Source of the DNA: Methylobacterium sp. | GTDB taxonomy: Bacteria; Pseudomonadota; Alphaproteobacteria; Rhizobiales; Beijerinckiaceae | Direction: 5' to 3' | Length of the DNA: 64,000 nucleotides | Assembly (NCBI GenBank): GCA_020252645.1 | Contig: JADCCN010000003.1 | Span: 1 to 64,000 of the forward strand | Part shown: positions 1 through 64,000 of the stretch, piece after piece | Numbering within the stretch: position 1 is the first letter of the stretch | How the letters are laid out: every line of letters begins with the position of its first letter | Made by a program: the position numbers and the translations under genes | The notes under the pieces: model-generated | The model's database searches: none | Seen by the model: the letters and a program-made list of their open reading frames with translations, nothing else | Told to the model about the DNA's origin: nothing

Positions 1-11
1 GCAAAAGCCTT

Positions 12-181
12 CTAGAGCATGATGTGTTCAGACGGAAGCACATCATGCTCTTATCCTATTATTATCGCATGCTTTTTTGTGAAAAACCGGATTCCACTTT
101 TTCACAGCATGCTCTTATCTTATTATTATCGCATGCTTTTTTGTGAAAAACCGGATTCCACTTTTTCACAGCATGCTCTAG
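12..181. repeat. MITE-like palindromic repeat, copy 1 (right half duplicated)
   Basis: The element has inner ends AGCATGATGTG and CACAGCATGCT and is flanked by CTAG on both sides (12-15 and 178-181). It consists of a first hairpin at 14-51 and a second hairpin at about 66-114; the second is repeated in tandem at about 115-178 (64-base period, one base change in the linker). The right CTAG overlaps the moaA stop codon. The same family occurs at 1825, 15763, 17694 and 54464. Confidence 0.85.
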
Positions 182-1206
182 CCGCCCGTCATGCTCATGT
201 GACGGCCGACGGCCGGAATGTTCGTCTTCCGGTCAATCACGAAATCATGTCCCTTGGGCTTGCGGGAAATCGCTGCCTCGATGGCGCGCATCAGCGCGTC
301 GTCGCTCTCGCTCTGCCGCAGGGGCTTGCGCAGGTCGGCGGCGTCTTCCTGGCCGAGGCACATGAAAAGCGTGCCGGTGCAGGTGAGGCGCACCCGGTTG
401 CAGCTCTCGCAGAAATTATGCGTGAGCGGCGTGATGAATCCGATACGCCCGCCGGTTTCCTGCGCGGTGAAGTAGCGCGCCGGTCCACCCGTGCGATGGC
501 TCGATTCCTCAAGCGTCAGATGATCCATCAGGCCCGCGCGCATCTGGCTCAGCGGCAGATATTGATCGGCGCGATGGCCGTCGACCTCGCCCAGCGGCAT
601 CACCTCGATGAAGGTGATATCCATGCCGCGGCCATGCGCCCAGCGGATCATGGGCAGGAACTCGTCCTCGTTGAAGTCTTTCAGCGCCACCGCGTTGATC
701 TTCACCTTGAGGCCGGCCTCCTGCGCCGCATCGATGCCCGCAAGCACCTTGTCGAGCGCCCCCCAGCGGGTGATCGCACGGAATTTCCCGGCATCGAGCG
801 TGTCGAGCGAGACATTGATGCGCTTCACGCCGCATTCTGCGAGTTCCCGCGCGAAGCGCTGGAGCTGCGAGCCATTCGTGGTGAGGGTGAGTTCCTGCAA
901 TGCGCCCGAATCGAGATGGCGCGAGAGCGAGCGGAAGAGGGTCATGATGTCCCGCCGCACCAGGGGCTCGCCGCCGGTGATGCGCAGCTTGCGCACGCCC
1001 CGCCGCACAAAGGCGGAGCAGAGGCGATCGAGTTCCTCGAGCGTCAGAAGATCCTGCTTCGGCAGGAAGCTCATATGCTCGCTCATGCAATAGACGCAGC
1101 GGAAATCGCAGCGATCCGTCACCGAAACGCGCAGATACTCGATCCCGCGACCGAACGGATCGACAAGCTCGAAGGCCGGAGCAGAGGATATGCTGGGCGT
1201 GGTCAT
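178..1206 (-). CDS. moaA: GTP 3',8-cyclase MoaA (molybdenum cofactor synthesis)
   Basis: This 342-residue radical-SAM enzyme converts GTP to 3',8-cyclo-7,8-dihydro-GTP, the first step of molybdopterin synthesis. The N-terminal cluster cysteines are C33, C37 and C40 ([12 protein letters not shown]), followed by the ITGGEP motif. The C-terminal cluster cysteines are C266, C269 and C283, with the spacing known for MoaA. The protein ends in the conserved double glycine (MSMTGG). The ATG at 1206 is chosen; the frame stays open upstream to 1311, but those residues look non-coding and run into an 18-base tandem repeat. The TAG stop lies inside the CTAG flank of a repeat. It is divergent from the DUF971 gene; no other moa genes are in the window. 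Confidence 0.97.
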
Positions 1207-1287
1207 GAACCGGAACTCATCCTCTGGCGGGCTGCGGTTGGCCCGCACCCCTCTTGTTCTTCCATAAACTGCCGCTTCTATCGGCTT

Positions 1288-1377
1288 TGGCAAGAGGCGA
1301 TATACTGGCAACGGGGGTCATGTTGGCAAGAGGGGCTATGCTGGCAAGAGAAGTTATGTTGGCAAGAACCCTGCCAC
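1288..1377. repeat. 18-base tandem repeat, five units, in the moaA/DUF971 divergent spacer
   Basis: The hexamer TGGCAA starts at 1288, 1306, 1324, 1342 and 1360, an exact 18-base period. Units look like TGGCAAGAGGGGCTATGC; the first eight bases are best conserved and the last unit is degenerate at its end. The array lies between the start codons of moaA and the DUF971 gene and so occupies the shared promoter region. It is unrelated in sequence to the TAGAGCATG repeats. Confidence 0.85.
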
Positions 1378-1444
1378 GCTCTAACTCGGTAGCGCTTGCG
1401 CCAATCTCAGGCGCGAGGTTCCTTGAAACCGCAAGGCTTCCGAG

Positions 1445-1828
1445 ATGACCGACAACACCGCCTGGCCCACCGAGCTGCGTGTCGCGCAGGATCGCAAATC
1501 GCTGATCGTTGCCTTCGATGACGGATATTCCGGGAAAATTTCGGCCGAATTGCTGCGCGTGCGTTCGCCTTCGGCAGAAGTGCAGGGACATTCACCCTCC
1601 GAGCGCAAGACCGTGCCCGGCAAGAGCCATGTGATGATCCTCGGCGTCGAACCGGTTGGAAATTACGCCATCCGTATCCGCTTCGACGACATGCATGACA
1701 GCGGCATCTATGGCTGGCCGCTTCTCCGCCGCTTCGCGAGCCAGGGCGAGGCCATCATGGCCGAATACGAGGCGGAACTCGCCGAGAAAGGCCTGAGCCG
1801 CGAACCGAAATTCGCGGCGCGCCACTAG
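1445..1828 (+). CDS. DUF971 (gamma-butyrobetaine hydroxylase-like N-terminal domain) protein
   Basis: This 127-residue single-domain protein matches the DUF971 fold by the pattern LRVAQDRKSLIVAFDDG near the N-terminus, a central LLRVRSPSAEVQG segment and the C-terminal IRIRFDDMHDSGIYGWPLLR block. In dioxygenases this domain precedes the catalytic domain; here it stands alone, as in many Proteobacteria, and its role is unknown. The ATG start at 1445 has only a weak upstream ribosome site. The TAG stop lies within the CTAG that begins a palindromic repeat. It is transcribed divergently from moaA. Confidence 0.85.
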   Translation: MTDNTAWPTELRVAQDRKSLIVAFDDGYSGKISAELLRVRSPSAEVQGHSPSERKTVPGKSHVMILGVEPVGNYAIRIRFDDMHDSGIYGWPLLRRFASQGEAIMAEYEAELAEKGLSREPKFAARH

Positions 1829-1928
1829 AGCATGCTGTGAAAAAGTGGAATCCGGTTTTTCACAAAAAGCATTCGATAACAATAAGATAAGAGCATAATG
1901 TGCTTCCGTCTGAACACATCATGCTCTG
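1825..1928. repeat. MITE-like palindromic repeat, copy 2 (inverted relative to copy 1)
   Basis: The element starts with CTAG at 1825-1828, then AGCATGCTGTG, and ends with CATCATGCT followed by CTGA (a decayed CTAG/CTAA). It contains both hairpins of the family in reverse order. The left CTAG contains the stop codon of the DUF971 gene. Confidence 0.85.
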
Positions 1929-1951
1929 AAGGAAGAGGGTCTGAAACGGAA

Positions 1952-1977
1952 AGGGCCGGTCCTGAAAGACCGGCCCT
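1952..1977 (-). terminator. Likely terminator of the L,D-transpeptidase gene
   Basis: A perfect 10-base-pair stem AGGGCCGGTC / GACCGGCCCT encloses a 6-base loop. It lies 24 bases past the stop codon of the minus-strand L,D-transpeptidase gene. The sequence following the stem on the minus strand is only moderately T-rich, so factor-independent termination is likely but not certain. Confidence 0.6.
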
Positions 1978-2000
1978 GAAACCTGCCGCGGCACGCGCGC

Positions 2001-2573
2001 TCAGCGCATCACGACCACGCGGGTTCCGACGCGGACACGCTCGTAGAGATCGATCACATCGGCATTGAGCATGCGGATGCAGCCCGACGACACGGCCTGG
2101 CCGATCGTCTCCGGCTCGTTCGAGCCGTGGATGCGGTAGAGCGAGGTGCCAAGATAAAGCGCGCGGGCGCCCATCGGGTTGCCCTCGCCACCCGGCATGA
2201 AGCGCGGCAGATCGGGGCGGCGGCGCAGCATCTGGGCCGGAGGCGTCCAGGATGGCCACTCGGCCTTGCGGGTCACGGTTTTGGTGCCAGCCCAGGAGAA
2301 GCCGGGGCGGCCCACGCCCACGCCATATTTCATGGCGCGGCCATTCGGCAAAACGAGGTAGAGGCGCTTCTCGTTGGTATCCACCACGATGGTGCCCGGG
2401 GCGTGGCGGCCCTTGTACGCCACCTCCTCGCGGGGAATCGGCGAGGCGAAGAAGCGGACATCATCCGCCAGGTGGAGCGGCTGGCGGGTCACGGGATCGA
2501 TTTCGGCAGAGGCATGCGACAGGGTCGCAAACCCGGCAAGACCGGCAAGGACGAGAGTGCGGATAAAGCGCAT
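2001..2573 (-). CDS. L,D-transpeptidase (YkuD domain), periplasmic
   Basis: This 190-residue protein has an N-terminal signal peptide (about residues 1-23, ending ASA-E). The YkuD domain covers about residues 58-190. The catalytic motif is intact: H149-G150, a SSGCIRM block with nucleophile C165, and R167. The family makes 3-3 peptidoglycan cross-links or anchors proteins to peptidoglycan. The ATG at 2573 has GGGAG 8 bases upstream. The gene is monocistronic with a hairpin after its stop. A second, catalytically altered paralog lies at 40738. Confidence 0.92.
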   Translation of the reverse strand: MRFIRTLVLAGLAGFATLSHASAEIDPVTRQPLHLADDVRFFASPIPREEVAYKGRHAPGTIVVDTNEKRLYLVLPNGRAMKYGVGVGRPGFSWAGTKTVTRKAEWPSWTPPAQMLRRRPDLPRFMPGGEGNPMGARALYLGTSLYRIHGSNEPETIGQAVSSGCIRMLNADVIDLYERVRVGTRVVVMR

Positions 2574-2734
2574 GGAGCCAACTCCCGGAGATTCGGCACA
2601 GAACGAGTTTCCAATAAGGCTTCCCTATGCCGAGCCATCCGTCAACAAGGCAAGCCCCTTCACGCAAGCGTGAGCGGATGAAAGGGCATCCAGCGCAAGC
2701 CGCTCCAACTGAGTTGTATTTTTACAACTGAGAT

Positions 2735-2769
2735 CGCCTGCCGTGCAAGGGTGCCTTGCAGGGCAGGCG
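2735..2769. repeat. Long perfect inverted repeat upstream of tRNA-Val
   Basis: CGCCTGCC-G-TGCAAGG, loop GTG, then CCTTGCA-G-GGCAGGCG: two arms of 16 bases with a single mismatch and a 3-base loop. No T-run follows on either strand. Just upstream (2706-2732) the octamer CAACTGAG occurs twice around a GTTGTA-T-rich-ACAAC palindrome. These sit in the 255-base spacer between the L,D-transpeptidase start and the tRNA; no gene is seen in that spacer. Confidence 0.6.
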
Positions 2770-2828
2770 AGATTCCCCGCGCCCCGCGCTTGACGGGCGC
2801 CATCCTTCTCGCGTATCCCCCGACCATC

Positions 2829-2903
2829 GGGCGCGTAGCTCAGCGGGAGAGCATTCGCTTCACACGCGAAGGGTCACAGGTTCAATCCCTGTCGCGCCCA
2901 CCA
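2829..2903 (+). tRNA. tRNA-Val (anticodon CAC)
   Basis: A full cloverleaf can be drawn: acceptor GGGCGCG pairs with CGCGCCC, the D arm is GCTCAGCGGGAGAGC, the anticodon stem TTCGC/GCGAA encloses loop TTCACAC with anticodon CAC (reads GUG), and the T arm is ACAGG-TTCAATC-CCTGT. The discriminator A and an encoded CCA end the gene. No integrase or att-like duplication is visible beside it. Confidence 0.97.
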
Positions 2904-3050
2904 TTCCTTCCCGGCCCGGTTCCTGTCCATTCCGTCGTGTTTTGTGCAGCTTTTTTGAAGGCGCACAAGAGATCGCGGCGCCTTGCGATGTCAGGCGTGC
3001 GGTTGCTTTCGGCCCCTGCGGAACGAGGCCGCGAGGAGGGAGAAAAAACC

Positions 3051-3131
3051 ATGCGAGGACTGAATCACCCCGAGATCGCCCCGAGTTTTCCAGAGCATTC
3101 CTGCGATCAAGTGGATATCGATTTTGCGTAA
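3051..3131 (+). CDS. Possible small ORF, 26 residues, with strong ribosome site
   Basis: A purine-rich GGAGGGAG sits 7-8 bases before an ATG at 3051. The reading frame encodes 26 residues starting MRGLNHPEIAPSF, and its last 13 codons and TAA stop come from the palindromic repeat that begins at 3092. It may be a small gene truncated by the repeat, or chance. No family was recognised. Confidence 0.25.
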   Translation: MRGLNHPEIAPSFPEHSCDQVDIDFA

Positions 3132-3196
3132 CAACATGAGATAAAACAATAAGATAGAATACGGTTTTGATTCCACCAAAACGAGACGTGCTCTAG
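3092..3196. repeat. Palindromic repeat of a second subtype (TTTTGAT hairpin)
   Basis: It begins AGAGCATTCC and ends GTGCT-CTAG. Inside is a stretch TTTTGCGTAACAACATG and a hairpin TTTTGAT-TCC-ACCAAAA. The same subtype recurs at 54364-54467. The closing CTAG (3193-3196) contains the TAG stop of the minus-strand gene that ends at 3193. Confidence 0.75.
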
Positions 3197-3966
3197 GCTT
3201 TCCTCGCCCGCATCCGCGCGTGAAGGTCGCGCAGGAAGGGGATGGTCTCGAACTGGTCGGGCTGCACGGAATCCCAATCCACCCCCGCCGGGCGCGGCGC
3301 GACATTGCCGGTGCGGATGAGTTCGCTCTCCGTCGCGATGAAGTCGAGCGGGCTGTCATGCGCCTGCATCACCACGCGCGGCTCGGCGACGAGCTGGCTC
3401 GAATGGATGGTCGTGGCCATGGGCGTGCTGGGGCGGATGATGCCCAATTCGCGGAAAATGCCGGTTTCAAGGTCCGCAAAGCCCGCGCCCTTGCCCGTGC
3501 GCCCGCCCGACCGCGTGACCGCGACCGACCCGACCACGCAGAAATCCAGCGGCTCCACCGCCTCGAAATCGATGCGCTCGCCATGCATCATGTAGCCTTC
3601 GGAGGTCGCGGCGAGTTCGAAGCTCACGCCCTTCTCGCGCAGCCTTGCGGGGTCGATCCGCAGATACGGAAAACCTTCCGTGAGATAGGGCACGGGCGCA
3701 TAGAGAACCTTGCCATTGAGCAGCGCCCGCAGGCGCACGGGGATCTGCGGCGGATCGGGGTTGCATTTCACCGTCCGCGCGGCCTGCCATTCCGGCGTCT
3801 GCGCGAGACGCCAGGCGGCGAGATCCGCCCCGACGAAATTCGGGATGGCGCTCCAGACCGGGCCGACACCGAAGCCGCTTTTCTCCAGCTCCTGCCAGAC
3901 ATCCTCGCGCACGCGATCCTTCGTCTCGTTGCGCCCCGCCCAGCGGCCCTTGCGATCATCCGTCAT
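3193..3966 (-). CDS. 5-formyltetrahydrofolate cyclo-ligase-like protein
   Basis: The 257-residue protein has the MTHFS-type core: [14 protein letters not shown], a glycine-rich [13 protein letters not shown] nucleotide site and a late TTIHSSQLV block. True MTHFS enzymes convert 5-formyl-THF to methenyl-THF using ATP; many relatives in transporter operons have no proven substrate. The ATG at 3966 overlaps the stop of the hydrolase gene upstream (ATGA). It is the last gene of the BMP/biuret-type operon, and its TAG stop is supplied by a repeat boundary. Folate function is inferred from the family only. Confidence 0.8.
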
Positions 3967-4631
3967 GCCAGGGCCGCCTCGAAATCCGCGAGTTTCGCCG
4001 TCCAGCCGACAATGCCGCCCTGCGCGCGGATCATCGCAAGCGTCGCGGCCTTGAAGGCGGGGAAATAGCTTTCGGTCGCCTCCTCGATCAGCAGACATTC
4101 ATGGCCGCGATCATTCGCCTCGCGCATGGAGGTCTGCACGCAAACCTCCGTGGTGACCCCCGCGAAGACGAGATGCGTGATGCCCCTCGCCTCCAGCATG
4201 GCTTGAAGATCGGTGCGGTGGAAGGCGCCCTTCCCCGGCTTGTCGATCTCGATCTCGCCGGGAATGGGCGCGCATTCCGGCAGGATGGCGTTGCCCGCCT
4301 CGCCCTGCACGAGAATGCGCCCCATGGGCCCCCGATCGCCGATCCGCAGGCCCGGCGCGCCGCGCGAGAGCTTCGCGGGCGGGCAATCCGAAAGGTCGGG
4401 CCGGTGCGATTCCCGGGTATGGATCACCGGCCAGCCCCTCGCGCGGAACAGGGCGAGCAACCGCGCGACCGGCGCAATGGCGGGCCGCAGGGTCGAGACA
4501 TCGTTGCCGAGCGCTTCGCCGAACCCGCCGGGCTCGAGGAAATCGCGCTGCATGTCGATCACGATCAGCGCGGTGCGGCCCGGCGCCAGCGGGAAGGGGC
4601 CGGGCTCGGCGGGGATGGAAATCGCGGCCAT
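3963..4631 (-). CDS. Isochorismatase-family cysteine hydrolase, paralog of the BiuH-like protein
   Basis: 222 residues with the isochorismatase-like hydrolase triad D26 (VIDMQRDF), K131 (DKPGKGAF) and C164 ([16 protein letters not shown]). A glutamine matching the BiuH substrate residue is at Q204 (RAQGGIVG). It is clearly paralogous to the gene at 6160 but more diverged. Related enzymes hydrolyse biuret, triuret or ureidoacrylate; a triuret hydrolase role is a hypothesis based on pairing with a BiuH-like gene. The ATG at 4631 shares one base with the stop of the ABC ATPase gene (TGATG). Confidence 0.88.
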
Positions 4632-6163
4632 CAATGCCCTCCCCCGGCCATATGCGCGCCGATGGTCGCGCGGTCGGTTTTCCCGATCTCCTCGACATAG
4701 GTGATCTGCCCGCCGGACATCACCGCCACGCGATCCGAAAGCGAGAGGATTTCGTCCAGGTCCTCCGAGACGAGCAGAACCGCGGCACCCCGGTTGCGCT
4801 GATCCATGATCTGCGCGCGGATTTCCGCCACGGAGGCGAAATCGAGCCCGAAGCACGGATTGGCGACGATCAGCACCTCGACATCTCCCGAAAGTTCGCG
4901 TGCGAGCACGCTGCGCTGCACGTTGCCGCCCGAGAGCGCCGCGATGGGCGCATCGGGCGAGGGCGTCTTCACGCGGTATTTCGCGATGAGTTCTTCCGCC
5001 TGCTTCCGCATGGGCGCGGGCGAAAGCCAATATTTCAGCGAGGCGATGGGCGGCCGGTCAAACGAGCGGAAGGCCATGTTCTCCGCCACCGACATTTTCG
5101 GCACCGTGGCGTTCTTCAGCGGCTCCTCCGGCAGCCCGAACACCTTCAGGCGCGCCATGCTCGCGCGGTTCGGCAGGTAATCCTCGCCGTGGATGGCGAG
5201 CTGGCCGAACCGCATGGGGCGCTGGCCGGAAAGCACCTCCACCAGCGCGCTCTGGCCATTGCCGGAAACGCCGGCAATGCCCACGATCTCGCCGGCGCGG
5301 ATCTTCAGGTTGATCGCCTCAATGGCCGGGCGGCCGTCATCGGCATCCGCGAAGACCCCGGCAATGTCGAGCACCACGGGCCTGTTCTCGTGGGCCACCC
5401 GGTCGGCGCGCTCGCGGATGGGTGTGTCGCCGATCATCATCGCGGCCATGCTCTCCACCGGCGTCTCCTTCACCACGCCCCTTCCGGCGAAGGCACCCTT
5501 GCGCAGAACCGTGAGATCATCGGCGAAGGCCGTGACCTCGCGGAACTTGTGGGTGATCATCAGCACGGTCACCTCGCCGCGCCGGGTCATGTCGCGCAGC
5601 AGGCCGAGCACCTCATCCGCCTCGCCCGGGGTAAGCACGGAGGTCGGCTCGTCGAGGATGATGAAACGCTGGTCGAGATAGAGCTGCTTCAGGATTTCGA
5701 GCTTCTGCTTCTCGCCGGCCGAGAGCAGCGATACGGGCCGGTCGAGCGGCGCGCGGAAGGGCATGCGATCAAGGAAGGCCTCGAGCGCGCGATTTTCTTC
5801 CGCCCAGTGGATGACGGTCCGGCCATGCGGGCGCGAGACCACGAGGTTTTCAGCACCCGTGAGCGAAGGCACCAGCGTGAAATGCTGGTAGACCATGCCT
5901 ATCCCTGCTTCCGCCGCTTCCTTCGGGTTGCGGATGGCGCGCTCCATGCCATCCACCAGCACCTGCCCGGAATCGGGCTGGTAGAAACCCATGATGCATT
6001 TGACAAGCGTGGATTTGCCCGCGCCATTCTCGCCGAGCAGCGCATGGAAGGAGCCCGCCGGCACCTTCAGCGACACATCATCGAGCGCCACCAGCGCACC
6101 GAAGACCTTGCGCATGGCGATGGCTTCGAGGCCGATGGCGCGGCGGGCGGGCCCGGCGCTCAT
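4631..6163 (-). CDS. ABC transporter ATPase, double cassette (BMP/nucleoside-type importer)
   Basis: 510 residues with two ATP-binding cassettes, as in sugar- and nucleoside-type importers. The first has Walker [10 protein letters not shown], signature [12 protein letters not shown] and Walker [14 protein letters not shown]. The second keeps [12 protein letters not shown] as its P-loop-like motif and the signature [16 protein letters not shown], with a degenerate Walker B ending NPCFGLD, which is usual in this family. The ATG at 6163 overlaps the BiuH-like gene stop (ATGA). It energises the permease pair at 6849-8896. Confidence 0.93.
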
Positions 6164-6837
6164 GGCAGGCCTGCGATCAGCATGGCGGAATTGCCCACCG
6201 CCCCGAACACCCCGCCCTGCATCTTCACCATCTTGATCGCGGCGTCGTGGTTGCCCTTTTCGGTTGCGCCGCAGCAATCCTCCAGCAGCAGGCATTCAAA
6301 GCCACGATCATTCGCCTCGCGCATGGTGGTGTGCACGCAGACATCGGTGGTGATGCCGGTGAGGATGATGTTCTGGATGCCGCGCTGGCGCAGGATCATT
6401 TCAAGGTCGGTCGCGCAGAAGGAGCCCTTGCCCGGCTTGTCGATGATGGTCTCGCCCGGCAGCGGCGCGAGTTCCTCGATGATCTCCCAGCCGGGTTCGC
6501 CGCGCACGAGGATCTTTCCGCACGGGCCGGGATCGCCGATGCCGGCACCGATGCGCTGCGAGCGCCAGCGCTTGTTCGCCGGCAGATCGGAAAGATCGGG
6601 CCGGTGCCCCTCGCGGGTATGGATGATCCAGTAGCCCCTGGCGCGCATCGCTTCGAGCACGCGGCGGATGGGCGCGATCGGCGCGCGGGTGAGCGAAAGG
6701 TCATAGCCCATCGCATCGACATAGCCGCCCTTGCCGCAGAAATCGGTCTGCATGTCGATCACGATCAGCGCCGTATTCGCGGGGCTGAAGGCGCCGTTCC
6801 ACGGCCATGGATAGGGATCGGCGGGCAGCGTGGGCAT
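6160..6837 (-). CDS. biuH: Probable biuret amidohydrolase (isochorismatase-like fold)
   Basis: 225 residues with triad D28 ([14 protein letters not shown]), K134 ([13 protein letters not shown]) and C167 ([17 protein letters not shown]), plus Q207 (KMQGGVFG). The spacing equals that recalled for Rhizobium leguminosarum BiuH (D36, K142, C175, Q215), shifted by 8, and long stretches read as near-identical from memory. BiuH hydrolyses biuret to allophanate and ammonia. The ATG at 6837 is chosen because GAGGAAA lies 6 bases upstream; a GTG at 6852 overlapping the permease stop is the alternative. No allophanate hydrolase or cyanuric acid hydrolase gene is in the window. Confidence 0.82.
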
Positions 6838-6848
6838 TGCGTCTTTCC

Positions 6849-7772
6849 TCACCGCGTGAGTGCCAATTCGCCCGGTGCATCCCGCAGCGCCTTCTTCGAG
6901 CCGGCCGAGCCGATCATCAGGAAAAGCGTGAGGATGTAGGGAGCGGCGTTGAAGAAATAATAGCCTTGCGTGATGCCGATGGCCTGCAGGGAGGGGCCGA
7001 GCGCTCCCGCAGCACCGAAGAGCATCGCGGCGTAAAGGCAGCGGATGGGGTCCCAGCGCGCGAAAATCACCAGGGCCACGGCCATCAGCCCCTGCCCCGA
7101 GGAGAGGCCCTCGTTCCAGCTTCCGGGATAGTAGAGCGAGAGGAAAGCCCCGCCGATGCCCGCGAGGAAGCCGCCGGCGGCCGTTGCCATCAGGCGGATC
7201 AGCATCACGGGATGGCCCAACGCTCGCGCGGCGGCCTCGCTGTCGCCCGTGACCCGCAGGATGAGGCCGGGCCGCGTGTTCTTCAGCGCCCAGGCGAGGA
7301 AGAACGCGAGCGCAATCCCGATGAGGAAGAGCGGGTTGATCTCAAGGGCCTGCTCGATCTGCGGGTTGCTGCTCCAGAAGCCGAGCGGAATCGAGCCCAG
7401 GCGCGGCGCGGTGGGCTGGATATAGGCCTTGCCGAGAAAGAACGCGATGCCGAGGCCGAAGAGCATCAGCGCGATGCCCACGGCGATGTCGTTCACCTTC
7501 GGCAGCCGGCAGATCAGCGCGTGGAGCGTGCCCATCATCATCCCCGCGAAGCCCGCCACGAGCAGGCCCAGCCAGGGCGAACCCGTGTGATAGGAGATCG
7601 CATAGCCGCTCATCGCGCCGAGCACGAGCGTGCCTTCGAGCCCGAGATTGATGCGGCCCGAACGCTCGGTCAGCATCTCGCCCAGCGCCACGAACAGGAA
7701 GGGCGTCGAGACGCGGATCGCGCCGCCGATCATCGCCGCGAGAACCGTCACGAGGGCCGAAGAGCCATCCAT
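6849..7772 (-). CDS. ABC transporter permease (BPD_transp_2 family)
   Basis: 307 residues, hydrophobic with about eight to ten membrane segments. The family signature near the N-terminus, [13 protein letters not shown], is typical of the second permease of BMP-type nucleoside importers. The C-terminal part has the usual [20 protein letters not shown] segment. Start ATG 7772 shares a base with the stop of the partner permease (TGATG). It forms the membrane channel with the protein encoded at 7772-8896. Confidence 0.93.
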
Positions 7773-8896
7773 CAGGTGCGCTCCGTCCGGGCGGCGGGGT
7801 TGAACAGGCGGAAGCGGCCATAGAGCGTTTCGCTCGCGAGCAGCACGAGGAAGGTCATGCCCTGCAGAAGCAGCACGCTTGCATCCGGCAGGCCCATGCG
7901 GCGCTGGATGATGCCGCCCGCCGCCGCGATGCCGCCGAACAATATCGCCACCGGAATGATCGCCAGCGGGTTATGCCGCGCGAGAAACGCCACGAGAATG
8001 CCGGTGAAGCCGTAGCCGGCGGCCAGCGAGGCATTCGCCTTGCCATGCACGGCCGCGACCTCGAAATAGCCCGCGAGACCGGCGCAGAGCCCCGCGATCA
8101 TCGAGGCGCTGACGATCAGCCTCCCCACCGGCAGGCCCTGCGCGAGCGCGGCGCGCGCATTGCCCCCGGCGATGCGGCAGGCAAAGCCATAGGTCGTGCG
8201 CTGCATCAGCACATGGAGCAGGATGCAGGCGAGCACCGCGACCGCAAGGCCCCAATGCACATCGATGCCCGGCATCTTGCCGATCATCGCCTCGCTGCCG
8301 ATCGCCCTGGTCGAGGGCTTGTTCGGGTCGGCGGGGTCGCGCAGCGCGCCTTCGACGAAAAAGTTCATGATCGCGATGGCGATGTAGGAAAGCAGCAGGG
8401 TGGAGATCGTCTCGTTCACGCCGCGATGATGGCGCAGGCCGCCCGCGATCCCGATCCAGATCGCGCCGATGGCCATCGCGGCGATCAGCATCAGCGCATG
8501 CATCAGCACCGGGTTCGTGGTGCCGATCAGCGGCACGGCCATGGCGGCCGCCGCGAACCCGCCGAGCACGAGCGCCCCCTCGCCGCCGATCATCGTGAGG
8601 CCGAGCCGCGCGGGGATCGCCACCGCCAACGCCATCAGCATCAGCGGGGCGGCGCGCAGCAGGGTGTTCGACCACGAGAACGGCGTGCCGAACCCGCCGA
8701 GCCAGATGAGGCTGTAGAACTGGACCGGCGATTTACCGAGGATCAGCAGGAAGATGGAGAACAAGCCGGCCGAAATCACCAGCGCCAGCAGCGGGATCGC
8801 CAAGGCCTCCGCCCCGCGCCGGAGGCGCGCGAGGCGCTCGCGGCCGATGCGGCCTGCCGCGGCAGGGCCGGCGGGGATGGAAACGGGCTGGTTCAT
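7772..8896 (-). CDS. ABC transporter permease (BPD_transp_2 family)
   Basis: 374 residues with a polar N-terminus of about 30 residues and then roughly ten hydrophobic segments. Family marks include ARLGLTMIGGEGALVLGGF and the conserved loop HRGVNETISTLLLSYIA. The ATG at 8896 is preferred to an upstream TTG at 8914. It pairs with the permease at 6849 in the BMP-type importer; the solute is unknown but may be a ureide such as biuret, given the two hydrolases in the operon. Confidence 0.92.
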   Translation of the reverse strand: MNQPVSIPAGPAAAGRIGRERLARLRRGAEALAIPLLALVISAGLFSIFLLILGKSPVQFYSLIWLGGFGTPFSWSNTLLRAAPLMLMALAVAIPARLGLTMIGGEGALVLGGFAAAAMAVPLIGTTNPVLMHALMLIAAMAIGAIWIGIAGGLRHHRGVNETISTLLLSYIAIAIMNFFVEGALRDPADPNKPSTRAIGSEAMIGKMPGIDVHWGLAVAVLACILLHVLMQRTTYGFACRIAGGNARAALAQGLPVGRLIVSASMIAGLCAGLAGYFEVAAVHGKANASLAAGYGFTGILVAFLARHNPLAIIPVAILFGGIAAAGGIIQRRMGLPDASVLLLQGMTFLVLLASETLYGRFRLFNPAARTERT

Positions 8897-8936
8897 GGCG
8901 ATCGACCCCCGCAACGGGCGCGGCCCTGCGCCTCGC

Positions 8937-10055
8937 TCAGGTGATGGAGCCGACCACCCCCTCCGCGAGGAAGTTCATGCCGTCGAGCACGCGATCGAAA
9001 TTGTCGTAGCTCGCATTGGGCAGCACCACATTGCCCTTGTTGTCCTTCACCGGGCCCCGGATGATCGGCTTGTTGGCCTTGAGATCGGCAATCGCCGCCT
9101 CGGCCGCCTTGCGCGCGGGCTCCTCGGCGCCGGCCCCGAAGGCGGTGTTGCGCACCATGTCCCGGTCATAGCCGCCGAACACCATGTTCGGCACCGTCTG
9201 GCCCTTGGCGATCGCCTCGGCGAAGATCCTGTAGATCGTCTCCCACTTGTATTCCGCGCCGGTGATGAAGCCCTTCGGCGCCAGCGGCGCCTGGCTCGCA
9301 TTATGGCCCAGCGACCTGATGCCCCGGCGCTCGGCGGTCTCGATCACCACCTTCGGGCTGTCCACATGGCAGGTGAGGATGTCGCAGCCCGCGCCGATAA
9401 GCGCATTCGCGGCTTCCGCCTCGCGCACGGGCAAAGCCCAGTCCCCGGTGAAGATCACCTGCAGCGTGGCGTTCGGGTTCACCGAGCGCGCGCCCCAGAG
9501 CACCGAGTTGATGTTGCGCAGCACGCTGGAAATGGGCTTTGCGGCCACGAAGCCGATCTTGTTCGTCCGGGTGGAAAGGCCCGCCGCGACGCCGTTCACG
9601 TAATGCGCCTGATCGAGATAGCCGAAATAGCTGCCGGCATTGTCCGGGTGCTTGCCCTTCTCCCAGAGCGGGGCGGCATGGCGCAGGGTGACCTTGGGAT
9701 ACTTCTTCGCCACATCCACCATGAAGGGGTTGAAATAGCCGAAGGAGGTCGCAAGGATAAGGTTCGCCCCTTCGAGATTGATCATGGATTCCATGGATTT
9801 CGCCACGGCGGCCGTTTCCGGCACGTTCTCTTCCTCGATGATCTTCACGCCCGGCGTGGCCTTGAGCACGCCGATGGAGACCGCATGCGCCTGGTTCCAG
9901 CCGAAATCATCCTTCGGGCCGACATAGACGATGCCGATCGTCACGCCCGATTGGGCGCGTGCGAGGCTCGGAAAGCCAAGGGCTGCGGCGGCCGTGCCCG
10001 CGGCGGCGCCTTGCAGGAATGAGCGGCGGGAAAAGCGATCGAACGGCATGGACAT
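8937..10055 (-). CDS. BMP-family ABC transporter substrate-binding protein
   Basis: 372 residues; a Tat-like signal peptide (RFSRRSFLQG, cleavage after SLARA) is followed by a BMP/PnrA-type binding domain (IGIVYVGPKDDFGWNQAH). Relatives bind nucleosides or other heterocycles. It is the first gene of the operon running down to 3193. Two ATGs at 10055 and 10049 are possible; AGGGAG is 8 bases before the second. The 220 bases upstream contain no further gene and should hold the promoter, but no convincing -35/-10 pair or RutR-type site was seen. Confidence 0.93.
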   Translation of the reverse strand: MSMPFDRFSRRSFLQGAAAGTAAAALGFPSLARAQSGVTIGIVYVGPKDDFGWNQAHAVSIGVLKATPGVKIIEEENVPETAAVAKSMESMINLEGANLILATSFGYFNPFMVDVAKKYPKVTLRHAAPLWEKGKHPDNAGSYFGYLDQAHYVNGVAAGLSTRTNKIGFVAAKPISSVLRNINSVLWGARSVNPNATLQVIFTGDWALPVREAEAANALIGAGCDILTCHVDSPKVVIETAERRGIRSLGHNASQAPLAPKGFITGAEYKWETIYRIFAEAIAKGQTVPNMVFGGYDRDMVRNTAFGAGAEEPARKAAEAAIADLKANKPIIRGPVKDNKGNVVLPNASYDNFDRVLDGMNFLAEGVVGSIT

Positions 10056-10275
10056 GGCTCCCTGGAGCAGATCGCCAGCGCGAGCGGCTGGCTGGTCTGA
10101 CAGGCAAAGCAACGGTTGTGCCAGCCGCTTCCCCACCCGGTGAAGGCTGTGTTCGCCGGGCCTGCATGCGGCACCGCGGAAAGAATTCGCCCCGCCGCGT
10201 TGCCTGCAATTTGGCGAGGCCTGCCTATCGCAGCACGCCGTTGCACATTTGATGAGCAGGTTCTTCAGGCCGACC

Positions 10276-10635
10276 TCAGGCCGCGACCTTCCGCGCGGGC
10301 CTTCCCTGCCGCCAGACGAGAAACCGCAGATAAGCGCGTTCCAGCAGCGCGAGCACGAGGGGAATGCGCGCCATCTGCCCCAGCGGCCAGAAAAGCGGCA
10401 CATGCCGCCACATCAGCGCGAAGGCGGCGGCGCCCGAATGCAATTGCCCCTCGGCATCCCGCGCATGGAAGCGCGCGAGCAGCAGGGCGGGGTCGATCGG
10501 GCAGGCGGCATCGGGCGCGTGAAGATCGATGAAGGCGATGTTTCGGCGCCAATCGAGCGCGCGCATCACCCGGATTTCCCGCGCGCAGATCGGGCAGGCC
10601 GAATCGAACCAGACCGTGACGGGCCGCGCGCTCAT
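10276..10635 (-). CDS. DCC-family (DUF393) thiol-disulfide oxidoreductase-like protein
   Basis: 119 residues starting with the DUF393 hallmark VWFDSACPICAREI, i.e. an N-terminal Asp followed by CPxC, and a C-terminal YLRFLVWRQGR segment. The start ATG at 10635 overlaps the stop of the photolyase-like gene (ATGA), so the two are co-transcribed. DCC proteins are thioredoxin-like; their function is mostly unknown, and they are often encoded beside photolyase-type genes. Confidence 0.85.
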   Translation of the reverse strand: MSARPVTVWFDSACPICAREIRVMRALDWRRNIAFIDLHAPDAACPIDPALLLARFHARDAEGQLHSGAAAFALMWRHVPLFWPLGQMARIPLVLALLERAYLRFLVWRQGRPARKVAA

Positions 10636-11924
10636 CGGTGGGCGGCCGCGCGGCGCGCATCGCGCGTGAAGAGATCGGGCTGCATCGCTTCCGCGCCGAT
10701 CCCCATCCGCGCCACGAGATCGGGGATGCGCTCGCGCAGGCCGAAGAAGCCCTTCGTGGCATGCGGCCAGATGAGCGCATCCTCGCTGCGGCGGATTTCG
10801 GTGAGCGCGATGCCGGCCCGGGCGAGAGCCGGGCGCAGGCGGGCGAGTTCCTCGCCCATCGGCCCCAGGGGCGCATAGGCGGTGAGGATGCGCTCCACCC
10901 CCAGCGCGCGGCATCGCCCGGCGAGGTCATCCGCCCGCAGCGCCTGCAGAGGCTCCGCCTCGACGCCGAAATGGGCGCTGGCGCGGCTCGTGGCATCGGC
11001 CATCGCCCCTTCCGCGAAGGCGAGGGCCAGATCCGAAACCGCGAAAGCCGATCGCGCCGCCGTCGCATGGCAGCCAACGATCCCGCGGATCTCGGCCGAG
11101 GCCAGCGGCAGGCTCTCGGGGTGGAGGTCTTCCTCGGTCAGCAGCAGCAGGGCGGGGCCGGCGGGCGCGGCATCATCCGCCGGGCGCGCGGGTTTCGCGG
11201 CGGGCAGCGGCGGCTCGTCGAGCGCGATGGCCTCGCGCGCGAGGTCCTTGGGGCGGAAGCGCCCGCCCGTATGCTCGGCGATGTTGTCGGGCCGCGCGAG
11301 ATAGGTCTTGCCGCGGGTGTGCAAGCCGCCCACCCAGCGCCAGGAGAGGGTATTGGAGGCAGGGTCGCCATCGATGAAATGCCGGAAAGTGAAATCCGCG
11401 CCGAGTTCCCAGGGCAGGCGCAGCGTGAAGATCCAGATCGAGGCCAGCCACATGCGCGTATGGTTGTGGAGATAGCCGGTCTCGCGCAATTCCTCCACCC
11501 AGGCATCGAAGCAATCGATGCCCGTGCGTCCCTCCACCGCCTTGCGATAGGCCCGGGCGAAGCCGCCCCCCTCCTCGACAGCGGCCTGCTGGCCGGACAA
11601 GGCCGCCTGATAGCGGTTCCAGATCTCGGGCCGCGTTTCGAGATGCCCCTTGAAATAGCCGCGCCAGAACACCTCCTGCACGAATTTCTCCGCCGCCTCG
11701 AGGCTGTGGCGTCGCAGCACGCGGTCGAGCACCTCGCGCTCGGTCACGAGGCGATGGCGCAGATAGGGCGAGAGGATGGAGACATTCGCCCGGTCATCCG
11801 GCCCGTGATCCGAGTTGCGGCGATTGGCATAGGCGCGCCCCGCGGCCGGGAGGAATTCCGCGAGGCGCGCCAGGCCGGCTGCGCGCATGGGCAGGAAAAG
11901 GCGGGAGGAAGGAGGTTTGCTCAT
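10632..11924 (-). CDS. Photolyase/cryptochrome-like FAD-binding protein, unusual domain order
   Basis: 430 residues. The N-terminal half (about 25-215) carries photolyase FAD-binding helices: FVQEVFWRGYFKGHLE, GYLHNHTRMWLASIWIF and DPASNTLSWRWVGGLHTRGK. The usual N-terminal alpha/beta domain is missing in front. After a Pro/Ala-rich linker (about 230-255) the C-terminal 175 residues look like an alpha/beta domain (strand-like ALLLLTEEDL, RILTAYAPLGP) ending in LIWPHATKGFFGLRERIP. This suggests a swapped domain order. DNA repair or light-sensing function is inferred from the FAD domain only. ATG 11924 is chosen over an upstream start at 11951. Confidence 0.8.
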   Translation of the reverse strand: MSKPPSSRLFLPMRAAGLARLAEFLPAAGRAYANRRNSDHGPDDRANVSILSPYLRHRLVTEREVLDRVLRRHSLEAAEKFVQEVFWRGYFKGHLETRPEIWNRYQAALSGQQAAVEEGGGFARAYRKAVEGRTGIDCFDAWVEELRETGYLHNHTRMWLASIWIFTLRLPWELGADFTFRHFIDGDPASNTLSWRWVGGLHTRGKTYLARPDNIAEHTGGRFRPKDLAREAIALDEPPLPAAKPARPADDAAPAGPALLLLTEEDLHPESLPLASAEIRGIVGCHATAARSAFAVSDLALAFAEGAMADATSRASAHFGVEAEPLQALRADDLAGRCRALGVERILTAYAPLGPMGEELARLRPALARAGIALTEIRRSEDALIWPHATKGFFGLRERIPDLVARMGIGAEAMQPDLFTRDARRAAAHR

Positions 11925-12025
11925 GTTCCGCCTACGCAAGGCGCGCGGCATCGGACCACCTCGCCCCAGCTCGGCCGCCTCACGCTCTTCGCGCTCTGCG
12001 CGGGCGGATCAATCCGCCGAATTTC

Positions 12026-12189
12026 GCTGCGCGATATGGCGATGCGCGATATGGAGATGCGCAAGGCCCAGGGCTTCATTTGCCGCATCGACCGCAGGAA
12101 GAACATGATCATCACCGGCGGAACGAACGTCTACCCCACTCGGGGGCCGGGCCGTGCTCGGCCGGCATCCGGCCGTGAAGGATACCGCC
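12026..12189 (+). pseudogene. Remnant of an AMP-forming acyl-CoA ligase, frameshifted
   Basis: Frame-by-frame reading gives GFICRIDRRKNMIITGGTN followed by VYP, which is the hinge and A8 core of acyl-CoA synthetases. The next conserved piece, VLGRHPAVKDTA, continues at 12154 in a different frame with part of the linker missing. A 15-base duplication (12029-12058) lies at the upstream edge. Neither a start nor the adenylation domain is left. Nothing recognisable was seen in the flanks 11925-12025 and 12190-12390. Intact ligases commonly accompany SDR/acyl-CoA dehydrogenase/APH operons like the one that follows. Confidence 0.75.
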
Positions 12190-12390
12190 CTGCGCCATTC
12201 CGATTACGCCGCGATCATCCGCGCGCTCGCCAATGCCCCGGCGGTGATCGATATTGGGACGTCGCAGATCGCGGTATCCTCCGATGCCGAAAAGGGCCTT
12301 GGCTTCATGCCGCATGATCGGGCACGGACGGCATGGGATGATGCCGAGCGTCGGCGGCGCGGGGAAATCTGAGGCGGAAGGGGCGCAAGC

Positions 12391-13143
12391 ATGGGTGATA
12401 TCTTCAGCCTGGCGGGAAAAAGCGCCCTCATCACGGGAGCCTCCTCCGGTCTCGGGCGGCATTTTGCCGAAGTGCTAGCGAAGGCGGGCGCGAGCGTGAC
12501 CATGGGCGCGCGGCGCGAAGCTCTGCTGGGCGAGGCGGCGACCGCCATCCGGCAGGCCGGCGGCAGGGTCGAAGCCATTCGTCTGGACGTCACCGATGCC
12601 GCCTCCGTGGCCGAGGCCTGCGGCGGGCGCGCCTATGACATCGTCATCAACAATGCCGGCCTGAGCCATGACGGCAAGGCGCTGACAACCTCCGCCGAGG
12701 ATTGGTCCCGCGTGATCGATACCGATCTTACGGGCGTGTTCCGCGTGGCGCAGGCCAGTGCCGCGCGCATGGTGGCGGAGGGGCGCGGCGGTTCGATCAT
12801 CAACATCGCCTCGATCCTGGGCCTGCGCGTTGCGGGCAATGTGGCGGCCTATGCGACCGCGAAGGCCGGCGTGGTGCAGCTCACCCGCGCCCTCGCCTTC
12901 GAATGGGCGCGGCACAGGATCCGCGTCAATGCGCTCTGCCCCGGCTATATCGAGACGGATCTCAACCGCGATTTCTTCGCATCACCCGCCGGGCAGGCGC
13001 TGGTCGCGCGTATCCCGCAGCGGCGTCTTGGCCGGATGAGCGATCTCGATGGCCCGCTGCTGCTGCTCGCCTCCGAGGCCGGCGCCTTCATGACCGGCAC
13101 GGAACTCGTGGCTGATGGCGGCCACCTCGTCTCATCGCTCTAG
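12391..13143 (+). CDS. SDR-family oxidoreductase (FabG-like)
   Basis: 250 residues, classical short-chain dehydrogenase. The cofactor motif is TGASSGLG near residue 15, NNAG near residue 88, the catalytic Ser in IINIASILG and YATAK (Tyr-x-x-x-Lys) about 15 residues later, then PGYIETDLN. It probably oxidises or reduces a hydroxyacyl-CoA or alcohol in the same pathway as the acyl-CoA dehydrogenase 9 bases downstream. A GGAAGGGG ribosome site precedes ATG 12391. Confidence 0.9.
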   Translation: MGDIFSLAGKSALITGASSGLGRHFAEVLAKAGASVTMGARREALLGEAATAIRQAGGRVEAIRLDVTDAASVAEACGGRAYDIVINNAGLSHDGKALTTSAEDWSRVIDTDLTGVFRVAQASAARMVAEGRGGSIINIASILGLRVAGNVAAYATAKAGVVQLTRALAFEWARHRIRVNALCPGYIETDLNRDFFASPAGQALVARIPQRRLGRMSDLDGPLLLLASEAGAFMTGTELVADGGHLVSSL

Positions 13144-13152
13144 GAAACAATC

Positions 13153-14358
13153 ATGGATTTCACGATTTCCCCGCGCATCGAGGATTTCCGCCAGCGGATC
13201 GCGCGTTTCGTCGAGGATCACATCCTGCCGCTGGAGGCGGATCGTTCCGCTTACGACGCGCATGACAACATCCGCCCGGAGGTGCTGGAGCCGTTGCGTG
13301 CCCGCGCTCGCGCCGAGGGGCTTTGGTGCCTGCAACTGGCCCCCGAAACCGGTGGCCAGGGCCTCGGCAAGGTCGGCATGGCTGTGTGCTATGAGGCGAT
13401 GAACCGCTCGATCTTCGGCCCGGTCGTGTTCAATTCGGCAGCGCCCGACGACGGCAACATGATGGTGCTGGAGAAGGTCGCGACCCCCGCCCAGAAGGCG
13501 CGCTGGCTCGCGCCCCTCGTCGCCGGCCGCGTGCGCTCCGCCTTCGCGATGACCGAACCGCATCCCGGCTCCGGCTCCGACCCCTCGATGATGCTCACCA
13601 AGGCCACCCGCAAGGGCGACCGCTACGTGATCGAGGGCCGCAAATGGTTCATCACCGGCGCGGAGGATGCCGGACATTTCATCCTGATGGCGCGCACCTC
13701 GGATGACCCCCGAAAGGGCCTCTCGGCCTTCCTGTTCGATCGCGCCGCGCCGGGCTGGGGCATCGAAAGGCGCATCCCCATCATGGGGCCGGAGGAGCAT
13801 GGCGGGCATTGCGAACTCGTGTTCGAGGGTCTCGAAATCCCGGCCGCGGACCTTCTGATGAACGAGGGCGACGGCCTGAAGCTCACGCAGATCCGCCTCG
13901 GCCCCGCGCGCCTCACCCATTGCATGCGCTGGCTGGGCCTTTCGAAGCGCTGCGTCGAGATCGCCCGGGCCTATGCTGGAGAGCGTTTCGCCTTCGGCGA
14001 CCGGCTCGCCAGGCGCGAGAGCATCCAGATGATGCTCGGCGATCTCGCGATGCAGATCGAGATCGGCCGCCTCCTGGTGATGAAGGCCGCGTGGGAACTC
14101 GATCGCGGTGGTTTTGCCCGCAAGGAGGTCTCCATGGCGAAGGTGCATGTCGCCAATGTGCTGCACAAGGCGGCGGATACGGCCATCCAGATCAACGGCG
14201 CGCGCGGCTATTCGAAGGATACGCCGCTCGAATGGATCTACCGCTACGCCCGGCAGGCGCGGCTCGTGGATGGCGCGGATGACGTGCACAAGATGGTGCT
14301 GAACCGCAATCTCGGGGCCGAGGGGCGTGATTTCTGGCAATGGCCGGTCGGGGCCTGA
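13153..14358 (+). CDS. Acyl-CoA dehydrogenase (ACAD10/11-like subgroup)
   Basis: 401 residues. The FAD/substrate contacts are [17 protein letters not shown] and [14 protein letters not shown], and the C-terminal helix bundle has [20 protein letters not shown] and [15 protein letters not shown]. Members of this subgroup are often fused or linked to an APH-like kinase that phosphorylates 4-hydroxyacyl-CoAs before elimination; the next gene is exactly such a kinase-like protein. That makes oxidation of hydroxy- or branched fatty acyl-CoAs the likely role, although the CoA ligase upstream is decayed. Confidence 0.93.
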
Positions 14359-14368
14359 GGGAATGCCA

Positions 14369-15397
14369 ATGCCCCTGCCCCCGGATTTCAACGAAAGCAC
14401 CTTCCGCGCCTTCCTCGATGCGAAATTTGGTGCGGCGGGGGATTATCGGCTGGAGCGCATCGCCGGCGGGCAATCGAACCCGACCTATTTCCTGACATTC
14501 GGCGGGCGCCGCATGGTCCTGCGCAAGCAGCCCAACGGCCCGCTGCTGAAGGGCGCGCATGCCATCGACCGCGAATATCGCGTGCTCGCCGCCCTCCATC
14601 CTGCGGGCGTGCCGGTGCCGCGCCCGGTTCTCTACCACGAGACGCCGGAGATCCTCGGCACGCCGTTCTACCTCATGGAGCGCGTGGAGGGCCGGGTCTT
14701 CTCCGACGGTGCCTTGCCCGAGGTTCCCGCGAGCGAGCGCCACGCGCTGTGGATGGGCCTTGCCGATTCCCTCGGACGGCTCCATCGCGTGCGGCCGGAT
14801 GCGGTGGGGCTCGCCGATTATGGCCGGCCCGGCAATTATTTCGAGCGGCAACTCTCGCGCTGGTCGCGCCAGTGGCAGGAGAGCACGAGCGGTCCCATCC
14901 CCGAGCTGGACCAGCTCGGCGCCTGGCTCGCCGCAAACCTGCCGCCGGATGATGGCGCGGTGAGCCTTGCCCATGGCGATTACCGCATGGGGAACGTCAT
15001 CTTCCACCCGACGGAGCCGCGCGTGGTCGCGATCCTCGATTGGGAACTCTCGACCCTCGGGCATCCTTTGGCCGATCTCGGCTTCTGCGCCATGGCCTGG
15101 CACAGTTCACCTGATGAATATGGCGGAATTCTCGGGCTGGATCTCGAAGCCCTTGGCCTGCCGACGGAGGCCGAATTCCTTGCGCGCTATGCCGCAGCCA
15201 ACCCTTCGGCCGCCCGGCCGCTGCCCTTCCACAAGGCCTTCGCGCTCTTTCGTTTCGCGGTCATCTTCGTGGGCATCGCGGATCGCGCGAGGCAGGGCAA
15301 CGCTTCGGGTGCGGATGCCGCGAAGGTCGCGCCGCTCGCGCGGCGGTTCGCCATTCGCGGGCTGGAGGTCATCGCGGGTCACCATCCCGGCCCCTGA
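14369..15397 (+). CDS. APH-family phosphotransferase (ACAD10-type kinase-like)
   Basis: 342 residues with the aminoglycoside-phosphotransferase-like kinase fold. The N-lobe has [24 protein letters not shown], the catalytic loop is [13 protein letters not shown] (Asp and Asn conserved) and the metal site is [16 protein letters not shown]. In ACAD10/11 systems this domain phosphorylates the 4-hydroxyl of hydroxyacyl-CoAs. An AGGGA ribosome site lies 6 bases before ATG 14369; ATG 14363 is an alternative. It ends the three-gene operon; repeats begin 20 bases after its stop. Confidence 0.88.
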
Positions 15398-15417
15398 CGC
15401 CACGCGCCGCCGACCTG

Positions 15418-15723
15418 GAGCATTTTCAAGCGAAGTGGGAACCGGTTCGCGCCAAGAAAATGCGACAAAGAAAAAGAAAGAAGCATTTTCAAGCGAAGCA
15501 GCCCCTCGCGAAGGCGGGGGTGGGAACCGGTTCGCGTGAGGAAAATGCGACAAAGAAAAAGAAAGAAGCATTTTCAAGCGAAGCACGCCCCTCGCGAAGG
15601 CGGGGATGGAACCGGTTCGCGTGAAGAAAATGCGACAAAGAAAAAGAGATAAGCATTTTCAAGCGAAGCATGTCCCCGCGAAGGCGGGGGTGGGAACCGG
15701 TTCGCGTGAGGAAAATGCGACCA
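15418..15723. repeat. Four-unit array of GCATTTTC...GAAAATGC palindromes with a nested hairpin
   Basis: Units start at 15420, 15483, 15568 and 15653. Each begins GCATTTTCAAGCGAAG and contains GGAACCGGTTCGCG before its closing GAAAATGC; the first three are followed by a purine-rich linker (CGACAAAGAAAAAGA...). Unit 1 is 63 bases long. Units 2 and 3 are 85 bases because, after GCGAAG, they carry an extra 22-23 bases centred on CCCC(T)CGCGAAGGCGGGG, a GC hairpin of its own. Unit 4 has the same insert and ends the array. A lone diverged relative of the palindrome is at 54573-54612. Confidence 0.85.
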
Positions 15724-15762
15724 GACAAAGAAATCTCGCATCCGATCTCTTTCGGCCAGTTC

Positions 15763-15867
15763 TAGAGCATGATGTGTTCAGACGGAAGCAAATAATGCTC
15801 TTATCTTATTATTATCGCATGCTTTTTTGTGAAAAACCGGATTCCACTTTTTCACAGCATGCTCTAA
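15763..15867. repeat. MITE-like palindromic repeat, copy 3
   Basis: Same orientation as copy 1: CTAG, then AGCATGATGTG, two hairpins joined by TATCTTATTATTATC, ending CACAGCATGCT followed by CTAA. The first hairpin's right arm is mutated (CAAATAATGCTC instead of CACATCATGCTC). Confidence 0.85.
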
Positions 15868-16045
15868 AAAATGCTCCAGCTGTCCCCCGTATCAGTGCAC
15901 AGCCAGCGGACCATCGACGATCCAGCCGCAGCGTCGCGGGAGTGATCGGCCACCGCCCAGTGGTCCGGTTGGGATGCGAGTGGATGGACGGCCTCGAATC
16001 CGGCGCGGGCGGGATGAGGTCGACCGATGTGGCGCGCACCGGATT
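15868..16045. other. Gene-free spacer with an unassigned short reading frame
   Basis: These 178 bases lie between a repeat and the stop of the 5'-nucleotidase-like gene. A minus-strand frame of 61 codons could start at a GTG (16049) overlapping that stop as GTGA and ends at 15864, at the repeat edge. The predicted peptide (ending DTGDSWSIF) matches no family I recognise and has no independent ribosome site. It may be the remains of a longer gene. Confidence 0.2.
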
Positions 16046-17593
16046 TCACTTCGCGAGGATGCGCCCCTCGACCGTGCTGCTGACGGTGCCGAGCTTGCGC
16101 ACATGCACCATCACCACATTGGCCATCAGCGTGCCGTCGGTCTTGCCGATCAGCGTGCGTCCGCGCCCCAAAGCCGCATAGCCGTCGCCCCCGCCGAACA
16201 TGAAGTCGTTCGAGGCGACCCTGTATTTTCCGGCCGGATCGATCGGCTTGCCGCCGACCTCGATCGAAAGCACGCGGCTGCCCGCCGCCGCCTTCGGATC
16301 ATAGGTGAAGCTGAGGCCCGAGACCTGCGGAAAGCGCCCCGCGCGGTTATCCACCTGCGAGACGCCGTTCTCCAGCGCATCCCTGATGTCCTTGCCGGTG
16401 ATCTCGATCATCACGGTCGAGTTGCCGAAGGGCAATTCCGAGAGGATGTCGCGCCGCGTCAGCGTGGTGCCGGGGGCGTATTGCCTGTTGGCGCGAATGC
16501 CGCCGCCATTGGTGATGGCGACATCCGCGCCAGTGGCGATACGCATCGCATCGGCGATGAGGTTGCCGATGGCAGCCTCCTGGCTGCGCACGGTGGCGGA
16601 GCGGCTGTCGAGTGCCACGGCAGTCGTGCCGATGGTGACATCGAGTTCCTTCGACAGATCTGCCTCGTATTTCTTCACGATCGCAAGCGCAGCCGGATCG
16701 GGCTCGGCCAGCGCGGAATCGATCGGGCGGAAAACGGGCCGCCAGGTCACGCTGCGCTTTCCGTCGCGCTCGCCGATGATGCAATACATGTCGATGGCGG
16801 TGACGTATTCGCCCTCCTCGCCCGATTCCACCATTGCCACGCGGTTGTCATAGGAAATGCGCAGGTCGTGATCATGCCCGGTCAGCAGCACATCGACGAG
16901 GCGCGAGCGCGCGATCTCGAGGTCGCGGGTGAAATCGGTATGCGTGACGGCCACCACGATATCCGCGCCGGCATCGCGCAGGGCTTTCGATTGCTCGCGC
17001 ACGGCGGCCATTTCATCCGAGAAGGTGAAGCCCTGCGCCGAGGACATCAGCGGCGTATTGGCGAGCGCCACGCCGAAGACGCCGAGCTTGATCGGGCCCA
17101 TCTCGAAGATCCTGCGATCCTCATGGCCGGGAAGCGGCGAGCCATCCGCGTTGCGCAGGTTCGCCGCCATGAACAATGACTTCGCTTCCGCACGGCGCTT
17201 GAGATAATTCTCCTTGCCGAAATCGAATTCGTGGTTGCCGGGCACGAAGACATCCGGCGGCATGACGTTCAGCAGTTCCACCGTATGCGCGCCCTGGTCG
17301 AAGCCGGACATCAGCGAGGGCGAATACATGTCGCCGGCATGCGCATAGAAGCAGGGCACGGGGCCCGCCTTCTCGGCCCGCGCGATGGCGGCCAGGCGGG
17401 CGAAGCCGCCCTTCCCGGCCACTTCGCCCATCTTGTAGATGTCGTTGACCAGAAGCAGCCGGAAGGTGGGCGTCGCGCCCTGGCTCGCCGCCTGTGCCAG
17501 CGCTTCCTCGGCGCTGCCGGCCATGATCGTCGTCGCGGCGAGCCCGCCCGCGACCGCAATCCTGAAGGCGTCACGCCTGTTGATCTCGCTCAT
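16046..17593 (-). CDS. 5'-nucleotidase/UshA-family metallophosphatase, Tat-exported
   Basis: 515 residues. The N-terminus EINRRDAFRIAVAGG is Tat-like with a cleavage site after EEALAQA. The metallophosphatase domain has LLVNDIYKMGE, HAGDMYS, PGNHEFDFG, VTHTDF and LLTGHDHD metal ligands. The C-terminal 5'-nucleotidase domain has NGGGIRANRQYAPG and SNDFMFGGGDGY. It probably dephosphorylates nucleotides in the periplasm, feeding nucleosides to the uptake operon nearby. ATG 17593 has GGAG 9 bases upstream. It is bounded by repeats on both sides and appears to be transcribed alone. Confidence 0.92.
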   Translation of the reverse strand: MSEINRRDAFRIAVAGGLAATTIMAGSAEEALAQAASQGATPTFRLLLVNDIYKMGEVAGKGGFARLAAIARAEKAGPVPCFYAHAGDMYSPSLMSGFDQGAHTVELLNVMPPDVFVPGNHEFDFGKENYLKRRAEAKSLFMAANLRNADGSPLPGHEDRRIFEMGPIKLGVFGVALANTPLMSSAQGFTFSDEMAAVREQSKALRDAGADIVVAVTHTDFTRDLEIARSRLVDVLLTGHDHDLRISYDNRVAMVESGEEGEYVTAIDMYCIIGERDGKRSVTWRPVFRPIDSALAEPDPAALAIVKKYEADLSKELDVTIGTTAVALDSRSATVRSQEAAIGNLIADAMRIATGADVAITNGGGIRANRQYAPGTTLTRRDILSELPFGNSTVMIEITGKDIRDALENGVSQVDNRAGRFPQVSGLSFTYDPKAAAGSRVLSIEVGGKPIDPAGKYRVASNDFMFGGGDGYAALGRGRTLIGKTDGTLMANVVMVHVRKLGTVSSTVEGRILAK

Positions 17594-17693
17594 GCTCGTG
17601 AACTCCGGGATTGTGGCAGGCGCCTGGGCGGTCACCCTGTTCGCCTTGAATGTAGCCCCAGTTCCGCGCCCATTGAAAGGGCGCACGGCGCCT

Positions 17694-17798
17694 TAGAGCA
17701 TGATGTGTTCAGACGGAAGCACATCATGCTCTTATCTTTTTGTTATCGCATGCTTTTTTGTGAAAAATCGGATTCCACTTTTTCACAGCATACTCTAA
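17694..17798. repeat. MITE-like palindromic repeat, copy 4
   Basis: Flanked by TTAG (17694-17697) and CTAA (17795-17798), both fitting YTAR. Inner ends are AGCATGATGTG and CACAGCATACT. The right tetranucleotide contains the TAG stop codon of the minus-strand upp gene, so the element is also the first structure in the 3' end of that transcript. Confidence 0.85.
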
Positions 17799-18424
17799 TG
17801 CGTGCCGTAGAGCCGGTCGCCGGCATCGCCGAGGCCGGGCACGATATAGCCCTTCTCGTTGAGTTTCTCGTCGATTGCCGCGGTCCAGATCGGCACATCC
17901 GGATGCTGGGCCTGCATCTGCGCGATGCCTTCCGGCGCCGCCAGCAGGCAGACGAAGCGGATGTCATGCGCGCCGCGCGCCTTCAGCCGCTCGATGGCCG
18001 CAGTTGCCGAATTGCCGGTCGCCAGCATCGGGTCCGTGACGATGATCAGGCGATCCGCGAGATCCTGCGGCGCCTTGAAGAAATACTCGATCGCTTCCAG
18101 CGTATCATGGTCGCGGTAGAGGCCGATATGGGCGACACGCGCTGCCGGGATCAGCTCGAGCATGCCCTCGGCCAAAGCGAGGCCTGCACGCAGGATGGGG
18201 GCCAGCACGAGCTTCTTGCCGTCGATCATCGGCGCATCCATCGCCTGCAGGGGCGTCTCGATGCGTTGCGTGGTCATCGGCAATTCGCGCGTCACCTCAT
18301 AGGCCAGCAGCATCGCGATCTCCCGCACCAGCTGACGGAAGCCCGATGTCGAGCGGTTCTTGTCACGCATCAGCGAGAGCTTGTGCTGCACGAGGGGGTG
18401 TTTGACGATCGTGACGCCCTGCAT
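17795..18424 (-). CDS. upp: Uracil phosphoribosyltransferase
   Basis: 209 residues, the usual length. Upp joins uracil and PRPP to give UMP. The PRPP site is [12 protein letters not shown] and the uracil-binding C-terminus is [17 protein letters not shown]. The start ATG 18424 has AGAGGA 2-7 bases upstream. It is the last gene of the nucleoside operon and follows urc4 by 53 bases that include a hairpin. In the URC route uracil must first be made into UMP, so its place here fits catabolism as well as salvage. Confidence 0.97.
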
Positions 18425-18444
18425 GGTCCTCTATCCTGTCTTCG

Positions 18445-18465
18445 AGGGCTCCTCCTGGGAGCCCT
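18445..18465. other. Intercistronic hairpin between urc4 and upp
   Basis: AGGGCTCC and GGAGCCCT pair perfectly around a 5-base loop, in the 53-base gap between the urc4 stop and the upp ribosome site. No T-run follows. It could be an RNA processing or stability element. Confidence 0.45.
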
Positions 18466-18477
18466 GGTCGGCCTCGT

Positions 18478-19710
18478 TCAAAACACGGTGCCATCGCTCA
18501 CGATCGGGAGCGGCGGGCTGCCATCGGGGCGGCGCTCGCGGGCAAGCCTGCGGCCCGTGGCCCAGGTTCCGCCCTCCAGCACGCACGCCAGCGGAAAATC
18601 CGCCTCCGCCACGCCCAGCGCCTCGCGCACCATGGGCGCGATGTCATCCAGCAGGGCGACGGTGAGTGCCCGCCACTCGATGATGACGGTGGAATCCGGC
18701 GCATGCGCAGCGCGAAGGATGGCTTCATCCTTCGGCACGATGACGCCACCATCGAAAAACAGCCCGCCATTCCGGTATTCCGCAAGCCCTGTGAGCCCGT
18801 CGATTTCCGTCACGGTGATTCCTGCGGCCTGAAGCGGCTCGATCAGCGAATAGGACAGCCATTGCGAAAGCTTGTGGAAGGGCACCAGCGCGCCGGTCTC
18901 GCTGCCATCCTCCAGCAGCGGATGGCGCCAGGTGTCGCCCAGTGGCACGCCGCCAAGGCTGAGGCGCGACGGCCAGATCGGCCCGAAATGCCGGAGAACC
19001 GCGGCGAGAATCCCGGCAGCGGGGAGAGTGGTCCGACCGCCCCGTGTCAGAACATCGAAAAGCGCGCCCGGTCGCGCCCGGCCGGCCGGGTCTTGCATCG
19101 CCGGATCGGCGAGCACGGCGCGTCCCAGCGCGTTCAGGAGCTTCGCCCGGCCTTCAAGCCCCGCAAGCGGGTTTTCCGGCCCGACCTGAAACCCCGCCGC
19201 GAGCTGTTCAACCGATAGGCCCGCAAGCCGCGTCGCATCGGCGCGAAGGGGTTCGGCGGCGTCATCCGAAAAGGCGCCGGCGGCCATCATGTCGAAGCTT
19301 GCAAGCGCGAGGCCTTCCGAGCGTCCCGTTTCGATGCCATTCAGCGGATCGCGGTAGCGCCAGGCGGCACCCGCTCCGGCATCGAGCAGCACGGAGACGA
19401 TCACGAGATCGAAGGCCGAGCGGGCGCGTTCGGCGGGGCCCGGCCATCGTGTTTTCGCATCGAGTTCCGCCCAGCGATCCCGCCCGCCATGCAGGAAATG
19501 CCGCCAGCGCGCATGGAAGGGCACATCGAGCATGGGATAGGCCTGCCGCGTCACCTCGGCAACGAGGCCCGCCACTGCCGGCAGGCGTGCCAGATCGAGC
19601 CGGAAATGGGCGAGCGCATCGGCCTTGGCGAGGGCGAGGATCTGGCGCGCCTTGCCTCGCACGGCGGATGCGCTGAGCAGCGCGGCGGCCTCAGAATTTT
19701 TCGAGGTCAC
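18478..19710 (-). CDS. urc4: URC4/Urg3-family protein (DUF1688), uracil catabolism
   Basis: 410 residues of the DUF1688 family. Recognisable blocks are HARWRHFLHGG, RSAFDLVIVSVLLDAGAGAAWRY, EGLALASFDMM, FDVLTRGGRTTLPAAG and a C-terminal IIEWRALTVALLDDIAP. In yeast and bacteria URC4 acts after URC1 in breaking the UMP-derived ring to urea and a three-carbon compound. A GTG start at 19710, overlapping urc1 by 20 bases, fits the family N-terminus (SEAAALLSASAVR); an earlier ATG would extend far into urc1. The start is uncertain. Confidence 0.9.
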   Translation of the reverse strand: MTSKNSEAAALLSASAVRGKARQILALAKADALAHFRLDLARLPAVAGLVAEVTRQAYPMLDVPFHARWRHFLHGGRDRWAELDAKTRWPGPAERARSAFDLVIVSVLLDAGAGAAWRYRDPLNGIETGRSEGLALASFDMMAAGAFSDDAAEPLRADATRLAGLSVEQLAAGFQVGPENPLAGLEGRAKLLNALGRAVLADPAMQDPAGRARPGALFDVLTRGGRTTLPAAGILAAVLRHFGPIWPSRLSLGGVPLGDTWRHPLLEDGSETGALVPFHKLSQWLSYSLIEPLQAAGITVTEIDGLTGLAEYRNGGLFFDGGVIVPKDEAILRAAHAPDSTVIIEWRALTVALLDDIAPMVREALGVAEADFPLACVLEGGTWATGRRLARERRPDGSPPLPIVSDGTVF

Positions 19711-20950
19711 GGCCAACCACCCGCTCCAGCTCTTCACGGTCCGGCGCGCCATCGGGCGCGTAATAGCCGGCGGCCTTCTTCGCCTCCATCTCCACATTGG
19801 CATCATCAGGGATGAGCCCGTCCGGGATCGGCACGCGCTCGCCGATGGAAATGCCGGAATTCGTCAGCGCATCGAATTTCATGTTCGACATCGAGATGAA
19901 CCGCTCGATATGCGAGATGCCCAGCCAGTGCAGCACATCCGGCATCAATTGCTGGAAGCGGGCATCCTGCACGCCGGCTACGCATTCCGTCCGCTCGAAA
20001 TAGGTCGCGGCCTGGTCGCCGCCTTCCTGCCGCTTGCGGGCGTTGTAGACGAGGAACTTCGTCACCTCGCCCAGAGCCCGGCCCTCCTTGCGATTATAGA
20101 CGATGAGCCCCGCGCCCCTGTTCTGTGCGGCGCGCACGCATTCCTCGATGCCGTGGATGAGATAGGGCCGGCAGGTGCAGATATCCGAGCCGAACACATC
20201 CGAGCCGTTGCATTCGTCATGCACGCGGCAGGTGATGCGGGTCCGCGGCTTGGCGAGAGCGGCCACATCGCCCATGACATAGGCCGTGATGTTGCCGATG
20301 GGCGGCAGGAACACCTGCATGTCCGGTCTTGTCACGAGTTCCGGATACATCCCGCCGGTTTCCTCGAAGAGCGTGCGGCGCAGGGCCTTCTCGGTGGTGC
20401 CGAAGCGCTCGGCAATGCCCGGCAGCCACCAGACCGGATCGATGGCGATCTTGGTGACGGCGATATCGCCTTTTTCCTTCAGGATCTCGCCATCGGGCCT
20501 GAGTTCCCCCTTCGCCATGGCCTCGCGGATTTCCGGCAGGTGCAGGCGCGCCTTGGTGATGGCGATGGTGGGGCGCAGGTCGAGCCCCCCGGCCATCTCG
20601 CGGGCGTAGTATTCGGTGACGCGATGGCCGAACGGATCGAGCGAGACGATCCGCCCCGGCTCGCCCCATTGCGGAAAGGGCCCGATATTCGCCACCGGCT
20701 CGGTATTGGTAAAATCAGCCCGGGCCTGCGCGTTCAGCGCGCCGGATGACACCGCGAGCGCCCGGTAGAGTGAATAGGTGCCGCCATGCGCGCCGATGAC
20801 ATTGCGATCCTGCGGGCGGGACACCGTGCCGATGACGGGCCCGCGCTTCGCGGGGTCTGGCGAGCCCCAATGGATAGGGTGGCGGTTGCTCGCCGCACCC
20901 GGCTCAGGGTGCGAGGTGATGCGGATATGGCCCTTGCGGTTGCTTGTCAT
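19691..20950 (-). CDS. urc1: URC1-type GTP cyclohydrolase II-like protein, uracil catabolism
   Basis: 419 residues. The GTP cyclohydrolase II core is present with zinc ligands in TCRVHDECNGSDVFGSDICTC (three Cys) and the catalytic loop YNRKEGRALGEVTKF. It is longer than RibA (about 200 residues) and has a large N-terminal extension starting HIRITSHPEP, as URC1 proteins do. URC1 is thought to open the pyrimidine ring at the UMP level. Overlap with urc4 and closeness to upp support this over riboflavin synthesis. ATG 20950 is chosen; 20986 is possible. Confidence 0.92.
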   Translation of the reverse strand: MTSNRKGHIRITSHPEPGAASNRHPIHWGSPDPAKRGPVIGTVSRPQDRNVIGAHGGTYSLYRALAVSSGALNAQARADFTNTEPVANIGPFPQWGEPGRIVSLDPFGHRVTEYYAREMAGGLDLRPTIAITKARLHLPEIREAMAKGELRPDGEILKEKGDIAVTKIAIDPVWWLPGIAERFGTTEKALRRTLFEETGGMYPELVTRPDMQVFLPPIGNITAYVMGDVAALAKPRTRITCRVHDECNGSDVFGSDICTCRPYLIHGIEECVRAAQNRGAGLIVYNRKEGRALGEVTKFLVYNARKRQEGGDQAATYFERTECVAGVQDARFQQLMPDVLHWLGISHIERFISMSNMKFDALTNSGISIGERVPIPDGLIPDDANVEMEAKKAAGYYAPDGAPDREELERVVGRDLEKF

Positions 20951-21038
20951 GCCGTTGCCTGGTTCATGTCCATCGAAACGTTCCATGTTGCCCGGGCGGC
21001 GTCAACGCGAAGCCGCTCCGGCCTCCTGGGCTGCTCCA

Positions 21039-22256
21039 TCACAGGAAAGATGTTCCCTTCCTGCCCGGCTTCAGGCCGAGATGATCGAGAAGGCTCGCTG
21101 CGATATCCGCGAGGCTGTCGCGCACGCCGATCGAACCAGCCCCGATGCCCAGCCCGAAGGCGAGGATAGGCACCCGCTCGCGGGTGTGATCTGTTCCCCG
21201 CCAGGTCGGATCGTTGCCGTGGTCGGCCGTGATGATCGCGAGATCGCCGGGCCCGAGCCGCGCCATGATCTCGGGAATGCGCCGGTCGAAGGCTTCAAGC
21301 GCGGCCGCATAGCCCGGCACATCACGCCGATGGCCGTATTCCACGTCGAAATCGATGAGGTTTGCGAAAACGAGCCCGCCTTCGGGCAGGCGCTCGAAAG
21401 CGGAAAGGGCCGCATCGAGCAGGCCAGCGTTCCCCGCCGCCTTGATCTCCTCGCCCGTGCCGCGATGCGCGAAGATGTCGCCGATCTTGCCGATGGTGAT
21501 GACCTTGCGTTGCGCTTCCGTCAGCCGGTCGAGAATGGTCGGTTCGGCCGGCTCGATCGCCCAATCCTTGCGGTTCGCCGTGCGCCGGAACGCGCCGCGC
21601 TTCTCGCCGACGAAAGGCCGGGCGATCACGCGGCCAATCGCGAGCGAGCGCGTGAGTTCGCGCATCACCGCGCAGATCCCGTAGAGCCGCGCGAGGCCGA
21701 ACGTCGTCTCATGCGCCGCGATCTGCAACACGGAATCGGCGGAAGTATAAAGGATCGGCTTGCCGCTGGCGCGATGCTCCTCCCCGAATTCCTCGATGAT
21801 CTCCGTGCCCGAGGCGTGCTTGTCGCCGAGGATGCCGGGGAGGCCCGTTCCGGCAAGGAATGCCGCGATCAGTTCCGGCGGGAAGCAGGGCTCGGTGTGC
21901 GGGAAATAGCCCCATTCGAAATCCACCGGGAAACCGGCGATTTCCCAATGTCCGGAAGGCGTATCCTTGCCGTTGGAGGTCTCGGTGCCAGCGCCGTGAA
22001 GGCCTAGAACCGGCTCGCCTTCGAGCCCTGGCGCATGCAGGCCCGAGGCGAGGCGGATCGCCTCGCCGAGGCCCAGAGCGACCATGTTCGGCAGATGCAG
22101 CCGGCCCGATCGCAGGCCCGGCCGGTCGCCTTTCCCCGCGGCGCAGGCGAGTGCCACATGGCCGACCGTGTTCGAGCCCTCGTCATCGTAGCGCGCGGCA
22201 TCCGGCGCGCCGCCGATGCCCGCGGAATCGAGCACGATGAGCAGCGCCCGGCTCAT
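21039..22256 (-). CDS. deoB: Phosphopentomutase
   Basis: 405 residues, normal length. DeoB interconverts (deoxy)ribose 1-phosphate and 5-phosphate. Alkaline-phosphatase-like metal residues lie in [12 protein letters not shown] and [19 protein letters not shown]; the middle has [13 protein letters not shown] with the phosphorylated Thr. AAAGGTG precedes ATG 22256 by 5 bases. It sits between deoA and urc1 in the nucleoside operon and passes sugar phosphate from the phosphorylases to DeoC. Confidence 0.97.
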
Positions 22257-22269
22257 ATCGGCACCTTTC

Positions 22270-23598
22270 TCATGCAAAATCCGTGATGCGTTCGGCGATG
22301 AGCGGGAAATCTGGCGGGCTTGTCTCGCCGATCGAATAGGCTGCGCGGATGGTGCGCCCGGCCGCCTCGAATTCAGCATCGGAGCGCGCATGCACCAGGG
22401 CGAGGGGCGTGTCCTCCGCCACCGTCCTGCCGAGTTCAGCGAGGTCCGTGAGGCCGACGGCATGGTCGATCGCATCCTCGGCGCGCGTGCGCCCCCCGCC
22501 CATCGCCACGACCGAAAGGCCGACCGCGCGCGTGTCGATGGCCCCGATCCGCCCGGCCTTTCCAGCCGGCACGGGCCGGATGACCGGCGCGGCCGGCAGA
22601 TGCCGGGCCGGCTTTTCCATCAGGTCGGAAGGTCCGCCGAGAGCCGCCACCATCCGGCCGAACACCTCCGCGGCGCGCCCGCTTTCAATGGCTGCCGCAA
22701 TCTTCCCGCGACCCTCCCCGGGGCTCGCCGCCAGGCCGCCTGTCGCGAGCATCTCCCCGCCGAGCGCGATGGTCACGTCGAGCAGGCGCCGGTCCTTCCG
22801 CGTGCCGATGAGGTTTTCAATCGCGTTCATCACCTCCACCGCATTGCCGGCCGCAGGGGCGAGCGGCTGGTTCATGTCGGTGATGAGCGCGGTGGTTCTG
22901 AGCCCCGCGCCATTGGCGACCGCGACGATGCTCTCGGCCAAGGCGCGCGAATCCTCGCGCGAGGCCATGAAGGCGCCGGAACCGGTCTTCACATCCATCA
23001 CGAGGCCCTCAAGGCCCGCCGCGAGCTTCTTCGAGAGGATGGAAGCCGTGATGAGCGGGATGGATTCAACCGTCGCCGTCACATCGCGGATGGCATAGAG
23101 GCGCTTGTCGGCCGGCGCGAGGTCTTCGGTCTGGCCGATGATCGCGGCGCCGATCTCGCGCACGACCCTGCGCAGGAGCGCCGGGTCCGGCCGGGTCGAA
23201 TAGCCGGGAATGGCCTCGAGCTTGTCGAGCGTGCCGCCGGTATGCCCCAGACCGCGGCCCGAGATCATCGGCACGAAGCCGCCGCAGGCCGCAACCGCCG
23301 GCGCGAGGATCAGGCTCACGAGGTCGCCCACGCCGCCGGTCGAATGCTTGTCGAGCACCGGGCCGGGCAGGGCAAGGTCATTCCAGTCCATCACGGTGCC
23401 GGAGCGGGTCATCGCACGGGTCAGCGCCACGGCTTCGGCGCGGCTCATGCCATTGAGGAACACGGCCATCGCAAAAGCCGCCGCCTGCATGCCGGTGACG
23501 CGCCCATCCACGAGCCCCGCGATGAGAAAGCCGATCTCGGCCTCCTCCAAGGCGCGTCCGTCGCGCTTCTTCCGGATGATTTCCTGCGGGAGATCCAT
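22270..23598 (-). CDS. deoA: Thymidine phosphorylase
   Basis: 442 residues. It splits thymidine or deoxyuridine with phosphate into base and deoxyribose 1-phosphate. The family signature is [20 protein letters not shown], preceded by [19 protein letters not shown] and followed by [14 protein letters not shown] 23598 follows the deoC stop by one base. The freed uracil can enter Upp-URC1-URC4 and the deoxyribose phosphate goes to DeoB and DeoC. Confidence 0.97.
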
Positions 23599-23599
23599 C

Positions 23600-24376
23600 T
23601 CAATAAGCCTTCCTGCCGGCATGGGTTTCGCCGCCCCTGATGACCGCCACGAGCGCGTCATGCAGGCCCGAGGCGCCGAAGCGGAAGGTTTCCGGCGCGG
23701 TCCAGCCCGGGCCCATCATGGCGTCAGCGAGAGTGAGATAGGCCGCCGCATCGGCGAAGCTGCGGATGCCGCCGGAGGGCTTCAGACCCACGGAACGCGG
23801 CACCGCGAGAATGGCCCCGAGCATCGCGCGCGCGGCGTCGAGGCTCGCCCCGTTCCCGGCCTTGCCGGTCGAGGTCTTGATGAAATGCGCGCCGCAGCGG
23901 ATGGCAAGATCCGCCGCGCGGCGGATGGATGCGCCATCAGGGTAGCTCCCGCTTTCGAGGATGACCTTCAACCGGCGATCCACCGGCAGGGCGGCCTTCA
24001 CACCGGATATCATCGCGGCGGCTGTTTCCTCGTCGCCCGAAAGGAAGGCGCGCCAGGGCAACACGAGGTCGATCTCGTCGGCACCGACTTCGAGTGCCGC
24101 CTGCAACATCGCGAGCACCTCCGCCAGGGTTTCCTCGCCGGAGGGGAAATTCACCACGGTCGCGATGCGGATGCCCGTGCCCTCCAGCGCGGCCTTGGCC
24201 CCGGCGACGTGACGCGGCCAGACGCAGACCGCCGCCACGGCGGGAATGCCCGCCGCGCCCTTCGCCCTGGCGCAAAGCTTGGCGACATCCGCCTCGCTCG
24301 CATTGTCCCCCAACTCGGTGAGGTCGAGCAGCGCGATGGCGCGCCGGGCGAGCGCGATCTCGGCTTTGGTGCTCAT
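23600..24376 (-). CDS. deoC: Deoxyribose-phosphate aldolase
   Basis: 258 residues. It cleaves deoxyribose 5-phosphate to acetaldehyde and glyceraldehyde 3-phosphate. The Schiff-base lysine is in HFIKTSTGK near residue 168, with further family marks EIDLVLPW and GLKPSGGIR. The start ATG 24376 overlaps the punA stop (ATGA). It completes the sugar branch of the nucleoside operon. Confidence 0.97.
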
Positions 24377-25167
24377 GGGCCCGCCTCCAGAAGGCCGGTG
24401 ATCATGCGGATCATCGCCGCGCTGCCCTTGGCCGCCACCGTCTTGGTGTCGTGATGCGAAATCTCGGCACCCTGAAAACCGGCGGCGAGGTTCGTCACCA
24501 TCGAGAGTGCCGCCACGCGCAAGCCGAGACGGCGCGCGAGAATCACTTCCGGCACGGTGGACATGCCGACAAGATCCGCACCGAGGATCTTCATCGCGCG
24601 GATCTCGGCCGGACTCTCGAAGGTAGGGCCGGAAAACCAGAAATAGACACCCTCATGGTAGGGAATGCCTTCACGCGCCGCCACATCGCGCAGCTTCGCG
24701 CGCAGGGCAGGATCATAAGCGTCGCGCATGTCGACGAAGCGCGCATCGCCCGGTTCGCCAATGAGCGGGTTGCGGCCGGACCAGTTCACGTAATCCGAAT
24801 GCACGACGATGGAGGTTGGACCAATCTCGCTCCGAAGCGAGCCGGCCGCATTCGTGAGGATCAACATCGAGGCGCCGAGCGCCTTCAGAATCTCCAAAGC
24901 CGGGCGCATGGCGGCGGAATTGCCGTGCTCGTAATAGTGCTCGCGGCCGGAGAAGACCGCGACGCGACGCCCGCCGAGCTGGCCGATGATCAGCCGGCCC
25001 TGATGGCCCGAGACGCCGCCCCTGGGAAAGCCGGGCAGCTCCTCATAGGGAACCGAAACAGCCCCCGCGACCTGCTCGCCCAGTTGACCCAGCCCCGAGC
25101 CCAGCACGATGCCCGCCGCCACAGGGTGTTCGCCCGCCGCCCGGCGGATGATCGACAAGGCTTCCAT
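24373..25167 (-). CDS. punA: Purine nucleoside phosphorylase (trimeric class)
   Basis: 264 residues. The phosphate site is GIVLGSGLGQLG and SGREHYYEHG, the base-binding part is TNAAGSLRSEIGP, and the ribose/purine block is VYFWFSGPTFESPAEIR with GMSTVPEVILAR. It splits inosine, guanosine and deoxy forms to base and (deoxy)ribose 1-phosphate. ATG 25167 lies 2 bases after the cdd stop. Confidence 0.95.
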   Translation of the reverse strand: MEALSIIRRAAGEHPVAAGIVLGSGLGQLGEQVAGAVSVPYEELPGFPRGGVSGHQGRLIIGQLGGRRVAVFSGREHYYEHGNSAAMRPALEILKALGASMLILTNAAGSLRSEIGPTSIVVHSDYVNWSGRNPLIGEPGDARFVDMRDAYDPALRAKLRDVAAREGIPYHEGVYFWFSGPTFESPAEIRAMKILGADLVGMSTVPEVILARRLGLRVAALSMVTNLAAGFQGAEISHHDTKTVAAKGSAAMIRMITGLLEAGP

Positions 25168-25169
25168 GA

Positions 25170-25598
25170 TCAGGCTCCGCCGCCGAGATTCTCCGGCCCG
25201 AAGGAATAAGGCAGGAGGGTGGAGAGCGTGAAGCTCGCGCGGATGCCCTCGGGCCCCGCAATATGGATCGGGCATTCCGGCCCGGCGAATTCGCGGATGC
25301 GCTGGCGGCAGGCGCCGCAGGGCGTGCAGAGCCCTTCGCCCGCACCCACCACCACGAGTTCGGCGATGCGCCGCGAGCCACCGCCGATCATCGCGGAAAT
25401 CGCGCCGGCTTCGGCGCAGGTTCCCGCGGGGTAGGCGGCATTCTCGACATTCGGCGCGGCGTAGATCCGGCCATCCTCGCTCAGGATGGCGGCCCCCACC
25501 GAAAAACGGGAATAGGGCGCATAGGCGCGCTCGAAGGCGAGCTTCGCTGCATCGAACAGTTTCCGGAGCGCGGTATCCGCCAATTCGGCACGGGGCAT
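25170..25598 (-). CDS. cdd: Cytidine deaminase
   Basis: 142 residues, the homotetramer type. Zinc and catalytic residues are in TCAEAGAISAM (Cys, Glu) and CTPCGACRQ (two Cys), after the substrate-binding NVENAAYPAG. It turns cytidine and deoxycytidine to uridine and deoxyuridine. AAGGAG lies 8 bases before ATG 25598; ATG 25604 overlapping the permease stop is less likely. Confidence 0.96.
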   Translation of the reverse strand: MPRAELADTALRKLFDAAKLAFERAYAPYSRFSVGAAILSEDGRIYAAPNVENAAYPAGTCAEAGAISAMIGGGSRRIAELVVVGAGEGLCTPCGACRQRIREFAGPECPIHIAGPEGIRASFTLSTLLPYSFGPENLGGGA

Positions 25599-25600
25599 GA

Positions 25601-26572
25601 TCATCGCTCCTTCACATAAGGCAAGCCGCTCGCTTTCGGCGGAATGGCACGACCGACAAAGCCTGCGAGCAGGATGACCGTCAGCACATAGGGCAGCGCC
25701 TGGATCGCCTGGACCGGCACCTCGCCGATACCGGGCAGCACCACGCCCTGAAGGCGGATCGCCGCCGCGTCGAGCAGCCCGAAGAGCAGGCAGGCCCAGA
25801 GGGCCGCAACCGGTCGCCATTTCGCGAAGATCAGGGCCGCCAGCGCGATGAAGCCCTTCCCCGCAGTCATGTGCGGCAGGAAGCCCGCGGCCAGCGCCAC
25901 CGACATATAGGCGCCGCCGATGCCGCAGAGCAAACCGCAGGCCAGCACCGCCGAATAGCGCAGGCGCGTGACGGAAATCCCGGCCGTATCCACCGCCGCG
26001 GGGTTCTCGCCCACCGCCCGGATCCTCAGGCCCCAGCGCGTGCGATAGAGCAGGAACCAGGTGAGCGGCACGGCGAGAAACGCGAGATAGACCGGCAAGG
26101 CATGGCCCGAGACCACCTCGGCATAAAACGGCCCGAGGATGGGCACGGATTCGAGGCTGGTTGCGAAGGGCAGCTGGATTTCGTTCAGGCGCGCCGCCCC
26201 TTCGAGCGAAGGCGTGCGCCCCCCCTGCTGGAACCAGGCATGCCCGAGGAGCGCCGTCAGGCCGGCCACGAGCACATTGATCGCAACGCCCGTGACAATC
26301 TGGTTGCCGCGCTGGGTGATGCAGGCGAAACCATGCACGAGCGCGAGCATCAGGGATATTGCGATGCCCGCCATCAGACCCAGCAGGGCGGAGCCGGTTG
26401 CAAGCGCGGTCGTCGCCGAGGCGAAGGCCGCGCCGAGCAACTTGCCCTCGAGCCCGATATCGACCACGCCCGCCTTCTCCGAATAGAGCCCGGCCAGACA
26501 GGCGCAGAGCAGCGGAACGGCAAGCCGCGTACCGGAATCGAGAATGCCGAGCGCGAGGAGATAGGTTTCCAT
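25601..26572 (-). CDS. Nucleoside ABC transporter permease (BPD_transp_2)
   Basis: 323 residues with about eight to ten membrane segments. Family marks are LYSEKAGVVDIGLEGKLL near the N-terminus and MTAGKGFIALAALIFAKWRP in the second half. ATG 26572 shares a base with the partner permease stop (TGATG). It is the second permease of the BMP transporter at 25601-30225. Confidence 0.94.
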   Translation of the reverse strand: METYLLALGILDSGTRLAVPLLCACLAGLYSEKAGVVDIGLEGKLLGAAFASATTALATGSALLGLMAGIAISLMLALVHGFACITQRGNQIVTGVAINVLVAGLTALLGHAWFQQGGRTPSLEGAARLNEIQLPFATSLESVPILGPFYAEVVSGHALPVYLAFLAVPLTWFLLYRTRWGLRIRAVGENPAAVDTAGISVTRLRYSAVLACGLLCGIGGAYMSVALAAGFLPHMTAGKGFIALAALIFAKWRPVAALWACLLFGLLDAAAIRLQGVVLPGIGEVPVQAIQALPYVLTVILLAGFVGRAIPPKASGLPYVKER

Positions 26573-27672
26573 CACGCCTGCTCCCTTCTCGCAAGAAGCT
26601 GTGCCACCCACGGCTTCAGCATGAATTCCAGTGCGCCCGCGAAGAGGATCACCAGGCCCTGGATCACCACGATCATGTCACGCGAGATGTTCGGCTTGTC
26701 GAAGGCGAGTTCCGTGCCGCCCTGGTAGAGCACGCCGAAGAGCAGCGCCGCGAAAACGATGCCGGCCGGATGCCCGCGCCCCATCAGCGCCACGGCAATC
26801 CCCACGAAACCGTAGCCGGCGGTGAAAGCCAGCAGCAGGCGATGCTGCACGCCGAGAATCTCGTTCACCGCCATCATTCCCGCCAGCGCGCCGGAAATCG
26901 CCATGGCGAGGATGGTGATGCGCTCCGGCGAGATGCCGGCATAGCGCGCCGCGGTTGCGTTCGCGCCCACGGTCCGGATCGCATAGCCGAGGCGCGAGCG
27001 GAAGATCAGCAGCCACACCGCCGCGGCTGAAGCCAGCGCCAGCACGAAAGAGAGGTTCAGCGGCGATTTCGGCAGTTTCACCCCGAGGCTTGCGGCGATC
27101 TCATGCAGGAAGGGCAATTTGCCCCCCTCTTCGAAAACCCGCGAGGAGGGTTCCATCATGCCCGCCGGCCTGAAAACATCCACCAGCAGATAGACCAGCA
27201 GCGCGCTGGCGATGAAATTGAACATGATGGTGGTGATGACCACGTGGCTGCCGCGCCTGGCCTGCAGCCAGCCGGGAATGGCGGCCCAGCCCGCGCCGAA
27301 CAACGCCGCCGCGAGAATGGCCGCCGGCAGCGCGATGATGCCGGGCAGCGAACCCAGCATCAGCGCCGCGATGGCAGCGCCGATGCCGCCAAGCATCGCC
27401 TGGCCCTCGCCGCCAATGTTGAAGAGCCCGGCATGAAAGGCCACCGCCACGGCGAGCCCGGTGAAGATGAAGTTCGTCGTGTAATAGAGCGTGAAGCCGA
27501 TGCCTTCGGCATGGCCCAGAGCGCCGCGCAGCAGCAGGGCCGTGGCCTCTATCGGACTTTCCCCGATCGCCAGCACCACGAGGCCCGAGGCGAGAAAGGC
27601 GAGGCCCACATTGAGCGCCGGCAGCAGAAAGACATCCGCCCAGCGGGGCAACGTGACAGGCCTGGCGCTCAT
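26572..27672 (-). CDS. Nucleoside ABC transporter permease (BPD_transp_2)
   Basis: 366 residues, about ten membrane segments. It shows FHAGLFNIGGEGQAMLGG, the cytoplasmic-loop segment GSHVVITTIMFNFIAS and FTAGYGFVGIAVALMGRGHP. The ATG at 27672 overlaps the ATPase stop (ATGA). Together with the protein encoded at 25601 it forms the channel for nucleosides. Confidence 0.94.
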   Translation of the reverse strand: MSARPVTLPRWADVFLLPALNVGLAFLASGLVVLAIGESPIEATALLLRGALGHAEGIGFTLYYTTNFIFTGLAVAVAFHAGLFNIGGEGQAMLGGIGAAIAALMLGSLPGIIALPAAILAAALFGAGWAAIPGWLQARRGSHVVITTIMFNFIASALLVYLLVDVFRPAGMMEPSSRVFEEGGKLPFLHEIAASLGVKLPKSPLNLSFVLALASAAAVWLLIFRSRLGYAIRTVGANATAARYAGISPERITILAMAISGALAGMMAVNEILGVQHRLLLAFTAGYGFVGIAVALMGRGHPAGIVFAALLFGVLYQGGTELAFDKPNISRDMIVVIQGLVILFAGALEFMLKPWVAQLLARREQA

Positions 27673-29204
27673 GCCGCGTTCTCGCCCGGCGCAGCTTCCA
27701 GCCCGGCCATCATGAGGCCGATCTCGTTCTGGTCGGTCTCCTCGGTGCGGCGCATGCCCATCAGGCGCCCGCCGCACATCACGCAGATGCGATCCGACAG
27801 CGCGAAGATCTCGTCGAGTTCCACCGATACGAGCAGAATGGCCTTGCCCTGAGCCTTCAGATCCAGAATCTGGCGATGGATGAAGGCGATGGCACCAATA
27901 TCCACCCCGCGCGTCGGCTGGGCGATGAGGAGCACGTCGGGCCCGGTCTCCACCTCGCGTGCAATCACGATCTTCTGCTGGTTGCCGCCGGAGAAATTCG
28001 CCGTTTTCAGCAAAGGGTCGGGCGGGCGCACATCGAAGCGGGACATCTTGCCGGCGGTTTCCGCAATGGCGGCTTTCTGGTCGATGAAGAGGCCGCTGCC
28101 GTAAACCGGGCTGTCCTGCCGGCCCAGAATGGCGCTCTCATGGGCGGGAAAAATCTTCACCAGACCCATGCGCTGCCGGTCCTCCGGCACATGGGCGAGG
28201 CCCATCGCGCGCAGGGTGCCGGCATCGGCCTCCGGCGGCACGGGCTTGCCGCACACGAACACCTCGCCGCCCCGCCGGGGCATCATGCCCGCAAGACTCT
28301 CGACCAGTTCCGATTGTCCGTTGCCGGAAACGCCCGCGATGCCGAGGATTTCGCCCGCATGCACCGAGAAAGTGAGATCATCGACGCGCAGCACGCCGCG
28401 CGCATCCGTGACCTTCAGGTTCCGCACGTCGAGCAGCACATCCTGGCCCGTGATGCCGGGCGCGCGGACCGGCTGGCCAACCGGGCGGCCCACCATGAGT
28501 TCGGCGAGTTCCTGCGGATTGGTCTCGCCGGTCTTGCGATGCGCGACCATCGCCCCGCGGCGCATCACGGAGACATGATCCGTGATCGCCATGATTTCCT
28601 TGAGCTTGTGGGTGATGAGCAGGATGGTGCGCCCCTGCCGCCGCAATTCCGCCAGGGCGCGAAACAACCGCTCCGCCTCTGCCGGCGTCAAGACGCCGGT
28701 CGGCTCATCGAGAATGAGAATCCGCGCCCCGCGATGGAGCGCCTTGATGATCTCGACGCGCTGCTGGAGACCCACCGAGAGTTCGCCGACGATGGCGTCG
28801 GGCTCCACCTCGATCCCGTAATCCGTGCCAAAGCGCAGGATCTCCGCCCGCGCTTCTGCGAGCCCGCTTTCGGTGAAGACGCCGCCCTCCATGCCGAGCA
28901 TCACGTTCTCGGCCACGCTCATCGTATCCACCAGCATGAAATGCTGATGGACCATGCCGATGCCCGCCGCGATCGCATCCGCCGGGGAGCGGATGCGGAT
29001 CGGCTCGCCATGCACGATGATCTCGCCGGAATCGGCCTCGTAAAAGCCGAAGAGGATCGACATCAGCGTCGATTTCCCGGCGCCGTTCTCGCCGATGATG
29101 CCGTGAATGGAGCCGTCCTCGACCACGAGATCGACGGAGCGGTTCGCTTGAACCGCTCCGAAACGCTTCTCGATGCCGACGAGCCGGATGGCCGGGTTGC
29201 TCAT
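27669..29204 (-). CDS. Nucleoside ABC transporter ATPase, double cassette
   Basis: 511 residues with two cassettes. The first has GENGAGKST, signature ELSVGLQQRVEI and ILILDEPTGVLTP. The second has [12 protein letters not shown] and NFSGGNQQKIVIARE with LLIAQPTRGVDIGA. The architecture equals that of the ATPase at 4631. ATG 29204 lies 28 bases after the binding-protein gene, with no clear Shine-Dalgarno, so coupling to the upstream gene is plausible. Confidence 0.94.
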   Translation of the reverse strand: MSNPAIRLVGIEKRFGAVQANRSVDLVVEDGSIHGIIGENGAGKSTLMSILFGFYEADSGEIIVHGEPIRIRSPADAIAAGIGMVHQHFMLVDTMSVAENVMLGMEGGVFTESGLAEARAEILRFGTDYGIEVEPDAIVGELSVGLQQRVEIIKALHRGARILILDEPTGVLTPAEAERLFRALAELRRQGRTILLITHKLKEIMAITDHVSVMRRGAMVAHRKTGETNPQELAELMVGRPVGQPVRAPGITGQDVLLDVRNLKVTDARGVLRVDDLTFSVHAGEILGIAGVSGNGQSELVESLAGMMPRRGGEVFVCGKPVPPEADAGTLRAMGLAHVPEDRQRMGLVKIFPAHESAILGRQDSPVYGSGLFIDQKAAIAETAGKMSRFDVRPPDPLLKTANFSGGNQQKIVIAREVETGPDVLLIAQPTRGVDIGAIAFIHRQILDLKAQGKAILLVSVELDEIFALSDRICVMCGGRLMGMRRTEETDQNEIGLMMAGLEAAPGENAA

Positions 29205-29232
29205 CGAAGGGGAACCGAGCCGATCCGTCCGA

Positions 29233-30225
29233 TTACTGAACGGGGCACTTCTGGTCGGCCATGTAATCATGCACCCTGACCGTGCCCGCCTTGATGTCCG
29301 CCGAGGCCTTCTCCACGGCCGCGCGCATCTCGGCCGTGATCAGGGCCTTGTTGTTGTCGTCCTGCGCCCAATCCACGCCGCCTTCCGCGAGCCCCAGGAC
29401 GGTGACGCCCGACTTCCACTGGTTGGCATGGGCATCGGTCAGCACCTTCTCGACCGCGATATCGACGCGCTTGAGCATCGAGGTCAGCACCTTGCCGGGA
29501 TGCATGCCGTTCTGGTTGGAATCGACGCCGATGCCGAGGATGCCGGCATCCGCCGCCGCCCGCAGCACGCCCGCGCCGGTATTGCCCGCCGCATGATAGA
29601 TCACGTCCGCGCCGCGCGCGATCTGCGAACGGGCAAGCTCGCCGCCCTTCAGCGGATCGTTGAAGGCCGCGCCGGTGGTGCCGGTCATGTTCTGGAAGAT
29701 TTCGGCATTGGGTTTTGCTGCCTTCACACCCTGCACATAGCCGCAGGCGAAGCGACGGATGAGCGGGATATCCATGCCGCCCACGAAGCCGACCTTGCCG
29801 GATTTCGAGGCCTGGGCCGCGAGCAGGCCCACGAGATAGGAGCCTTCATGTTCCTTGAAGACGATCGACCGCACATTCGGCAGATCAACGACGAAATCGA
29901 TGATCGCGAAGCGCACATTCGGGAATTCCGCCGCGACCTTCTTCAGCGCCGAGCCATTGGAAAAGCCGATGGCGATGATCGGCGAATGGCCATCCCGCGC
30001 GAAGCGGGTCAGCGCCTGTTCGCGCTGCGCGTCGTTCTGGATCTCGAATTCGCGATAGGCGATGCCGGTCTTCCTCTTGAAGGCCTCGGCGCCGTTGAAA
30101 GCCGCCTCGTTGAAGGATTTGTCGAACTTGCCGCCGACATCGAAGGTGATGGCCGGCTTCACCTGCGCAGAGGCAGGAATGGCCATGAACGCCGCAAAGG
30201 CGGCCGAAACTGCAAGACGCTTCAT
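29233..30225 (-). CDS. BMP-family nucleoside-binding protein
   Basis: 330 residues: signal peptide about 1-20 (cleavage after PASA-Q), then a PnrA/BMP fold starting ITFDVGGKFDKSFNEAAFNGA. Further family marks are IAIGFSNGSALKKVA and IYHAAGNTGAGVLRAA. It is the first gene of the operon that ends with upp at 17795, and a strong GGGGAG lies 8-9 bases before ATG 30225. The genes downstream (cdd, punA, deoA) say it imports both purine and pyrimidine nucleosides. Confidence 0.95.
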   Translation of the reverse strand: MKRLAVSAAFAAFMAIPASAQVKPAITFDVGGKFDKSFNEAAFNGAEAFKRKTGIAYREFEIQNDAQREQALTRFARDGHSPIIAIGFSNGSALKKVAAEFPNVRFAIIDFVVDLPNVRSIVFKEHEGSYLVGLLAAQASKSGKVGFVGGMDIPLIRRFACGYVQGVKAAKPNAEIFQNMTGTTGAAFNDPLKGGELARSQIARGADVIYHAAGNTGAGVLRAAADAGILGIGVDSNQNGMHPGKVLTSMLKRVDIAVEKVLTDAHANQWKSGVTVLGLAEGGVDWAQDDNNKALITAEMRAAVEKASADIKAGTVRVHDYMADQKCPVQ

Positions 30226-30275
30226 TGTTTGAATCTCCCCTGGAAAGGCGCCGCTCAAGCGATCTGGCCCTTGTT

Positions 30276-30285
30276 CTAGAGCTAG
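30276..30285. repeat. CTAG-AG-CTAG, possible excision footprint of a palindromic repeat
   Basis: Two CTAG tetranucleotides separated by AG lie in the leader between the nucleoside operon and preT. The full-length repeats in this window have CTAG on both sides and begin AGCATG, so this could be a target duplication left after excision. The evidence is a 10-base string only. Confidence 0.25.
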
Positions 30286-30395
30286 CACGCACGATCGGTC
30301 TGTCGATCATCCGCTCCCGATTTTTTTGCACGAACCCGGCAACGGCCCCGCAGGGGACTGTCCTCCGGCGCCGCAATTGACAAGCTTCCGCTAAT

Positions 30396-30411
30396 TTGAT
30401 CGTTTGGTCAA
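30396..30411. promoter_or_regulatory. Probable RutR operator between the nucleoside operon and preT
   Basis: TTGATCGTTTGGTCAA matches the E. coli RutR consensus TTGACCANNTGGTCAA at 12 of 14 defined positions and extends as TTTGATC/GGTCAAA. It lies 92 bases before the preT start and 171 bases before the bmp gene start, so it could control either or both divergent operons. On the plus strand a perfect TTGACA (30377-30382) lies 13 bases upstream; a -10 placed 17 bases after it (30400-30405) would overlap the operator but is a poor hexamer. Confidence 0.7.
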
Positions 30412-30502
30412 AGTCGGATCTCGGTTCCAGTCGCGAACCATGTGGAAGGGGTCGCCGCCGTCGATGCCGCCATGCCAGCAATCCGGTCGGGAGGAGCGCG
30501 TG

Positions 30503-31864
30503 ATGCCTGAGGAACGCGTCGTGGGGGATATCCGGGCGGGACGTTTGACCGCGGAGCAATGCGCGGCGAATTTCGCCGATCTCGTGGCGCCCCTGAAGCC
30601 CAACGAAGCCCGCGTCGCGGCGGAGCGATGTCTCTTTTGCTATGACGCGCCCTGCGTTGCGGCCTGCCCGACGAGCATCGACATTCCGCTCTTCATCCGG
30701 CAGATCAGCCATGGCCAGCCCGTCGCCGCGGCCAGGACCATTCTCGACGCCAATATCATGGGCGCGATGTGCGCCCGGGTCTGCCCCACGGAAAATCTCT
30801 GCGAGGGGGCCTGCGTCAAGGAGACATCCGAGACCCGCGCGGTCGAGATCGGGCGCCTGCAACGCTACGCGACCGATGCGGCTTTCGCGGCGGGCAAGCA
30901 GTTCTACACGGCCGGCAAACCCACGGGCAAGGCGGTTGCCGTGGTCGGGGCCGGCCCGGCGGGTCTCGCCTGTGCCCATGCTCTGGCGCGCCACGGCCAT
31001 CGCGTCACGATCTTCGAGGCCAGGGCCAAGGGCGGCGGGCTCAACGAGTTCGGCATTGCCGCCTACAAGGCGAATGATGACATCGCCCGCCGCGAGCTCG
31101 ATTACATCCTCGCCGTCGGCGGCATCGGCGTGGAATACGGCAAGGCCCTGGGGCGCGATGTCAGCCTTGCCGATCTCAGGGGGCGGTTCGATGCGATCTT
31201 CCTGGGCATGGGCCTTGGTGACACGAATGATCTCGGCATCGGCGATGGCGTGAGCGGCATCGGGGATGCGGTCGAATTCATCGCGCGCCTCCGGCAGGCG
31301 GCGGACAAGTCGCAATTGCCCGTGGGCCGGAATGTGGTGGTGATCGGCGGTGGCATGACCGCGATCGACGCGGCAGTGCAGGCACGCCTCATCGGCGCGG
31401 AGCAGGTGACCATCGCTTATCGCCGCAGCCAGGCGGAAATGGGTGCCTCGGCCTATGAGCAGGAGGTCGCGCAAACCCGTGGCGTGCTCATCCGGCCCAA
31501 TCTGCGTCCGGCCCGCGTCGAGCAATCCGGCGGCGCGGTGACCGGCGTGACCTTCGAATACACGATCAGCCGCGATGGCGCGCTCGCCGGCACCGGGGAG
31601 ATGGTCACGCTGCCGGCCGATCAGGTTCTGGTCGCGATCGGCCAGGCGCTCCGGGCGGAGGATATCGCCGGGCAGGGCCTCGCGCTTGCGAAGGGGCGGA
31701 TCGCTGTCGACGAGGCCGGCAAGACCTCGCTCCCCGGCGTGTGGGCTGGCGGTGATTGCGTCGCGGGCGGGCTCGATCTCACGGTTGCGGCCGTGGAGGA
31801 TGGCAAGCAGGCGGCGCGCTCCATCCATGATTTCCTGACATCATCGGCAAACGGAAAGGCGTGA
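30503..31864 (+). CDS. preT: NAD(P)-dependent dihydropyrimidine dehydrogenase, flavin/FeS subunit PreT
   Basis: 453 residues, GltD/PreT type. The N-terminal iron-sulfur part has CLFCYDAPCVAACPTSIDIP and CARVCPTENLCEGAC. Two nucleotide-binding motifs follow: AVVGAGPAGLACA for FAD and VVIGGGMTAIDAA for NAD(P)H, with a late VWAGGDCVAGG. It passes electrons to PreA for reduction of uracil and thymine to dihydro forms. GGGAGGAG ends 6 bases before ATG 30503. A RutR-type operator lies in the leader. Confidence 0.96.
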   Translation: MPEERVVGDIRAGRLTAEQCAANFADLVAPLKPNEARVAAERCLFCYDAPCVAACPTSIDIPLFIRQISHGQPVAAARTILDANIMGAMCARVCPTENLCEGACVKETSETRAVEIGRLQRYATDAAFAAGKQFYTAGKPTGKAVAVVGAGPAGLACAHALARHGHRVTIFEARAKGGGLNEFGIAAYKANDDIARRELDYILAVGGIGVEYGKALGRDVSLADLRGRFDAIFLGMGLGDTNDLGIGDGVSGIGDAVEFIARLRQAADKSQLPVGRNVVVIGGGMTAIDAAVQARLIGAEQVTIAYRRSQAEMGASAYEQEVAQTRGVLIRPNLRPARVEQSGGAVTGVTFEYTISRDGALAGTGEMVTLPADQVLVAIGQALRAEDIAGQGLALAKGRIAVDEAGKTSLPGVWAGGDCVAGGLDLTVAAVEDGKQAARSIHDFLTSSANGKA

Positions 31865-31868
31865 GACC

Positions 31869-33197
31869 ATGGCTGACCTTCGCTCGACCTTCGCCGGAAT
31901 TTCATCCCCCAACCCGTTCTGGCTCGCCTCCGCGCCGCCAACCGACAAGGCCTATAATGTGGTTCGCGCCTTCAGGGCGGGCTGGGGCGGCGTCGTCTGG
32001 AAGACGCTCGGCGAGGATGGACCGCCGGTCGTCAATGTCTCCGGCCCGCGCTATGGCGCGATCCACGCGCAGGATCGGCGCGTCATCGGCTTCAACAACA
32101 TCGAACTCATCACGGATCGGCCGCTGCAGGTGAACCTGCAGGAGATCAAGCAGGTCAAGCGGGACTGGAAGGACCGCGCGCTGGTCGTCTCGCTGATGGT
32201 GCCCTGCACGGAGGACAGCTGGAAGGCGATTCTCGCGGCGGTGGAGGAAACCGAGGCCGATGGCGTGGAGCTCAACTTCGGCTGCCCGCACGGCATGAGC
32301 GAGCGCGGCATGGGGGCGGCCGTGGGGCAGGTGCCGGATTATATCGAGATGGTCACGCGCTGGTGCAAGCAGCATACGCGCATGCCGGTCATCGTGAAGC
32401 TCACGCCCAATGTCGCGAGCATCCTGCGCCCGGCGGAGGCGGCGAAGAAGGGCGGGGCGGATGCCGTCTCGCTGATCAACACGGTCAATTCGATGATGGG
32501 CGTCGATATCGACGCGATGACACCCTGGCCCCCGGTTGGCGGCATGGGCACGCATGGCGGCATGTGCGGCCCGGCCGTGAAGCCCATCGCGCTGAACATG
32601 GTCGCGGAGATCGCCCGCCATGCCGAAACGCGCGGCCTGCCGATCTCGGGCATCGGCGGCATCGAGAAATGGCGCGATGCGGCAGAGTTCATGGCGCTCG
32701 GCGCCAGCAATGTGCAGGTCTGCACCGCCGCGATGGTCTATGGCTTCCGGATCATCGAGGAAATGACGGCCGGCCTGTCAGCCTGGATGGATGAGAAGGA
32801 ATATGCGGGCGTCGATGAAATCGTCGGCCGTGCCGTGCCGAAGGTGACCGACTGGCAGCACCTGAACCTCGATTACGTCGTGAAGGCGCGCATCAACCAG
32901 GACCTCTGCATCTCCTGCGGACGCTGCCACATCGCCTGCGAGGATACCTCGCATCAGGCCATCACCAGCATGCTGGACGGCAAGCGGCATTTCGAGGTGA
33001 TCGAGGAGGAATGCGTCGGCTGCAATCTCTGCGCCGTGGTCTGCCCCGTCGAGAACTGCATCACGATGGTGCCGCTCGCGGAGGGCGAGATCGACCGGCG
33101 CACCGGCATCAAGGTCGGCGGTCACCGCAGCTGGATCGAGCATCCGAACAACCCGAACGCGCAAGATCCGCGCCCCGCGAAACATGCGGCGGGGTGA
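31869..33197 (+). CDS. preA: Dihydropyrimidine dehydrogenase catalytic subunit PreA
   Basis: 442 residues. The FMN-binding TIM barrel resembles dihydroorotate dehydrogenase (NPFWLASAPPTDKAYNVVRA, VELNFGCPHGMSERGMG, GIGGIEKWRDAAEFMALGA). The C-terminal ferredoxin part carries two 4Fe-4S sites, CISCGRCHIACEDTSHQ and CVGCNLCAVVCPVENC. With PreT it performs the first step of reductive pyrimidine breakdown. It starts 4 bases after the preT stop. Confidence 0.96.
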   Translation: MADLRSTFAGISSPNPFWLASAPPTDKAYNVVRAFRAGWGGVVWKTLGEDGPPVVNVSGPRYGAIHAQDRRVIGFNNIELITDRPLQVNLQEIKQVKRDWKDRALVVSLMVPCTEDSWKAILAAVEETEADGVELNFGCPHGMSERGMGAAVGQVPDYIEMVTRWCKQHTRMPVIVKLTPNVASILRPAEAAKKGGADAVSLINTVNSMMGVDIDAMTPWPPVGGMGTHGGMCGPAVKPIALNMVAEIARHAETRGLPISGIGGIEKWRDAAEFMALGASNVQVCTAAMVYGFRIIEEMTAGLSAWMDEKEYAGVDEIVGRAVPKVTDWQHLNLDYVVKARINQDLCISCGRCHIACEDTSHQAITSMLDGKRHFEVIEEECVGCNLCAVVCPVENCITMVPLAEGEIDRRTGIKVGGHRSWIEHPNNPNAQDPRPAKHAAG

Positions 33198-33212
33198 GGG
33201 GCGATGCCCGGT

Positions 33213-33863
33213 TCAGGACCGGCCGAGAACGGCCAGCAGCACAGCGCGGCGGGCCTCGCCAAAAAAGCCGGGATCATCGAGGCTCTGCCCCGTCAGCGCC
33301 TTCACCTGCGCGGCGAAGTCGGCATAATGCTGGGTCGTCGCCCAGATGAGGAAAAGCAGATGCTTCGGGTCGCGGCGCGGCAGGTGTCCCGCATCCATCC
33401 ACCGCGCGAGCAGCGCCGCGCGCGAGGCGACGAGGCGCTTGAGGTCATTTTCGAGAATGGTGTGGAGAATGGGCGCGCCGCGCATCACCTCCATCGCGAA
33501 AAGCCGCGAGGCTTCCGGAAAGTCGCGGGCATATTCCAGCTTCCGCGTCACGTAGCCGGTCAGCGCCGCCACGGGGTCGCTCTGCGTGTCCATCTCGGCC
33601 AGCGGCTCCAGCCACATGTCGAGCGTGCGGCGCAGCACCGCGAGATAGAGATCGGCCTTGGTGCGGAAGTAATAGAGCAGGTTCGGTTTCGAGAGCCCCG
33701 CGCGCTCGGCGATGGCGTCGATCCTTGCGCCGGCAAAGCCATCCATGGCGAAAACCGCGAGCGCGGCATCGAGAATGCGCTCGATATTGGCCTCGCCGCC
33801 ACGAGTCTTCCCGGTATGGCCGGGGCTCGCCAGTTCGGCAAGGCTGTTCGCCGCGCCCATCAT
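33213..33863 (-). CDS. rutR: TetR-family regulator, RutR-like (uracil-responsive)
   Basis: 216 residues. The helix-turn-helix is IDAIAERAGLSKPNLLYYFRT, and the ligand domain carries blocks recalled from E. coli RutR: YARDFPEASRLFAMEVMRGAP and FLIWATTQHYADFAAQV. RutR senses uracil/thymine and represses pyrimidine catabolic genes. ATG 33863 has GGAG 4 bases upstream (ATG 33860 equally plausible; 33881 lacks a ribosome site). It is convergent with preA, and divergent from the ABC operon with a near-perfect RutR operator between, so autoregulation is likely. Confidence 0.93.
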   Translation of the reverse strand: MMGAANSLAELASPGHTGKTRGGEANIERILDAALAVFAMDGFAGARIDAIAERAGLSKPNLLYYFRTKADLYLAVLRRTLDMWLEPLAEMDTQSDPVAALTGYVTRKLEYARDFPEASRLFAMEVMRGAPILHTILENDLKRLVASRAALLARWMDAGHLPRRDPKHLLFLIWATTQHYADFAAQVKALTGQSLDDPGFFGEARRAVLLAVLGRS

Positions 33864-33923
33864 TCGGCTCCGTCTGTCCATTTCGATTCGGGGAATGATC
33901 CAAGCATGGACATTGCACGATTT

Positions 33924-33939
33924 CTGACCAGATGGTCAA
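33924..33939. promoter_or_regulatory. Near-perfect RutR operator between rutR and the pyrimidine ABC operon
   Basis: CTGACCAGATGGTCAA matches TTGACCANNTGGTCAA at 13 of 14 defined positions. It lies 61 bases upstream of the rutR start and about 150 bases upstream of the ABC ATPase gene, so it can control both. On the minus strand the TTGACC half-site itself could serve as a -35 element for rutR. Confidence 0.8.
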
Positions 33940-34071
33940 TTCCTGATCACGGCGAATATCGGGCATGCAGGATCGGGCGGCGGACGGCATCATGATGCGG
34001 CATGGCGCTTGCTCTGGCTCAGGGGCGCCATGGTGTGTGGGGCGGAAGGATATGGAGCAGGGGGCGAGCGC

Positions 34072-34857
34072 GTGACCACGGGCATGGCGATCGAGATTCG
34101 CGATCTGTCGCTGACATTTGAGACCGCGGATGGCCCCGTCTATGCGCTGGAGAAGGCCAATCTCGCGGTCAGGCCCGGCGAGTTCATCTCCTTTATTGGT
34201 CCTTCCGGTTGCGGCAAGACCACGCTTCTGCGCGTGATCGCCGATCTCGAGAAGCCCACCTCCGGCTCGATCAGCGTGAATGGCGTGACGCCCGAGGCCG
34301 CCCGGCTCGGCCGGCAATATGGCTATGTCTTCCAGGCGCCGGCGCTCTATCCGTGGCGGACGGCCGAAGCGAACGTGATGCTGCCGCTCGAGGTCTTCGG
34401 CTACTCGAAGGCCGAAAGGCAGGAACGCGCCCGGCGCTACCTCGCCATGGTGAACCTCGCGGGGTTCGAGAAGAAGTATCCCTGGCAGCTCTCCGGCGGC
34501 ATGCAGCAGCGGGTCTCGATCGCGCGGGCGCTCAGTTTCGAGCCGGCCTTGCTGCTGATGGACGAACCTTTCGGCGCGCTCGACGAGATCGTGCGTGACC
34601 GCCTGAACGAGCAATTGCTGCGCCTCTGGGCCGAGACACGCAAGACCGTGATCTTCGTCACGCATTCCATTCCCGAGGCGGTGTTTCTCTCCACGCGCAT
34701 CGTGGTGATGTCGCCGCGCCCCGGCCGGATCATCGATGTGATCGATTGCGACCTCGGCGCCCGGCGGACGCTCGACATCCGCGAGACGCCCGAATTCCTG
34801 AAGATCGCGCATCGCGTGCGGGAGGGGCTGCGCGCCGGCCATTCCTACGATGACTGA
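34072..34857 (+). CDS. ABC transporter ATPase (NitT/TauT type) for a pyrimidine-related solute
   Basis: 261 residues, single cassette: Walker A GPSGCGKTT, Q-loop VFQAPALYPWR, signature QLSGGMQQRVSIARAL, Walker B LLLMDEPFGALDE and switch His in FVTHSIPEA. The start is uncertain: GTG 34072 follows a purine-rich GCAGGGGGCGAG, and ATG 34084 is an alternative. It begins the operon running to 40600, and the RutR site upstream indicates a pyrimidine or its breakdown product as solute. Confidence 0.92.
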   Translation: MTTGMAIEIRDLSLTFETADGPVYALEKANLAVRPGEFISFIGPSGCGKTTLLRVIADLEKPTSGSISVNGVTPEAARLGRQYGYVFQAPALYPWRTAEANVMLPLEVFGYSKAERQERARRYLAMVNLAGFEKKYPWQLSGGMQQRVSIARALSFEPALLLMDEPFGALDEIVRDRLNEQLLRLWAETRKTVIFVTHSIPEAVFLSTRIVVMSPRPGRIIDVIDCDLGARRTLDIRETPEFLKIAHRVREGLRAGHSYDD

Positions 34858-35773
34858 GCGCGCGGCCCTTGCAACGCGGATGGCCGGCCGGGGCGGCGAG
34901 GGCGCCGTCGTACCCGTCGTGACGATCACGGCGCTGATCGTGGTGATCTGGTATCTCGCCTGCCTGCCCATGAATGCGGATTTGCCGCAACTCAAGGACG
35001 TGCAGGGCCTTGGCCAGCGTTACGCCGTCGCCTGGGCGCTGGAGCGGCCGGTGCTGCCCTCGCCGCATCAGGTCGTGTTCGAACTCTATCATTCCACCAT
35101 CGGCACACGCCTTTTCCGCCAGACGGCGGATGGCATGGTGCTGAACCCCCGCAACCTGCTGTTCCATGCCTGGGTGACATTGTCGGCGACCCTCGTGGGC
35201 TTCCTCATCGGCGCGCTGCTCGGCATTGGCCTCGCCATCGCGATCCAGCATTCGCGCGTTCTGCAGAAAAGCCTGATGCCCTGGATCATCGCCTCGCAGA
35301 CGATCCCGATTCTCGCGATTGCGCCGATCATCATCGTGGCGCTGGGATCGCTGGGGCTGACCGGGCTGATCCCGAAATCGGTGATCTCGGCCTATCTCTC
35401 GTTCTTTCCCATCACCATCGGCATGGTGAAGGGCCTCTCCTCGGCCGATGCGATGCAGCTCGACCTGATGCGCACCTACAATGCCTCCCGCCCCGTCACC
35501 TTCACCAAGCTGCGCTGGCCGGCGGCCCTGCCCTTCCTTTTCGCCTCGCTGAAGGTGTCGATCTCGATCAGCCTCGTCGGAGCCATCGTGGGTGAGTTGC
35601 CCACCGGCGCGCAGGCCGGGCTCGGCGCACGTCTTCTCTCGGGCAGCTATTACGGCCAGACGGTGCAGATCTGGTCGGCACTCTTCATGGCGGCCATTCT
35701 CGCGGCTTTGCTGCTGGCCTTGGTGAGCCTCGCCGAGCGCCTCACCCTCAAGGCGATGGGGGGACGGGGATGA
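34850..35773 (+). CDS. ABC transporter permease (NitT/TauT type)
   Basis: 307 residues with about six membrane segments. The BPD_transp_1 EAA-like loop is SSADAMQLDLMRTYNASR. A stretch of about 55 residues (40-95) between the first and second membrane segments is periplasmic. It overlaps the ATPase gene by 8 bases and the next permease by 4 (ATGA). Two different permeases, as here, are typical of the thiamine-precursor/pyrimidine-type importers. Confidence 0.92.
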   Translation: MTERAALATRMAGRGGEGAVVPVVTITALIVVIWYLACLPMNADLPQLKDVQGLGQRYAVAWALERPVLPSPHQVVFELYHSTIGTRLFRQTADGMVLNPRNLLFHAWVTLSATLVGFLIGALLGIGLAIAIQHSRVLQKSLMPWIIASQTIPILAIAPIIIVALGSLGLTGLIPKSVISAYLSFFPITIGMVKGLSSADAMQLDLMRTYNASRPVTFTKLRWPAALPFLFASLKVSISISLVGAIVGELPTGAQAGLGARLLSGSYYGQTVQIWSALFMAAILAALLLALVSLAERLTLKAMGGRG

Positions 35774-36732
35774 GCACCGGCCCCGGCGCTTCGTCTCGCA
35801 TCCTGCTGCCCGGCCTCGCCGGCATGGGCGCGGCCTTCCTCGCGATGGTGCTGGCGCATGGCACCGGTGGCATTCTGCTTTGGCTCGCAGCGCTCACGGC
35901 ATGGCTGCTGCTCTGGCTCGCGAACCAGCATTGGAGCGCCGTGCCGGAACGCGCTCCGACCGTGCTCGCGCGCGCCGCGAGCGTTGGCATTCCTTTCCTC
36001 TTCGGTTTCACGCTGCTCTTTCTTTGGGAGGTGATCTGCGTTGGCCTGAAGGTTCCGACCGTGCTCCTGCCGCCACCCTCGATGATCGGCGCGCGGATCG
36101 CAGGCTCGCTCCCCACCCTCGGCGCGGATTTCGTGCAGACCGTGATCCGCGCGGTCATTCCCGGCTGGATCATGGGCTCGCTGGCAGGCTTCCTGATCGC
36201 GCTGCTCTGCGACCGCTTCGGCTTCCTCAAGCGCGGGCTGATGCCGATCGGGAATTTCGTCTCGGCCTTGCCGATCATCGGAATCGCACCCATCCTCGTG
36301 ATGTGGTTCGGGTTCGACTGGCAATCGAAGGCGGCGGTGGTGGTCGTGATGACCTTCTTCCCGATGCTGGTGAACACGGTGGCGGGGCTTGCTTCGGCCG
36401 GGCATCTCGAAAGGGATCTCATGCGCAGCTATGGCGCGAGCTGGTCGCGCACGCTGCTGGCCTTGCGACTGCCTGCCGCCATGCCTTTCATCTTCAATGC
36501 GCTCAAGATCAATGCGACGCTGGCGATGATCGGCGCGATCGTGGCCGAGTTTTTCGGTACGCCGATCGTGGGGATGGGCTTCCGGATCTCGACCGAGGTC
36601 GGGCGCATGGCGGTCGACATGGTCTGGGCGACGATCGCGATTGCAGCCATCGCGGGTTCGTCCTTTTATGCCTTGCTGGTTCTCGCCGAGCGGAGGGTGA
36701 CCTTCTGGCACCCCTCCAACCGGCAGAAATAG
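35770..36732 (+). CDS. ABC transporter permease (NitT/TauT type)
   Basis: 320 residues: two N-terminal hydrophobic segments (about 10-55), then the BPD_transp_1 core with the EAA-like loop SAGHLERDLMRSYGASWSRTL. It pairs with the permease at 34850. A 60-base gap with a fresh ribosome site separates it from the binding-protein gene. Confidence 0.92.
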   Translation: MSTGPGASSRILLPGLAGMGAAFLAMVLAHGTGGILLWLAALTAWLLLWLANQHWSAVPERAPTVLARAASVGIPFLFGFTLLFLWEVICVGLKVPTVLLPPPSMIGARIAGSLPTLGADFVQTVIRAVIPGWIMGSLAGFLIALLCDRFGFLKRGLMPIGNFVSALPIIGIAPILVMWFGFDWQSKAAVVVVMTFFPMLVNTVAGLASAGHLERDLMRSYGASWSRTLLALRLPAAMPFIFNALKINATLAMIGAIVAEFFGTPIVGMGFRISTEVGRMAVDMVWATIAIAAIAGSSFYALLVLAERRVTFWHPSNRQK

Positions 36733-36792
36733 GAAAAACGGTTCACACCTCGCGCGCCACTCCGGACGCGGGGCCAATAGGGGAGAGCGGAA

Positions 36793-37782
36793 ATGAGAAA
36801 GAGTTTCATTGTCGGAGCGGCCCTGATGCTGGGTGCGCTCCTGCCTGCCAGCGCGCAGGAGCGGGTGACCATCCAGCTGAAATGGGTCACCCAGGCCCAG
36901 TTCGCGGGCTATTATGTCGCGAAGGACAAGGGGTTCTTCAAGGCGGAAGGCCTTGATGTCACGATCAGGCCGGGCGGCCCGGATATCGCGCCGCCGCAGG
37001 TGATCGCGGGTGGCGGTGCCGATGTCATCGTCGAGTGGATGCCGGCGGCACTCGCCGCGCGCGAGAAGGGCGTTGCGCTGGTCAACATCGCCCAGCCTTT
37101 CAAGCGCTCGGGCATGATGCTCACCTGCCGCAAGGATTCGGGTGTGGCGACCCCGGCCGATTTCAAGGACAAGACTTTGGGCGTCTGGTTCTTCGGCAAT
37201 GAATATCCCTTCATGGCCTGGATGGCGAAGCTCGGGCTGAAGACCGATGGCTCGCCCGGCGGCGTGAAGGTCATCAAGCAGGGCTTCAACGTCGATCCGC
37301 TGATCCAGAGGCAGGCGGCCTGCGTCTCGACCATGACCTATAATGAATACTGGCAGGTGATCGATGCCGGCCTGAAGCCGGAAGACCTCGTGGTTTTCAA
37401 CTACACCGACCAGGGCGTCTCCACGATGGAAGACGGCCTTTACGTGCTGGAGCAGCGCCTGTCCGATCCGGCCTTCGCGGCCCGCATGGCCAAGTTCGTG
37501 CGCGCCGCGATGAAAGGCTGGGATTATGCCCGCGCCAACCCGGACGAGGCCGCGAAGATCGTGCTCGAGAACGACACGACCGGCGCGCAGAAGGAACACC
37601 ACCAGAAGCGCATGATGGGCGAGATCAACAAGCTGACCGCCGGCTCGAACGGCAAGCTCGATCCGGCCGATTACGAGCGCACCGTCGCGACCCTGCTCGG
37701 CGCGGGCGGCGAGGCTCCGGTGATCTCGAAGAAGCCCGTCGGCGCCTGGACGCATGCGGTGATCGACGCCGCGCTGAAATAA
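36793..37782 (+). CDS. NMT1/THI5-like ABC substrate-binding protein, pyrimidine-type
   Basis: 329 residues: signal peptide about 1-21 (PASAQ), then the THI5-like fold starting VTIQLKWVTQAQFAGYYVAKDKGFF. Proteins of this type bind pyrimidine-like ligands such as HMP precursors or riboflavin parts. Position between a RutR operator and dihydropyrimidinase suggests uracil, dihydrouracil or a hydantoin as ligand. GGGAGAG lies 5 bases before ATG 36793. A strong hairpin follows the gene, common after highly expressed binding proteins. Confidence 0.92.
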   Translation: MRKSFIVGAALMLGALLPASAQERVTIQLKWVTQAQFAGYYVAKDKGFFKAEGLDVTIRPGGPDIAPPQVIAGGGADVIVEWMPAALAAREKGVALVNIAQPFKRSGMMLTCRKDSGVATPADFKDKTLGVWFFGNEYPFMAWMAKLGLKTDGSPGGVKVIKQGFNVDPLIQRQAACVSTMTYNEYWQVIDAGLKPEDLVVFNYTDQGVSTMEDGLYVLEQRLSDPAFAARMAKFVRAAMKGWDYARANPDEAAKIVLENDTTGAQKEHHQKRMMGEINKLTAGSNGKLDPADYERTVATLLGAGGEAPVISKKPVGAWTHAVIDAALK

Positions 37783-37804
37783 GCCGGCTTTCCAGCCGAA
37801 CGGG

Positions 37805-37828
37805 CCGTGGCGGGCTTTCCCGCCACGG
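37805..37828 (+). terminator. Intercistronic hairpin after the binding-protein gene
   Basis: CCGTGGCGGG and CCCGCCACGG form a perfect 10-base-pair stem with loop CTTT, 22 bases after the binding-protein stop and 64 bases before the dihydropyrimidinase start. No T-run follows, so it more likely stabilises the upstream mRNA or attenuates read-through than stops transcription fully. Confidence 0.5.
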
Positions 37829-37892
37829 TCCAGCGACCAACGACCAGAGGATGCGCGCAGCATCCGCCCAAGGATTTCCCGGGAGAGAAACC

Positions 37893-39350
37893 ATGGCCAT
37901 GCTCATTCGCGGCGGCACCGTCATCAATCACGATCATTCGAGGCGCGCCGATGTCCTGATCGATGGCGGGAAGATCATCGCGGTCGGCGAGAATCTTGCG
38001 CGGCCGCGCGGGGCGGAGATCATCGATGCCGGCGGCTGCGATATCCTGCCGGGCGGCATCGATCCGCACACGCATATGGAGCTCATGTTCATGGGCACCG
38101 TCTCGGCGGATGATTTCGAATGGGGCACCAAGGCCGCACTTTCCGGCGGCACGACGATGATCGTCGATTTCTGCATCCCCGCCCCGGGGGAGAGCATGCT
38201 CAAGGCCTATCAGGCCTGGCGCCACAAGAGCGAGAAGGCGGCCTGCGACTATTCCTTCCACATGGCGGTGACGTCCTGGTCGAAACAGGTGTTCGACGAG
38301 ATGGACGCGGTGGTGAACACCTACGGCATCAACACCTTCAAGCACTTCATGGCCTACAAGGGCGCGCTGATGGTGAATGATGACGAGCTCTACAACTCGT
38401 TCAGCCGTTGCGCCGCGCTCGGCGCTCTGCCGATGGTGCATGCCGAGAACGGCGATGTGGTCTTCCGCCTGCAGGAAATGCTGATGGCGAAGGGGGCCAC
38501 GGGCCCCGAGAGCCACGCCTATTCTCGCCCGCCCGAAGTGGAGGGCGAAGCCACCAACCGCGCGATCATGATTGCCGACATGGCCGGCGCGCAGCTCTAC
38601 GTGGTGCACACCTCCTGCCGGGAATCGCATGAGGCGATCGCCCGGGCGCGCGCTGCGGGCAAGCGTGTCTATGGCGAGCCGCTCATCCAGCATCTCGTGC
38701 TCGACGAAGAGGAATACCGCAACAAGGACTGGGATTACGCCGCCCGCCGCGTGATGTCGCCGCCCTTCCGGCCGAAAAAGCACCAGGATTCGCTCTGGGC
38801 CGGGTTGCAGGCGGGCTCGCTGCAGGTGGTCGCGACCGACCATTGCTCCTTCACGACCGAGCAGAAGCGCATCGGGCGCAAGGATTTCAGGATGATCCCC
38901 AATGGCACCGGCGGCCTCGAGGATCGCATGCCGGTGCTCTGGACCGCGGGCGTCGGCACGGGGCGGCTCACGAAGGAAGAGTTCGTGGCCGTCACCTCGG
39001 CCAATATCGCGCGCATCCTCAACATCTATCCGCGCAAGGGCGCCGTCGCGGCGGGTTCGGATGCGGATCTGGTGATCTGGGACCCCGCCGCGACCAGGAC
39101 CATCCGCGCCAAGAAGCAGGTGAGCCGCATCGATTACAACGTGTTCGAAGGCTACAAATGCACGGGCGTGCCGTGGATCACCCTCTCGCGCGGCAGGATC
39201 GCGTGCAAGGATGGAGACCTGCGGGCCGAGCGGGGCGATGGCGATTTCGTGGCCCGGCCCCCCTTCCCCGCGACGCATGTCGCCAATGCGACATGGAAGG
39301 AAATCTCGGCCCCCCGGCCGGTCGATCGCAAGATGGATGTCGTCCCGTGA
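37893..39350 (+). CDS. hydA: Dihydropyrimidinase (D-hydantoinase family)
   Basis: 485 residues. It opens dihydrouracil or dihydrothymine to N-carbamoyl-beta-amino acids. Metal ligands are H59 and H61 (DPHTHME), carboxylated K156 (MAYKGALM), a His in VHAENGDV, another in VVHTSCRES, and Asp in [21 protein letters not shown] leads to ATG 37893. The downstream hydrolase overlaps as GTGA. It is step two of the reductive pathway begun by PreTA. Confidence 0.96.
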   Translation: MAMLIRGGTVINHDHSRRADVLIDGGKIIAVGENLARPRGAEIIDAGGCDILPGGIDPHTHMELMFMGTVSADDFEWGTKAALSGGTTMIVDFCIPAPGESMLKAYQAWRHKSEKAACDYSFHMAVTSWSKQVFDEMDAVVNTYGINTFKHFMAYKGALMVNDDELYNSFSRCAALGALPMVHAENGDVVFRLQEMLMAKGATGPESHAYSRPPEVEGEATNRAIMIADMAGAQLYVVHTSCRESHEAIARARAAGKRVYGEPLIQHLVLDEEEYRNKDWDYAARRVMSPPFRPKKHQDSLWAGLQAGSLQVVATDHCSFTTEQKRIGRKDFRMIPNGTGGLEDRMPVLWTAGVGTGRLTKEEFVAVTSANIARILNIYPRKGAVAAGSDADLVIWDPAATRTIRAKKQVSRIDYNVFEGYKCTGVPWITLSRGRIACKDGDLRAERGDGDFVARPPFPATHVANATWKEISAPRPVDRKMDVVP

Positions 39351-40600
39351 ACCCGGCGAGCGCTACCAATCTCGTCATCAACCCGCAGCGCCTCTGGGAC
39401 AGCCTGATGGAGACGGGCAGGATCGGTGCCAACGAGAAGGGCGGCATCCATCGCCTCGCCCTGTCGGATGAGGATCGCGCGGTGCGCGACTGGTTCCGGG
39501 CGGCCTCAGAGGCTTTGGGCTGCACGGTGACGGTGGATGATTGCGGCAACATCTTCGCGCGCCGGCCCGGCAAGCGGCCCGATCTCGATCCGATCTGCAT
39601 GGGCAGCCATCTCGACACGCAGCCCACCGGCGGCAAGTTCGATGGCGTGCTCGGCGTGCTCGCGGCCCTGGAGGTGATGCGCACGCTGCACGCCGCCGGC
39701 TTCGAGACGAACGCGCCGATCGAGATCGTGAACTGGACCAACGAGGAAGGTGCGCGCTTCGCCCCGGCCATGCTGGCTTCGGGTGTCTTCGCCGGGGCCT
39801 TCACGCGGGACTTCGCCTATGCGCGCGAGGATCGCGACGGCAAGACCTTCCTCGCCGAACTGGAGCGCATCGGCTACCGCGGCACGGAGCCGGCGGGCCA
39901 GAGGCGCATCGGCGCGATGTTCGAACTCCATATCGAGCAGGGCCCCATCCTGGAGGCCGAAGAGATGATGATCGGCGTCGTCACCGGCGTGCAGGGCATG
40001 CGCTGGTACGAGGTGAATGTGCATGGCCAGTCGGCCCATACCGGCGCAACGCCGATGCATATGCGGAAGAATGCCCTGCTGGGCGCGGCCCGCATGGTCG
40101 AGGCGATCCATGGCATCGCCCTGGCGCATGGGCCGGATGCGGTGGGAACCGTGGGGCTGATGGAAGTCGAACCCAATTCGCGCAATGTCGTGCCGGGCGA
40201 AGTCTTCTTCTGCGTCGATTTCCGCCACCCGGATGAGGCGACGCTCGACGGGATGGAAGCTGCGTTCCGCGCTGCTTTGCCGGCCGTCCTTGAGCCGCTG
40301 GACCTCACCTTCGAGGAGAAGCGGATCTGGAAGAATCCCGCCGTGCGCTTCCACCCCGATCTCATTGCCTGCGTGCGCGAGGGAGCGAAAAAATCCGGCT
40401 ATCGCATGCGGGATATGGTCTCCGGCGCAGGCCATGATGCGGCCTATGTCGCGCGCGTCGCGCCCACCACGATGATCTTCGTGCCCTGCGCGGGCGGCGT
40501 GAGCCACAATGAGGCGGAGGCGACCACGCTGGAGGAATGCGGGGCGGGCGCTCAGGTGCTTCTGGAGGCCGTCCTCGCCTATGACAAGCGCTTCGCCTGA
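39347..40600 (+). CDS. Zn-dependent N-carbamoyl hydrolase (beta-ureidopropionase/M20 type)
   Basis: 417 residues with a GTG start overlapping the hydA stop (GTGA). M20 metal ligands: MGSHLDTQPTGGKFDGVLG (His, Asp), NEEGARFAP (Glu), ELHIEQGP (His) and a late VSHNEAEAT (His), with HGQSAHTGATPM in the lid domain. It would hydrolyse N-carbamoyl-beta-alanine to beta-alanine, CO2 and ammonia, the third step of reductive pyrimidine breakdown. L-carbamoylase activity is the alternative. A paralog is at 51656. Confidence 0.93.
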   Translation: MNPASATNLVINPQRLWDSLMETGRIGANEKGGIHRLALSDEDRAVRDWFRAASEALGCTVTVDDCGNIFARRPGKRPDLDPICMGSHLDTQPTGGKFDGVLGVLAALEVMRTLHAAGFETNAPIEIVNWTNEEGARFAPAMLASGVFAGAFTRDFAYAREDRDGKTFLAELERIGYRGTEPAGQRRIGAMFELHIEQGPILEAEEMMIGVVTGVQGMRWYEVNVHGQSAHTGATPMHMRKNALLGAARMVEAIHGIALAHGPDAVGTVGLMEVEPNSRNVVPGEVFFCVDFRHPDEATLDGMEAAFRAALPAVLEPLDLTFEEKRIWKNPAVRFHPDLIACVREGAKKSGYRMRDMVSGAGHDAAYVARVAPTTMIFVPCAGGVSHNEAEATTLEECGAGAQVLLEAVLAYDKRFA

Positions 40601-40737
40601 GCGGCGAGCTTCACCATGAGCGGCTGCCGAGCTTGCCATTCCCGCGATCTGGAGGCATTTTCGGCGCCACGTCGCGCGGCTGCCCGCGCGTTGCGCATTG
40701 TTTCCGGCCCGGCGCGGGGCAGAAGGAGTATTCGAAC

Positions 40738-41430
40738 ATGAGCCGCCACATCCGCCCTGCACAAGCCGGAACGGGCTTGATCGGAAGGGGTCTTGATCGC
40801 CGGTCGTTCCTGCTCGGGGCGGCCGCCAGCGCCGGCGCGCTGGGCCTCGCGGGCTGCGTGACCAATGATGGCGGCATGAGCCTTGCCGAGGCCGAGAAGC
40901 ATTACGGTGCGATGCCGGACAAGAAATTCCCGATCGCCGCCGTCGATATCAGCCAGGTCGACCCGAAATATTTCCGCCGCAGGGTGAATTACGAATCAGA
41001 CGAGGCACCCGGCACGATCATCGTCGATAACGCGAACTACTTCGTCTATCGCATCGAGGGCGAGGGCAAGGCGACGCGCTATGGCGCGAATGTCGGCCGC
41101 GAGGGCTTCCTCTGGCACGGCGAGGCCTATGTCGGCCGCAAGGCCGAATGGCCGACCTGGACCCCTCCGCCGGAGATGATCAAGCGCCAGCCGGAGGTCG
41201 CGAAATATGCCCGCGGCATGCCGGGCGGGCCGGAAAACCCGCTCGGCGCGCGCACGCTCTATCTCTACCAGAACAATCGCTACACACTCTACACAATCTA
41301 CGCGACGAGTGAGCCGGATACGATCGGGACGAACCTCACCAGCGGCTGCACGGGCCTGCTCGCGCAGGACATGCTCGATCTTTATGATCGCACCGCGGTC
41401 AAGACCAAGGTCATCGTGATGAAGGCCTGA
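40738..41430 (+). CDS. YkuD-domain lipoprotein with altered catalytic residues
   Basis: 230 residues. The N-terminus has a twin-Arg (DRRSFLLGAAASAG) and a lipobox LAGC, so it is probably a lipoprotein. The YkuD domain (about 90-230) aligns well with the protein encoded at 2001, e.g. GRKAEWPTWTPPPEMIKR. The nucleophile C204 is kept (TSGCTGL) but the conserved His is Tyr188 (TIYATSEPDTIG) and the Arg two residues after Cys is Gly206. It may have lost transpeptidase activity or use another mechanism. AAGGAG precedes ATG 40738. Confidence 0.88.
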   Translation: MSRHIRPAQAGTGLIGRGLDRRSFLLGAAASAGALGLAGCVTNDGGMSLAEAEKHYGAMPDKKFPIAAVDISQVDPKYFRRRVNYESDEAPGTIIVDNANYFVYRIEGEGKATRYGANVGREGFLWHGEAYVGRKAEWPTWTPPPEMIKRQPEVAKYARGMPGGPENPLGARTLYLYQNNRYTLYTIYATSEPDTIGTNLTSGCTGLLAQDMLDLYDRTAVKTKVIVMKA

Positions 41431-41453
41431 GCCTTCGGGGCTTTCGCGAAGGC
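41431..41453 (+). terminator. Possible terminator after the YkuD lipoprotein gene
   Basis: GCCTTCG and CGAAGGC pair with a 9-base loop directly after the stop codon. The spacer to the convergent LysR gene also has CCGGCA/TGCCGG further on. Neither is followed by a T-run. Confidence 0.35.
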
Positions 41454-41506
41454 AAGCGCCCGGTATGGCTTCGCGCCTCCGACCGGCACGCCTTCCTGCC
41501 GGCCTC

Positions 41507-42445
41507 TCAGACGCCGATCCCCTCGCGCCCGGCCGCTTTCGTCAGCGACCAGCCGCCATCGTCACGCGGCTGCACGATTTCCTTCACGAGCCAATCCGAG
41601 AACATCCGCAGGATGCCACCCTGCCGCGTTTCGCGCGGGTAGACGAGATGATGCCCGATATAGGTGATGTTCACTGATGCGCTCGCGAGCGGGGCGACCA
41701 GTTTCCCGCTGGAAATCTCGCGCTCGGCGAGCAGGGTCGATTCCAGCGCGATGCCCAGTCCATCCGCCGCAACCGCGAGCGCCAGAAAACTCCGGTCAAA
41801 CCGCAGATCATGGTTCAGTACGGGGTTGAGGCCATTGGCATCGAACCAGTGGTGCCAGCGCACCTGCTTGTTGTCGCTGAGGATGAGGTTGCAATCGAGC
41901 AGGTCGCGCGGGCCATGGATGCGTTTTGCCATCTCGGGCGAGCAGAGCGGCGTCACGGTCTCGCGGGCGAGCGGCACGGCGATCACCCCCGGAGCGTGGA
42001 TCGGCCCATAGACGATGTCCGCATCGAAATCGTCGGTTTTGAAGCGCGGGTAATCCGTGCCGGCGGAGAGGCGCACCTCTATGCCCGGATGGGCGGCGAG
42101 AAATTGCGGCAGGCGCGGCGTGAGCCATGCATAGGCGATGGACGGCGCCGAATGGAGCCGCAGCACCTTCTTGCTCGGCCGGGCGGAGACCATGTCGAAG
42201 CCCCGGCGCAATTCATCAAAGGCCGCCACGACATGCTGCATGAAGACATCGCCGCTGACGGTGAGGCGCACATGCCGGCCATCCTTCTCGAAAAGCTGCA
42301 CGCCCATGGTTTGCTCGAGGTTCTTGAGCGCGTGCGAAATGGCGCTCGGCGAAAGGTTCAGTTCCGCCGCCGCCGCCTTGTGCGATCCGCGCCGCGCAAC
42401 GGTTTCGAAAATCCGGATGGCCGAGAGCGAGACTTTCTGGAGCAT
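41507..42445 (-). CDS. LysR-family regulator (GcvA-like)
   Basis: 312 residues: N-terminal HTH (FETVARRGSHKAAAAELNLSPSAISHALKNLEQ) and a type-2 periplasmic-binding-like effector domain (RLHSAPSIAYAWLTPRLPQFLAAHPGIEVRL). AAGGATCG precedes ATG 42445. It is divergent from the SDR/transketolase/TRAP operon, 227 bases away, and probably controls it. Confidence 0.93.
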   Translation of the reverse strand: MLQKVSLSAIRIFETVARRGSHKAAAAELNLSPSAISHALKNLEQTMGVQLFEKDGRHVRLTVSGDVFMQHVVAAFDELRRGFDMVSARPSKKVLRLHSAPSIAYAWLTPRLPQFLAAHPGIEVRLSAGTDYPRFKTDDFDADIVYGPIHAPGVIAVPLARETVTPLCSPEMAKRIHGPRDLLDCNLILSDNKQVRWHHWFDANGLNPVLNHDLRFDRSFLALAVAADGLGIALESTLLAEREISSGKLVAPLASASVNITYIGHHLVYPRETRQGGILRMFSDWLVKEIVQPRDDGGWSLTKAAGREGIGV

Positions 42446-42672
42446 CGATCCTTGACTTCAATTTGATGGAGTTCGTTGGGGGATGGGTGATCACGGGCGG
42501 TTGCGGGCGAAAAGCGCGAAGAAGCAAACGGCGGCAAGAGCGGTTAAGCCCTTTCAGTTGAAAGAAATTCATCTTATGTTGAAAAACCACCGTTTGTCAG
42601 CGGGCGTCTTCTGCCGTTCCTTCTGTGAAACATCATGCGCTTTCCGACGAGGCGCGGCACAGGGAGAAACGG

Positions 42673-43428
42673 ATGATGCTCCTCGAGGGCAAGACGGCCG
42701 CCATTTCCGGCGCGGCGAGTGCGCGCGGGATCGGTCTCGCCACGGCGCAGCTCTTTGCGAAACATGGCGCGCGGGTCGCCATTCTCGATATCGATGCCGC
42801 AGCGGCGAAGGCGGCCGCGGCGGAACTGGGTGCCGGGCATATCGGCATCGCCTGCGATGTCGCGAGCAAGACTTCCTGCGATGCGGCGGCGGCCGAGGTT
42901 CTCAAGACCTTCGGCCATCTCGATATTCTCATCAACAATGCCGGCGTGACCCAGCCCGTGAAGACACTGGAGATCGACGAGGCGAGCTGGAACCGCATCC
43001 TCGACATCAACACCAAGGGCGTGCTCTTCCTCAGCCAGGCCTTCCTGCCCTCCATGCGGGCACGCAAACAGGGTTCCATCGCCTGCATGTCCTCGGTTTC
43101 GGCGCAGCGCGGTGGCGGCATCTTCGGCGGCCCGCATTATTCGGCGGCGAAGGCGGGCGTGCTCGGCCTTGCGAAGGCCATGGCGCGCGAATTCGGGCCC
43201 GACGGCATCCGCGTGAACTGCGTGACGCCCGGCCTCATCCAGACCGACATCACCGGCGGCAAGCTCACGCCCGAGATGAAGGCTGAGATCAGCAAGGGCA
43301 TTCCGCTGAGCCGCCTCGGCGAGGCATCCGATGTCGCGGGCTGCTTCCTGTTCCTCGCCTCCGATCTCTCGGCCTATGTCACCGGGGCGGTGATCGATGT
43401 GAATGGGGGCATGCTCATCCATGGTTGA
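42673..43428 (+). CDS. SDR-family dehydrogenase
   Basis: 251 residues. The cofactor loop is SGAASARGIGLATA (an extended TGxxxGxG), followed by CDVAS, NNAG, catalytic SSVSAQRGGG and the Tyr-Lys pair in HYSAAKAG, then TPGLIQTDI. Ribosome site AGGGAGA lies 5 bases before ATG 42673; ATG 42676 is equally possible. It overlaps the transketolase gene by 8 bases and probably oxidises a polyol or sugar before the transketolase step. Confidence 0.9.
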   Translation: MMLLEGKTAAISGAASARGIGLATAQLFAKHGARVAILDIDAAAAKAAAAELGAGHIGIACDVASKTSCDAAAAEVLKTFGHLDILINNAGVTQPVKTLEIDEASWNRILDINTKGVLFLSQAFLPSMRARKQGSIACMSSVSAQRGGGIFGGPHYSAAKAGVLGLAKAMAREFGPDGIRVNCVTPGLIQTDITGGKLTPEMKAEISKGIPLSRLGEASDVAGCFLFLASDLSAYVTGAVIDVNGGMLIHG

Positions 43429-44257
43429 TTTGCCGAACAGGACGCTCGCGGATCGCGCCTATCACATCCGCCGCTATGCCGTGCGGATGGGCGAGGTTCA
43501 GGGGCAGGGCTATATCGCGCAGGCGCTGGATATCGCCGATATCCTCGCGGTCGCCTGGTTCCATGCGATGACCTATCGGGCGGACGATCCGGATTGGGAG
43601 GGCCGCGACCGCTTCCTGCTCTCGAACGGGCATTATGCCATCGCGCTCTACGCCGCCTTTATCGAGGCAGGGATCATCCCCGAGGAAGAACTCGAAACCT
43701 ACGGCTCGGATGACAGCCGCCTGCCGATGTCCGGCATGGCGCAATACACGCCGGGCATGGAGATGTCGGGCGGCTCGCTGGGCGTGGGCCTCGCGATTGC
43801 CGTGGGCAAGTGCCTGGGCCTGAAGCGCAAGGGCTCGAAAAGCTTCGTCTACACGCTGTTCTCCGATGGCGAACTCGATGAAGGCTCGGTCTGGGAGGCG
43901 ATCATGTCGGCCGCCCATCACAAGCTCGACAACCTGATCGCGATCATCGACGTGAACAACATGCAGGCCGATGGCCCCTCCAGGGAGGTCGCGAATTTCG
44001 AGCCGCTGGCCGAGAAGCTGGAAGCCTTCGGCTGGTACACCCAGCGCATCAACGGCAATGATCTCGAGGCCGTGCGGCAGGCTTTCGACAACGCGAAGGA
44101 GCACAGGGGCGCCCGGCCCCGGATGATCATCGCCGATACCCTGATGGGCAAGGGCGTGCCATTCCTCGAACAGCGCGACAAGAGCCACTTCATCCGCGTC
44201 GATGCGCATGAATGGGCGCTGGCGCTCGAGGCGCTGGATGCAGGGAGGTCGGCATGA
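43421..44257 (+). CDS. Transketolase, N-terminal (TPP-binding) subunit
   Basis: 278 residues. The TPP/Mg motif is SDGELDEGSVWEA followed 20-25 residues later by DVNNMQADGPS; substrate-side blocks are LSNGHYAIALYAA and MEMSGGSLGVGLAIAVG. It forms one active site with the C-terminal subunit encoded next (ATGA overlap). Split transketolases usually serve specific catabolic routes rather than the pentose phosphate pathway. Confidence 0.93.
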   Translation: MVDLPNRTLADRAYHIRRYAVRMGEVQGQGYIAQALDIADILAVAWFHAMTYRADDPDWEGRDRFLLSNGHYAIALYAAFIEAGIIPEEELETYGSDDSRLPMSGMAQYTPGMEMSGGSLGVGLAIAVGKCLGLKRKGSKSFVYTLFSDGELDEGSVWEAIMSAAHHKLDNLIAIIDVNNMQADGPSREVANFEPLAEKLEAFGWYTQRINGNDLEAVRQAFDNAKEHRGARPRMIIADTLMGKGVPFLEQRDKSHFIRVDAHEWALALEALDAGRSA

Positions 44258-45267
44258 AGCCGAAACTCGCCCCTTTCGTGCCGGGCCGGAAACGCGCCAC
44301 CACCTCGGCGATGATCGCCTCCATCGCCGCGGAGGGCCAGCCGACCAGGCCCGCTCCCTTCGGCCATGCCCTGGTGGAGGTCGCGAAATCACGGCCGGAT
44401 ATCGTCGGCATGACGGCGGATCTGAGCAAGTATACGGATCTGCATATCTTCGCGAAGGCCTATCCGGATCGCTTCTACCAGATGGGCATGGCCGAGCAGA
44501 TCCTGTTCGGCGCGGCCTCGGGGCTGGCGGCGGAGGGATTTACGCCCTTCTGCACCACCTATGCGGTGTTCGCTTCCCGCCGCGCCTATGACTTCATCCA
44601 CCAGACGATCGCGGAGGAAGACCGCAACGTGAAGATCGTCTGCGCGCTGCCGGGCCTCACTTCCGGCTATGGCCCGAGCCATCAGGCGGCGGAAGACCTC
44701 GCGCTGTTCCGCGCCATGCCGAACCTCACCATCGTCGACCCCTGCGATGCGCTTGAAATCGAGCAGGCCACGGCGGCGATCGCGGACCATCAGGGCCCGA
44801 CCTATATGCGCCTCCTGCGCGGAAACGTGCCGCTGGTGCTCGACGAATACGGCTACCGGTTCAAGCTGGGGAAGGCGCAGATGATCCGCGAGGGTGGCGA
44901 CATCCTCGTCATCTCCTCCGGTTTGCTCACGATGCGCGCGCTCGAAGCGGCGAAGGAACTCGAAAAGGACAGGATCGGCGTCGCGGTGCTGCATTGCCCG
45001 ACGATCAAGCCGCTGGATTTCGAGACGATCCGCGCCGAGGCCGGGAAGGGCGGCCGTCTCGTGGTCGTTGCCGAGAACCACACGGAAATCGGCGGCCTCG
45101 GCGAGGCTGTCGCGCGGGATTTCCTGCTCAACGGCATCCATCCGGCGAGGTTCCGGCATATCGCCTTGCCGGATGAATTCCTGCTCGCGGGCGCGCTGCC
45201 CACCCTGCACGACCGCTACGGGATTTCGACCCAGGCCATTGTCCGCACGCTCAAGGGCTGGCTCTGA
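44254..45267 (+). CDS. Transketolase, C-terminal (pyrimidine-binding) subunit
   Basis: 337 residues. It has the catalytic Glu region in FYQMGMAEQILFGAASGLA, the PYR-domain segments TTYAVFASRRAYDFI and GLTSGYGPSHQAAEDLALFRAMP, and the C-terminal domain VVAENHTEIGGLGEAV. It completes the enzyme with the subunit upstream. Confidence 0.93.
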   Translation: MKPKLAPFVPGRKRATTSAMIASIAAEGQPTRPAPFGHALVEVAKSRPDIVGMTADLSKYTDLHIFAKAYPDRFYQMGMAEQILFGAASGLAAEGFTPFCTTYAVFASRRAYDFIHQTIAEEDRNVKIVCALPGLTSGYGPSHQAAEDLALFRAMPNLTIVDPCDALEIEQATAAIADHQGPTYMRLLRGNVPLVLDEYGYRFKLGKAQMIREGGDILVISSGLLTMRALEAAKELEKDRIGVAVLHCPTIKPLDFETIRAEAGKGGRLVVVAENHTEIGGLGEAVARDFLLNGIHPARFRHIALPDEFLLAGALPTLHDRYGISTQAIVRTLKGWL

Positions 45268-45281
45268 GCCCAGAAATTTCG

Positions 45282-45302
45282 GGTGCCGCGTGGTGCGGCA
45301 CC
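45282..45302 (+). terminator. Hairpin between transketolase and TRAP genes
   Basis: GGTGCCGC and GCGGCACC form a perfect 8-base-pair stem with loop GTGGT, 14 bases after the transketolase stop and 60 bases before dctP. There is no T-run, so partial termination or mRNA processing is more likely than a full stop. Confidence 0.45.
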
Positions 45303-45362
45303 GGATGAACCGGAAGGCCCCCGCCAGAGGGGCTCGACCCGATGACCCACGAGGAGATGCCC

Positions 45363-46373
45363 ATGACCCGCCTTCCTGATCGACGCCAGTTCATGAAAAC
45401 GGCGGCCGCGACGCTCGCGAGCCCAGCCATCCTCACGGTGCCGCTCTCGGCCCAGGCCGCCGTCACGCTCACGCTTGGCCATGGTGCCGCGCCGGGCAAT
45501 CCGCGCACGCTCGCGGCGGAGCATTTCGCGAAGCTCGTCTCGGAACGCACCAAGGGCGCACTGGCGATCAAGATCGCCGGCTCCGAGCAGCTTGGCTCGG
45601 ATGCCTCGATGCTCACGAGCCTGCGCACCGGCGCGCTCGATCTCACGGCGAACAGCCAGGGCGCGGCCTCGGCGCTCGTTCCGGAAATCGGCGCCCTGGG
45701 CCTGCCCTTCCTCTTCGCCAGTTCCGAGCCGGCCGTGAAGCTGCTGGCCGGACCGGTCGGTGCGGAACTCGCGAGGAAATTCGAGGCGGTCAACATGGTG
45801 CCGCTCGATTGGTGGGATAACGGCATTCGCCACACCACCAATTCCAAGCGCCCGATCAACAGCCCGGCCGATCTCAACGGCCTGAAGATCCGCACCCCGC
45901 CGGACCCGATGACGGTGGATATCTTCCAGGCCATGGGTGCCGCGACCCAGCAGATCGCCTTCGGCGAACTTTATGTCGCGCTCCAGCAGGGCGTCGTGGA
46001 CGGGCAGGAAAACCCGCTCGCCAACATCCATTCCGCGAAACTCTTCGAGGTGAACCGCTTCATCAGCATCACCGGCCACAAATGGGAATCGACGCCCTTC
46101 CTGATGTCGCAGATCGCGACCCGCAAGGTGAAGCCGGACCAGCTCGCGATCATCAAGGATGCCGCGAAGGAAGCCGGCGTTCTCCAGCGCAAGCTGATGG
46201 CGGAATCGGATTCGAAGCTGCTGGTCGAGTTCAAGGCCAACAGCAAGGTTTCGGTGAACGAGCCGGATCGCGGGCTCTTCCGTGCGGCGACGGCGGGTGT
46301 GCTGACGGCCTGGAAGGCGAAGCCCTTCGGTGCCTTCGTGGCCCAGGTCGCCGAAGCCGCGCCCAAGAGCTGA
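45363..46373 (+). CDS. TRAP transporter solute-binding protein (DctP family)
   Basis: 336 residues with a Tat-like signal peptide (DRRQFMKTAAATLA, cleavage near SAQA). The DctP fold has TLGHGAAPGNPRTLAAEHFAK, a conserved Arg in GLKIRTPPDPM and QQGVVDGQENPLANI. GAGGAG lies 6 bases before ATG 45363. Ligands of this family are mostly carboxylates and sugar acids. Confidence 0.93.
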   Translation: MTRLPDRRQFMKTAAATLASPAILTVPLSAQAAVTLTLGHGAAPGNPRTLAAEHFAKLVSERTKGALAIKIAGSEQLGSDASMLTSLRTGALDLTANSQGAASALVPEIGALGLPFLFASSEPAVKLLAGPVGAELARKFEAVNMVPLDWWDNGIRHTTNSKRPINSPADLNGLKIRTPPDPMTVDIFQAMGAATQQIAFGELYVALQQGVVDGQENPLANIHSAKLFEVNRFISITGHKWESTPFLMSQIATRKVKPDQLAIIKDAAKEAGVLQRKLMAESDSKLLVEFKANSKVSVNEPDRGLFRAATAGVLTAWKAKPFGAFVAQVAEAAPKS

Positions 46374-46377
46374 TCCC

Positions 46378-46956
46378 TTGGAACCGACTGGGACGGGAGA
46401 GGTTCTCCCCCTCTCCCGGACCGGGCGAGCCGCGATTGCCGCGGCCGGCGCGGTCGAACGGGCCATCACGATGGCTGGCCGGCTGCTGATCCTCATCAGC
46501 GGCATCGCGCTGACTGTCATCATGACGACCAATGTGCTGACGCGCTACCTCATGCCCTCCGGCGGGTTCGCGGCCCTGCAGGAATTGCCGGAACGGCTCT
46601 TTCCCTGGTTCATCGCGGGCGGAATCGTGGTCGCCGCGCAGGCCGGCGGGCACATGGCGGTGGATTGGCTGCTGGAATTCGTGGGCACCGAACGGCGCCG
46701 TCGCTGGCTGCTGCATCTGGGCAATGCGATCATCGTGATTTCCTATGCCGTGCTCTTCCAGCAGGCGATGCTCGTGGCAGACATCACGAGGATCGAGAAG
46801 AGCCCCGTCCTCGGTTTGCCCGGCAGCCATGGCTACTGGGCCATCGCCGCCTGCTGCATCGCGCTCTCTATCGTTCACATCACCTCATCCGTGCGGATTG
46901 CTCTTCTCGGGACAAGCCGGCGCTTCAGCCTGGATTACCGGGAGGCCCGAGCATGA
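46378..46956 (+). CDS. TRAP transporter small permease (DctQ family)
   Basis: About 192 residues if it starts at TTG 46378, right after the dctP stop; ATG 46471 would remove a polar leader of 31 residues but leaves the first membrane segment short. Four hydrophobic segments are visible (starting about GRLLILISGIALTVIM). Its stop overlaps the dctM start (ATGA). The start is uncertain. Confidence 0.85.
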   Translation: MEPTGTGEVLPLSRTGRAAIAAAGAVERAITMAGRLLILISGIALTVIMTTNVLTRYLMPSGGFAALQELPERLFPWFIAGGIVVAAQAGGHMAVDWLLEFVGTERRRRWLLHLGNAIIVISYAVLFQQAMLVADITRIEKSPVLGLPGSHGYWAIAACCIALSIVHITSSVRIALLGTSRRFSLDYREARA

Positions 46957-48215
46957 GCTTCACCATGGTGATCGCCTTCGCGGTGCTGATGATCCTCGCG
47001 ATCCCCGTGGGCCATGGCCTCGTGATCGCGGGAGCGGTCGCGGTGATGTGGGACGGCAACGGGCTGCCGCTGATGCTGATCGCCCAGCAGATGTTCGACC
47101 AGACGCAATCCTTCCCCATGCTGGCCCTGCCGTTCTTCACGCTTGCCGGCGCCATGATGATGGGCGGCAAGCTCGGCCAGCAGCTCCTCGATTTCGCGAC
47201 CGAGGGCATGAAGCGTTGGCGCGGTGGCGAGCTTTCCACCACGGTTGTTGCCTCAGTCGCCTTTGGCGGCGTCTCGGGCAGCGCGGTCGCCAATGCCTCC
47301 GCACTCGGCGGCGTGCTCATCCCCTGGCAGAAGAAGCGGGGCTATCCGGCCGGGCTGACGGCGGCAAACAACGCGACCTCCGCCGTCATCGACATTCTCA
47401 TCCCGCCCTCCATTCCCATGATCCTCTATGCGCTGGTGAGCGGCGTGAGCGTGGCGGACCTTTTCATTGCGGGCATCCTGCCGGGGCTGATGATGGCCGC
47501 CGGTTTCATCGGCGTATGCTGGTGGATTTCGAAGCGCCGCGGCTATCGGCCTTCCACCGAGCCGGTGGATCGCAGGGCGCTGCTGAGGCTCGCCATCCGG
47601 TCGATTCCCGCTCTGGCCTTGCCGATCCTCATTCTGGCGGGTTTGCGCGCGGGCTTTGCGACGCCCACCGAAATGGCGGTTCTGTCGGTGGTCTATTCGC
47701 TGCTTCTCAGCCTCCTCCTCTACCGGGACCTGAGCTGGAAGCGCTTCTGCCAATCCATGGTGGAAGCGGGCATCGCCACGGGCGTGGTGATGCTCGTCAT
47801 CATGGGCAGTGCCGTGGTCGGCTGGCTGCTGACCTTTGACCAGGTGCCCGCGCGTTTCGCCGAATGGGTGAAGGCGACGATCGACAACAAGCTGCTGATC
47901 ATCCTTGCGCTCAACATCCTGATGCTGCTCATCGGCATGCCGCTCGACCTGCCGCCGGCGATCCTGCTGCTCGGGCCGATCTTCGTGCCGCTCGCGGCGG
48001 CGATCGGACTCGATCCGGTGCAGCTCGGGCTCATCATGATCATCAATCTCGGGATCGGACTTTACACACCGCCCATCGGCACGACGCTCTTCATCTCGGC
48101 CTCGATCGCGCGATGTTCGATGGCGGAGACGACGCGGGAGCTCTGGCCGTTCTTCGCGGTGGCGATGATCATCCTGATGCTGGTAAGCTACTTTCCGGCA
48201 CTGACCCTCTACTGA
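46953..48215 (+). CDS. TRAP transporter large permease (DctM family)
   Basis: 420 residues and about 11-12 membrane segments. Typical blocks are LPFFTLAGAMMMGG, SVAFGGVSGSAVANASALGG, IPPSIPMILYALVSGVSV and the C-terminal GLYTPPIGTTLFISASIA. It drives sodium- or proton-coupled uptake with DctP and DctQ. Its stop is only 4 bases from the stop of the convergent LysR gene. Confidence 0.95.
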   Translation: MSFTMVIAFAVLMILAIPVGHGLVIAGAVAVMWDGNGLPLMLIAQQMFDQTQSFPMLALPFFTLAGAMMMGGKLGQQLLDFATEGMKRWRGGELSTTVVASVAFGGVSGSAVANASALGGVLIPWQKKRGYPAGLTAANNATSAVIDILIPPSIPMILYALVSGVSVADLFIAGILPGLMMAAGFIGVCWWISKRRGYRPSTEPVDRRALLRLAIRSIPALALPILILAGLRAGFATPTEMAVLSVVYSLLLSLLLYRDLSWKRFCQSMVEAGIATGVVMLVIMGSAVVGWLLTFDQVPARFAEWVKATIDNKLLIILALNILMLLIGMPLDLPPAILLLGPIFVPLAAAIGLDPVQLGLIMIINLGIGLYTPPIGTTLFISASIARCSMAETTRELWPFFAVAMIILMLVSYFPALTLY

Positions 48216-48219
48216 GAGA

Positions 48220-49134
48220 TCAGCGCCGGAACGCGCGCATTTCGCGCACGAGGAACCGCAGCAACTCCACCGCGGCGGCCGGCAAGGCGCGGCCCAGCCG
48301 CGTGATGACCTGCGATTGCGTGCTCGCGAGGATGCTGCTCTGCACCGGCAGGGCAACAAGCATTCCGGCCGCACTCTCCGCATTGATCGCGAATGCCGGC
48401 AGGAGGGTGAGCCCATGCCCGTCTCGCACGAACTGGCGCAGCATTTCCAGCGAACTCGTGTTCAGGCGGGGCGTGAGCACAATGCCCTCCGCCTGTTCGG
48501 CCAGGGCCACGCGCTGGCGCGCGCCGGCGCCGGCCGGCAACAGGGCGAGCGGGTAAAGCGCGATCTCCCGCAGCGAGATCGGCCCCTCATGCCGGGCCAG
48601 GACATGATCGGGCCGCGCGATCAAGGCCAGGGGCTGCGTCGCGGCCTCCTCCACGCGCACCTGCGGATGTGGCGGCACATTGAAGCCCATGCCGAGATGA
48701 AATCGATCTTCCGCAACCGCGCGGGTGATCTCGTCCGCACCGCCAATCTCCACCGTCATGGTGATGCGCGGATGCCGCTCCCAGAACCGGGTGAGCGGGC
48801 CGGACATGATATCCGAAACGAAGCCGCCGCCGATGATCAGGGAGATATGCCCGCGCATCAGCCCGCGCATTTCGCGGATGCGTGCGAGGGCATCGCTGCG
48901 CTCGGTCATCTGCAGGCGGAAATGGGTGGCGAGGAATTCCCCCGCCTCCGTGGCGCGCACGCCGCGCGGCAGGCGCTCGAGCAGGGCAATGCCGAGCTCG
49001 CTCTCGAGTTCCGCGATCTGGCGGCTCACCACCGAGGGGTTGACGCCCAGAAAATCGGCCGCCGCGCGCACCGAACCGCGCCGCACGGCCTCGACCAGAT
49101 ACCTCAGGTGATGATCGTCCAGCCGGTCCGCCAT
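48220..49134 (-). CDS. LysR-family regulator
   Basis: 304 residues: HTH (YLVEAVRRGSVRAAADFLGVNPSVVSRQIAELE) and effector domain with ISLIIGGGFVSDIMSGPL and HGLTLLPAFAINAE. ATG 49134 has GGAGGGGAAA directly upstream. It is divergent from the dehydrogenase/amidase operon at 49251, its probable target. Confidence 0.93.
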   Translation of the reverse strand: MADRLDDHHLRYLVEAVRRGSVRAAADFLGVNPSVVSRQIAELESELGIALLERLPRGVRATEAGEFLATHFRLQMTERSDALARIREMRGLMRGHISLIIGGGFVSDIMSGPLTRFWERHPRITMTVEIGGADEITRAVAEDRFHLGMGFNVPPHPQVRVEEAATQPLALIARPDHVLARHEGPISLREIALYPLALLPAGAGARQRVALAEQAEGIVLTPRLNTSSLEMLRQFVRDGHGLTLLPAFAINAESAAGMLVALPVQSSILASTQSQVITRLGRALPAAAVELLRFLVREMRAFRR

Positions 49135-49250
49135 TTTCCCCTCCGCGCGAGACTGGATCGACTGTTGCTCCCAAGTCAACGGTAACGCATGGCGAAACAC
49201 CTATGCAGAGGCCGCGCTCGCCGCATAGCCTGCTTTTCTCGTTAACGGGA

Positions 49251-50138
49251 ATGGTGCTGTTGATGCCGGCAGGACTGATCGGGCTGGGCAACATGGGGCG
49301 GGGCATGGCGCTCTCGCTCCTGCGCAATGGCCACGCTGTTCTGGGCTTCGATCTTTCCGCCGAAACGCGGGCTGCGCGCGCCGCCGAGGGCATCGCGATC
49401 GCCGATGAATTGCCGGCGCTCATCAGCGCATGCGACATCCTCATTCTCTCGCTGCCGCATGCCGCGGCCGTGCGCGCGGTGATCGAGGGAAGCGCAGGTG
49501 TTCTGGCCCATGCCGCCCCCGGCACGCTGGTGATTGACACCACGACCTCCGAGCCTGCGGTCACGCGCGAACTCGCCTGCAAGCTGCGCGCCGCCGGTCA
49601 TGCGATGCTCGACGCGCCCGTTTCCGGCGGCCCCAGGGGCGCGCTTGCCGGCACCATGACGATGGTGATCGGCGGCGAGGCCGCTGACCTCGCCCGCGCC
49701 ATGCCGCTGCTCGAGGCGATGAGCGCGAAGCGCGTGCATGTCGGGCCCGGCGGCGCCGGACACGTGACGAAGCTCGTGAACAACCTGCTCTGCGGCGCCA
49801 ATCTCGTGCTGCTCCGCGAGGCAATGGGGCTGATCGAGGAGGCCGGTCTCGATGTCCAGACCGTGTTCTCCGGCATCAATGCCGGCTCCGGCCGCTCGGG
49901 CGTGAGCGAGGTGAACCTGCCGAACTGGATCGCCAATGGTGCCTTCAATTCCGGTTTTTCCATGGGGCTGATGCGCAAGGATATCCGCCTCGCAGCACAA
50001 TGGATGGACGAACTCGACATCGCCCTTCCGCTGGCGAAGGCGGTGGCCGGGATCTGGGCGAAGAGTGCGGAGGCCCTGCCGGATGCCGAGGATTTCAACC
50101 GCATCGTGACGCTGCGCAACCCGGAGCGCGGCGCATGA
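49251..50138 (+). CDS. NAD(P)-dependent beta-hydroxyacid dehydrogenase (3-hydroxyisobutyrate type)
   Basis: 295 residues. The Rossmann motif is GLIGLGNMGRGMA, followed by DTTTSEPAVTRELA, the substrate block DAPVSGGPRGALAGTMTMVIGG and the catalytic Lys in GAGHVTKLVNNLL. The start may be ATG 49251 or ATG 49263; neither has a good ribosome site. It overlaps the next gene (ATGA). It probably oxidises a hydroxyacid to the semialdehyde used by the aldehyde dehydrogenase next to it. Confidence 0.9.
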   Translation: MVLLMPAGLIGLGNMGRGMALSLLRNGHAVLGFDLSAETRAARAAEGIAIADELPALISACDILILSLPHAAAVRAVIEGSAGVLAHAAPGTLVIDTTTSEPAVTRELACKLRAAGHAMLDAPVSGGPRGALAGTMTMVIGGEAADLARAMPLLEAMSAKRVHVGPGGAGHVTKLVNNLLCGANLVLLREAMGLIEEAGLDVQTVFSGINAGSGRSGVSEVNLPNWIANGAFNSGFSMGLMRKDIRLAAQWMDELDIALPLAKAVAGIWAKSAEALPDAEDFNRIVTLRNPERGA

Positions 50139-51652
50139 CCATCGCTCCCGCGCTCGCTGCCTGCCTCGAACCCCTCGCGGCCGTCCTGCCGGCGGTGGGC
50201 TCGCGGATCGGCGGGGAGATTGTCTTGGGCGAGGGCGAGGCGATCACGGTCATGAACCCCGCGAACGGGCAGGCGCTTTTCACCTATCCCGATGCCGGTG
50301 CGCGCGTGGCAGGGCAGGCCACGGAAGCGGCACGCGCCGGTTTTCGTGCCCTGTCAGCCCTCATGCCGGCGCATCGCGGCCGGATCATGCAGGAGATCGG
50401 CCGGCAGGTGCGGGCGCATCTCGAGGCGCTGGCGCGGCTCGAGAGCCTCGCGGCGGGCAAACCCATCCGTGATGCTCGGGTCGAGGTCGCCAGGGTCGCG
50501 GAGATGTTCGAATATTACGGCGGCTGGTGCGACAAGCTGCATGGCGAGGTGATCCCGGTCCCTACTTCGCATCTCGTCTATACCCGCCGCGAGCCCTTTG
50601 GCGTGGCGCTGCAGATCACGCCGTGGAATGCGCCGATCTTCACCGCCGGCTGGCAGATCGCCCCGGCGATCGCGGCAGGCAATGCGGTGGTGCTGAAGCC
50701 TTCCGAACTCACGCCGCTGACTTCCCTTGCGCTCGCCGGCATCGCCGAGGCGGCGGGCCTGCCCGCGGGCGTCGTGAATGTGCTTGCCGGCTATGGCCAC
50801 ACCACGGGGCAGGCGGCGCTGGAATCGCCGGCGGTGGAAAAGGTTGTGTTCGTCGGCTCCGTGCCGACGGGGCGGAAGATCGCGGAGGCCGCTGCGAAGC
50901 GCATCATCCCCGCCGTGCTGGAACTCGGCGGAAAAAGCGCGAATATCGTCTTCCCGGATGCGGATCTCGCCCGCGCGGCCATCGGCGCGCAGGCGGCGAT
51001 CTTCTCCGGCGCGGGGCAGAGCTGTGTCGCGGGGTCACGGCTTCTCGTGCATCGCAAGGTGCATGACGAACTGGTCGCCCGCATCGCGGAGGGCGCGAAG
51101 AAGCTGAAACTCGGCGATCCGCTCGACCCCGCAACCGAGATCGGGCCGATCAACAATGCCCGCCAATTCACCCGCGTGAAGGATCTCATCGCGGCGGGCG
51201 TGAGCGAAGGCGGCCAGCTTGTTGCCGGCGGCGCGCAGCAGGGCGAAGGCTATTTCGTGGCGCCGACGATCGTGGCCGGCCTCTCCAACAAGGCGAACCT
51301 TGCGCAGGAAGAGGTTTTCGGGCCGGTTCTCGCGGCCATTCCCTTCGAGGATGAAGAGGAAGCCATCGCGCTCGCCAATGACACGGCCTTTGGCCTCGCA
51401 GGTGCGGTCTGGACCGGCGATGTCGGTCGCGCGCATCGTGTCGCGGCGGCTGTGCGCGCGGGCACATTCTGGGTCAATTCCTACAAGACCATCCATGTCG
51501 CCGTGCCGTTCGGCGGCTTCGGCATGAGTGGTTATGGCCGTTCCAGCGGGCTGGATGTGCTGCATGAATACACCCGGACCAAGGCCGTGTGGGTGGAAAC
51601 CGCCGCCCGCCCGGCCGTTGCCTTCGGCTATGCTGCGGGCCTGCGGGAATAG
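50135..51652 (+). CDS. Aldehyde dehydrogenase
   Basis: 505 residues. Catalytic Glu in LELGGKSANIVF, nucleophile Cys in SGAGQSCVAGSRLL, oxyanion Asn in ITPWNAPI, and the NAD site VLKPSELTPL. The C-terminus has PFGGFGMSGYGRSSG. It forms an operon with the dehydrogenase before it and the carbamoylase-like hydrolase after it; the aldehyde is unknown. Confidence 0.94.
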   Translation: MTIAPALAACLEPLAAVLPAVGSRIGGEIVLGEGEAITVMNPANGQALFTYPDAGARVAGQATEAARAGFRALSALMPAHRGRIMQEIGRQVRAHLEALARLESLAAGKPIRDARVEVARVAEMFEYYGGWCDKLHGEVIPVPTSHLVYTRREPFGVALQITPWNAPIFTAGWQIAPAIAAGNAVVLKPSELTPLTSLALAGIAEAAGLPAGVVNVLAGYGHTTGQAALESPAVEKVVFVGSVPTGRKIAEAAAKRIIPAVLELGGKSANIVFPDADLARAAIGAQAAIFSGAGQSCVAGSRLLVHRKVHDELVARIAEGAKKLKLGDPLDPATEIGPINNARQFTRVKDLIAAGVSEGGQLVAGGAQQGEGYFVAPTIVAGLSNKANLAQEEVFGPVLAAIPFEDEEEAIALANDTAFGLAGAVWTGDVGRAHRVAAAVRAGTFWVNSYKTIHVAVPFGGFGMSGYGRSSGLDVLHEYTRTKAVWVETAARPAVAFGYAAGLRE

Positions 51653-51655
51653 CGC

Positions 51656-52885
51656 ATGGCAAGCAATATCCGCATCAACGGCCCGCGCCTCTTATCCACC
51701 CTGATGGACCTCGCCAGCATTGGCGCGACCCCCGAGGGTGGCTGCCGGCGGATGGCGCTCAGCGAGGAAGACCGGCTCGGCCGCAACTGGCTCGCGGCCC
51801 GCATGCGCGGCCTCGGGCTCGATATGCGGGTGGATATGGTCGGCAATATCGTCGGCATCCTCAGGGGGCAGGAGGATGGCCCGGCGGTGATCCTGGGCTC
51901 GCATATCGATACGGTCGGCACCGGCGGGCGCTATGATGGCGCGCTGGGCGTGGTTGCCGGGCTCGAACTCATGGCGACTTTGCGCGATCTTGGCCTTAGG
52001 CCGAAGCGCGACATGGCGCTGATCGCCTTCACGAACGAAGAAGGCGCGCGCTTCCACCCGGATATGCTGGGTTCGGTCGTCTGGGCTGGCGCGATGACGC
52101 CGGAAGAGGTTTACGCCGAGCGCGATGCGGTGGGTTTCGTGCTGGGCGAGGAGCTCGAGAAGATCGGCTACAAGGGCACGGAAAAGCCGGGGTTCCTGCA
52201 GGCCAGGGCCTATTTCGAGCTCCATATCGAGCAAGGGCCGGTGCTGGAGCGGGAAGGCTTCCGCATCGGCGCGGTGACGGGCGTGCAGGCCATCACCTGG
52301 CTGGAAATCACCTTCACGGGCCAGCCGAACCATGGCGGCACGACTCCGATGAAATACCGCAGGGATGCGGGCCTCGCCGCCGCGCGCGTCAACCTCCTCG
52401 CGCATGAGGTGACGCGGCGCATCGCGGGCCAGCTCGCGAATATGGGCGTCATCCGCGTTGAACCGGGAAACGTGAACGTCGTACCGGAGAGGGTGATCTG
52501 CACCCTTGACCTGCGCAACCCCGATGATGCCCTGCTGGCCGAAGCGGAAGCCGAAATCCGCGCTTTCGCGGCGGAAGCGGCAGAGAAGGCGGAGGTGGTC
52601 GTTGCGATTCGCGATCTCGCGCGCTTCCCTTCGCAGCCTTTCGACGAGCGGCTGATTGCGCGGGTGGAGAGCGCCGCAAGGGCGCATGGGCATTCCGTGC
52701 GCCGCATCGTCTCGGGCGCGGGGCATGATGCGCAGATGATGGCCACGCTCTGCCCGACCGCGATGATTTTCGTTCCCTCCATTGGCGGTCTCTCGCATAA
52801 TCCGAAGGAGTTCTCGACCGAGGCCGACATCATCGCGGGCGCAAACGTAATGGCCGAGATCGCTTGGGAGGAAGCCAATGCCTGA
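51656..52885 (+). CDS. M20-family Zn-dependent amidohydrolase (N-carbamoyl-amino-acid hydrolase type)
   Basis: 409 residues, paralog of the protein encoded at 39347. Metal ligands: GSHIDTVGTGGRYDGALG, NEEGARFHP, ELHIEQGP and LSHNPKEFS; the lid has GQPNHGGTTPM. The family includes N-carbamoyl-L-amino acid hydrolases, beta-ureidopropionase and allantoate amidohydrolase, and the sequence alone does not decide among them. It starts 3 bases after the ALDH stop and overlaps the amidase by 8. Confidence 0.92.
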   Translation: MASNIRINGPRLLSTLMDLASIGATPEGGCRRMALSEEDRLGRNWLAARMRGLGLDMRVDMVGNIVGILRGQEDGPAVILGSHIDTVGTGGRYDGALGVVAGLELMATLRDLGLRPKRDMALIAFTNEEGARFHPDMLGSVVWAGAMTPEEVYAERDAVGFVLGEELEKIGYKGTEKPGFLQARAYFELHIEQGPVLEREGFRIGAVTGVQAITWLEITFTGQPNHGGTTPMKYRRDAGLAAARVNLLAHEVTRRIAGQLANMGVIRVEPGNVNVVPERVICTLDLRNPDDALLAEAEAEIRAFAAEAAEKAEVVVAIRDLARFPSQPFDERLIARVESAARAHGHSVRRIVSGAGHDAQMMATLCPTAMIFVPSIGGLSHNPKEFSTEADIIAGANVMAEIAWEEANA

Positions 52886-54305
52886 GAGCGCGATCTCGCA
52901 GCTCGGCGCCGCCGATCTCGGCTCCGCCTTCGCGGCGGGCAAACTCTCGCCGGTGGAAGTGGCGCGGGATCATCTTGCGCGCATCGAGGCTTTCGAGCCC
53001 CGGGTGAATGCCTTCGTGCATCGCGATGCGGAAACCACGCTCGCCATGGCGCGCGCCTCCGAGGCGCGCTGGCGTCAGAAGGTGCCGCTCTCCCCGCTCG
53101 ATGGCGTGCCGGTGACGATCAAGGACAATCTCGCGGTCGCGGGCTGGCCGAACCGCCGCGGCTCGGCGGTGTCTTCCGCCACACCCGAGGCACGGGATTG
53201 CCCCGTGGCCGACAAGCTGCGCGCGGCGGGGGCAGTGTTCCTCGGCAAGACGACCATGCCGGAATATGGCTGGAAGGGCTGCGCCGACAGCCCGCTGACC
53301 GGCATGACGCGCAACCCCTGGGATCTTTCGACCTCGCCGGGCGGCTCCTCTTCCGGCGCGGCTGTTTGTGCGGCCCTGAACCTCGGCTGCGTCCATCTCG
53401 GCACGGATGGCGCGGGCTCGATCCGCATTCCTGCGGCGTTTACGGGCGTTTTTGGCATCAAGCCGAGCTTTGGCCGCGTGCCGGCCTACCCCATCTCGAC
53501 CATGGGCGCGCTGGCGCATCTCGGGCCGCTCACCCGCACGGTGCGTGACAGCGCTTTGGCACTGGATGTGATCGCCCGGCCTGATCCGCGTGACATGATG
53601 GCGAACCTGCCGCCGGAGAATTTCGCGGAAGGGCTCGGCCGGAGTCTCATGGGCCTGCGCATCGGCTTTTCGGCGAAGCTCGGCTTCGAGGTCGAGGTCG
53701 ATCCGGATATCGCCCGGCTCACGCGCGAAGCGGTGGATGTGCTGGCCTCGCTGGGTGCTGCGGTCGAGGAAGCCGATCCCGGCTTCGCGGACCCCATCGC
53801 ACCGCTGATGGTGCTCTGGGCTTCCGGCGCCGCGCTCGCGCTGGCGAGCATCCCGAAGGCCGATCAGGCGCGCATGGACCCGGGCCTCGTTGCGATTGCG
53901 CGGATGGGCGAGGGCATTTCATCCGCGGCCTATTTGGAGGCGCTTCTCTACCAGCGCAACGCGCTCGCCATGCGGATGAACGCGTTCCATGATCGCTTCG
54001 ACCTGCTGGTGACGCCCACGCTGCCGCTGCCCGCATTCGAGGCAGGCTGCCTTTCCCCGCAGCACGGCCGCTACGGCACGGATTGGACCCGCTGGACTCC
54101 CTTCACATACCCCTTCAATCTCACGCAGCAGCCGGCGGCCTCCGTGCCCTCGGGCCTCACGCGCGGCGGATTGCCGGCGGGGCTGCAGATTGTGGGCCGA
54201 TACGGGGCCGACCGGCTGGTGATGGCGGTCGCCGAGGCTTTTGAAAAGGCGCGACCTTTCGCGCCGATCAGCGCGCCGAAATCCGGCGTCAAAGTTGCAG
54301 GGTGA
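52878..54305 (+). CDS. Amidase (amidase signature family)
   Basis: 475 residues. The Ser-cisSer-Lys triad is visible: Lys in PVTIKDNLAVAGWP, the glycine-serine stretch SPGGSSSGAAVCAA and the nucleophile region GTDGAGSIRIPAAFTGVFG. It hydrolyses an unknown amide; there is no C-terminal extra domain as in allophanate hydrolase. It is the last gene of the operon; repeats begin about 60 bases after its stop. Confidence 0.93.
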   Translation: MPESAISQLGAADLGSAFAAGKLSPVEVARDHLARIEAFEPRVNAFVHRDAETTLAMARASEARWRQKVPLSPLDGVPVTIKDNLAVAGWPNRRGSAVSSATPEARDCPVADKLRAAGAVFLGKTTMPEYGWKGCADSPLTGMTRNPWDLSTSPGGSSSGAAVCAALNLGCVHLGTDGAGSIRIPAAFTGVFGIKPSFGRVPAYPISTMGALAHLGPLTRTVRDSALALDVIARPDPRDMMANLPPENFAEGLGRSLMGLRIGFSAKLGFEVEVDPDIARLTREAVDVLASLGAAVEEADPGFADPIAPLMVLWASGAALALASIPKADQARMDPGLVAIARMGEGISSAAYLEALLYQRNALAMRMNAFHDRFDLLVTPTLPLPAFEAGCLSPQHGRYGTDWTRWTPFTYPFNLTQQPAASVPSGLTRGGLPAGLQIVGRYGADRLVMAVAEAFEKARPFAPISAPKSGVKVAG

Positions 54306-54363
54306 GGGGAAGGATCGGGGAGGGCCACGACAGAACGGGAACCGCGAAGCGGAATTGGAGCTA

Positions 54364-54467
54364 GAGCATGCTCTCGCAAAAGCGGATACCGGTTTTGCGT
54401 AACAACATGCGACAAAACAATAGAAGAGAGCTCGGTTTTGATTCCATCAAAACGAGGCGTATTCTAG
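54364..54467. repeat. Palindromic repeat, TTTTGAT subtype, second copy
   Basis: It begins CTAG-AGCATGCTCTCGC and contains CCGGTTTTGCGTAACAACATG and the hairpin GTTTTGAT-TCC-ATCAAAAC. It ends at a CTAG (54464-54467) that it shares with the next element. It is related to the repeat at 3092. Confidence 0.75.
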
Positions 54468-54568
54468 AGCATGCTGTGAAAAAGTGGAATCCGGTTTTTC
54501 ACAAAAAAGCATGCGACAACAACAAGATAAGAGCATGATGTGCTTCCGTCTGAACACATCATGCTCTA
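54464..54568. repeat. MITE-like palindromic repeat, copy 5 (same orientation as copy 2)
   Basis: CTAG flanks on both sides, inner ends AGCATGCTGTG and CATCATGCT. It contains both hairpins of the family. With the element before it and the GCATTTTT...AAAATGC palindrome after it (54573-54612) it makes a three-element cluster filling most of the 456-base gap between the amidase and the ABC binding-protein gene. Confidence 0.85.
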
Positions 54569-54572
54569 GACG

Positions 54573-54612
54573 CATTTTTTCGAAGAAGTGGATACCGGTT
54601 GATCGAAGAAAA
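54573..54612. repeat. Diverged GCATTTTC-family palindrome
   Basis: GCATTTTTTCGAAGAAGTGG, then ATACCGGTT and a closing GAAAATGC, similar in plan to the units at 15420 but without the nested GC hairpin. The remaining 150 bases to the next start codon (54613-54761) hold no recognised gene and should contain the promoter of the ABC operon. Confidence 0.65.
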
Positions 54613-54761
54613 TGCGATCAATAACAAAAACAAAGGGCGGTCGATCCGTTCATTCAGATCGAATTTCGCTCAAGACGCATCCAACGTGCTGTGCGCTCGT
54701 GCATCGACGGGGCGGCAGCCAGAAACAACCTCGTCGCAAGAACAACAGGGAGACCACCACG

Positions 54762-56360
54762 ATGGACCGCAGAACATTCATCAAGACAACCGGCGGAGCG
54801 ACCTTGCTGGCCGCCACCGGCGGGCTCGCGACCCCGGCGATTTCGCAAGGCGCGAACAACCGCGTGCTGAAATTCGTGCCTCAGGCGAACCTCGCGAATT
54901 TCGACCCCATCTGGGGCACCCAATATGTGGTTCGCAACGCTGCGGCCCTCGTCTGGGATACGCCCTACGGCATCGACGAGAATTTCCAGCCCAAGCGCCA
55001 GATGGTGGAGAGCGAGAGCGTCTCGGCCGATGGCCTCGTCTGGACCTTCAAGCTGCGCCCGGGCCTGAAATTCCATGACGGCGTGCCGGTGACCGCGAAG
55101 GATGTCGTCGCCTCGCTCGTCCGCTGGTCCGCGCGTGACCCGATGGGCCTGATGATCCGCGCCATCCAGAACGAGATCGTCGCGGTGGATGATGTCACCT
55201 GGCGCTGGTCGCTGAAGAGACCCTATCCGAAGATGCTGCTGGCTTTGGGCAAGAACAACTCGCCCTGCTCCTTCATCATGCCGGAGCGCATCGCCAAGAC
55301 CGATCCTTTCCAGCAGATCACCGAATTCGTGGGCTCCGGCCCGATGCGCTTCATGCGCAACGAATGGGTGCCGGGCGCGAAGGCGGTTTTCGAGCGCTTC
55401 GCGGATTACAAGCCGCGCGAGGAGAAAGCCTCCTGGCTCTCGGGCGGCAAGCGCATCAATTTCGATCGCATCGAATGGGTCATCATGCCCGACCCGGCGA
55501 CCGCCTCGGCGGCCCTGCAATCGGGCGAGGTGGATTGGTGGGAAACCCCGCTGGCCGACCTCATCCCGCTGCTGAAGGCGAACCGGAACATCAATGTCGA
55601 TATCGCTGATCCGCTCGGCAATATCGGCGCCTTCCGCATGAACCACCTGCATGCGCCGTTCAACAACGTGAAGATCCGCCGCGCGATCCTCACGGCGATG
55701 AACCAGGAAGATTACATGCGCGCGATCGTCGGCGACGACAACGCGCTCTGGAAGCCGCTTCCGGGCTTCTTCACGCCGGGCACGCCGCTCTACACCGAAG
55801 CCGGTGGCGAGGTGTTGAAGATGCGGAACATCAACGCCGCCAAGAAACTGCTCGAAGAGGGCGGCTACAAGGGCGAGCCCGTCACCTGCGTCGTCGGACA
55901 GGATCTCGCGGCCGTGAAGGCCCAGGGTGAAGTGACCGCCGATCTCCTCAAGCGCCTCGGCATGAATGTCGATTTCGTGGCGACTGACTGGGGCACGGTG
56001 GGTGCGCGGCGCGCGCAGAAGACGCCTCCCGGGCAGGGCGGCTGGAGCATGTTCCACACCTGGCATGCGGGTGCGGATTGCATCAACCCGTCCTCCTACA
56101 CCGCCATTCGCGGCAACGGCGACAAGGCGTGGTTCGGCTGGCCCACCAGCGAGCGTGTGGAGAAGGAGGTCGAGAACTGGTTTGACGCGGCGGATCTTGC
56201 GGGCGAAAAGGCCGCGATGGCGCGCCTCAACCAGGCGGCCCTGGAGGATGTGATCTACGCTCCCACCGGCCTCTTCCTCAGCTACCAGGCGTGGCGGAAG
56301 AATGTGAACGGGATCACCAAGGGCCCGCTGCCGTTCTTCTGGGATGTCTCGAAGAGCTGA
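54762..56360 (+). CDS. ABC transporter substrate-binding protein (family 5, peptide type)
   Basis: 532 residues with a Tat-like signal (DRRTFIKTTGGATL, cleavage near AISQ). SBP family 5 marks: LRPGLKFHDGVPVTAKDVVASL and GPMRFMRNEWVPG. GGGAG lies 9-10 bases before ATG 54762. These proteins bind peptides but also amino-acid derivatives and opines. It heads an operon that reaches 63994, whose enzymes suggest an N-carbamoyl- or diaminopropionate-containing ligand. Confidence 0.94.
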   Translation: MDRRTFIKTTGGATLLAATGGLATPAISQGANNRVLKFVPQANLANFDPIWGTQYVVRNAAALVWDTPYGIDENFQPKRQMVESESVSADGLVWTFKLRPGLKFHDGVPVTAKDVVASLVRWSARDPMGLMIRAIQNEIVAVDDVTWRWSLKRPYPKMLLALGKNNSPCSFIMPERIAKTDPFQQITEFVGSGPMRFMRNEWVPGAKAVFERFADYKPREEKASWLSGGKRINFDRIEWVIMPDPATASAALQSGEVDWWETPLADLIPLLKANRNINVDIADPLGNIGAFRMNHLHAPFNNVKIRRAILTAMNQEDYMRAIVGDDNALWKPLPGFFTPGTPLYTEAGGEVLKMRNINAAKKLLEEGGYKGEPVTCVVGQDLAAVKAQGEVTADLLKRLGMNVDFVATDWGTVGARRAQKTPPGQGGWSMFHTWHAGADCINPSSYTAIRGNGDKAWFGWPTSERVEKEVENWFDAADLAGEKAAMARLNQAALEDVIYAPTGLFLSYQAWRKNVNGITKGPLPFFWDVSKS

Positions 56361-56394
56361 TCGGCAATCCTCCGGCAAGAAGAGAGGGGACGGG

Positions 56395-57336
56395 ATGTCA
56401 GGGTTTCTGCTGCGACGCGTGCTGGCGACCATTCCGGTCATGGGATTTGTCGCGCTCTTCGTCTTTTCCCTTCTCTACATCGCGCCGGGCGACCCCGCCG
56501 CGATCATCGCCGGCGATCAGGCCACCCCGGCGGATGTGGAACGCATCCGCGCGGGGCTCGGCCTTGACCGGCCCTATCTCGTGCGGTTCGCGGAATGGCT
56601 GTTCCGCGTGCTGCAGGGCGATCTCGGCACCTCGATCTTCACGAGCCTGCCGGTCTCGGATCTCATCGCTCAACGCATCGAGCCGACGCTCTCGCTGATG
56701 ATTGTCACGCTGATCCTCGCCATCATCGTGGCTGTTCCGCTCGGCGTGATCGCGGCGTGGAAGGCGAATTCGATAATCGACCGTGCGATCATGGCGCTGT
56801 CGGTGCTGGGTTTCTCGGTGCCGGTCTTCGTGGTGGGCTACCTGCTCGCCTGGATCTTCGCGCTGAAGCTCGATTGGCTGCCCGTGCAGGGCTATACCCC
56901 GCTCGCCAGGGGCTTCTGGCCCTGGCTCGAAAACCTCATCCTGCCGGCTGTCGCGCTCGGTTTCATCTATATCGCGCTCATCGCGCGCATCACCCGCGCC
57001 ACGATGATGGAGGTGCTGCAGCAGGATTATGTGCGCACCGCGCGCGCCAAGGGCGTGGGTGAGACCGCGATCCTCTTCCTGCACGCGCTGAAGAATGCCG
57101 CCGTGCCCATTGTCACGGTCATCGGCATCGGTGTCGCGCTGCTCATCGGGGGCGCGGTGGTGACCGAGAGCGTCTTCGCGATCCCCGGCCTCGGGCGCCT
57201 GACGGTGGATGCGATCCTCCGCCGCGATTACCCGGTCATCCAGGGTGTCGTGCTGATGTTCTCGTTCGTCTATGTGCTCATCAACCTCATTGTCGATGTG
57301 ATCTACACGCTCATCGATCCCCGCATCCGTTACTGA
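56395..57336 (+). CDS. ABC transporter permease (DppB-like)
   Basis: 313 residues with six membrane segments. The N-terminus [20 protein letters not shown] is typical of DppB-type proteins and the EAA loop is [25 protein letters not shown] lies about 5 bases before ATG 56395. It forms the channel with the next gene product. Confidence 0.95.
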
Positions 57337-57346
57337 GGGGGCGAGC

Positions 57347-58258
57347 ATGTCGGAACCCGCTTCCCGCCCGCCCGGACTTGTCGTCGCGCCCGACCTGCCG
57401 GACATCATTCCGCAAAAGACGCCGCGCAAGGACCTCCTCGGTTTCATCCTCCGCAACCCGGCCATGGCCGCGGGCATCTTCATCCTCGGCTTCATGATGT
57501 TCATCGCGGTCTTCGCGCCGCTGCTCTTCACCGTGGACCCGACCGCGCTCGCGCCCTCGCGGCGCAACCGCGTTCCAAGCGAGCTCTACTGGTTCGGCAC
57601 CGATCATCTGGGGCGCGATATCTATTCGCGCGTCGTCTATGGCGCCCGAATCTCGCTCATTGTGGGTTTCGGCGTGGCGATCACAGCCTCGATTGCCGGG
57701 CTCGCCATCGGCCTCGTCTCCGGCATGGTGCGCTGGAGCGACGGAATCATCATGCGGATCGTCGACGGCATGATGTCGATCCCGCCGATCCTTCTCGCCA
57801 TCGCGCTGATGGCGCTCACTCGCGGCTCGGTGGGGAATGTCATTCTCGCGATCACGCTCGCGGAAATCCCCCGCGTCGCGCGCCTTGTGCGCGGCGTCGT
57901 GCTGACGCTTCGCGAGCAGCCTTATGTCGATGCCGCAATCGCCGCCGGCACCCGCACGCCGACGGTGATCCTTCGCCACATCCTCCCCAACACGCTCGCC
58001 CCCATGATCGTGCAGGCCACCTACATCTGCGCCTCGGCGATGATCGTGGAAGCGATCCTCAGCTTCATCGGCGCGGGCATTCCGCCGACCATCCCCTCCT
58101 GGGGCAACATCATGGCCGATGGCCGCACGCTCTGGCAGGTGCGCCCGCATATCGTGATGTTCCCGGCCATCTTCCTCTCGCTGACCGTGCTCGCCGTGAA
58201 CCTGGTTGGCGACGGCCTGCGCGACATTCTCGACCCGCGCATGGCGAAGAGGATCTAG
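57347..58258 (+). CDS. ABC transporter permease (DppC-like)
   Basis: 303 residues. It has the OppC N-terminal domain (about 25-75) with one membrane segment, then five more; marks include [19 protein letters not shown] and the EAA loop [18 protein letters not shown]. It starts 10 bases after the DppB-like stop. Confidence 0.95.
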
Positions 58259-58262
58259 GCTC

Positions 58263-59266
<1,004 letters not shown>

Positions 59267-59270
<4 letters not shown>

Positions 59271-60280
59271 GCATCCCGGTTCTCGAGGTCAATGATCTGA
59301 AGAAGCACTTCGCGCTGCCCGGTGGTTTCCTTGCGCCGCGCGGTTACGTCTATGCGGTGGATGGCGTCTCTTTTTCCATCCAGAAGGGCGAGACGCTCTC
59401 GCTCGTGGGTGAATCCGGCTGCGGGAAATCCTCGGTCGGCAAATCGATCCTCCGGCTCTACGAAATCACCGGCGGGCAGGTTTCGCTCTCCGGCCAGCGG
59501 ATCGACGATCTCTCCCCGGGCAAGCTGCGGCCCCTGCGCCGGCAGATGCAGGTGGTTTTCCAGGATCCGTTCTCCTCGCTCAATCCCCGCATGCGGGTGC
59601 GGAACATTCTGGCCGAGCCGATGACGAATTTCGGCCTCGCCTCGAACCGGGCCGAGATCGACAGGCGAGTCGGCGATCTCCTCGAAAAGGTCGGCTTGCC
59701 GCGCGAGGCCGCGAGCCGCTGGCCGCATGAATTCTCGGGCGGTCAGCGCCAGCGAATAGGGATCGCCCGCGCGCTTGCCGCCGAGCCTTCGCTCATCATC
59801 TGTGACGAGGCGGTCTCCGCGCTGGATGTCTCGGTGAAGGCGCAGATCGTGAACCTCCTGCAGGACCTTCAGAAGGAACTGGGCCTGGCTTTGCTCTTCA
59901 TCAGCCACGATCTCGCGATCGTCGAGCACATGACCCATCGCGTGGCCGTGATGTATCTCGGCCGCATCGTGGAGAAGGGCCCGCGCGATGCGATCTTCTC
60001 GCGCCCGCAGCACCCCTATACCCGGGCGCTTCTTTCCGCCGTGCCGGTGCCGGACCCGGAGATCAGGCGCGAGCGCATCCTGCTCACGGGCGATGTGCCG
60101 AGCCCCATCAACCCGCCGAAGGGCTGCCGCTTCCACACCCGCTGCGCTTACGCCTTCGATCGCTGCCGCAGCGAGGAGCCGTTGCTGAAGTCGCGTGGGC
60201 CGCAGCATGTCGCGGCCTGCCACCTGCATGATCGTCCGGAGGCGGAAAACCCGATGCTGAAGCCGGTGAGCGCGATCTGA
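59267..60280 (+). CDS. ABC transporter ATPase (DppF-like)
   Basis: 337 residues: Walker [11 protein letters not shown]-loop [13 protein letters not shown], signature [16 protein letters not shown], Walker [14 protein letters not shown] (Ala in place of the usual Pro, common in DppF). The C-terminus has [14 protein letters not shown]. The lyase gene follows after one base. Confidence 0.95.
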
Positions 60281-60281
60281 A

Positions 60282-61397
60282 ATGTCCGGCTGGCTGCTCA
60301 ATCCATCGCTCGATCGCAACCGCGCCTACGGCGCCGAGGAGCAGGCGATCCTGTCGCTGGAAGGCGCGAAGCGCGCGCGCGAAACCATTTCGCAATGGGA
60401 GGGCTACGAGCCGACGCCCCTGCGCAATCTCGCGCCACTCGCGGCGGAAGGCGGCCTCGCGCAGATTTTCTACAAGGATGAGGGGAGCCGCTTCACGCTG
60501 CGCAGTTTCAAGGCGCTTGGCGGGGCCTATGCCGTGCAAAGGCTCGTCGCCGCGCGCGGCACGGCGCAGGGGCTCACCGTCACCTCCGCGACGGATGGCA
60601 ACCATGGCCGCGCAGTCGCCTGGGGCGCGCGCAAGGCTGGCGTGAAGGCCGTGATCTATGTGCATCAGGGCGTGAGCGAGGGCCGTGCCGAGGCCATCCG
60701 CGGCTTTGGCGCCGAAGTGCGTCGCGAGGGTTCCAACTACGATGCTTCCGTGCGCGCCTGCGCGGAGGCGGCTGCGAGGAATGGCTGGCAGATCGTCTCG
60801 GATACCGCCTGGCCGGGCTATGAGGATGTGCCGCGCGATGTGATGCAGGGCTATGCCGTGCTCGCGATGGAAGCCGAGGAGGCCGGCGCGAAACCCACCC
60901 ATGTCTTCGTGCAGGGCGGAGTTGGCGGCATCGCGGCGGCTGTGCTCTCCTACCGCTGGGAGAAATACGGCGCGAGCCGCCCGAGGCTGATCGTGGTCGA
61001 GCCGGACAAGGCCGCATGCCTTTATGAGAGCGCCCGTGCCGGCACCTGGAAGGCCGTCGGCGGCGATCTCGATACGGTGATGGCCGGGCTTGCCTGCGGT
61101 GAGCCCTCCACACTCGCCTGGAAGCTTCTGCAACCCGGCGCGGATGCCTTCATGACCGTAACGGATCACGAGGCGAAGGCCGCCATGCGCCGCCTCGCGG
61201 AACTGCATGTCGTGGGCGGGGAATCGGGTGTCGCGGGGCTCGCGGGCCTGTTCCGCGCGGCGAAGGACCCGGAGATGCGCGAGGCATTCGGGCTCGATGC
61301 GACCTCGCGCGTGCTGCTCTACGGCACGGAAGGGGCGACGGACCCGCAAGTTTATCGCCAGATCGTGGGAAAAACACCGGAGGAGGTCTCCAAATGA
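60282..61397 (+). CDS. dpaL: Diaminopropionate ammonia-lyase
   Basis: 371 residues, PLP fold type II, YgeX/DpaL family. The Schiff-base lysine is in RFTLRSFKALGGAYA, followed by TSATDGNHGRAVAWGA and the phosphate-binding loop QGGVGGIAAAV. The enzyme splits 2,3-diaminopropionate to pyruvate and two ammonia via 2-aminoacrylate. A RidA-family gene at the end of the same operon would remove 2-aminoacrylate. The length matches the roughly 400-residue family. Confidence 0.92.
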   Translation: MSGWLLNPSLDRNRAYGAEEQAILSLEGAKRARETISQWEGYEPTPLRNLAPLAAEGGLAQIFYKDEGSRFTLRSFKALGGAYAVQRLVAARGTAQGLTVTSATDGNHGRAVAWGARKAGVKAVIYVHQGVSEGRAEAIRGFGAEVRREGSNYDASVRACAEAAARNGWQIVSDTAWPGYEDVPRDVMQGYAVLAMEAEEAGAKPTHVFVQGGVGGIAAAVLSYRWEKYGASRPRLIVVEPDKAACLYESARAGTWKAVGGDLDTVMAGLACGEPSTLAWKLLQPGADAFMTVTDHEAKAAMRRLAELHVVGGESGVAGLAGLFRAAKDPEMREAFGLDATSRVLLYGTEGATDPQVYRQIVGKTPEEVSK

Positions 61398-62341
61398 GCC
61401 GCATCATCACCGTGGGCGCCGCCCAGCTCGGCGCGATCCAGCGATCGGATAACCGCAGCGCGGTCGCAGCGCGCATGATCGAATTGATGCGGCAGGCGAA
61501 ATCCAGCGGCTGCGATCTCGTGGCCTTCCCGGAACTCGCCCTCACCACCTTCTTCCCGCGCTGGTTCATGGAGGATCAGGAGGAGATCGACACGTTCTTC
61601 GAGCACGAGATGCCCTCGAACGAGATCGCGCCCCTGTTCAGCGCAGCGCAGGAGATGGGCCTCGCCTTCATGCTCGGCTTTGCCGAGAAGGTCGATGAGG
61701 GGGGCAGGACGCGCCGTTTCAACACGCAGATCATCGTCGACAAGAGCGGCAAGCAAATCGCGAAATATCGCAAGATCCATCTGCCGGGCCATGCGGAACA
61801 TGAGCCGTGGCGTGCCTTCCAGCATCTCGAGAAGCGCTATTTCGAGGTCGGCAATCTCTCCTGGCCGGTGGTGCGTGCGGGCCCCGATCTCAACGGCGCG
61901 CTGCTGGGACAGATGATCTGCAACGACCGGCGCTGGCCCGAGAGCTACCGCGTGATGGGCTTGCAGGGGGTGGAGATGGTGCTGCTCGGCTACAATACGC
62001 CCGTGCACAACCCGCCCGCGCCGATGCATGACCGGCTCGGCGACTTCCACAATCATCTCGTAATGCAGGCCGGCGCCTACCAGAACGCGACCTGGGTTGT
62101 GGGTGTGGCCAAATGCGGCGTCGAGGAGGGCTGCGAGATGATCGGCGGTTCGGCCATCATCGCGCCGACGGGCGAGATCGTCGCGCAGGCCGTCACGCGC
62201 GAGGATGAGCTCGTGGTCGCGCGCTGCGATCTCGATCTCGGCCGGAGCTACAAGAATTCGACCTTCAACTTCGCCCGCCACCGCGAGCCGGAACAATACC
62301 GCATGCTCGTGGAGCGCAAGGGCGCGAAACCGCCGGAATAG
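61394..62341 (+). CDS. N-carbamoyl-D-amino-acid hydrolase-like carbon-nitrogen hydrolase
   Basis: 315 residues of the nitrilase superfamily. The Glu-Lys-Cys triad is in DLVAFPELALTT, YRKIHLPGH and MICNDRRWPESY, the last being characteristic of D-carbamoylases. Other matches are FNTQIIVDKSGK and FNFARHREPEQY near the C-terminus. It removes a carbamoyl group as CO2 and ammonia. The start overlaps the dpaL stop (ATGA). Which N-carbamoyl compound it uses here is unknown. Confidence 0.9.
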   Translation: MSRIITVGAAQLGAIQRSDNRSAVAARMIELMRQAKSSGCDLVAFPELALTTFFPRWFMEDQEEIDTFFEHEMPSNEIAPLFSAAQEMGLAFMLGFAEKVDEGGRTRRFNTQIIVDKSGKQIAKYRKIHLPGHAEHEPWRAFQHLEKRYFEVGNLSWPVVRAGPDLNGALLGQMICNDRRWPESYRVMGLQGVEMVLLGYNTPVHNPPAPMHDRLGDFHNHLVMQAGAYQNATWVVGVAKCGVEEGCEMIGGSAIIAPTGEIVAQAVTREDELVVARCDLDLGRSYKNSTFNFARHREPEQYRMLVERKGAKPPE

Positions 62342-62364
62342 GCGAACAAGAAAGGGGAACGGCC

Positions 62365-63525
62365 ATGCATGATCTGATCCTGAAAGGCGGGCGCGTCATC
62401 GATCCTTCGCAGAAGCATGATGGCGTGATCGATGTCGCCTTCACCGGCGGCAAGGTTTCCGGCTTCGGCAAGGACCTCAAGGGTGCGAAGGAGATCCGCG
62501 ACGTCTCGGGCCATATCGTGACGCCCGGGCTCATCGACATGCATACGCATGTCTATTGGGGCGGCACCTCGCTGGGAATCGATGCCGATGAATTCTGCCG
62601 TGTGTCAGGCGTCACCACCTCGGTGGATACGGGCTCGGCCGGGCCCGGCAACTGGCCGGGCTTCCGCAAGCATGTGATCGAGAAGGGCGAGGCGCGCATT
62701 CTCGCCTATCTGCATGTCAGCCATGCCGGCATCTACGGGTTCGACAAGCGCGTGATGGTGGGCGAAAGCCGCGACATGGCGTTGATGAACCCGATCGCCT
62801 GCGCCGAGGTCGCCGATGCCAATCGCGACCTCATCGTCGGCATCAAGGTGCGGGTAGGTTTGCATTCCTCCGGTGATCAGGGCACCGCGCCGCTGAACGT
62901 GGCGCTGCAGGTGGCCAACGAGGTCGGCATGCCGCTGATGTGCCATATCGACCATCCGCCGCCCTCCTACGAGGAGGTGATCGGCATGCTGCGGCCGGGC
63001 GATATTCTCACGCATGCCTTCCGGCCTTTCCCGAATTCCGCAGCCACCGCGCAGGGCACGGTGAAGGCCGAGGTGCTGGCGGCGCGCAAACGCGGCGTGC
63101 TTTTCGATATCGGCCACGGCAAGGGCTCCTTCGCTTTCAAGACCGCACGCGCCATGCTGGCGAATGGCTTCCTGCCGGATACGATTTCCTCGGATGTGCA
63201 TCAGCTCTGCATCGATGGTCCGGCCTATGATCAGGTGACGACGATGTCGAAGTTCCTCTGCCTTGGGATGGGCCTGAACGATGTCATTGCGGCCTCCACG
63301 CTCAATGCCGGCATGATGCTCCGGCGTCCGGAATATGGGTCTCTGAAGGTGGGCTCGCTGGGCGATGCGACCATCCTCACCATCCGCGAGGGCAAGTTCA
63401 GATACATGGATGTCGTGGGCGAGGAACTGATCGGCAACCAGAAGATTATCGGCGAAGGGGTGGTGCTCAAAGGCAGATGGTGGCACCCCAGACGCTCCAG
63501 CCGTTTCCCGAAGATCGCGAGCTGA
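62365..63525 (+). CDS. Metallo-amidohydrolase (dihydroorotase/deacetylase-like family)
   Basis: 386 residues. Metal ligands: VTPGLIDMHTHVYWGG, a candidate Lys in IVGIKVRVG, MCHIDHPPPSYEE, and Asp in ISSDVHQLC. It resembles the amidohydrolase/deacetylase group related to hydantoinases. The substrate is unknown; a cyclic ureide opened before the carbamoylase step is one possibility. GAAAGGGG lies about 6 bases before ATG 62365. Confidence 0.87.
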   Translation: MHDLILKGGRVIDPSQKHDGVIDVAFTGGKVSGFGKDLKGAKEIRDVSGHIVTPGLIDMHTHVYWGGTSLGIDADEFCRVSGVTTSVDTGSAGPGNWPGFRKHVIEKGEARILAYLHVSHAGIYGFDKRVMVGESRDMALMNPIACAEVADANRDLIVGIKVRVGLHSSGDQGTAPLNVALQVANEVGMPLMCHIDHPPPSYEEVIGMLRPGDILTHAFRPFPNSAATAQGTVKAEVLAARKRGVLFDIGHGKGSFAFKTARAMLANGFLPDTISSDVHQLCIDGPAYDQVTTMSKFLCLGMGLNDVIAASTLNAGMMLRRPEYGSLKVGSLGDATILTIREGKFRYMDVVGEELIGNQKIIGEGVVLKGRWWHPRRSSRFPKIAS

Positions 63526-63532
63526 GGTTGTC

Positions 63533-63994
63533 ATGACTCCCGAGCAACGCCTTGAACAAATGGGCCTTGTGCTGCCGGTGATGCCGAAGCCCGTGGCGAA
63601 TTACGTGCCGTTCCGCATGGCCGGGCCGTTCCTTTACCTCTCGGGGCAAGGGCCGAAACGGCCGGACGGCACCTACCGGCAGGGACGGCTTGGGCGCGAT
63701 ATCTCCGTCGAGGAGGCCTATCAGGAAGCACGACTCACGGGCCTCCAGCTGCTCTCGGTGGCCAAGGCCGCGCTTGGCGAACTCTCGCGCATCGAGGCGG
63801 TGGTGAAGCTCCTGGGCATGGTGAATGCCGAGCCGGATTTCGCCGATCACCCCAAGGTCGTCAATGGCTGCTCGGATCTCCTCGTCGAGGTTCTCGGCGA
63901 GGCGGGCCGTCACGCGCGCTCGGCAATCGGCATGGGCTCTCTGCCGAACCGTATGGCGGTGGAGATCGAGGCCATCCTGCTCGTGAGGTCGTGA
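63533..63994 (+). CDS. RidA/YjgF-family protein
   Basis: 153 residues. The family's catalytic Arg region is GRHARSAIGMGSLPNRMAVEIEAI at the C-terminus, and LYLSGQGPKRPDGTYRQG is in the first half. RidA-type enzymes deaminate reactive enamines/imines such as 2-aminoacrylate, the product expected from the DpaL in the same operon. It starts 7 bases after the amidohydrolase stop; the window ends 6 bases after its stop, so further operon genes may follow. Confidence 0.92.
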   Translation: MTPEQRLEQMGLVLPVMPKPVANYVPFRMAGPFLYLSGQGPKRPDGTYRQGRLGRDISVEEAYQEARLTGLQLLSVAKAALGELSRIEAVVKLLGMVNAEPDFADHPKVVNGCSDLLVEVLGEAGRHARSAIGMGSLPNRMAVEIEAILLVRS

Positions 63995-64000
63995 TGGGAA

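Follow-up and report, generated by a model that had tools for sequence, protein, structure and literature searches.

Urea fertilizers contain triuret and biuret as impurities (PMC7948467; PMC7700744), and gene sets closely related to the one analyzed here have been described. A trtA/biuH/atzF operon was reported in Herbaspirillum (PMC7948467), and clusters of the composition trtA-biuH-trtB-atzF-bmpA-nupABC in nitrifiers (PMC12625717). The present locus encodes the same two hydrolases and the same predicted pathway as both of these, and also the importer type of the nitrifier clusters, whereas atzF, which is inside the operon in Herbaspirillum and the nitrifiers, lies outside it here. The earlier note had proposed the hydrolases and the BMP-type importer as a candidate uptake and utilization system; this proposal is supported, but the system is not new, since biuH and trtA have already been reported in print together with a BMP-type importer (PMC12625717). 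The operon type is one already described. Another close relative is found on pRL10 of Rhizobium johnstonii (leguminosarum) 3841, in which the order of BMP, permease, permease, BiuH, ATPase and TrtA is the same and an exact sigma-54 motif is located upstream, as it is here. The 3841 operon, however, contains a formamidase and AtzD (the latter being on another contig here), has a cupin gene after TrtA, belongs to importer pocket class Q, and has no 5-FCL-like gene. It is to be noted that strain 3841 is also the source of BiuH.

The operon consists of seven tightly packed genes on the minus strand, within positions 3193..10055 of the window, i.e., the whole 64-kb stretch of DNA that was analyzed. 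All seven were found where the earlier note had located them, with two isochorismatase-fold hydrolase genes flanking the ATPase gene of the importer. From the upstream end, they encode a BMP/PnrA-like substrate-binding protein of pocket class W (8937..10055), which scored 101.5 bits with Pfam Bmp, had a TAT signal above the cut-off, and matched PDB 3s99 and AtzT (6pi5); ABC permease 1 (7772..8896; Pfam BPD_transp_2, 100.9 bits) and permease 2 (6849..7772; 119.5 bits with the same family); the predicted biuret amidohydrolase, BiuH (6160..6837); the importer ATPase with two ABC domains, seen as two stretches of Pfam ABC_tran (4631..6163); the predicted triuret hydrolase, TrtA (3963..4631); and the 5-FCL-like paralog (3193..3966; Pfam 5-FTHF_cyc-lig, 56.6 bits). 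None of the genes has an internal stop, their third-position GC of 0.85-0.91 is of the coding type, and four of the junctions show overlaps of 1 or 4 bases. The biuH start was placed at the ATG at 6837, with an alternative GTG possible at 6852. The order BMP-permease-permease-BiuH-ATPase-TrtA was conserved in all 63 TrtA loci that had all of these genes, drawn from the 66 TrtA loci with more than 7 kb of upstream sequence.

The identities of the two hydrolases were predicted from sequence, key residues and a tree. The first scored 422.2 bits with the BiuH equivalog NF050097 of NCBIfam (cut-off 370; E 3.8e-127) and was 82% identical to crystallized BiuH (PDB 6azo; PDB search E 7.9e-129), with which all 13 of the catalytic and specificity residues were shared. 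The second fell below the same cut-off (250.6 versus 370 bits), as expected for TrtA, and its best PDB match was crystallized TrtA (6xix; 302 bits, E 2.9e-89), to which it was 65% identical. The residues tested on it were those of the TrtA type, namely F35, N41, E160, Y187, I205 and A134, plus the shared active site, and 13 of 13 agreed with 6xix; both the residue list and the naming of 6azo and 6xix as BiuH and TrtA are those given in PMC7948467. With the variable A134 position set aside, the respective patterns were kept in 84 of 85 TrtA-labelled and 74 of 77 BiuH-labelled rows, where a label denotes the best match and some duplicates, as well as the window's own copies, are counted in. The catalytic positions given in the earlier note also held: the BiuH triad of Asp36, Lys142 and Cys175 together with Gln215 agrees with PMC5806882, the first hydrolase has Asp28, Lys134, Cys167 and Gln207 when counted from the ATG at 6837, and the second retains Asp26, Lys131, Cys164 and Gln204. 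In a tree of 40 of the 167 rows, in which the outgroup branches were long, the two window proteins fell with, and not outside, the BiuH and TrtA references; the supports of 92/84 and 92/99, respectively, do not reach the level at which the tool counts a branch as near-certain, and the bootstrap had not settled. Placement of the window TrtA with BiuH was rejected (p-AU 0.012). The earlier suggestion that the second hydrolase may act on triuret is thus in line with its TrtA-clade position and its complete set of TrtA residues.

The remaining pathway genes were located elsewhere in the genome. AtzF, which the earlier note had suggested looking for outside the window, scored 771 bits against a cut-off of 511, and AtzD (566 bits) and an AtzE-family amidase (677 bits) also exceeded their cut-offs; all three were on another contig, along with an AtzH-like match. 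Thus, the triuret degradation set of trtA, biuH, importer and atzF is complete in one genome, with atzF on the other contig. We consider it likely that the operon as a whole scavenges nitrogen from biuret- and triuret-like compounds, in the following manner. When nitrogen is limiting, the genes would be transcribed from a -24/-12 promoter by RpoN, assisted by an activator such as NtrC, and biuret, triuret or a closely related planar ureide would enter through the BMP-type importer. TrtA would convert triuret to carboxybiuret, which would then become biuret spontaneously or through a decarboxylase, or else be taken by an AtzE-type amidase; BiuH would convert biuret to allophanate, and AtzF, coded on the other contig, would release ammonia and CO2 from the latter.

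The proposed regulation was examined through the upstream sequence, which was scanned with what we take to be the sigma-54 -24/-12 consensus. An exact match, TGGCACAACCGTTGCT, was found at 10108..10123 on the minus strand, its start lying 68 bases upstream of the start codon of the BMP gene; it was the only one within the 64 kb, where 0.04 were expected. The motif was present within one mismatch in 58 of 96 relatives but in none of 85 control regions, and was lacking at this stringency in the other 38, including 11 of the 13 betaproteobacteria. Its position ahead of the first gene and its conservation in relatives mark it as a predicted promoter, for which no earlier description ahead of this operon was found in the literature searched. 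Further upstream on the same strand, at 10242..10258, TGCTCATCAAATGTGCA forms a possible NtrC-like dyad with one mismatch to TGCAC-N7-GTGCA, presumably the consensus of such sites. Sites with up to two mismatches occurred in 27 of 97 relatives versus 8 of 85 control regions, and this weak enrichment was not relied upon as support for regulation. Profiles of RpoN and NtrC both scored above cut-off in the genome. Nitrogen hunger probably switches the operon on, although an ntrC mutant of Burkholderia cenocepacia, a strain taken regardless of its operon content, reportedly grew better, not worse, on biuret (PMC5491218), which counts against it, as do the relatives in which the sigma-54 motif is lacking.

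The importers fell into two pocket classes, W and Q, of which no earlier description was found in the literature searched. The window protein, with W53, S104, F105, S177, N181, W206, H230 and D232, belongs to class W; its AlphaFold model had a mean pLDDT of 88.9. It has the BMP family and most of the pocket frame in common with AtzT and the Brucella protein 3s99, but forms a separate clade and does not match the purine-binding set of the AtzT type: the guanine contacts Y45, S97, F98, E165, W194, N218 and N220 of AtzT correspond to W, S, F, S, W, H and D. Among the NCBIfam models, the closest to the importer were subunits of a 'putative B6 ABC transporter', but all four were far under cut-off (37/400, 191/400, 140/465 and 415/670), and a B6 importer was rejected. 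Uptake of biuret- and triuret-like compounds is suggested by the strong linkage of the binding protein to biuH, which was nearby in 26 of 29 sampled relatives; no measured ligand for a BiuH-linked importer was found in the literature searched. Two observations count against this reading, namely that importers of this class are also found at two loci (L095 and L186) that have neither BiuH nor TrtA, and that the closest BMP relatives of known structure are purine binders (PMC6834077; 3s99). As an alternative, the importer could carry a heterocycle such as a purine, an oxidized purine or cyanuric acid, with BiuH and TrtA only processing linear ureides formed from it afterwards. AtzT binds both guanine (110 nM) and ammeline (360 nM) (PMC6834077), and the aromatic sandwich and most polar positions of its pocket are kept; furthermore, AtzD is found in 15 of 80 TrtA loci, mostly inside the operon, and 10 of the 80 encode an amidohydrolase related to the 8-oxoguanine deaminase of locus L042, which scored 634 against a cut-off of 532. 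Nonetheless, all 102 rows, spanning both pocket classes, have Gln, Ser, Thr, Ile or Ala in place of the guanine-contacting Glu165 of AtzT, and it is biuH that is the constant partner of the importer, which AtzD and the deaminase are not, leaving heterocycle transport rather improbable. An even smaller chance is given to the second hydrolase acting on another ureide, e.g., guanylurea or ureidoacrylate, rather than triuret. Guanylurea hydrolases do belong to the same family and are up to 65% identical to other members (PMC9800807), and the hydrolase tree contained no such sequence; yet the full TrtA residue set, the TrtA grouping, the closer identity to TrtA (65%) than to RutB (34%), and the presence of BiuH in 64 of the 66 TrtA loci whose upstream stretch was long enough all favor triuret as the substrate.

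The last gene of the operon, which the earlier note had left without an evident role, instead recurs as a partner of one class of the importers. It was repeatedly linked to the importer, although it was not near 15 of the 34 importers of class W or any of the 39 of class Q, and in one lineage of such operons it is a genuine member. From its family and context, we take its product to be a COG0212-type paralog. No earlier description of its linkage to the importer was found in the literature searched; 'cyclo-ligase' has no occurrence in the main text of PMC7948467 or PMC12625717, nor '5-formyl' in that of the latter, and neither main text names the gene. The protein scored 19.8 bits with the 5-FCL equivalog TIGR02727, under the cut-off of 84.9, and another Pfam 5-FTHF_cyc-lig member is present in the genome, at C6 (101 bits); it is probably not a 5-FCL, and a housekeeping 5-FCL was considered unlikely on these two grounds. 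A role as the carboxybiuret decarboxylase TrtB was likewise thought unlikely, because 15 of 16 TrtA loci with the 5-FCL-like gene have an AtzH-like gene directly adjoining, and because in Herbaspirillum (locus L077) an AtzH-like gene is present but a 5-FCL-like gene is not. The AlphaFold model had a mean pLDDT of 86.5, and a PDB search with the alignment returned nothing convincing (best E 0.045). Quite tentatively, the protein may perform a working step of ureide use, as an ATP-dependent enzyme on a formylated or carboxylated ureide imported by this class; if true, this would be the first substrate lead for the COG0212-type family, whose association with thiamin would then be connected with a shared planar-amide ligand. 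Together with the recurrent 5-FCL-like partner, the two pocket classes and the conservation of the sigma-54 motif allow direct tests of which ureide enters, and they bear on the generality of nitrogen control in alphaproteobacteria and on the reaction of the 5-FCL-like enzyme family. Among the Group B homologues of the 5-FCL-like protein (36-41% identity), no BMP relative was found in 11 loci (L113-L123; 10-19.5 kb each), the neighbors being grouped by similarity, and the archaeal (L189) and Amycolatopsis (L094) homologues had no telling neighbors.

Alternatively, the importer and the 5-FCL-like gene could constitute a thiamin-pyrimidine salvage module that shares the operon by chance. In common with the thiamin-associated COG0212 paralog, the 5-FCL-like protein belongs to the 5-FCL family while scoring under the equivalog cut-off, and one of its relatives adjoins thiamin genes; a difference is that it sits here in a ureide operon. 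The plant COG0212 protein is thiamin-linked and unable to replace 5-FCL (PMC3223725, PMC4120688). Six of the seven plasmid records with a match, all but H6, were examined. Roseicitreum plasmid pRA01 carries a LysR gene, the 5-FCL-like gene, BMP, two permeases and ATPase, without BiuH or TrtA, adjoining a thiamin cluster of thiD, thiS, thiazole synthase, thiamine phosphate synthase, TenA and an importer. Such a salvage module nevertheless appears very unlikely, given the 15 importers of class W and all those of class Q that have no 5-FCL-like gene nearby. Moreover, the binding proteins of Roseicitreum and Roseinatronobacter are nested among BiuH/TrtA-linked importers and their loci lack the sigma-54 motif; therefore, the context in these two looks derived.

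The operon at 3193-10055 consists of seven closely packed genes on the minus strand, with zero internal stops in the window sequence, and profile searches assigned their products as a TAT-signal BMP/PnrA-like binding protein, two BPD_transp_2 permeases, a double ABC ATPase, two isochorismatase-fold hydrolases and one protein of the 5-formyltetrahydrofolate cyclo-ligase (5-FCL) family. Operons of this type are already known, since the source organism of BiuH, Rhizobium 3841, carries one on pRL10 (L091), TrtA was discovered through clusters of this kind (PMC7948467), and in nitrifiers trtA, biuH and atzF are depicted together with a bmpA-nupABC importer (PMC12625717). The window operon is therefore a further example, with testable additions; the literature searched, mostly non-subscription papers, yielded neither the promoter nor the two pocket classes nor the 5-FCL-like partner described here. 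PMC7948467 ascribes a TrtA, BiuH and AtzF operon to the Rhizobium species of L091, but allophanate hydrolase was neither annotated nor matched in the 24.7-kb stretch of that locus.

The first hydrolase (6160-6837) exceeded the 370-bit cut-off of NCBI's model for biuret amidohydrolase, with 422 bits, and shares 82% identity with the crystallised BiuH, 6azo, across 222 residues; the second (3963-4631) stayed below that cut-off at 251 bits, its top PDB match being the crystallised TrtA, 6xix (302 bits, 65% identity across 218 residues). PMC7948467 gives the active-site residues together with those that separate triuret from biuret specificity, and at all 13 test positions drawn from it the second hydrolase agreed with 6xix and the first with 6azo. 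Among rows labelled by best match, which contain some duplicates as well as the copies from the window itself, the pattern was exact at all 13 positions in 68 of 77 BiuH-labelled and 53 of 85 TrtA-labelled rows, and without the variable A134 position it was kept in 74 and 84 of them, respectively. A tree was built from 40 of the 167 rows; its bootstrap had not settled and its outgroup branches are long. There the window proteins grouped with the BiuH and TrtA references (support 92/84 and 92/99), and moving the second hydrolase to the BiuH side was rejected (p-AU 0.012). From sequence, the two proteins are predicted to be biuret and triuret hydrolases, respectively.

A scan of genome contigs for TrtA confirmed at least 567 places, of which the best 80 were retained as loci; gene content was counted in the 66 of these with more than 7 kb of upstream sequence. 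The binding protein was present in 65 of the 66 (the L051 copy is split), both permeases and the ATPase in all 66, and BiuH in 64, the exceptions being L013 and L025; the order BMP-permease-permease-BiuH-ATPase-TrtA held in all 63 of the best 80 loci that have every gene. When the binding protein was used instead, a close relative was found at 29 places besides the window among 385 genomes of the class, and these had BiuH in 26, TrtA in 20 and the 5-FCL-like gene in 2; BiuH was missing from three, of which L178 and L182 run to the end of their contigs, while L183 represents a second copy with roughly 46% identity. The importer is thus linked foremost to BiuH. The nearest operon relatives among the best 80 of at least 567 TrtA places were those of Rhabdaerophilum sp. 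SD176 (L011) and a Beijerinckiaceae-labelled MAG (L012), with binding proteins 92% identical. Since neither the binding-protein search of the class sample nor the 5-FCL-like searches gave a close match in two other genomes of the genus or in others of the family, the operon is accessory. The window's genome measures 3.05 Mb. In L013 and L014, close kin of the window operon, the stretch contains the importer and TrtA genes but lacks biuH. In several betaproteobacteria (L040, L055, L063, L066, L044, L077) a further ABC importer, its binding protein judged NMT1/THI5-like by eye, stands between BiuH and ATPase or before the operon.

Pocket positions of the binding proteins were mapped onto AtzT (PMC6834077). 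The 102 rows, among them the window's own, some from duplicate loci and the outlying L093 and L183, fell into two main classes and a few deviating rows: class W, to which the window belongs (W or Y, S, F, H, S/T/I, N, W, H, D), and class Q (Y, S, F, mostly Q, Q, N, W, H, D). The AtzT-like aromatic sandwich is retained, and an equivalent of Glu165, which holds guanine in AtzT, was found in none of the 102 rows; this argues for a planar ligand other than guanine, possibly a ureide. Several class W loci have an 8-oxoguanine deaminase (as at L042:869-2203; 634 bits, cut-off 532) or a 2OG-dioxygenase-like gene (as at L039:2193-3161; named by eye, no NCBIfam match) before the binding protein, which may point to a connection with oxidised purines.

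An exact -24/-12 (sigma-54) motif, TGGCACAACCGTTGCT, begins 68 bases 5' of the BMP start codon and is the sole one in the window (0.04 expected). Upstream of BMP in 96 relatives the motif was exact in 25 and had one mismatch in 33 more, and 56 of these 58 begin 45-111 bases before the gene; the set holds a few duplicate loci and its related loci are not independent. The control, which is of equal relatedness, took the region ahead of TrtA at these loci and gave 0 of 85, and Markov-sampled sequences reached the motif level in 0.3%. It occurred in 31 of 39 loci with binding proteins at least 60% identical to that of the window and in 27 of 58 below 60% (mainly class Q), and was scarce outside alphaproteobacteria (e.g., 2 of 13 betas, 0 of 2 gammas). 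RpoN and NtrC were found in the window's genome. However, mutation of ntrC improved the growth of B. cenocepacia on biuret (PMC5491218), which counts against a simple nitrogen-control picture; a literature search on biuret or cyanuric acid with sigma54/NtrC returned no title concerning this operon.

The 5-FCL-like protein (P0004; 3193-3966) lies above the cut-off of its Pfam family, of which the genome encodes a further member, and far below that of the 5-FCL equivalog. Its gene is rare: at E 1e-30 it was matched in 14 of the 385 class genomes, three of them at least 64% identical (the window's genome included), and at 1e-50 in 2 of 398 genomes of the phylum sample. It was inside the operon at 16 of the best 80 of at least 567 TrtA loci, 6-66 bases from the adjoining matches, and at these 16 usually 3' of an AtzE-like gene or TrtA and 5' of an AtzH-like gene. 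By importer, it accompanied 19 of 34 class W rows (15 of 30 without the four fetched through the gene itself), none of 39 class Q rows, and the distant L093; on the importer tree, with class Q rows thinned to one third, its presence (22 of 60 rows) required at least six changes. Since it is absent in L011-L014, the nearest importer relatives, it was either gained in the window lineage or lost in theirs. At L111, L112 and L188, loci that have BiuH but no TrtA, it comes directly after the ATPase gene. On a Roseinatronobacter plasmid (L095) and the Roseicitreum plasmid pRA01 (L186) it is paired with an importer of the class W type, and BiuH, TrtA and the sigma-54 motif are missing. The binding proteins of these plasmids are nested in the tree within BiuH-linked ones, their 5-FCL-like proteins fall apart from the window protein's clade, and at L186 a thiamin biosynthesis and salvage cluster adjoins the genes. 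Such repeated linkage suggests that the 5-FCL-like protein and the importer are functionally tied. By family and context, P0004 is a putative COG0212 member. The plant member of COG0212 is no substitute for 5-FCL and is thiamin-linked, and no reaction is assigned to it in PMC3223725, PMC4120688 and PMC5041015.

Contig C4 of the same genome encodes AtzF (allophanate hydrolase; 771 bits, cut-off 511), AtzD (cyanuric acid hydrolase; 566 bits, cut-off 360), an AtzE-family amidase (677 bits, cut-off 461) and an AtzH-like match, which shares 67% identity with a Roseibium protein scoring above the HpxZ cut-off. With these, the predicted enzymes of the genome would take triuret and biuret, and probably cyanuric acid too, to ammonia, by the steps set out in PMC7948467 and PMC6219798. 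The four genes are clustered at G000:C4:35016-49500 (L156), outside the window, with two amidohydrolases (one barely above the allantoinase cut-off, 364.6 vs 357.9), NMT1-type binding proteins with permease and ATPase, an SDR and a LOG-like protein, possibly a second ureide or triazine locus.

Within the window, a 64-base tandem repeat with inverted copies (14-188 and 1818-1927) flanks a MoaA-like gene (named by eye), and a 20-base sequence directly after the operon (3162-3181) recurs with one mismatch at 54433-54452 (0 expected), possibly as a dispersed intergenic repeat.
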